A stretch of DNA of 26,901 nucleotides from a virus, in the IMG/VR virus record IMGVR_UViG_3300011114_001026, positions 1-26,901 of that record; one strand, 5' to 3'. The notes beneath the pieces were generated by a model. The model saw only the letters and a program-made list of their open reading frames with translations. It was not told the origin of the DNA and made no database searches. The stretch's first letter is position 1, and each line of letters starts with the position of its first letter. The position numbers were made by a program, and so were the translations under genes. Shown in pieces: positions 1 through 26,901 of this stretch.

Positions 1-115
1 ATAATAAGAAAGCGTCACATAATCCCGCGTCTTTTCAAGAAAATAATAAGAAAGCGTCACATAATCCCGCGTCTTTTCAAGAAAATAATAAGAAAGCGTC
101 ACATAATCCCGCGTC
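1..115. repeat. 42-bp tandem repeat, 2.7 copies
   Basis: The units are 1-42, 43-84 and 85-115, identical over the compared bases; the third stops matching after base 115. The period is exactly 14 codons, so the repeat is in frame with the coding region it lies in. More copies may lie left of the window edge. Confidence 0.95.
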
Positions 116-728
116 ATCTAGACATTCTCCTAGTGAGAGTGAAGTCGAAAAAATTGGCGGAAGCGGCGGCATAAGAATAGAGAATATATATAATAAAACA
201 ACAACAACAAAGAACACATGTAGCCAACCTCAGGATAGCGAAAATGTTGTTGTTTCTTTTTCAAATAAGAATTTTTCAAATGAAAATGAAGAATTTATTT
301 ATCCTGACCTGCATAAATTAAATCTTGCACATTCGCTGAAAGTAAAACTATCCAAAAAATATTCGAAAGAAGACATTCGAAGAGCAGTCATCAGGACTCT
401 CGATTGGACAACTCGGCTCTGTGACACAAAAGCAATTCTGACTGTCCTTAGTCGAATGCATACGTGGGTTGACAACATTAGAAAAGAAGAAATAGAAGAA
501 AACAATAAAATAAAATTAAAAAATCTTCAACATTTAGATGGAATTTATATTGCAAATACGAGTATAGTGGTTGGGTATAATTACATTGAGTTCATTTCAG
601 GGTCAAAATGTAAAGTCTTTTATATAAAAGACAGAGAATTTGAAAGTAAATTCAGTGAAGAATATCGTAGATTAAATGAATTAGAAAAATTATATAATAT
701 GAACACACAAATAAAAATGGCTTCATGA
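1..728 (+). CDS. Repeat-containing, replication-associated-like protein, C-terminal part (5' partial)
   Basis: The frame is open from the window edge (first full codon at base 3) to the TGA at 726-728, giving 241 visible residues; the true start lies upstream. A shorter reading from the ATG at 456 would discard 151 residues of good coding sequence. It opens with three tandem copies of a 14-residue unit (NKKASHNPASFQEN, the third incomplete), then a Ser/Gly/Asn/Thr-rich linker, then a folded-looking charged domain from about residue 98, with a helical stretch containing KKYSKEDIRRAV. Phage and plasmid replication initiators often have a flexible linker followed by a helical C-terminal domain, and the next gene encodes a winged-helix-like protein, so a replication role is inferred. 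No catalytic motif is visible and the family is not recognised. The stop overlaps the next start in ATGA. Confidence 0.75.
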   Translation, partial: NKKASHNPASFQENNKKASHNPASFQENNKKASHNPASSRHSPSESEVEKIGGSGGIRIENIYNKTTTTKNTCSQPQDSENVVVSFSNKNFSNENEEFIYPDLHKLNLAHSLKVKLSKKYSKEDIRRAVIRTLDWTTRLCDTKAILTVLSRMHTWVDNIRKEEIEENNKIKLKNLQHLDGIYIANTSIVVGYNYIEFISGSKCKVFYIKDREFESKFSEEYRRLNELEKLYNMNTQIKMAS

Positions 729-1051
729 ATAAAAAACATAAAAACACTCCAAGCGAAAATGCTCCAAAAAAATTTCATCTCGACACAGAACCAGTCAGTT
801 ATGAAATAGATGATTTAGAGATGCATAGATTATATAATTTCGAATTGGAGGAGATAAAGGGATATTTTTTAGTTCTTACGATGAAATGCGATGAAGATGG
901 AATTAAAGAAGATGATAAGTTTATTGCTAATATTTTCGGAGTGTCGGAAGAGAAAATCCACCAATGGAATAGATATCTTAAGAGAGACGGAAAGATTAGC
1001 ATTACTTTTAATGGAACACAAAGAATCATTCGAGTTTTGGATGAGGACTGA
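725..1051 (+). CDS. Small winged-helix-like protein, possible replication or regulatory DNA-binding protein
   Basis: This 108-residue protein starts in the ATGA overlap with the previous gene, so its translation is probably coupled. After a polar Lys/Asn-rich N-terminus, residues about 45-100 read as a helix, a turn, a probable recognition helix (around FIANIFGVSEEKIHQW) and a short beta hairpin (GKISITFNGTQRIIRV). This is the layout of the winged-helix domains found at the N-termini of DnaD-like and other phage replication initiators. It may work with the preceding protein, the two together making up the domains often fused in one initiator. The fold call rests on the visible pattern only. 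Confidence 0.75.
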   Translation: MNKKHKNTPSENAPKKFHLDTEPVSYEIDDLEMHRLYNFELEEIKGYFLVLTMKCDEDGIKEDDKFIANIFGVSEEKIHQWNRYLKRDGKISITFNGTQRIIRVLDED

Positions 1052-1132
1052 AGAGCGCAAATAAACCAACACAGGATCGCACATCAAATGTCTGTCTGTG
1101 TGATTTTACATAATCAATCTAAAAACATAAGG

Positions 1133-1142
1133 AAGGCGCCTT
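1133..1142. promoter_or_regulatory. 10-bp perfect palindrome over the ribosome-binding site
   Basis: AAGGCGCCTT is fully self-complementary and overlaps the Shine-Dalgarno region (AGGAAGG) of the gene starting at 1146. It is GC-rich against an AT-rich background. It could be an operator or chance; no second copy was found. Confidence 0.3.
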
Positions 1143-1145
1143 AAA

Positions 1146-1550
1146 ATGCAGAATAACACATATAGCGTAGAGATCATCGATTATTACCCTGAAAATCTTG
1201 ATAAAAAAGAGCTTTTTTTTAAAGGAACGATGAAAATATTTATACCAGAACTTGGAATAGAACTCCTGAACATCAACGTATATCAATTCGAAAAAGGTGA
1301 TTATAGATTTAATTTTCATTACTTTAAAGGATTCCATCATGAAACAAAAAAAGTTGTTCGGTATCCATTGCTTTCTTTTAGAGATAAAAATTCTGCAAGA
1401 CAAATTTTCAAGACACTCAATAAAGAAGGCGTTAAATTTATGGAAAAATATATGAAAGAACCAATTGGAAAAAAATTACCACCTAATTCTGGTGAATGGA
1501 TTACTCTTCCTTCTTTAAAATCTAGAAATAAATCACGGTTTGCAAAATGA
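1146..1550 (+). CDS. Hypothetical phage protein, 134 residues
   Basis: The start is fixed by an AGGAAGG ribosome-binding site a few bases upstream. The protein is a soluble alpha/beta-looking chain with Lys- and aromatic-rich strands in the first 80 residues, a helix (NSARQIFKTLNKEGVKFM) and a basic tail. The pattern of a short strand, a long hairpin and a C-terminal helix is loosely like the SpoVG fold, but identity is far too low to claim it. It lies between a DNA-binding-type protein and a nuclease and overlaps the nuclease start by ATGA, so a role in DNA metabolism is inferred from context alone. Confidence 0.7.
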   Translation: MQNNTYSVEIIDYYPENLDKKELFFKGTMKIFIPELGIELLNINVYQFEKGDYRFNFHYFKGFHHETKKVVRYPLLSFRDKNSARQIFKTLNKEGVKFMEKYMKEPIGKKLPPNSGEWITLPSLKSRNKSRFAK

Positions 1551-1936
1551 AAAAATCCACTGCTGAATGGAGGGTAATAGGGGGTCAGAAAAAGTATTTT
1601 CGATCCATATGGGAAGCAAACTATGCAAGGTATTTAGAGTGGATGAAAGAAAGAGGGGAAATATTGGAATGGCAACACGAACCAAAAACATTTTGGTTCG
1701 AAGACATAAAAAGAGGAGTGAGATCTTATAAGCCTGATTTTTATGTATATCCAGGAGATGGATCATCTCAATTTTGGATAGAAGTTAAGGGGTTTTATGA
1801 TTCTAAAAGCTTAACAAAAATTAAAAGAATGAAAAAATATTACCCTAATGAAAAATTAATTTTAATAGATGCTTCGTGGTTTGAAAAGAATAACAAGAAG
1901 ATGTCAATTATTATAAGAGGGTGGGAACATGGATGA
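1547..1936 (+). CDS. PD-(D/E)XK-type endonuclease, DUF1064-like
   Basis: This 129-residue protein has the layout of the DUF1064 phage family and of small PD-(D/E)XK nucleases. An N-terminal helix carries E23 (SIWEANYARYLEW), a Trp-rich strand region follows, then P63-D64 (SYKPDF) and the E79-V80-K81 triad (WIEVKG). D64, E79 and K81 would bind metal and cut the phosphodiester bond; E23 matches the extra glutamate often seen in resolvase-like members. The family fits processing of branched or recombining phage DNA, consistent with the ERF annealing protein downstream. Length is normal for the family. The start overlaps the previous stop by ATGA. The nuclease call is firm at motif level; the substrate is inferred. 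Confidence 0.85.
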   Translation: MKKSTAEWRVIGGQKKYFRSIWEANYARYLEWMKERGEILEWQHEPKTFWFEDIKRGVRSYKPDFYVYPGDGSSQFWIEVKGFYDSKSLTKIKRMKKYYPNEKLILIDASWFEKNNKKMSIIIRGWEHG

Positions 1937-2032
1937 TTCCTTGCCTAAAATGACTTCGATGTATTTTTGTGTTTGATTAAATAGACTTAATCTGGCATGT
2001 TTATGTTTTTACGAAAACATGGAGACATAAAT

Positions 2033-2209
2033 ATGTTTAGCTACTTACACGATATTTATCTCGAGGAGGATATAGATGAAGATCATTTATATGAGATTGA
2101 AAAAAAAGATAGACAAGATGCTGAGATCAATGAAGATGATGAAATTCGCGATTGCAAATGCTCTAATTGCATGGATTGTTTTGGCATGAGTTGGAGTGAT
2201 TTTTTTTAA
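2033..2209 (+). CDS. Small acidic protein with a Cys cluster
   Basis: The chosen ATG at 2033 has GGAG at 2021-2024, eight bases upstream; an in-frame ATG at 1997 has no such site. The 58-residue product is very acidic in its first 40 residues and then carries C41, C43, C46 and C49 (CKCSNCMDC), which could bind one zinc or an iron-sulfur group. Arms CATGTTT (1996-2002) and AAACATG (2015-2021) can pair just upstream and reach the first G of the ribosome-binding site. Function is not recognised; acidic phage proteins of this size are sometimes inhibitors of host DNA-binding proteins, which is speculation here. Confidence 0.65.
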   Translation: MFSYLHDIYLEEDIDEDHLYEIEKKDRQDAEINEDDEIRDCKCSNCMDCFGMSWSDFF

Positions 2210-2249
2210 TAAAAAAAATAAAGAACGTTATCTAAAAAAAGGTTGAAAA

Positions 2250-2510
2250 ATGAAAGCTTTTGATGCCAAACCGAGCGTAATCGGATGTGTAGACTATTAC
2301 GATGATTATGGTGTGAAGTGGAGAAGATCTGATCACATCAGTTTTTCTTATTCAAAATACGACGTATTTGCTTCGTGTCATTTCTACAGGATGAATGAGT
2401 CTGTCGATTTGTTTGACTATGTCGGACATATTATGTCTTGTGCTATAGATGATAGAGATATTCATAATGAATTTTTGGAAAAACAAATTGGGGAATCAAA
2501 ATATGCATAG
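2250..2510 (+). CDS. Hypothetical protein, 86 residues
   Basis: This is a soluble protein rich in Asp, Tyr and Ser, with a motif-like opening (VIGCVDYYDDYGVKW) and a hydrophobic helix near the C-terminus (LFDYVGHIMSCAI). It has a modest AGG site before the ATG and overlaps the following ERF gene by eight bases, so it belongs to the recombination operon. No family is recognised. Confidence 0.65.
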   Translation: MKAFDAKPSVIGCVDYYDDYGVKWRRSDHISFSYSKYDVFASCHFYRMNESVDLFDYVGHIMSCAIDDRDIHNEFLEKQIGESKYA

Positions 2511-3162
2511 CGAACAAATTAACGAAATATCATTAGCTCTTTCAAAAGCGCAAGGGGAAATGCATTCAGCATTTTTTGATAAAGTGAATCCTCATTTCAA
2601 ATCAAAATATGCAAGTTTAGATGCGATTTGGGAGGCTTGCAGAGAGCCTCTTTCAAAAAATCAACTTTCTGTTGTTCAACTTCCTGTTTCAGAAGGTGGA
2701 TTTTTATTTCTCGATACTATTTTGTCTCATTCTTCGGGTCAATGGTTTAAGTCTCGAGTTCCCATATTGACCGGAGATAAAATGACGATTCAAGCATTGG
2801 GAAGTGCAATGACATATATGAAGCGATATAGCCTAAGTGCGATTGTAGGAATTTCTTCTAGAGAGGATGATGACGGGGAGGGAGCTGAATTTAGAATAAA
2901 GCATTCACAAATTAACGGAATGGCTATGAAAAATAATATCACTAGCGAAGTTATCCCATGTAAAGATTTCGATAAACTTTGCGAAGAAAACGGAATTGTA
3001 TTGGATAGTGAAAAAATGAGATATGTTGATCACTGCGCAAAAAAATCGAATCAAAATAAGATAACCATTATAAATCGAGCCCTTCGGGAAATAGATAAAT
3101 TTAACAAATCTTTTAGCTGTTGGGCATCTGAAAATATGGCTGAAGAATATGCGTCAGTTTAA
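2503..3162 (+). CDS. erf: ERF-family single-strand DNA annealing protein
   Basis: Residues 4-120 match the ERF superfamily: an N-terminal helix (EINE/SLALSKAQG-like), the NPHFKSKYASLDAI segment, a strand pair (LSVVQLPV), and the diagnostic GSAMTYMKRYSLSAIVGI segment at residues 100-117 followed by an acidic patch. ERF proteins form rings that anneal complementary single strands in phage recombination, often to circularise or concatenate genomes. The ATG at 2503 is preferred because GGGGA sits at 2490-2494; a longer reading from 2449 runs inside the previous gene and adds 18 residues outside the family. The C-terminal 100 residues are divergent, as is usual for ERF. The PD-(D/E)XK nuclease upstream is a plausible partner. 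Confidence 0.9.
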   Translation: MHSEQINEISLALSKAQGEMHSAFFDKVNPHFKSKYASLDAIWEACREPLSKNQLSVVQLPVSEGGFLFLDTILSHSSGQWFKSRVPILTGDKMTIQALGSAMTYMKRYSLSAIVGISSREDDDGEGAEFRIKHSQINGMAMKNNITSEVIPCKDFDKLCEENGIVLDSEKMRYVDHCAKKSNQNKITIINRALREIDKFNKSFSCWASENMAEEYASV

Positions 3163-3269
3163 AAAAGCACGTAGACGTATACACACAAAAATATAAATAC
3201 AAAAAAAATCAAGAAGCGATGTTCTGAGATTATATTTACGATAAATTCTTTAAGTTCATCTGGAATCAT
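3159..3269 (-). CDS. Possible 36-residue single-pass membrane peptide
   Basis: The minus-strand frame reads MIPDELKEFIVNIISEHR, then a 17-18-residue aromatic/aliphatic membrane segment, and ends at a stop that overlaps the ERF stop codon head-on. This gives it a soluble acidic head and one transmembrane helix, as in small phage membrane proteins. The ribosome-binding site is weak (AAGA only), the frame is AT-rich, and it is short, so it could be accidental. Confidence 0.3.
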   Translation of the reverse strand: MIPDELKEFIVNIISEHRFLIFFVFIFLCVYVYVLF

Positions 3270-3421
3270 TAAAAAATCTTTTTTGCAATTAAAATTTATT
3301 GTAGGATAAAAAAAAATGACAATCGAACGGGATTGTCATTTTCTGCACTACATAAAAAACTTCCTAAAACAACAAGCTTTTTTAAAGTAAACATCTTTAA
3401 TTTAATTGGCAATAAGTTTTT
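3163..3421. other. Non-coding boundary between early and late genes
   Basis: A 259-base AT-rich gap. It contains the terminator hairpin at 3313-3342 and, on the other strand, the doubtful membrane peptide. No convincing -35/-10 pair for the terminase operon was found. Confidence 0.7.
3313..3342. terminator. Bidirectional-type rho-independent terminator
   Basis: Arms AAAATGACAATC (3313-3324) and GATTGTCATTTT (3331-3342) pair perfectly over 12 bp around a six-base loop. The run of A before the left arm (3308-3316) becomes a U tract for minus-strand transcripts, the stronger direction; plus-strand transcripts end in the four T of the right arm. It would isolate the early block from the terminase genes. 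Confidence 0.75.
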
Positions 3422-3913
3422 ATGGAAAAAAAATCACCTTCAAAGGAAATACCTTCAAAGGAAATACCTAAAAAGAAAAATAAACCAGGAAGAAAACCAA
3501 AGGTTATTGATTGGGAAATGGTAGATAAGCTTTTAGTTATGGGATGTAATGCAAGGGAAATAGCGGGAAATTTTGATTTAACAGATGAAAGATTTTGTGA
3601 AAGGTTTTATGAACATCATAAAGTCTTTATAACCGAATATTCTGCCAAAAAGAGAAGCATGGGTCATTCTATATTGCGTGCTAAGCAATTCCAAAGGGCA
3701 ATAAATGGAAATACTCAATTACTAATATTCCTAGGTAAGAATGTGTTGGGTCAATCAGAAAATCCAAGAAACGAAGAAGTTCCTCTTGACAGTGTTCTAG
3801 ACAGTGAAAATGAAAACATGGAACTTAAGGCAAAATTGGCGAAATCTGAATTAATAACACAAAAGTTATTAGAAAAACTGGGGATTAATTTAGAAGATGT
3901 TGACAAGCCCTAA
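3422..3913 (+). CDS. Terminase small subunit-like protein
   Basis: This 163-residue protein lies directly before the large terminase, the usual place for the DNA-recognition subunit. A very basic N-terminus (residues 1-28) holds a repeated PSKEI unit and a PGRKPK segment like an AT-hook. Residues about 29-60 form a helix-turn-helix (LLVMGCNAREIAGNFDLTDERF), followed by a helical oligomerisation-like region (HSILRAKQFQRAINGNTQLLIFLGKNVLG) typical of phage small terminases, and an acidic C-terminal helix. Small subunits bind the packaging site and regulate the large subunit. No strong ribosome-binding site precedes the ATG. The 3' end overlaps the large subunit by 17 bases. Confidence 0.8.
   Translation: MEKKSPSKEIPSKEIPKKKNKPGRKPKVIDWEMVDKLLVMGCNAREIAGNFDLTDERFCERFYEHHKVFITEYSAKKRSMGHSILRAKQFQRAINGNTQLLIFLGKNVLGQSENPRNEEVPLDSVLDSENENMELKAKLAKSELITQKLLEKLGINLEDVDKP
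3437..3466. repeat. 15-bp direct tandem repeat in the small terminase gene
   Basis: CCTTCAAAGGAAATA occurs at 3437-3451 and again at 3452-3466, encoding two PSKEI units in the basic N-terminal tail. A product of slippage. Confidence 0.9.
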
Positions 3914-5174
3914 ACAAGACATGAGTTATCTTGATTCAACTCATCGATTCAATATCTGGGTCGGTGCAGTTAGATCTGGAAAGACTTTTAGCAGCATTAG
4001 AAAATTCTTGAATAGATTGAAGTATGGTGTTCCCGGTGATGCAATGATCATCGGAGTTAATCGAGGATCTATTCATCGAAATATACTTACCACCATGTAT
4101 AAGATGCTTGGATTTCCTTGCCCGTCTCCGATGTGCAATAAAACAAATCTTTACGGAAGGAATGTTTATTTTGTTGGTGCACCAGATGTTTCTGCTGTTA
4201 CGACAATTCAAGGTTCGACTCTAGCATATGCATACGTAGATGAAGCGACTTGTATTCCTGAACCATTTTGGAAGATGTTAGAAACTCGGTTAAGTGTTCC
4301 TGGTGCTCAATTATTTGCAACAGCAAACCCAGAGGGCCCCAGCCACTTTTTGAAGAAGCAGTATATCGATCGTCCTGAAGTTCATGACATCATTACTTTT
4401 CAATTCACTTTAGATGATAATCCAGTCTTAGATGATAAATATAAGCAAGCTATCAAGTCATCATTTTCTGGAGTATTTTATCAAAGATATATCCTTGGAG
4501 AGTGGGCATTAGCCACAGGAGCTATTTTTGACGGATGGGATGATCTTAATGTATTCGATAAAGACTTTCCATCTCCTAACTTCTATTGTGCTGGTGTAGA
4601 CTATGGAACCGTTAATCCCACATCTTGCCATATTGCTGCAATATCACCCAATCTATGGCCTCAAATTCGCATAGAAAAAGAATATTATTTTGATAGCGCA
4701 GCGCACGGAAGATCTAAGACAGATAGAGAATTAGCAATCGATATTTATGATTTCGTTAAGCATTACTCATTGTCTGCTATATATGTAGATCCAGCAGCAG
4801 CCTCACTCAAACTTGAACTTAGAAATTTAGATTTACCCGTTGTTGATGCAAATAATGATGTGCTATTCGGAATCAAAACGATGGCACAATTCATATCTGG
4901 AAAGAATTTGGTTGTTAGAAAATCATGTAAGAATTTAATCGAACAATGTCAAAGCTACGCATGGGATCCAAAATATGCAGATCGCGGAGAGGATAAGCCT
5001 ATTAAGAAGAATGATCATGCCGTTGATTCTTGCCGATATCTTATCGCAAGTTGTTTCAAATCCGGTCTTCATCAACACCCCGATCATAATTTAACATATG
5101 AGCAATTGAGAATGAAGGTGTATGGCAATGATGATATGTATGCAAATTTTAATTCAGAAATTCAAGGTTATTGA
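3897..5174 (+). CDS. terL: Terminase large subunit (PBSX/XtmB type)
   Basis: A 425-residue ATP-driven packaging motor with nuclease. The ATPase domain shows Walker A GAVRSGKT (23-30), Walker B with catalytic glutamate AYAYVDEA (D115, E116) and the coupling motif TANPEG (142-147). The RNase H-like nuclease has its acidic residues at D235 (AGVDYGT), D298 (IYVDPAA) and D373/D377 (KKNDHAVDSCRY), so both activities look intact. Length is normal for PBSX-type terminases, which tend to accompany headful packaging, though that inference is weak. The ATG at 3897 has GGGGA at 3880-3884; ATG 3921 is an alternative. Terminase and portal are separated by a minus-strand pair of genes, which is unusual. Confidence 0.96.
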   Translation: MLTSPKQDMSYLDSTHRFNIWVGAVRSGKTFSSIRKFLNRLKYGVPGDAMIIGVNRGSIHRNILTTMYKMLGFPCPSPMCNKTNLYGRNVYFVGAPDVSAVTTIQGSTLAYAYVDEATCIPEPFWKMLETRLSVPGAQLFATANPEGPSHFLKKQYIDRPEVHDIITFQFTLDDNPVLDDKYKQAIKSSFSGVFYQRYILGEWALATGAIFDGWDDLNVFDKDFPSPNFYCAGVDYGTVNPTSCHIAAISPNLWPQIRIEKEYYFDSAAHGRSKTDRELAIDIYDFVKHYSLSAIYVDPAAASLKLELRNLDLPVVDANNDVLFGIKTMAQFISGKNLVVRKSCKNLIEQCQSYAWDPKYADRGEDKPIKKNDHAVDSCRYLIASCFKSGLHQHPDHNLTYEQLRMKVYGNDDMYANFNSEIQGY

Positions 5175-5200
5175 AGACGGATCAAATTTCTCTATCAGGG

Positions 5201-5452
5201 TTATTTTTTCATGTTTTTACTTCGTTCTTCAAGGGAATATAATCTGCAATGAAAATCCTTTATCTCTTCCTGAATAGATCTAAGTATGGCATTGGTTTCA
5301 TTTCTAAATTCTCTTATCATTTCGTTGGTCTCGTTTCTATTTTCCATTAAACAAATGTCAAAATGTCTTGCGTCGTTTCGAGATTCCGAACGATTCCAGA
5401 AAAAGCAACTGAACATCCCTGTTATAAATATAGCAAATTGCATCCAATCCAT
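5201..5452 (-). CDS. Small membrane-anchored coiled-coil protein, copy 2
   Basis: An 83-residue protein with a hydrophobic N-terminal segment (about 4-18), then WNRSESRNDARHF and a charged coiled coil ending in EEIKDFHCRLYSLEERSK. It is a clear paralogue of the next upstream minus-strand gene: both share WNRSESR-DAR, RSIQEEI--FH-RL--LEE and the same layout. Its ATG overlaps that gene's stop in TAATG. It carries an additional internal duplication (EFRNETN after MENRNETN). Single-pass proteins of this form occur in phage lysis and superinfection-exclusion systems (spanin-, holin-accessory-like), but no lysis gene is adjacent, so the role is unknown. Confidence 0.75.
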   Translation of the reverse strand: MDWMQFAIFITGMFSCFFWNRSESRNDARHFDICLMENRNETNEMIREFRNETNAILRSIQEEIKDFHCRLYSLEERSKNMKK

Positions 5453-5673
5453 TATTTTTTTACCTTTTCTTCAAGTGCATCGAGACGTAGATGAAAATTT
5501 CTTATTTCTTCTTGTATCGACCGAAGAATAGTATTTGTTTCCTGTCTATTTTCATTTAATTCAATCTGAAGGTATCTGGCGTCTTCTCTTGACTCCGAAC
5601 GATTCCATAAAAATAACGGAAGAATGACACTCATATTCCCTAAAATTAACGATAAAATTGTTTGAAAATCCAT
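5452..5673 (-). CDS. Small membrane-anchored coiled-coil protein, copy 1
   Basis: A 73-residue protein with a hydrophobic N-terminal helix (about 4-22, ILSLILGNMSVILPLFL), the WNRSESREDAR motif, then a coiled coil with ETNTILRSIQEEI. GGAG lies eight bases before the ATG, and a good promoter (TTGCTT, 17 bp, TATAAT) lies upstream at 5726-5698, so it is the lead gene of a two-gene minus-strand unit. It is homologous to the following minus-strand gene, from which it differs mainly by a shorter middle. The small charged domain is probably cytoplasmic or periplasmic, depending on insertion direction, which is not visible. No named family is claimed. Confidence 0.8.
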   Translation of the reverse strand: MDFQTILSLILGNMSVILPLFLWNRSESREDARYLQIELNENRQETNTILRSIQEEIRNFHLRLDALEEKVKK

Positions 5674-5697
5674 TATTTTTTCTCCGATTTGCCATTT

Positions 5698-5726
5698 ATT
5701 ATATCAAAAAAAACCCATGCAAGCAA
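5698..5726 (-). promoter_or_regulatory. Sigma70-type promoter for the minus-strand gene pair
   Basis: Read on the minus strand: TTGCTT (5726-5721), a 17-base spacer, then a perfect TATAAT (5703-5698) preceded by TGA, an extended -10. The ATG follows 25 bases later with a good GGAG site between. Confidence 0.7.
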
Positions 5727-5822
5727 TCCCAATAAATAATTTAAATGTATTTAAATTGACAACTACATTTTTGCGCCCATCACTATGAAATATTTTAAAT
5801 ATTGGTGTAAATAAACTTTAAA

Positions 5823-5833
5823 TTTGATATAAA
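5823..5833 (+). promoter_or_regulatory. Extended -10 promoter for the portal operon
   Basis: TTTGATATAAA contains TGATATAAA, which fits the extended -10 (TGnTATAAT) with one mismatch. No good -35 is spaced correctly (TTGGTG at 5802 is 20 bases away). A TTGACA at 5756-5761 has no fitting -10. The ten bases TTTGATATAA are repeated inverted at 5708-5699 on the other strand. Confidence 0.5.
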
Positions 5834-5858
5834 GAGTTTTTCTTAAAAAAAGGTCTCT

Positions 5859-7850
5859 ATGGGCAGCTATGAAGCAGGAAATTACTCGCTCGGTTACGTA
5901 GATCCAGCTGATGTCGACAATAAAAATCTAAAGCAGATGAAGGATTGGTTTTATCAATCGAATTATACAGGAAATTCTGCTGCTTGGCTCCAGGGAGCCA
6001 TAGATAAGCGGTTTAAAGTAGGCGATCAAGCTTTAAATTCATCCCTTTATGGCTCTGGATATAATCAAGCACAGAAATTCTTCTTTAATCTCATTCGAAG
6101 ACAGATCAATATGATTGTCGGATTTCAGAGAAGAAATCGAAAATCTACTGTCACAATACCACTCCATGATCAAGATGATCCTTTGTCTGACGATTATAAT
6201 ACCGTTTTGAAATGGTGTGATAATCGAGACGGATTTCAAGAGTATTTTAGCCAAGCTTTTGAAGGCTCCTGTGACACAGGGATGACTCTTCTTCATTTAT
6301 ATCCAGATTTTACTTTTGATCCGATTTCAGGCGATCTATTTACCGATTGTGTGTCATACAATAATTTTTTAATTGATCAATATTTTCGTAAGCAAGATTT
6401 GAGTGACTGTAATGGGATTTGGAGAAGACGTTGGGTAAGTAAAGAAGGGGCTAAGCAAATGCTTCCCGGATATGCGACAGAAATCGATAAGATGCGTCCA
6501 GGAGGAATGAAAGACGGAAGATTTCCTCTTCAAGCCGAACTAAATAATGTGGCTACGAGCAATCTCTTTACTTACGATGAATTTTATTACAGAACCTCAA
6601 GATCAGCCACTTTGATTATTGATCCATACACTGGGGAAGCTGTTGAATGGGATCAGGATGAAGACGATCCAAAAGATATGATGAAGAGAACTTTAGAGCA
6701 GCAACCTTGGCTTAAAGTTAAAAAAACTCAGGTTCCAACAGTTAAGCTTGTATTAAGTTTAGGTGATAAAATCGTTTATCATGGACAGAACATGTTAGGA
6801 ATCGACGATTATCCATTTGTTCCTTCCATCTGTTATTATGAGCCCGACATTCAAAGTTATGGCTGGAGAGTGCAAGGAGTCATTCGAAATCTTAGAGATG
6901 CTCAGTTTCTTTATAATATGCGAAAAGTGATTGAACTTCAGATCTTGCAAAGTTCTGTTAATGCAGGATGGATTTATCCAGTTGATGCGGTCACAGATGT
7001 GAAAGCATTTAGACAAGCTTCAGGTGGAGAAGGATATCTTATTCCTTTAAAGGCCGGTCATCTCCCTGGAGAAATTCAAAGGATTGAGCCTGTGCCGATC
7101 CCTCAATCGCTCATTGAATTATCACATGCTCTTTCTGAGGATATTTCTAAAATCTCTGGTGTTAATGAAGAGTTACTAGGTTCAGCAACTGATGATAAAA
7201 GTGGAATTTTATCAATGTTAAGACAAGGTGCAGGTTTAACGACTCTTCAAACGATCTTTGATAAATCAGATTATACACAAAGATTATTCGGAAAGATTCG
7301 CCTTCAAGCTATTCGTAAGAATTTTAGCAAAGGAAAGATCCGTAATATTCTTGGGCATGATGCGGATCCCCGATTTTTTACATCACATTCTCAAAAATAT
7401 GGAATGGCATTGGAAGAGGGGAATTATTCATCAACTCAAAGACAAACAGAACTTCAGCAGCTTCTACATTTCAAAGAACTTGGCATGGGAATTGCAGATA
7501 AATCGATCATTCGAGCCGCTATAATCACTGATAAGCGTCAAGTCATCGAAGACATGGAAGAGCAGAATCAACAGCAAGCTCAAGCCCAGCAAGCTCAATC
7601 CCAACAGCAAGAGAAATTAGACAATTCTAAAGTAATGGGTACATACGCAAAAGCAAGGAGTGATCTTGCTAGAGAGAAAGAATTGATGGCCTCTGCACAA
7701 GAAAAACTTGCAAAAATCTCTGAAATTGAAGCTAACGCAGAAAGCAAAACTATGGAATCTGATCTTAATTTGATCAAGACACAGATGCAGTTAGAAGATA
7801 TGCAATTTAATCAAATGCGCTCGTTCTCCGGAGCGGGACAACAACAATAA
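5859..7850 (+). CDS. Portal protein, P22 type
   Basis: A 663-residue protein, the length expected of P22 gp1-like portals, forming the dodecameric ring through which DNA enters and leaves the capsid. Typical elements are the N-terminal FFFNLIRRQINMIVGFQRRN region (about 74-93), an Asp-rich DQDDPLSDDY segment, the mixed alpha/beta clip region with YYEPDIQSYGWRVQGVIRNLRDAQ (about 328-351), and the long-helix segment SGVNEELLGSATDDKSGI (about 433-450), characteristic of this family. From about 567 it becomes a Gln/Ala-rich coiled coil (the barrel region of P22 portals). It follows the divergent promoter region with an AAGG ribosome-binding site. It is followed by two tiny genes, then a long unknown gene and the scaffold. 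Confidence 0.9.
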   Translation: MGSYEAGNYSLGYVDPADVDNKNLKQMKDWFYQSNYTGNSAAWLQGAIDKRFKVGDQALNSSLYGSGYNQAQKFFFNLIRRQINMIVGFQRRNRKSTVTIPLHDQDDPLSDDYNTVLKWCDNRDGFQEYFSQAFEGSCDTGMTLLHLYPDFTFDPISGDLFTDCVSYNNFLIDQYFRKQDLSDCNGIWRRRWVSKEGAKQMLPGYATEIDKMRPGGMKDGRFPLQAELNNVATSNLFTYDEFYYRTSRSATLIIDPYTGEAVEWDQDEDDPKDMMKRTLEQQPWLKVKKTQVPTVKLVLSLGDKIVYHGQNMLGIDDYPFVPSICYYEPDIQSYGWRVQGVIRNLRDAQFLYNMRKVIELQILQSSVNAGWIYPVDAVTDVKAFRQASGGEGYLIPLKAGHLPGEIQRIEPVPIPQSLIELSHALSEDISKISGVNEELLGSATDDKSGILSMLRQGAGLTTLQTIFDKSDYTQRLFGKIRLQAIRKNFSKGKIRNILGHDADPRFFTSHSQKYGMALEEGNYSSTQRQTELQQLLHFKELGMGIADKSIIRAAIITDKRQVIEDMEEQNQQQAQAQQAQSQQQEKLDNSKVMGTYAKARSDLAREKELMASAQEKLAKISEIEANAESKTMESDLNLIKTQMQLEDMQFNQMRSFSGAGQQQ

Positions 7851-7862
7851 ATAGGGGGACTT

Positions 7863-8042
7863 ATGTCTAAAGGAAAAGAAGGGCTAAAAATGCCGATGGG
7901 AAACTCACATTGGGAAATGAAACCCGGAGACACTAGCGTATCAAATTTGAAATACGGAACAGAATTCGGAAATCCGGAAGATCTTAAAAAATCTGTTGAT
8001 TCACTATCTTCGTATGTTAAGAAAAATAAAATGAAATATTAA
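7863..8042 (+). CDS. Small phage protein, 59 residues
   Basis: Strong GGGGG ribosome-binding site four bases before the ATG. The product starts MSKGKEGLKMPMGNSHWEMKPG and ends in a Ser/Lys-rich helix. It is soluble, with no recognised domain. Its place directly after the portal suggests a virion or assembly role. Codon use resembles its neighbours, which supports it as real despite its length. Confidence 0.65.
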   Translation: MSKGKEGLKMPMGNSHWEMKPGDTSVSNLKYGTEFGNPEDLKKSVDSLSSYVKKNKMKY

Positions 8043-8105
8043 ATTTATGGGCATTTGCTTTTCGAACATTGGATCAGCAATATAAGACCCATTTTATGAG
8101 GGATT

Positions 8106-8279
8106 ATGAAAAAAAAATCGCTTAAGGAAAACATACAACAAAATGATTATTGGCAAAGAGATGTCAGCAAATCAGTATTTGTTAGGGGATATGGAAATGA
8201 TCCTGCAGGAGCATTTTTAGCAAGACCGGGAAAAGATCGGGTTCAACCACATATTAAAATTAATGAGTGCGATCATTAA
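8106..8279 (+). CDS. Small phage protein, 57 residues
   Basis: The ATG has GAGG just upstream (8098-8102). The product opens with a Lys run (MKKKSLKENIQ) and contains a Trp and a Gly-rich middle (VRGYGNDPAGAF). No family is recognised. It lies 15 bases before the next gene in the same operon. Confidence 0.6.
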   Translation: MKKKSLKENIQQNDYWQRDVSKSVFVRGYGNDPAGAFLARPGKDRVQPHIKINECDH

Positions 8280-8294
8280 AAATGGATTTACACC

Positions 8295-8909
8295 ATGAAA
8301 AAAGAAACAGCCGGACAGCTATCAAAGAAAGCAGCTTCCGATAAGACAAAGTACAATTCTATTGAAGTCGGTCATGCCTTAGTTGATAGCATCCCACATC
8401 AATTAAGAATTGCCATCGATAATTATAAGGATATTATCGATGAGAAAGAATTTTGCGTCGTGATGATCATTGCGAAAGATCCTCTGATCTTTAATTTGCA
8501 AAGGAGAAAATTTTATTGCTATCCATATTTGCCATCTCCTCGTCCAAATCAAAGCGTATTTTTATATAACAAAGCAAAAGATACGATTACTCATCGTCTT
8601 TGGGTTCTTCCCTGCGCTGAAGTTATGGCCGAACTTTCAAGTATCGGATATGTGGATGCTAAATATCGCACTATGCAGGCGTGGAGTATTGCCTTTTTCA
8701 AGGGAAGATTTTGGGAATATGTCCGATATGATCAGAAAATCGATATGTTATCTGAGTTAGAATTTATTGAGCTACACCGAGAGGAATTGATTAAGGCGGG
8801 ATGTAAAATCCCTGACGTCAGATTCACTGACCCCTTCGATTTTGAGAAGGTCAAGATCGAGCACATCAATGACACGAAGACAGCCCTCGCCGATGAGAAT
8901 CTTTTCTAA
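8295..8909 (+). CDS. Hypothetical head-region protein, 204 residues
   Basis: Between portal and scaffold, in the late operon. The chain is alpha/beta with aromatic strands (RKFYCYPYLPSPRPNQSVFLYN at about 70-91), a TMQAWSIAFFKGRFWEYVRYDQK segment at about 126-148 and a charged C-terminal helix. No membrane segments or signal peptide. A GGAT site lies before the ATG. Its last 138 bases are overlapped by a possible minus-strand gene. The family is not recognised; the position suggests a virion component or assembly factor. Confidence 0.75.
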   Translation: MKKETAGQLSKKAASDKTKYNSIEVGHALVDSIPHQLRIAIDNYKDIIDEKEFCVVMIIAKDPLIFNLQRRKFYCYPYLPSPRPNQSVFLYNKAKDTITHRLWVLPCAEVMAELSSIGYVDAKYRTMQAWSIAFFKGRFWEYVRYDQKIDMLSELEFIELHREELIKAGCKIPDVRFTDPFDFEKVKIEHINDTKTALADENLF

Positions 8910-9041
8910 TGATTTTTTTAAACACAAAACTCCTATTGGAGCGTCGCAACTCAAGTATTTCATTTTAATTTGATAATCGTCCAGCTCCTCAAAAAGCTTA
9001 TTTATAATTGTTTTTTTTAAATCTAAATTATCTGGAGTCAT
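8772..9041 (-). CDS. Possible protein resembling the RNA polymerase alpha C-terminal domain
   Basis: An 89-residue frame starting at the minus ATG next to the scaffold ATG (CATATG, 9039-9044). Residues about 34-87 read as a helix-hairpin-helix domain like alpha-CTD: PIGVLCLKKSLEKIL, GCLRVIDVLDLDLLKIEGV, then a final helix ending FTSRLNQF. The first 44 codons fall mostly in a 132-base gap between plus-strand genes, otherwise rare in this dense operon. Against it: 138 bases lie antisense to the previous gene in the codon-aligned frame, which often makes false open frames, and its ribosome-binding site is weak (CGGG). An alpha-CTD mimic could steer host transcription. Confidence 0.45.
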   Translation of the reverse strand: MTPDNLDLKKTIINKLFEELDDYQIKMKYLSCDAPIGVLCLKKSLEKILIGEGCLRVIDVLDLDLLKIEGVSESDVRDFTSRLNQFLSV

Positions 9042-9770
9042 ATGCAGCCCGAAATTAAAAGTGAAAATATAGAAACAGAAAAAAACATACAGCAAGTTTC
9101 ACCAGAGGTCAAACAAGAAATTAAGGAAGAAGTAAAAGAAGAAACTCAAGAGCAGATTAACTGGAGAAAATTTAGGCAACAAAGAGAGATTGAGCGAAAG
9201 CAGTCGGAAGAAAATGCCAGAAGAGCAGATGAAAAAGCCAAGGAAGCAGAAGCTTTGAAAGCAGCTCTTGAGTCTGTACTCAACAAACAACCTCAGCAAC
9301 AACAAAATAACAATTATTACGAAGAAGAAGAATCCGAAGATCAAAGGATTGAGAAAAAAGTTCAGATCGCTTTAGCCAAGAAGGAACAAGAATATCAACA
9401 AAGAAGGCAAGAAGAAGAACAACGTACATTTCCGCAAAGACTCACTCAAGCGCATCCCGATTTTGATTCTGTATGTAACACTGCAAATCTTGATTATCTA
9501 GAATTTCACCATGCCGAAGTCGCTAATGCCTTTAAATATATGCCTGATGGATTTGAAAAATGGTCAAATATTTATCGAGCAGTCAAGAGATACGTTCCTT
9601 CTTCGGATGTGAGGAAAGAAGAAGCAAAAGCAGATAGGAATTTGCAAAAACCTCAATCTTCTATGCATATGACTTCCACTGGAAATCCTACATCTGCTTA
9701 TCGACTTGATGAAGCAAAAAAAATGGAAAATTATCGAAGAATGCAAAAAGAAATTAAAAGCTTGAGTTAA
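9042..9770 (+). CDS. Scaffolding protein candidate
   Basis: A 242-residue, very charged and Glu/Gln/Lys-rich protein just before the capsid gene, where phage scaffolds usually lie. An acidic N-terminus is followed by coiled coil (about 40-85, with ERKQSEENARRADEKAKEAEAL), a Gln/Asn run, a second coiled coil (about 105-127), then a compact domain with HPDFDSV and YMPDGFEKWSNIYRAV, and a basic C-terminal helix of the kind that binds coat protein in P22. GGAG lies four bases before the ATG. It would line the procapsid and leave before or during packaging. The call rests on position and composition. Confidence 0.75.
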   Translation: MQPEIKSENIETEKNIQQVSPEVKQEIKEEVKEETQEQINWRKFRQQREIERKQSEENARRADEKAKEAEALKAALESVLNKQPQQQQNNNYYEEEESEDQRIEKKVQIALAKKEQEYQQRRQEEEQRTFPQRLTQAHPDFDSVCNTANLDYLEFHHAEVANAFKYMPDGFEKWSNIYRAVKRYVPSSDVRKEEAKADRNLQKPQSSMHMTSTGNPTSAYRLDEAKKMENYRRMQKEIKSLS

Positions 9771-10004
9771 GTATTGCATTTAAAATTTTAATTTTTATAT
9801 GTTAAAAATATACTTGTCGATATATGTTATAGTCAATCCATAATCGTTGACTAAAGCGGGTCACCATTAAATTGGTGGCTTGCATTTGCAGATCACGGCT
9901 TCGCTAGCCAACATTTCTTAGACTGATTCACGACTCGTCATCGTAATGCTGATTTTTTCCGTTCGCACGGAGATTAACAACTTACTTTAACGAGGTTTAA
10001 AATC
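9771..10004 (+). promoter_or_regulatory. Structured leader and promoter of the capsid gene
   Basis: A 234-base gap in a dense operon. TGTTATAGT at 9825-9833 fits an extended -10, with no clear -35. The following 170 bases are less AT-rich than their surroundings and can form short hairpins: CACCA/TGGTG (9862-9877), GGCT/AGCC (9897-9909) and CCGT-TCGC-ACGG (9959-9970). A GAGG site precedes the capsid ATG. No tRNA or known riboswitch pattern was recognised. It probably gives the capsid gene its own strong, stable transcript. Confidence 0.5.
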
Positions 10005-10970
10005 ATGTTTCCATCAGGAATAACAAATATCAATAATATGGCTCCTGAGCTTCCTTTACAAGCCTCAGAAGACCTGTTGTCAACTCCAATGTTTAATTTA
10101 ATTCACTCATTCGGAGTCGATCTTCATCATGCAGAAAGTTATATCGGTAAAACCACACGGATGAGTCGTTTTGAACGATTGAATACCGAAGGAGGTCAAT
10201 TGGACGGCTCAGGCATTGATCCTGCTTCTGAAGTTCCAGTTCGTACCGATGTAGATGCGACCATGGAAATTTATGCAAAAAGTATAATTACAAATGAACA
10301 GGTTGTTTTATATGAAAATAGCAAAACATTAACAAAATTTACGGCTTTATTAGGTCAATGGTTAAGGGAGAAGGAAGATCTCCTTATGAGAGATCTATTT
10401 GCATCTTCAGTTTCTTATATTAATTGTACTGGCGGATTAAATGGAGATCAGCCTTCAAATATTTCTCTGAATGACATCAACAACATTGAAACCATCCTAT
10501 TGAATAATGATGCTCGCACCATGCTTGTAAGTATCGATGCGATGGATAAGTTTTCGACTGGCCCTACTAGAGATGCATTCATTGCTCTTGCCAGCACTTC
10601 TTTAACGAATGATCTTCAAAAAGTACAGGGTGTTTTGTTAAAGAATGCATACCCAAGCCAAGAAGGTTTGAGACCAGAAGAATATTGTTCGGTCTCAAGA
10701 TTTAGATTCTTCGTTTCATCAAAAGGAGCAAAGATTCCCGGGTCTTCAATGAGAGGAAATACCGTTTATACAATTCCCATGTATGGACTTGAAGCAGCAG
10801 CAAAAATTGAACAAAACAATTACACGGCAGTAGTTGGATATAGACCTCCATGGGTTGTGTCTTCAGTGGCACAAAACAGTCAATTATATGCCAAGTTTGC
10901 GATTGCAAGAGCAATCACGAATCAAAATTGGATATCCGGTCTAAACGCTACAACATTACAAGTCACCTAA
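10005..10970 (+). CDS. Major capsid protein, N4-gp56 family-like
   Basis: A 321-residue protein following the scaffold and a dedicated leader. Features of the N4-gp56 type HK97-fold coat are the N-arm, the TTRMSRFERLNTEGG strand, EVPVRTDVDATMEIYAKSI (E-loop/P-domain start), a long spine helix (QWLREKEDLLMRDLFAS), LVSIDAMDKF, and the C-terminal YRPPWVVSSVAQNSQLYAKFAIAR stretch that ends with NQNWISGL. It would form the icosahedral shell. GAGG before the ATG fixes the start. No proteolytic delta domain is seen, in line with the separate scaffold. Pairing an N4-like coat with a P22-type portal is a mosaic feature. Confidence 0.88.
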   Translation: MFPSGITNINNMAPELPLQASEDLLSTPMFNLIHSFGVDLHHAESYIGKTTRMSRFERLNTEGGQLDGSGIDPASEVPVRTDVDATMEIYAKSIITNEQVVLYENSKTLTKFTALLGQWLREKEDLLMRDLFASSVSYINCTGGLNGDQPSNISLNDINNIETILLNNDARTMLVSIDAMDKFSTGPTRDAFIALASTSLTNDLQKVQGVLLKNAYPSQEGLRPEEYCSVSRFRFFVSSKGAKIPGSSMRGNTVYTIPMYGLEAAAKIEQNNYTAVVGYRPPWVVSSVAQNSQLYAKFAIARAITNQNWISGLNATTLQVT

Positions 10971-10983
10971 TAGGAGGTATCCA

Positions 10984-11979
10984 ATGGCTTTTACAATTGT
11001 TACTCAAGGTAACTTTACATCCGCAGGAGTGGGAGTCAAAATCCCGCTTCCAAGTTCAGCAGATTATTTTTTGGTAAAAAATTTGACTCAACTTGCAACT
11101 ACTCAAGCAACAGGTAGAGGATTTCAATTTGAATGGTATAAAGATTTAGTCGCTGCAGATAATGCAATCGAATGGAAAAAAACAAATTCCACAAATGCGA
11201 CAAATATCGTACTGGTCACTTCAGGTGGTTTTACATATGTAACATCAAGTCCTGTTGTTGAAGCACAATCAGCTAGTGCGATCACTGCGATCACCGCAGC
11301 GTCACCCGCAGTTGTGTCACAAACAAATACATATTCTGAAGGGGACATCCTTAGATTCTATTCTACTACAGGAATGTTACAGATTGCAGGAGCAGATTTT
11401 CAGATCTCTACAGTTTCAGGTTCAGGATATACATTATTAGGATTGCCTGCTGCTGGTTTTGCTGCTGCCGGAACTGCAGGTTATACACGTCGAATCTCTA
11501 AATTTTCGGCTGTAGATCCTCAATTCCTGTATATCACTGGGATTTCTCAAGCTATACAATCAGTTGTCACAACATCTGTTGATCCGTCTCCTTATTACGT
11601 TGTCGGAATGAAAATTTATTTCAGTATTCCAGGTTCTTTTGGAATGACTCAAATGAATAGTTTGACAGGAACAATCACTGCGGTTTCCTCAGCAAATTAT
11701 ACTTTGACTGTTGATATCGATTCGACTGCATTTACTGCATTTGCATTCCCAGCTTCAACAGCTTCTCCTACGGCTCAATTATTTGCAACTTTGGCTCCTG
11801 CAGGTCAAAGCACGAGATATGATCCGTTAACAGGAGTGCAAACAGGATATAATTTTCTTCAAGCACCTTTCCATACAGGTCAATTTACTCCTTACATGTA
11901 TTTAGCTGCCGGAGCTCAATCTCCCGCAGGTTCTACAGGAGATGTGATCGTTTGGCAGGCGTATAAAATGGAAAATTAA
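10984..11979 (+). CDS. Capsid-associated beta protein with FCCH-like module
   Basis: Thirteen bases after the capsid gene with an AGGAGG site, so made in large amounts. The 331-residue chain is Ser/Thr/Ala/Gly-rich and beta-structured, as in decoration or head-fibre proteins. Residues about 204-256 (VVGMKIYFSIPGSFGMTQMN...) match the module often annotated in phages as FCCH-like (after ubiquitin-activating enzyme E1). The C-terminal part ends GDVIVWQAYKMEN. A shorter gene downstream (12204) repeats its C-terminal half. No signal or membrane segment. A capsid decoration or minor head role is inferred from position. Confidence 0.75.
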   Translation: MAFTIVTQGNFTSAGVGVKIPLPSSADYFLVKNLTQLATTQATGRGFQFEWYKDLVAADNAIEWKKTNSTNATNIVLVTSGGFTYVTSSPVVEAQSASAITAITAASPAVVSQTNTYSEGDILRFYSTTGMLQIAGADFQISTVSGSGYTLLGLPAAGFAAAGTAGYTRRISKFSAVDPQFLYITGISQAIQSVVTTSVDPSPYYVVGMKIYFSIPGSFGMTQMNSLTGTITAVSSANYTLTVDIDSTAFTAFAFPASTASPTAQLFATLAPAGQSTRYDPLTGVQTGYNFLQAPFHTGQFTPYMYLAAGAQSPAGSTGDVIVWQAYKMEN

Positions 11980-11981
11980 TT

Positions 11982-12006
11982 GATCGGGAGCCTTTGGGCT
12001 CCCATC
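11982..12006 (+). terminator. Intergenic hairpin after the capsid pair
   Basis: GGGAGCC (11986-11992) and GGCTCCC (11997-12003) pair perfectly around TTTG, with outer GAT/ATC pairs across a one-base bulge. It is the most GC-rich stem seen in the window. A U tract is missing (TTTGGGGG follows), so it is more likely a partial terminator or an mRNA 3' stabiliser that raises capsid output relative to the genes below. Confidence 0.55.
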
Positions 12007-12018
12007 TTTGGGGGAAAG

Positions 12019-12204
12019 ATGGACAATTGGATAAGTAAAGCTTTGCCAGAATCAAGCAAAGGAAAATTAAGAGAAAAATTAAATGTAAAAAAGGGAAAAA
12101 ATATTCCCGTATCCAAGCTTAAAAAAGCTGCTCATTCAAAAAGTCCGACATTAAAAAAGGAAGCCACCTTAGCGGAAACATTAAAAGGGTTTAGAAAGAA
12201 GTGA
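12019..12204 (+). CDS. Short basic head protein, 61 residues
   Basis: The ATG at 12019 has GGGGGA at 12010-12015; a longer reading from TTG 11980 would start inside the hairpin. The product is Lys-rich (MDNWISKALPESSKGKLR ... TLAETLKGFRKK) and helical, resembling short basic proteins common near phage capsid genes, with a KKAAHSKSPTLKKEATLAETL signature. It may contact DNA or the inside of the shell. The 3' end overlaps the next start in TGATG. Confidence 0.75.
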   Translation: MDNWISKALPESSKGKLREKLNVKKGKNIPVSKLKKAAHSKSPTLKKEATLAETLKGFRKK

Positions 12205-12602
12205 TGATTGCCAACGATGCAAACACATATTTACCCGGAACAATTCAAACACCAAGTTCTTTGCTGCTTGATGCGGTGACTCAATCATATCCGATGTTGA
12301 TTACTATATCGGCACAAGTTGCCAAGGCATCAAACACATATATCCCAGGAATGTTGGTTACTTTTTTTGTTCCAAAGTCTTACGGAATGTTTCAGTTAAA
12401 CGGGATGAAGGGGAAAATATTATCGGTGAATGGAAATGATTTCTTGATAGATATCGACTCCGTTATTTTTGATCCTTTTGTGGTTCCTTCAGGAAATGTA
12501 GCAATGCCCGCTAGTATTTCTCCATCGGGATCTCTGAATTTAGAATTTAGCAATACTACAAATCAAGTGCCATTCCAGAGTTTAAATAATATAGGAAATT
12601 AA
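12204..12602 (+). CDS. Small FCCH-like beta protein, paralogue of the 10984 product
   Basis: A 132-residue protein whose residues about 43-97 (YIPGMLVTFFVPKSYGMFQLNGMKGKI...) match the FCCH-like module of the 331-residue protein upstream, including GM-V-F-VP-S-GM-QLN and a following DIDS segment. The flanks also match weakly, so it is probably a shortened duplicate. The ATG lies in TGATG with the previous stop (GTG at 12201 is an alternative). It probably binds the capsid or connector, or replaces its paralogue at some sites. Confidence 0.7.
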   Translation: MIANDANTYLPGTIQTPSSLLLDAVTQSYPMLITISAQVAKASNTYIPGMLVTFFVPKSYGMFQLNGMKGKILSVNGNDFLIDIDSVIFDPFVVPSGNVAMPASISPSGSLNLEFSNTTNQVPFQSLNNIGN

Positions 12603-12613
12603 AGAGGAACATC

Positions 12614-13042
12614 ATGACAAAACACATCGTACAATGTACACCAACAGGTGAACAGCACGGATTAATCAATGTATTATCAAATTCCGTTCCTTTCGATGAC
12701 TTTAAAAATATAGATCCAAAAATTAAATCAGAATGCGAAAAGCAAAAGAAAGAAGACGCAAAGCTTGTGAAAGTAAAATATCATAATGCTCGAGGAAAAC
12801 ATGAGCGCCTTTCAAAGGCATATTGCAGATGGGCAGGAGATCCTATTCAACAATTTCATTTGGTTCCGGGATATACCTATGAAGTTCCATTAGGTTTTAT
12901 TAAGGAAGTGAATCAAATAAAAATGCCCCAAAGAAGCGGATTAATGACTGTTGACGGAAAAGATATTCTTAAAGACGGATCTCCATTGTCTCAAGACTCT
13001 GCTGGTGAACAAATTCACTTTTTATATGTAGATAATTTTTGA
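12614..13042 (+). CDS. Hypothetical head-region protein, 142 residues
   Basis: A strong AGAGGA site precedes the ATG. The first half is charged and helical (DPKIKSECEKQKKEDAKL), the second forms strands (PGYTYEVPLGFIKEVNQIKM, then GEQIHFLYVDNF). It contains Cys and His but no metal motif. Small proteins here in P22- and N4-like phages are often head-completion or decoration components. The family is not recognised. Confidence 0.7.
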   Translation: MTKHIVQCTPTGEQHGLINVLSNSVPFDDFKNIDPKIKSECEKQKKEDAKLVKVKYHNARGKHERLSKAYCRWAGDPIQQFHLVPGYTYEVPLGFIKEVNQIKMPQRSGLMTVDGKDILKDGSPLSQDSAGEQIHFLYVDNF

Positions 13043-13091
13043 GTTGTCCAGACATCTTGGTTAACTTTTTTGAATTATATCAAAGGATTTT

Positions 13092-14174
13092 ATGGTCGCA
13101 CAAGCCGATAGTACATTGACTGCAATACGTAAGAAAGTTCGTCGACTTACCGCATCTGCTAGTGAATCTTCATTATCTACTGATGATTTAGATATGTACA
13201 TCAATACATTTTATTCTCAGGATTTCCCTTACGGAATAAAAATTGATCAAATGAGAAGTGTGTATACTTTTTTTACGCGACCTTATATAGATAGGTATCC
13301 TTTAGATGTAAATTTCAATCAAGGTGTCAGAGCTCCGGTCTATTTTGAAGGGATTCAGGGATCTTTTTTCAAAGATAGACAGCAGTTTTACAGTTTGTGG
13401 CCCCGATTTCCTACTCGTTTTCAACCCATTAGTGGGGATGGGGTTACAACTGTATTTACCTTTACGATTCCTGGCCCTTTTCTAAGTAAAGAAGTGGTAT
13501 TAGGCGGTGTCGATTCCAATGGAACTGCAATATCAGTTAATGATGACGGCAATGGCAACCTCCAATTGCAAGTTCCTAATCCAGTCACTATTGTTCCTCC
13601 TTATTATTCTACACCCACCAATCCGATCACTCTTCCAATCCCTGGAATGCATAATCAAAATACAGCTAATCCAGGGTTATCATACGTAAGTACTACAACA
13701 AACGGATACTCCGGAATCGGAACGGTAGATTATGTCACAGGTCTTTTTAATATTGAATTTCCCGTAGCCCCTGCAGCGGGAACCATTATGACTCTTTGGG
13801 TCTCTCAATATCAAACAGGTAGACCTTATAGTCTCATGTTTTGGAACAATGAATTTACTGTGCGTCCAGTTCCAAAATTTATTCATAAAGTTGAAGTTGA
13901 GACTTTTTTAACACCCGTACAATTTCTTGAGATCAGCGATTCTCCTATTTTAAATCAGTGGTGGCAATATATTGCATTTGGAGCTGCTTGCGAAATTCTT
14001 AGAGATCGTCAGGATATGGACGGAGTACAAAATGTCATGGAAGGAATGAAGCGTCAAGAAGCTCTTGTTTTGGAACGACAATCTATTGAAGAAATATTCC
14101 AACCCAACATTACTTTATTTAATTCAGTTCAACAGACCTACGGTTTCGGAGCGGGACTGGGAGGATACTGGTAA
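13092..14174 (+). CDS. Head-tail connector/adaptor-like protein, 360 residues
   Basis: The N-terminus (TLTAIRKKVRRLTASASESSL, then STDDLDMYINTFYSQDFP) has the pattern of phage adaptor proteins that dock under the portal. A long beta region follows (about 95-250, with GDGVTTVFTFTIPGPF), then a helical tail that includes WWQYIAFGAACEILRDRQDMDG and QEALVLERQ. It lies between small head genes and the gp10-like hub, as P22 connectors do. AAAGGA precedes the ATG, and the stop overlaps the next ATG in TAATG. The adaptor role is inferred from the N-terminal motif and order. Confidence 0.75.
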   Translation: MVAQADSTLTAIRKKVRRLTASASESSLSTDDLDMYINTFYSQDFPYGIKIDQMRSVYTFFTRPYIDRYPLDVNFNQGVRAPVYFEGIQGSFFKDRQQFYSLWPRFPTRFQPISGDGVTTVFTFTIPGPFLSKEVVLGGVDSNGTAISVNDDGNGNLQLQVPNPVTIVPPYYSTPTNPITLPIPGMHNQNTANPGLSYVSTTTNGYSGIGTVDYVTGLFNIEFPVAPAAGTIMTLWVSQYQTGRPYSLMFWNNEFTVRPVPKFIHKVEVETFLTPVQFLEISDSPILNQWWQYIAFGAACEILRDRQDMDGVQNVMEGMKRQEALVLERQSIEEIFQPNITLFNSVQQTYGFGAGLGGYW

Positions 14175-16477
14175 TGGCAGGATATCAACCACTAAAAATT
14201 ACAGGGAATGAGACTGGCCTTGTTCAATCAAGGCAGAATTTTATTTTGCCTGCAGATGCTTATCCTGTTATTGAAAATGCTTTTGTTTGGAGAGAAAGAA
14301 TAAAACGTAAAGAAGGATATAAACTTTTAGGAAGATTAAGAAGGCTTTTTACAGACACTCCAATTGCTGCATCTGGAGTATCTCCTTGGTCTTTTAATCT
14401 TTATACCGAACTAGGAATTACAGAAACAAACGCACAGATTCAACCAGGATCTGTCATTATTATTTCAGGCCCTCAGACTTTTACTGATCAGGGAGACGGA
14501 ACCCTTCTAAGAACAGGTGGAGTAAATAATAGTATAATAAACTATTTAACAGGGGATGTGACGATTGTTACTCCTGAAGGCCCTGGGCAACCAACAACTG
14601 TAACTTTAGGATATTATCCAGGTCTACCTGCTATGGGAATATGCAGCAGGGAATTAGCAGGGATCAATACTGAAGAGACCGTTTTTTTCGATACAGTTTA
14701 TGCCTATCATTTTGTCTCTAATGCATTTGAAGAATTTATTCCGGGAACAATTTGGACGGGAACGCATTATCAATTTTTTTGGTCTACAAATTATTGGATT
14801 AACTCGTCAAATGAAAAATTATTTTGGGTAACGAATTTCTCTGGAAAAACCGGAGATCCGATTAGATATACCAATGGAACTGTTTGGAATAATTTTGGAC
14901 CTACAGATGCTCCCCCTACAGGTCAAATCAATGTAGCAGGGGATTATCTAATACAATCTCTTTGTATTTTGCCATTTCGATCAAGACTGATTACTTTCAA
15001 TACTTTTGAAGGGCCAACACTTGCTACTTCTACTCAATACCCTCAAAGAATCAGATGGGCACAGATAGGCTCTCCCTTAACAACAGAAGCATGGAGAGAT
15101 GATATTCGTGGAAGAGGTGGGTTTTTAGATATTCCTACCTCTCAAAATATCGTATCTGTTGGATTTGTTAGAGATAATTGCGTGATTTATTGTGAAAGAA
15201 GTACATGGCAATTGAGATATACTGGCCGCTCAATCGCTCCATTTCAGATCGAAAGAGTCAATAGCGAGCTTGGAACTGAAAGTACATTTAGTTCTGTTCA
15301 GTTTGATACCTCACTAATGGGAATCGGAGATAAAGGGATTGTAGAGTGCGATAGCTATCAAAGCAAAAGAATCGATATCAAAATCCCTGATTTGGTTTAT
15401 CAGTTCAGCAATGAAGAATTTGCATATACACGAGTGCATGGAATCCGGGATTTTCAACAAAGATTGGCTTATTGGACTTATCCATATGCTCCAGGTAATG
15501 AATTTTCTACAATCTATCCCAATAGGAGATTGGTCTATAATTATGAGAATGATTCTTGGGCTATCTTTGTCGATTCGTTTACATGCCTTGGTACGTATCA
15601 GAGTATCACCGTACTTCATTGGGAAAGTTTTCCTGCAAATCTACCAGGAAATTCTTGGTCAGAACAAGACTATCCTTGGATCAATAAGCCTGCTTTATTT
15701 CCTGATATCGTAGGAGGAAATCAGCAAGGATTTATCGAGTATCTCGGATCAAATTTTGACCCTGAAGTGACAAATGATCAAAGTTTATTCATTTCTAATA
15801 TCACAGGAAATTTCGGAACATCAAATCCGACTGTCATTACGAGTCCTGCTCATAATTTACAAACAGGACAAGTCATTAAAATTGTTTCCATTCCAGCATC
15901 CGGTCATTTTACAAATCTAAACGATCAAATTTTTGGTGTTGTGGTGACAAGTGCAAATGATTTTCAACTTTGGTTATACAATCCTGTCACAAGAATTTTT
16001 GATACTCCACAGATTAATACTGCTGGCGCTTACATTGGGGGAGGAGAAATTCTTATCCGAGACAATTTTAGGATCGTAAGCAAAAAATTTAATTTCATTG
16101 ATGAAGGTCAAAGTATTCAGATCGGTTACGTAGATATATTATTGGCTGCGACGAGTGAAGGTGCGATCACCATGCTTGTGTATTTGAATTATAACGATAA
16201 CGAGCCATCTAACACTCTTACAGAAAATTCAATCCAACTCACTGGATTATCGGATTCTTTTTTTAATCAGACTGTACCCACTTCACAATCTTCATTGAAT
16301 GGAATATCAGCATCTAAATATTGGCACAGAGTGTTTTGCTCTACTCGAGCAGATTTTTTAACGATTGAATATACGCTATCAAATGCTCAAATGATCGGTA
16401 TCGAGCAAGAATCTGAAGTACAGATAGATGCTCAAATCATTTGGATGAGACAAGCCGGAAGAATGAACCCATTATAG
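14174..16477 (+). CDS. P22 gp10-like tail hub / DNA stabilisation protein
   Basis: The N-terminus (TGNETGLVQSRQNFILPADA, then PVIENAFVWRERIKRKEGYKLLG) matches the P22 gp10/Phage_stabilise family, whose hexamer plugs the portal after packaging and holds the tail. The 767 residues are mostly beta, with blade-like units such as LFWVTNFSGKTGDPIRYTNG. An insertion at about 551-626 (PTVITSPAHNLQTGQVIKI...) looks like another FCCH-like module, and a beta domain follows. P22 gp10 is nearer 470 residues, so this one has large additions, perhaps fibre-holding. TAATG coupling to the connector gene. Confidence 0.82.
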   Translation: MAGYQPLKITGNETGLVQSRQNFILPADAYPVIENAFVWRERIKRKEGYKLLGRLRRLFTDTPIAASGVSPWSFNLYTELGITETNAQIQPGSVIIISGPQTFTDQGDGTLLRTGGVNNSIINYLTGDVTIVTPEGPGQPTTVTLGYYPGLPAMGICSRELAGINTEETVFFDTVYAYHFVSNAFEEFIPGTIWTGTHYQFFWSTNYWINSSNEKLFWVTNFSGKTGDPIRYTNGTVWNNFGPTDAPPTGQINVAGDYLIQSLCILPFRSRLITFNTFEGPTLATSTQYPQRIRWAQIGSPLTTEAWRDDIRGRGGFLDIPTSQNIVSVGFVRDNCVIYCERSTWQLRYTGRSIAPFQIERVNSELGTESTFSSVQFDTSLMGIGDKGIVECDSYQSKRIDIKIPDLVYQFSNEEFAYTRVHGIRDFQQRLAYWTYPYAPGNEFSTIYPNRRLVYNYENDSWAIFVDSFTCLGTYQSITVLHWESFPANLPGNSWSEQDYPWINKPALFPDIVGGNQQGFIEYLGSNFDPEVTNDQSLFISNITGNFGTSNPTVITSPAHNLQTGQVIKIVSIPASGHFTNLNDQIFGVVVTSANDFQLWLYNPVTRIFDTPQINTAGAYIGGGEILIRDNFRIVSKKFNFIDEGQSIQIGYVDILLAATSEGAITMLVYLNYNDNEPSNTLTENSIQLTGLSDSFFNQTVPTSQSSLNGISASKYWHRVFCSTRADFLTIEYTLSNAQMIGIEQESEVQIDAQIIWMRQAGRMNPL

Positions 16478-16486
16478 GATATCGCT

Positions 16487-17086
16487 ATGCCTTTTAACCC
16501 AAACATTCCTCAACCCACAGACAAATTATCGAATAGTCAGGTTGATCTTTTAAATAATAATATTGCTCTCGATGCAACATTTGGTGTCGATCATATTCCG
16601 TTTTCTACAGCCAGCAATAATGGATTCCATAAAGTTGTTCATTTGGTTACTCAAGGATCTGATCCAATAGGAAGCACTTTAACTGTATATTCAAAAATTC
16701 CTACGAATCCTCCAGGCGCAGTGGATGCGCAACTTTTTAGCAGAACTCCATTGGGTGGAGTATCTCAATTAACAGGAGCCAATGAAACATTTGAAGGATG
16801 GCAATGGTTAGGGGGTGTATTGATGCAATGGGGATTTGTAACATTAAACGGGGCTTCAGGAATACAAACAGGATCAGTAAATTTTACAACTAGAATAGGA
16901 CCAATTTCTTATACATTCGATACTTATAATATTCAGATCACACCTTCATATACTTCTCCTTCAGGACCTAGTGGTCAAGCAACTATTTCTGTAGCAAGGA
17001 ATCCAACAGTTAACGGATTTTCATGGATTGCGACTAAAACCAGTTCTAATTTTACAGGATTTTATTGGGTAGCAATAGGTAAATAA
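16487..17086 (+). CDS. Tail fibre or spike with gp53-like C-terminal domain
   Basis: A 199-residue protein. The N-terminal helix region (NPNIPQPTDKLSNSQVDLLNNN) is typical of phage virion-anchored fibres. Residues about 101-199 match the gp53-like fibre tip fold: FEGWQWLGGVLMQWGFV, then strands such as GSVNFTTRIGPISYTFD, and the terminal GFYWVAIGK. Such tips bind host surface sugars or proteins. It is short for a fibre, so it may be an attached tip rather than a long shaft. The stop overlaps the next ATG in TAATG. Confidence 0.8.
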   Translation: MPFNPNIPQPTDKLSNSQVDLLNNNIALDATFGVDHIPFSTASNNGFHKVVHLVTQGSDPIGSTLTVYSKIPTNPPGAVDAQLFSRTPLGGVSQLTGANETFEGWQWLGGVLMQWGFVTLNGASGIQTGSVNFTTRIGPISYTFDTYNIQITPSYTSPSGPSGQATISVARNPTVNGFSWIATKTSSNFTGFYWVAIGK

Positions 17087-17553
17087 TGACTTCACCAGAT
17101 AGCGCAATTTTTGAAAGTTACGTTCCTGTATATAACACAGTACCAGAAGATTGGGAGAAAGCAAGACCTATGCTTGTCGAAGCTCTTAAGATGATTTCTA
17201 ATGCGGTAAATATTCGTCAAATCGGATGGCTTTTAGATGAAGAATATCTAAATGGACAATCTTTTATTCCTGGCGTGATAAATACCGATCAATATCGATC
17301 TGTATTGATGAAAGTGGTCAATATGACTCCATTGATACCAGGATTGAATAGTACATCACATGGAATCACTGTAGATGCAAATTTTACTTTAATGAATCTA
17401 TATGTGAGCGTTACCAATCCTGGGACTCCAATAGCAGCAACGATTACTGGAGATCCTGCAATACTGAATATAAATTCTACACATATAAATGTGACTACCG
17501 CAGGTGCATGGGCTAAAGCATACGCATTTGTCACCTACATACAGGAGTTATAA
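17086..17553 (+). CDS. Tail-associated protein, 155 residues
   Basis: The TAATG overlap with the fibre tip gene suggests coupling. The N-terminal half is helical (VPEDWEKARPMLVEALKMIS, followed by an RQIGWLLDEEYLNGQSF segment), the C-terminal half is a beta sandwich-like stretch (GITVDANFTLMNLYVSVTNP). Small proteins of this form stand beside fibres in several podovirus-like genomes and may attach them to the hub. The family name is not certain. Confidence 0.65.
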   Translation: MTSPDSAIFESYVPVYNTVPEDWEKARPMLVEALKMISNAVNIRQIGWLLDEEYLNGQSFIPGVINTDQYRSVLMKVVNMTPLIPGLNSTSHGITVDANFTLMNLYVSVTNPGTPIAATITGDPAILNINSTHINVTTAGAWAKAYAFVTYIQEL

Positions 17554-17554
17554 A

Positions 17555-18262
17555 ATGCCGGGATTTTTTAAAAGTATAGGAGATTTTTTTGGAGGAACTC
17601 CTGAAATAAGAGAAAATGTTTCAACTCTTCGACCTGAACAAGAGAAATTATATCAACAATTGATTCAATCTACAAGGAATCGAGGAGCAGGAGGAGCATT
17701 TGGAAGTGCAGCAGATTATTATCGAAATCTTTTGAGTGATGAAAATGCGGACATGGACGCATTTTCAATGCCTGAAATGCGTCGTTTTAATGAGGATATT
17801 ATTCCAGGTCTTTCCGAGCAATTTGCAGGGATGGGAGCCGGAGGACTGTCAAGTTCCGGATTTCGTAATGCTGCAGTAAGTGCAGGTACAGATCTTAGTG
17901 AAAGATTGGGTGCTTTACGGGCTCAATTGAGACAAAGCGCTGCAGGAGGATTGGCAAATATCGGGCAACAAGGATTGCAACCATATAGTCAAAATATGGT
18001 CACTCAGGAAGGATCTCCAGGATTTTTATCATCTGTTGCACCCGCAATCGGCACAGGTTTAGGTTTTGCATTGGGAGGTCCTGTAGGAGCGTCAATAGGA
18101 TCAGCTGGTGGAGGTTTATTCGGGAATAGAGGTCCTTCCGCGTCTACTCAACCCGGAATGAGTCAAAACCCAAATATGGTCGGAAGAAATAGCGGTCCCT
18201 ATGGAAACAATGGATTCAGTAGTCAATTGCCAAACTTTAATCCAAGTATGAGGTCTTACTGA
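17555..18262 (+). CDS. Probable DNA-ejection protein 1, Gly-rich
   Basis: AGGAG precedes the ATG at 17555; a longer reading from 17504 lies inside the previous gene. The 235-residue product starts MPGFFKSIGDFFGG, has a helical middle with GGAFGSAADYYRNLLSDENAD, and a Gly/Ala-rich segment (about 167-195, GTGLGFALGGPVGASIGSAG) able to insert in membranes, then an Asn/Gly/Ser-rich tail. P22-type phages carry three such proteins (gp7, gp20, gp16) after the tail genes, which leave the virion to build a channel. Assigned by order and composition. Confidence 0.65.
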   Translation: MPGFFKSIGDFFGGTPEIRENVSTLRPEQEKLYQQLIQSTRNRGAGGAFGSAADYYRNLLSDENADMDAFSMPEMRRFNEDIIPGLSEQFAGMGAGGLSSSGFRNAAVSAGTDLSERLGALRAQLRQSAAGGLANIGQQGLQPYSQNMVTQEGSPGFLSSVAPAIGTGLGFALGGPVGASIGSAGGGLFGNRGPSASTQPGMSQNPNMVGRNSGPYGNNGFSSQLPNFNPSMRSY

Positions 18263-19614
18263 TGGCTCAAAAAATTAAACAAGCAAGTATTTGGGGAAGA
18301 ATCGGATCGGGTGTAGGAAGAGGATTGGCAGAATCTCTCCCAAAAGAAATGGAAAGAGGAAGGCTTTCTGAAGGATTAAAAAGATTTGAGACAGAATCTC
18401 AAGGATTGAGTCCTCTTCAACAATATGCGAGAGCTGCGTCAATTCCAGGAATAACAAATCAAATGCTATCGGATATTCCAAGGCTTGCAAAGTTAGAAAA
18501 TACTAGGAATGCGTATGCAAATTTAGCTGGGACAGGAACATCTACAAATCAAATTCAGCAACCAGATAGATATCAAGACAATCAAATTCTCGAAAATAAT
18601 CAATCTCGTAAACCGCCGGCACTTCCTGAAGATCAAGGAAGAGATAGAATTCAAAAAGGATATATTGGAGAAGAAGGAGATCCGAGAGAATCTGTGCGAT
18701 CTGCTCATCCTTTAAGAGCCTCTATTACTCCTAGAATACCCTATTCTCCTACTCAAATGGCTGAAAAAGTTAAAAAATATCAAAACTTAGGTTTTCAACC
18801 TGATCAAGCAATTCAATTGTCAGAAAAAGAACAATCCACTTATTTAGCGACCCCAGGAGTTGAAGAACAAATAGAATCACGACAGGAAAAAGCAAAAAAT
18901 CAAGCAGATTCTTTGCTAAATGAAAAAATAAAAGCAAAATTACAAATTCCGAAGGATTCATCGGGATATGATAAATTACCGGGTGTTGTTCAAGAGGCTT
19001 TGAAAACAGAATTAGATAATTCACTTGTGAAAAACCCAAATAAAAGCTTAGAGCAAGTGACGGATGAATTATCCCAACTAGCATTAAGACTCTCCGAATC
19101 CGATTCTATCGTCAATAAACTTCAAGCAAAAGGAATATTTGAGGCCAAGGGAACTGATATTTTAGATAATTTAGTAAGTGCAAGAGTGCCATATGAAAAA
19201 TTAGGGCTTACTGGAAAAAAACTTTATAAAAATGATCTTGAATCAAAATTTGGATTTTCACCTGAGAAATCTTCTCAAATTGCTTTTACCCGGTCTCCTA
19301 AAATGTCTTCTCACATCCAGTCTTATAAAAGACCAAAAAAATATCAAGAAATGAAAAGTGATGCAGTTAAACAGGCAGATTTTGTCATTAATAATTTAGG
19401 TAAACAAGATAGTTTGTTGGCTATTTTAGCGTCATACAGAGAGAAAAATCCTGATTTTGATTCAAGGGAATTTTTTAATTATCTTAGAAATAATTCAGAT
19501 AGTCTCAATTCTTATCAGCTAGATGAACTTGGACAAGGATTTAATGGCATCATTCCTACCTGGGCAGATTTTAGATACTTTCCATTTACAGGGAGATCAA
19601 GCGCAAGTGATTAA
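18262..19614 (+). CDS. Probable DNA-ejection protein 2, 450 residues
   Basis: The ATG overlaps the previous stop in TGATG. The protein is helical and polar, opening with a glycine-rich amphipathic stretch (SIWGRIGSGVGRGLAESLPKE), then Gln/Asn/Pro-rich linkers and long helices (LNEKIKAKLQIPKD, EQVTDELSQLALRLSESDSI). No enzymatic motif was seen. Size, composition and place between two other such genes suit an ejection (internal virion) protein. Its last 71 bases overlap the next gene in another frame, see that entry. Confidence 0.65.
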   Translation: MAQKIKQASIWGRIGSGVGRGLAESLPKEMERGRLSEGLKRFETESQGLSPLQQYARAASIPGITNQMLSDIPRLAKLENTRNAYANLAGTGTSTNQIQQPDRYQDNQILENNQSRKPPALPEDQGRDRIQKGYIGEEGDPRESVRSAHPLRASITPRIPYSPTQMAEKVKKYQNLGFQPDQAIQLSEKEQSTYLATPGVEEQIESRQEKAKNQADSLLNEKIKAKLQIPKDSSGYDKLPGVVQEALKTELDNSLVKNPNKSLEQVTDELSQLALRLSESDSIVNKLQAKGIFEAKGTDILDNLVSARVPYEKLGLTGKKLYKNDLESKFGFSPEKSSQIAFTRSPKMSSHIQSYKRPKKYQEMKSDAVKQADFVINNLGKQDSLLAILASYREKNPDFDSREFFNYLRNNSDSLNSYQLDELGQGFNGIIPTWADFRYFPFTGRSSASD

Positions 19615-20323
19615 TTTAATGAAAAGACTCACACCATTATTAGATGAAAATTTACCTGAAGAGATTGCAATGAAAGCAATCAATAAGGTAAGTCCTCAAA
19701 TAGGAAAAATGCTCATTAAAGGAACTTCTCAAGGATTGACTTTAGCCTCAGGTTTAAATTTTTTAAGAAGTCAGTTGAATAAAAAAGAATTTCAACCTTC
19801 CGATAAAAATTTAAGACCAGATGAAAAGGCAGCAGAAAGACAAATTTCTCGATCTCAGGACATTTCCGAATTCGGTAAAAATGCAGCAATTACAGGAGCG
19901 GGCATAGCTGCATCTTCAGCATTACCGGGAATGTTAGGGGTGGTAGCATCAGGATTATTGGGTTCCGGGCAACAACCGTCATTACAAGAAGAAAAAACAA
20001 AAGATCCTTTTGAAGCAATCTCATCATATTCACCTGAATTATCTCAATTTCTAAAAGATCATATTCAAAATGGGTTGACTCCGGAACAAGCGGCAGCATT
20101 GGCAAAAATTCCAGGAAAGCATCAAAAAGTAGTCCAAAAAATAGAAAAAGAATCTGGAGAAAACTTCGTAGATTTTTTTACTAGAATTTTGGGAAACACT
20201 CGAGAAAAGTCAGGAAATCCCACCGCTCTAGAACAACCCGTATCTGGTCAAAATCAAACAGGATCAGGGAGTCAATTGCTGATGAATATATTGCAAAAAC
20301 TTAATCAAACGAGGGGAGGATGA
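19544..20323 (+). CDS. Probable DNA-ejection protein 3, with membrane-active segment
   Basis: The start at 19544 is chosen because AAGGA sits at 19535-19539; ATG 19523 has no such site and ATG 19619 would lose well-formed sequence (FLPGQILDTFHLQGDQAQVI). The 259-residue product has helices, a hydrophobic stretch (about 113-142, AAITGAGIAASSALPGMLGVV and following residues), and a helical middle (PEQAAALAKIPGKHQKVVQK), then a Ser/Gly/Asn-rich tail. The 71-base out-of-frame overlap with the previous gene is long for this genome and could hide a frameshift joining the two. Stop and next ATG overlap in ATGA. Confidence 0.65.
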   Translation: MASFLPGQILDTFHLQGDQAQVINLMKRLTPLLDENLPEEIAMKAINKVSPQIGKMLIKGTSQGLTLASGLNFLRSQLNKKEFQPSDKNLRPDEKAAERQISRSQDISEFGKNAAITGAGIAASSALPGMLGVVASGLLGSGQQPSLQEEKTKDPFEAISSYSPELSQFLKDHIQNGLTPEQAAALAKIPGKHQKVVQKIEKESGENFVDFFTRILGNTREKSGNPTALEQPVSGQNQTGSGSQLLMNILQKLNQTRGG

Positions 20324-20997
20324 ATCCTGAAGAAGAACTTGAAGCTTTAGAAAGTCTAATCGATCAGATTTTGAAAGGTCTTCAAGACACTCTTCAATCC
20401 GGAGAGACTTTATCCGATGAATTTCAAGGAATGATCGCACAAGAATTGGATAAAACTCTTCAAAGGATCGATTTTCTTAAAAAAGAAATTTCAAATATAG
20501 GAACCGCAGATCAATTACATCCTGAAGTTCTTTCTGAAGAAACAAAGTTGTTATGGATATTAAGTGGATCTAACCCTGAGGCATTCGTTAAATATTTACA
20601 GACCTATCCAGGAAAAAGTTTTCAGCAATTATTACGAAATCCAACCCTTCTTCAACAGACAATCGAACAATTACAATCAGATAAATCCATTGGACAACTT
20701 CCGAATCGACAAATTGATGGTATTCAAAAGTCTGATTTACAATCGAGTAATGTATATGGGGCTAATTACGATCCTAAATCAAGAAAAATGTTAGTGCGTT
20801 TTCAGGAAGGGCAGATTTACGAATATGACGGAATACCTCCATATATTTTCAAGGCTTTCAGACATGGAGCAGCACCTGCAAAAACAAAAGGTAAAAACAG
20901 ATATGGGCAATGGTGGGTAGGAAAAAATCCATCTCTTGGTGCAGCTCTCAATCAATATGTGAAGAAAGCAAATTATAATTATCGAAGAGTGAAATAA
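20320..20997 (+). CDS. KTSC-domain protein with helical N-terminus
   Basis: Residues about 142-218 match the KTSC domain: SSNVYGANYDPKSRKMLVRF, QIYEYDGIPPYIFKAF, and WWVGKNPSLGAALNQYVK. This domain, found in phage and bacterial proteins, is thought to be a small nucleic-acid- or protein-binding unit; its biochemistry is not settled. The first 140 residues are acidic and helical (EELEALESLIDQILKGLQDT) and lack a known domain, so the chain looks like a helical virion-type domain fused to KTSC. It ends the run of ejection-type genes and overlaps the previous stop by ATGA. Confidence 0.88.
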   Translation: MNPEEELEALESLIDQILKGLQDTLQSGETLSDEFQGMIAQELDKTLQRIDFLKKEISNIGTADQLHPEVLSEETKLLWILSGSNPEAFVKYLQTYPGKSFQQLLRNPTLLQQTIEQLQSDKSIGQLPNRQIDGIQKSDLQSSNVYGANYDPKSRKMLVRFQEGQIYEYDGIPPYIFKAFRHGAAPAKTKGKNRYGQWWVGKNPSLGAALNQYVKKANYNYRRVK

Positions 20998-21052
20998 ATG
21001 ATGCGATTTATTTTTACAGTATGTAAATTTAATTTTTAACTAGGAGTTCATC

Positions 21053-21718
21053 ATGACAGTATGTCTAGGATCAATGGGGAATCCCCCATTTGCAACAGGA
21101 ATAGACCTTACAGTATTCCCACAGTTCATTAATGCTAATAGAGCTCCAACATCACAGGATTTGTATAATCCGGGAACTCGATGGTTAGATCAATCAGTAT
21201 CTCCAGCAATAATATATGAAACTATTGGTAGTGGTGTTTGGAAGACTGGAGCTGCAGGTCAAGCGATCACTACAGCTGCTGGTATTACACGTTATGCGAC
21301 AACTGCAGAAGTTTTGGCTGGAACAGGAACAAACAATGCAGCATTAGCAGCAGATGTGTTCACATTAGCTCAAAGTATTGTGGTAGGTGCAGTTCCTCAA
21401 GCTACAACGGTCATTTCAGGTATCGGACAACTTGCAACAGATGCTGAAGCAGTTGCTGGGACTGCTTCTACAGGAACTCTTGCATTATTGGTCACTCCAT
21501 CTAATTTAACCCCTGTATTTGCTGCTCCTCCTGCAATCGGAGGAACAACACGTGCAGCTGCTCTATTTACAACGTTGGGGGCAAATGGATTGATCACTGG
21601 AACTGCAAGTATGACAATTTCCACTGGTGCTACAGCATTAAACCTAGGAACAGATTCGGCAGATGGAGCAGTAAATTTGGGGACTGTAGCTTCTACAGGA
21701 AGAGTAGTAACAGTATGA
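21053..21718 (+). CDS. Repetitive tail fibre, N-terminal part, ended by in-frame TGA
   Basis: AGGAG lies before the ATG. The N-terminal 70 residues look like a virion-attachment segment (SQDLYNPGTRWLDQSVSPAI). Residues about 75-150 carry two phage-fibre repeats (GITRYATTAEVLAGTGT and GIGQLATDAEAVAGTAS). The shaft then starts (TGATALNLGTDSADGAVNLG). A TGA at 21716-21718 stops it after 221 residues. The next codons in the same frame continue the shaft (NATGTSSLVLHSG), and the TGA stands where the repeat TIGNATG has glycine (GGA). It is therefore part of one 821-residue fibre gene interrupted by a single-base nonsense change, a read-through site or a sequence error. Confidence 0.85.
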   Translation: MTVCLGSMGNPPFATGIDLTVFPQFINANRAPTSQDLYNPGTRWLDQSVSPAIIYETIGSGVWKTGAAGQAITTAAGITRYATTAEVLAGTGTNNAALAADVFTLAQSIVVGAVPQATTVISGIGQLATDAEAVAGTASTGTLALLVTPSNLTPVFAAPPAIGGTTRAAALFTTLGANGLITGTASMTISTGATALNLGTDSADGAVNLGTVASTGRVVTV

Positions 21719-21739
21719 AATGCTACAGGAACAAGTTCT

Positions 21740-23518
21740 TTGGTACTTCATTCTGGAACAGGCGCTATCGATATTGGAGTTTCTATAGCGAAAACTATCA
21801 CAATCGGAAATGCAACCGGAGCTACAGCACTACAATTGACATCAGGGTCTGGAGGAATTACATTAACTCCTACAAATGCAACATTTGCGTTGAATACGGG
21901 TACAGGTGCTCTTAATATAGGAACTGATGCTGCAGCAAAAACTATCACAATCGGTAATAGCACAGGAGCGACAGGTGTAGTCATCAATTCCGGTACTGCA
22001 GGAATTCAAATCGGCACTAATGCAATTGCTCAAACAGTCACTATCGGCAATCAGACTGGGGCTAGTGCAGTAGTTATTGATTCAGGTTCAGGAGCGATCA
22101 CTATCGGGACTGCAATAGCAAAAGTCATTACGATGGGGAATGTGACCGGAGCTACAGGAATTGCACAATTAGTCGGAACAGGAAATTTTTCTTTAGATGG
22201 TGTGACAAATTCTACATATACAGTTGGAGCAAGTACCACAACAGGAACAATTACTATTGGCGGTACCGCACAAACAGGAGATATTGTTTTAGGTAGGTCT
22301 TCAGGAACAAATGCAATAAAAATTGGAAATGGTGCAGGTGCTACCACATTAAGCTTATGCGCAGTTCAAGTTGCAGGAGCCATTAATATGGGTACTGCAA
22401 TGACAACAGGAACCATCACAGTAGGTGGAACTGGAGCTCAAACAGGAACAATTGCAATTGCACCAGGAACTGGAGCTCAGACTGTACAGATCGCAAGTTC
22501 TACAGGTGGAAAAACTGTACAAATTGCAAATGGAGCTGGAGCAAATATTGTCACTATCGGATCAGTAACAGGTGCTTCATCTCTTGATTTAAAAGCAGGA
22601 TCAGGTAATTTTACTTTAAATGGAGACCCTGCAACTACATATACAGTTGGAGCAAGTACCACGACAGGAACTATTACACTTGGAGGTACTGCACAGACAG
22701 GAACGATTACTTTAGGTAGTTCTTCTGGAACAAATATCGTTGCAATCGGACAAGGAACAGGAGCAACCACAGTCAATGTTGCCACAGGAGCAGGTAGTGC
22801 AAAAGCTGTTAATATATCTACAGGTGCAGTTGCAAATGTCACGACAATAGGAACAGTTTCAGGAGCTTCTAGTCTTTCTTTATTAGTGGGAACAGGAAAT
22901 TTTTCTTTAGATGGAGCTGCAACTTCAGCATATACTTTTGCACCTTCGACTACTTCCGGAACAATAAATATCGGAGGAACAGGTGCAAATACAGGTGTTG
23001 CTACATTATTTGGAGGCACAGGCGCACAAACGATAAATGTTGCCAATAACACCGGAATTAAAACGATTAATATCGCTGGTGATTCAGCAACATCAGCAAA
23101 TATCATCCGAATCGGAACAGGTGCCGGAGCTCAAACATTGACCTGTGGCTCAACAAATACCACTAGCACAACCACTATTCAAGCGGGATCAGGAAATGTT
23201 AATGTTTCAGGATCACATTTAGCAATTACTTCAGCTGCAAAAACTCTTATCGTTAACGGAGGAGCAGTAACCGATTTCATCGGAACAGGTGTATTGACCG
23301 CAGGAACACAAACAATCGCAAATACAAATATTGCAACAGGTGATGTAATTATTATTACTCGTACAGCAGTTAATGCATCTACGACATTAGGAGAATTTAC
23401 ATACACAATAAGTAACGCAACCAGCTTTACAGTGACAAGCGTAATACTTGGAACTCCTGGATCAACACAAACAGGCGACGTAAGTTCATACGCATATTTC
23501 ATCGTAAGGCCATCTTAA
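21740..23518 (+). CDS. Repetitive tail fibre, shaft and tip, after the in-frame TGA
   Basis: Same frame as the fibre N-terminus; the open frame resumes at 21719. If translated on its own it would start at TTG 21740, with AGGA at 21727-21730 nine bases before it. The 592 residues are Gly/Thr/Ala/Ser-rich with about ten copies of a TIGN-TGAT-like unit, each two short strands, as in a beta-helical trimeric shaft. Larger units (FSLDG-...-TYTVGASTTTGTITIGG-AQTG) recur 141 codons apart. The last 100 residues change composition (GDVIIITRTAVNASTTLGEF) and form a likely tip that ends IVRPS. Probably binds the host surface. Confidence 0.8.
   Translation: MVLHSGTGAIDIGVSIAKTITIGNATGATALQLTSGSGGITLTPTNATFALNTGTGALNIGTDAAAKTITIGNSTGATGVVINSGTAGIQIGTNAIAQTVTIGNQTGASAVVIDSGSGAITIGTAIAKVITMGNVTGATGIAQLVGTGNFSLDGVTNSTYTVGASTTTGTITIGGTAQTGDIVLGRSSGTNAIKIGNGAGATTLSLCAVQVAGAINMGTAMTTGTITVGGTGAQTGTIAIAPGTGAQTVQIASSTGGKTVQIANGAGANIVTIGSVTGASSLDLKAGSGNFTLNGDPATTYTVGASTTTGTITLGGTAQTGTITLGSSSGTNIVAIGQGTGATTVNVATGAGSAKAVNISTGAVANVTTIGTVSGASSLSLLVGTGNFSLDGAATSAYTFAPSTTSGTINIGGTGANTGVATLFGGTGAQTINVANNTGIKTINIAGDSATSANIIRIGTGAGAQTLTCGSTNTTSTTTIQAGSGNVNVSGSHLAITSAAKTLIVNGGAVTDFIGTGVLTAGTQTIANTNIATGDVIIITRTAVNASTTLGEFTYTISNATSFTVTSVILGTPGSTQTGDVSSYAYFIVRPS
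22213..22990 (+). repeat. Long in-frame direct repeats in the fibre shaft
   Basis: A segment beginning TACATATACAGTTGGAGC at 22213 recurs almost unchanged at 22636 (offset 423 bases, 141 codons), with the similarity running on for over 100 bases through TGGAACAAAT and the A/C-rich end. A third, weaker copy starts near 22926 (TATACTTTTGCACCTTCG). Shorter units with the ACTATC-GGAAAT core are spread over about 21640-23100. Confidence 0.85.
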
Positions 23519-23537
23519 GTCCGATGTAGTAAATATG

Positions 23538-23563
23538 AAATACCCCAGATGTTTGGGGTATTT
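23538..23563 (+). terminator. Hairpin terminator after the repetitive fibre
   Basis: AAATACCCC (23538-23546) pairs with GGGGTATTT (23555-23563) around an eight-base loop; the three T end the right arm. It lies 20 bases after the fibre stop and would end the long late transcript. The A-rich left side lets it work for the opposite strand also. Confidence 0.7.
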
Positions 23564-23593
23564 CCGAATATTAATAAATATGGAGATGGTTAC

Positions 23594-23779
23594 ATGAAGG
23601 TAAAACATAAAATTGAAATTTTTTTAGAAAATTATCCTTGTGTTGTCTTGTGTGAAAATGATTTTCCTATCGGACAACTTTATGATTTTGCGTGTGCTTT
23701 AAAACATTTTGCTACTGAGAAAATCAGCGAATATGAATCAAAAAAAGAAGAAAAGGTTCCCGATGAAAATGAAAGATAA
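23594..23779 (+). CDS. Small protein, 61 residues
   Basis: GGAG at 23582-23585 supports this ATG; a longer reading from 23549 begins inside the terminator. The product (MKVKHKIEIFLENYPCVVLC, then a helix with LYDFACALKHFATEK) is alpha/beta with two Cys early and a Glu/Lys-rich end. Possibly a fibre-assembly or regulatory protein; the family is not recognised. Confidence 0.65.
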   Translation: MKVKHKIEIFLENYPCVVLCENDFPIGQLYDFACALKHFATEKISEYESKKEEKVPDENER

Positions 23780-23882
23780 AAAAAAGAAAAAAGTTGTCGT
23801 TAATAAAATGAAAGAAAATGTAGGCATGATTCCAAATGATAAAAGTGTTATGATTAAAATAAAAAAAGGGAAATGTCAATGA
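23763..23882 (+). CDS. Very Lys-rich small peptide, 39 residues
   Basis: It overlaps the previous gene by 17 bases and the next by ATGA. The product begins MKMKDKKKKKVVVNKMKENV and ends IKIKKGKCQ, over a third lysine. There is no clear separate ribosome-binding site beyond the coding A/G run. The fitting overlaps on both sides support it; its composition could also arise from A-rich non-coding DNA. Confidence 0.4.
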   Translation: MKMKDKKKKKVVVNKMKENVGMIPNDKSVMIKIKKGKCQ

Positions 23883-24223
23883 CAGAAGAATTAATGAGCG
23901 TTCAATGCGTTCCAAAGTCTGAATTTAACCCTGCTTCGTTAACAGGTTCATATCAACCACTGAATGGATCAGGGTTTTCTGATCCAGTAAAAGTTTTGAA
24001 ATTGTATAACGGAAGCACAACGGTTTCTATAGATATCAGTTTAGACGGTGTGACCGCTCATGATTTTATTCCTCCCATGGGGACTCTTATCGTGGATTTT
24101 CAGTCTAATCATGCAAATTCTGCAAGTTTTGGAACAGGAACTCTAAATGTAAGAAAAAATCAAATTCTTTATGGAAAGACTGCCTCTAATCCATCATATC
24201 TTCAAATTATAGGATATTTTTAA
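23879..24223 (+). CDS. Small virion-type beta protein, 114 residues
   Basis: The ATG at 23879 is preferred over 23873 because it makes the usual ATGA overlap and lies nine bases after AAGGGA. The chain is beta-rich ([20 protein letters not shown], then an [12 protein letters not shown] segment) and ends YLQIIGYF. It lacks a signal peptide. It lies just before fibre-base genes, so a fibre connector or capping role is plausible. The next gene starts in TAATG overlap. Confidence 0.65.
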
Positions 24224-24711
24224 TGTCACAATTTTTCCAAGGGGTTACTGCTGGGATTCTTCCTCCTGTAGTCCCCACCAGTTTTTTGACAGATGATGGA
24301 AATTCTGCGATTCCTGCTGCAAATGTGATTAATGTCTATACTCCTGGAAATGGAACTTCTGGAATACAAACCACATCTTCCGGAAATACAATTACGATCA
24401 CACTTAATGAACTTGCTTCGAATTATGTTAATGTCACTGCTGCAATGAGTCCTTACACTGTGACTGAAAGCGATTATTACATATCATGCGATTCAACTTT
24501 GGGAACTATCATTATCAATCTTCCAGATGCTCCAACTGAAAATCGTCAATTCATTATTAAAGATCGCACAGGACAAGCCTCAGTCAATACAATTACAGTA
24601 AAAAGTTTAACCTTAGCTTCTACAGTGGATCTATCTCCTTCTTACATGTTTACGGACAGCTTTGAATCACTTGAACTTTTATATCATTCATCTAATTACG
24701 AATCATTTTAG
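24223..24711 (+). CDS. Tail fibre base-type protein, 162 residues
   Basis: The N-terminus ([21 protein letters not shown]) is of the kind that joins fibres to the virion. Residues about 78-128 match the beta domain common at the start of phage fibres: [20 protein letters not shown], then [20 protein letters not shown]. It ends soon after this domain, so it looks like a free-standing base on which the following large fibre could sit. TAATG overlap with the gene before; six bases to the next. Confidence 0.75.
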
Positions 24712-24717
24712 GAGATT

Positions 24718-26649
24718 ATGGCAAACGTCGGAACGGCAGCAGCCGGAAAAACACTTGTTGGAGCAGGTACAGGAGTCAGTCCTACTTTTGTTGATATCGG
24801 AACAAATAGCGGATTGACAAATCATGCAGTTGTGTTAGCTCAAGGAAATAATGCTTTTACAAATACTTCTGCAGCATTTAACGGACAAGTCCTAATAGGA
24901 TCTACGGGTTCAAATCCGAATTTTGCAACTATAACTTCTACCGATGGGTCTATTACATTTTCTTCTGGTGCAAATTCTCTGAATATGGCAGTGACAAGCC
25001 CTTTAACTTCTTTAGTAGGTCAAGATGGTATTAGTGTCAGTACAAGTTTAGGAATTACAACAGTCACTCCTAGGGGAGCAGGAACACGAAATATGTTCTT
25101 GGGTCAAAGTGCAGGAAACTTAACTTTATCCGGAAGTTCAAATGTTGGATATGGCTATCGCTCTGAAGTGGCATTAACTACTGGATCAAATAATGTGGCT
25201 ATGGGGACAGACACTTTATCTGCATGTACAACAGGAGAAAACAATGTTGCAATAGGATATCAGGCATTAAAAGGTCACTCCAATAGCATCAACAATACTG
25301 CCGTGGGATATGATGCCATGGAGCTTGCGTCAGTTGGATCTCTTAATGTATGCATCGGCTTGTATTCTGGTCGTTATTGCAGCACCAGTAATAATGTCGG
25401 AGTGGGCTATGGAGCAATCGCAGGAAATTCTTCTACTGGAGGTGGTAATTGCGTCGGAGTGGGGTTTAATGCATTAATCTCAAATAACGGAACAGAAAAT
25501 ACTGGTGTAGGTTATAACGCCCTAGCAAGGATAAGCACAGGAGCTTATCATGTATGTTTAGGTAGATATGCAGGATACAACTATACAGGAGCTGAATCAA
25601 GTAATATCTGTTTAGGAAATCAAGGGACCACTGGGGATTCAAATACAATAAGACTGGGTTCTCCAGGATCGGGACTGGCAGAACAAGATAAATGTTTCAT
25701 TGCAGGTATCACTGGTGTAACAGCTGTAGGTGAACCAGTAGCTGTTGGATCTACAGGGAAAATGAGTGCATTGGGATTTGGAACATCAGGTAATTTATTT
25801 GTATCAAATGGTGCGGGAGTAAGCCCTACTTGGCTTGCCACTGCAAATAATAGCATTCTTTCTACAAATGGATCGGGAATTCCATCTTTAGGAACCAGTT
25901 TATCTAATGATTACACCTTTACTTCATCTACATCAGGCGCTAATCGAGTTGTTACTATTTCCCATACCAGTAATACCGCGTCCTCTGGTGCTTCAGAAAA
26001 TATTTCTGTAGCGGGGACTTCTGGTGGAGATGCTTGGACTCAATATACAGTAGGTACATCAAGAAGTTACTCTATAGGGCCGGATACTAGCGATTCTTCG
26101 ATTTTAAAAATCAATACAGATTCTGACGGAACTGTAGACCCATCAAGTGGAACGAATTTATGGAAAATGACCTCAAGTGGTGTAGTAAATATGCCACTTC
26201 AACCTTCATTTTTAGCGAGCTTAAGTGCAACTCAAAGTAATGTAACTGGAGATGCAACAGTATACCAAGTAGTTTATGATACGGAAATCACGGATCAGGG
26301 GAGTAATTACAATAATGGAACTGGAACTTTTACTGCTCCTGTATCAGGAAATTATTTATTGATTCATTCCGCAAATTTTTCTGATGCTACAGCTAGTTTT
26401 ACAATTGCACAAGTTAGAATTGTTACAACTGCACGAACTTTTATACAATATGCATCTGATCTAGGAACGGTTTATGAAAAATATACCGGCACTAATACAG
26501 TGAATGCATTTTGTTCCATTATTGCTCCCATGGCAGCCAATGACACAGCAACATTTAGCGTGTTAGCAGCTGGTTCTACTAAAACTACAGATGTACTTTT
26601 AACCTCAACTTGTTCCACTTCTTATTGTTCTGGATATTTACTTTGTTAG
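24718..26649 (+). CDS. Large fibre with YadA-head-like repeats and C1q-like tip
   Basis: AGGAGA precedes the ATG. The 643-residue protein has (1) an N-terminal Gly/Thr/Ser shaft (1-120) with linker units such as GAGTGVSPTFVDIG; (2) residues about 125-302 with YadA/Hep_Hag-like head repeats (SNVGYG, NNVAMGTDTL, NNVAIGYQAL, NNTAVGYDAM and others), which form a trimeric beta roll; (3) a second shaft (about 350-490); and (4) about 495-643, a C1q/TNF-like jelly roll with YDTEITDQGSNYNNGTGTFT, APVSGNYLL and a Cys-containing end (CSTSYCSGYLLC). Such trimers bind receptors. Both domain assignments are by pattern. Confidence 0.85.
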   Translation: MANVGTAAAGKTLVGAGTGVSPTFVDIGTNSGLTNHAVVLAQGNNAFTNTSAAFNGQVLIGSTGSNPNFATITSTDGSITFSSGANSLNMAVTSPLTSLVGQDGISVSTSLGITTVTPRGAGTRNMFLGQSAGNLTLSGSSNVGYGYRSEVALTTGSNNVAMGTDTLSACTTGENNVAIGYQALKGHSNSINNTAVGYDAMELASVGSLNVCIGLYSGRYCSTSNNVGVGYGAIAGNSSTGGGNCVGVGFNALISNNGTENTGVGYNALARISTGAYHVCLGRYAGYNYTGAESSNICLGNQGTTGDSNTIRLGSPGSGLAEQDKCFIAGITGVTAVGEPVAVGSTGKMSALGFGTSGNLFVSNGAGVSPTWLATANNSILSTNGSGIPSLGTSLSNDYTFTSSTSGANRVVTISHTSNTASSGASENISVAGTSGGDAWTQYTVGTSRSYSIGPDTSDSSILKINTDSDGTVDPSSGTNLWKMTSSGVVNMPLQPSFLASLSATQSNVTGDATVYQVVYDTEITDQGSNYNNGTGTFTAPVSGNYLLIHSANFSDATASFTIAQVRIVTTARTFIQYASDLGTVYEKYTGTNTVNAFCSIIAPMAANDTATFSVLAAGSTKTTDVLLTSTCSTSYCSGYLLC

Positions 26650-26657
26650 GAGACAAA

Positions 26658-26901
26658 ATGAAACTTTTCGAAAATGGTATAGATATTACAGATTTAGATG
26701 AAAAATACCTTAAAGATAGACTTATAGATATTGAAGATTGGATATATAAGGCTCTCCTTGGTCAGATAGATTATTGTAAAGATGAATTTGAAAAAAGATG
26801 GATGCCAACAATAATGAATGATACATCCATCGATTCCATACCCAAGAATAAAGATGAATTACATAAATTGATATTCTCTCATAATGATTATAAGACGAGA
26901 G
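26658..26901 (+). CDS. Hypothetical protein, 3' partial
   Basis: AGGAGA is placed before the ATG, eight bases after the fibre stop. The open frame (MKLFENGIDITDLDEKYLKD, then a DWIYKALLGQIDYCKDEFEK segment) runs without stop to the window edge, giving 81 visible residues: acidic, helical and soluble. Such genes may encode fibre chaperones or other tail factors; nothing identifies it. Confidence 0.65.
   Translation, partial: MKLFENGIDITDLDEKYLKDRLIDIEDWIYKALLGQIDYCKDEFEKRWMPTIMNDTSIDSIPKNKDELHKLIFSHNDYKTR

Follow-up and report, generated by a model that had tools for sequence, protein, structure and literature searches.

We identified the tail-fibre gene of a metagenomic virus, at positions 21053-23518 of the 26,901-base virus record analysed here (the window), as one gene cut by a single in-frame TGA codon. 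Very probably, one base of a podovirus fibre gene that is otherwise intact has changed in isolation and without any regulatory role: the TGA would be a nonsense allele of recent origin, or else an error of one base in the metagenomic contig. On the single contig analysed, the odds between a real allele and a sequencing or assembly error are about even.

The interrupted gene and its surroundings

Among the products of the window are a large terminase and a portal of the P22 type (PF16510, E=1.3e-68), from which the virus is probably a podovirus. Portal relatives are found in 53 metagenomic viral contigs at 62-78% identity, so the group is well represented; portals of sequenced phages match weakly, at about 19-25% identity among the matches listed. 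A single genome hit was obtained, to a contig of a Nitrospiraceae MAG with 62% portal identity, which may be a binned virus and gives a hint of the host only. The parts of the fibre gene are as follows.

21053-23518, + strand: tail-fibre gene, whole frame from ATG start to TAA, 821 codons counting the TGA
21053-21718, + strand: 5′ part with the N-terminal and collar region and the start of the shaft; ORF of 221 aa with an ATG start, ended by the premature TGA
21716-21718, + strand: premature in-frame TGA at a repeat position, with Gly there in 54 of 73 relatives
21719-23518, + strand: remainder of the gene, with 599 open codons up to the TAA, encoding the beta-repeat shaft and the distal domain
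21740-21742, + strand: TTG, proposed reinitiation start, judged a chance match
23279-23506, + strand: distal beta-sandwich domain, with a confident model and a Foldseek match to 9k4a

The N-terminal part matches PHROG 910, tail collar fiber protein (E=6.6e-6). ORF and frame checks bore out the first-pass annotation on the coordinates, the common register of 21053-21718 and 21719-23518, and the TGA at 21716-21718, which is the sole break between them. The motif at the break reads VVTV-TGA-NATGTSS, and the window's other shaft repeats carry glycine at the same position, in TIGNATG (GGA), TIGNSTG (GGT), TIGNQTG (GGC) and TMGNVTG (GGG); together with the residue found in the relatives, this confirms the earlier proposal that the TGA replaces a repeat glycine.

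Directly upstream of the fibre, the gene at 20320-20997 ends in a KTSC domain (PF13619, E=2.5e-11; 20740-20865) and is conserved beside the fibre in several relatives. Downstream lies a second large glycine-rich fibre-like gene (24718-26649, 643 aa); towards its C-terminal end it has a C1q-like domain that scores just above the curated cut-off (Pfam PF00386, E=1.1e-5). The gene before it (24223-24711) ends in a TAG and shares its frame with the next gene, which starts at 24718. This TAG sits in TAGGAGA, a ribosome-binding-site-like stretch (24709-24718), and the closest homologues of 24223-24711 end at about equal length; this looks like an ordinary gene junction.

Comparison with related fibre genes

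Relatives were gathered by scanning viral contigs with three queries: the N-terminal part (19 viral relatives), the C-terminal part and a profile built on the conserved collar segment. The scans yielded 81 complete relatives from metagenomic viruses, a few of them near duplicates, and 7 more cut by contig ends. Neither the N-terminal nor the C-terminal part of the fibre found a match in isolate phages. The complete relatives mostly measure 500-900 aa. In the length comparison most relatives have 740-900 aa, so the fibre, described as giant in the first-pass annotation, is at about 820 residues of normal size for its family. As expected if the TGA is a nonsense allele, the homologues are intact: each of the 81 complete genes reads as one open frame without an internal stop, nor was any stop seen in the 7 cut genes. 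This absence does not come from search bias alone, since the N-terminal and collar searches would have caught truncated genes as well. The first-pass annotation had named homologues free of the TGA, together with virions lacking the long form, as what would speak for simple mutation, and the sequence half of that argument now stands, as no relative keeps the TGA.

In the best alignment of each relative, the residue at the TGA site is glycine in 54 of 73, encoded by GGT (31), GGA (15), GGC (6) or GGG (2). In the reverse comparison of all relatives' ORFs against the window, 59 relatives align straight across 21716, and no frame switches were found in the window. Many intact homologues contradict the stop at 21716, which holds for no other stop in a real gene frame of this record, and these three results together place the break beyond chance. 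The homologues extend a median of 593 residues past the TGA. An exact search of viral contigs, with any base allowed at the variable position, returned no second copy across the site.

The other stops raised by the reverse comparison were set aside: they fall in shadow frames within genes, mark natural gene ends or come from single weak matches. The TAA at 7848, at the portal end, was considered as a second premature stop and rejected: relatives' portals end just 11-51 residues later and only 2 of 44 align past it, which marks it as an ordinary variable C-terminus.

Related fibres share a common collar and repeat shaft and differ in their distal domains, with differing C-termini in relatives L006, L009, L011, L017, L020, L021, L147, L155, L159, L167 and L172. 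This pattern suggests, at the level of sequence, that the receptor-binding end is swapped among related fibres.

Decoding at the TGA

The virus might read TGA as a sense codon, as glycine (code 25) or tryptophan (code 4), and code 25 would indeed supply the residue expected at the site. However, TGA terminates 8 other called ORFs in the window, and those with homologues stop where the homologues stop: the end-point difference has a median of 0 both for the terminase (over 41 homologues) and for 12614-13042 (over 28), and 17504-18262 stops where its best matches stop. The reverse comparison across the window supported no other TGA at a sense position, and no tRNA gene was found in the window. 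Reassignment under code 4 or 25 is contradicted by the end-points of the terminase and 12614-13042 and is scarcely credible; judged from these gene ends, the virus uses TGA as an ordinary stop, in keeping with the earlier statement that it is not recoded throughout. Phage stop-codon reassignment (e.g. PMC7886860, PMC11210395) likewise involves in-frame stops that break structural genes, but in this virus the effect is confined to a single codon of a single gene, and the other TGA codons end genes normally.

A second reading is leaky read-through of UGA-A, giving mostly the 221-aa stub and a few percent of a full-length product of about 821 aa. The UGA is followed by A, and the 599 downstream codons are perfectly open and conserved; such a lack of decay is what functional read-through would predict too. 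The stop context of the Q-beta coat/A1 gene is also UGA-A. There, an in-frame UGA within the longer open frame of a structural gene is read through about 1 time in 15 (PMC8067240), and the short form is itself the working coat protein; in this virus the short form is a stub without the distal domain, which as the main product would have no evident use, and the stop occurs in no relative. UGA-A is a leaky kind of context, and it is ordinary for the TGA stops of this genome: 5 of the 8 other ORFs that end in TGA have it. No stimulatory hairpin or element of the selenocysteine type was found downstream, folding of the first 60 and 120 bases, counted from the stop, being no better than for shuffles (z-scores 0.24 and -0.77). 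Considered as a conserved pair, the stop and the downstream frame part company: the frame is conserved and the stop is not. We regard read-through as unlikely.

Reinitiation at TTG 21740, 22 bases past the TGA, would yield a separate 592-aa C-terminal fibre piece. The AGGA with a nine-base spacer upstream of this TTG is present as first described. It carries little weight, since AGGA occurs 38 times in the fibre gene against 13 expected from base composition (about threefold), an excess that arises because Thr-Gly is often written ACA-GGA, and since cores resembling a Shine-Dalgarno sequence precede 23 of the 109 NTG triplets in the gene. No relative is split at this site, and the piece would be missing the N-terminal part, through which the fibre presumably attaches to the virion. 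Reinitiation is thus very improbable, though less so than reassignment. Among the explanations first offered, nonsense mutation or sequence error is favoured by the 81 relatives without the stop; the host-range device of two fibre lengths made by read-through or reinitiation finds no support in the relatives, the folding, the context, the AGGA or the stub.

Age of the stop and its predicted consequences for the fibre

The preferred reading, an isolated single-base change, would consist of a G-to-T substitution turning GGA into TGA in a shaft repeat. This is the commonest of the single-base routes to a stop in the fibre gene (79 of 246), so that a TGA of this very kind is the likeliest outcome of a random hit. 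The part after the stop is as well conserved as in intact relatives: the C-terminal 150 residues show 0 private changes at 28 conserved columns, and the whole post-stop part ranks 3 of 20 for fewest private changes. In a neutral-drift simulation of the 599-codon frame, the probability of no further stop was 0.62 at 1% divergence and 0.09 at 5%. The lack of decay indicates that the change is recent, or not real, or tolerated through continued translation of the frame.

The distal domain was modelled as a beta-sandwich (mean pLDDT 90.5), and its best structural matches by Foldseek are phage depolymerases and tailspikes (9k4a, E=8.7e-4, followed by 7w1c and 7eea), with modest TM-scores of 0.34-0.46 by query length. 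A PDB search with the C-terminal profile gave no sequence match, and the predicted likeness to C-terminal parts of tailspikes and depolymerases is a resemblance of fold only. The 221-residue product would lack nearly all of the shaft as well as this tailspike-like domain and would thus resemble no relative. Naturally short relatives (243-380 aa), which came from the search with the C-terminal part, keep the distal end and have lost shaft sequence instead.

If the stop is real, translation would halt after 221 residues and the virion would presumably lack the shaft and distal receptor-binding domain of this fibre; a stub-only fibre would by inference not bind the receptor. The TGA would then be a recent loss-of-function nonsense allele in a phage defective in this fibre; otherwise it would be a base error of sequencing or assembly in the metagenomic contig. 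Loss through a single lesion has precedent in laboratory phage lambda, whose stf is frameshifted according to Hendrix and Duda (1992) as cited in PMC10721106, and stf was mutated in 19 of 21 isolates selected in a biofilm-like setting (PMC2762979). As in lambda stf, a single lesion lies in an otherwise intact tail-fibre gene whose downstream frame is still readable. In lambda the lesion is a frameshift and virions were shown to be without the fibre, whereas the present lesion is a nonsense codon in a metagenomic contig.

Where an annotation lists a short fibre followed by a hypothetical protein with a TTG start, the two should be taken together as one broken gene. Beyond this, the TGA would matter little as an ordinary nonsense allele or a sequence error. 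It is improbable, a shade more so than read-through taken generally, that a leaky UGA has lately arisen by evolution in the fibre shaft of a tailed podovirus, with a few percent of chains made full length; were this true, fibre number per virion and adsorption would be tuned, and read-through, if shown, would mean that a tailed phage controls the dose of its tail fibre at translation.
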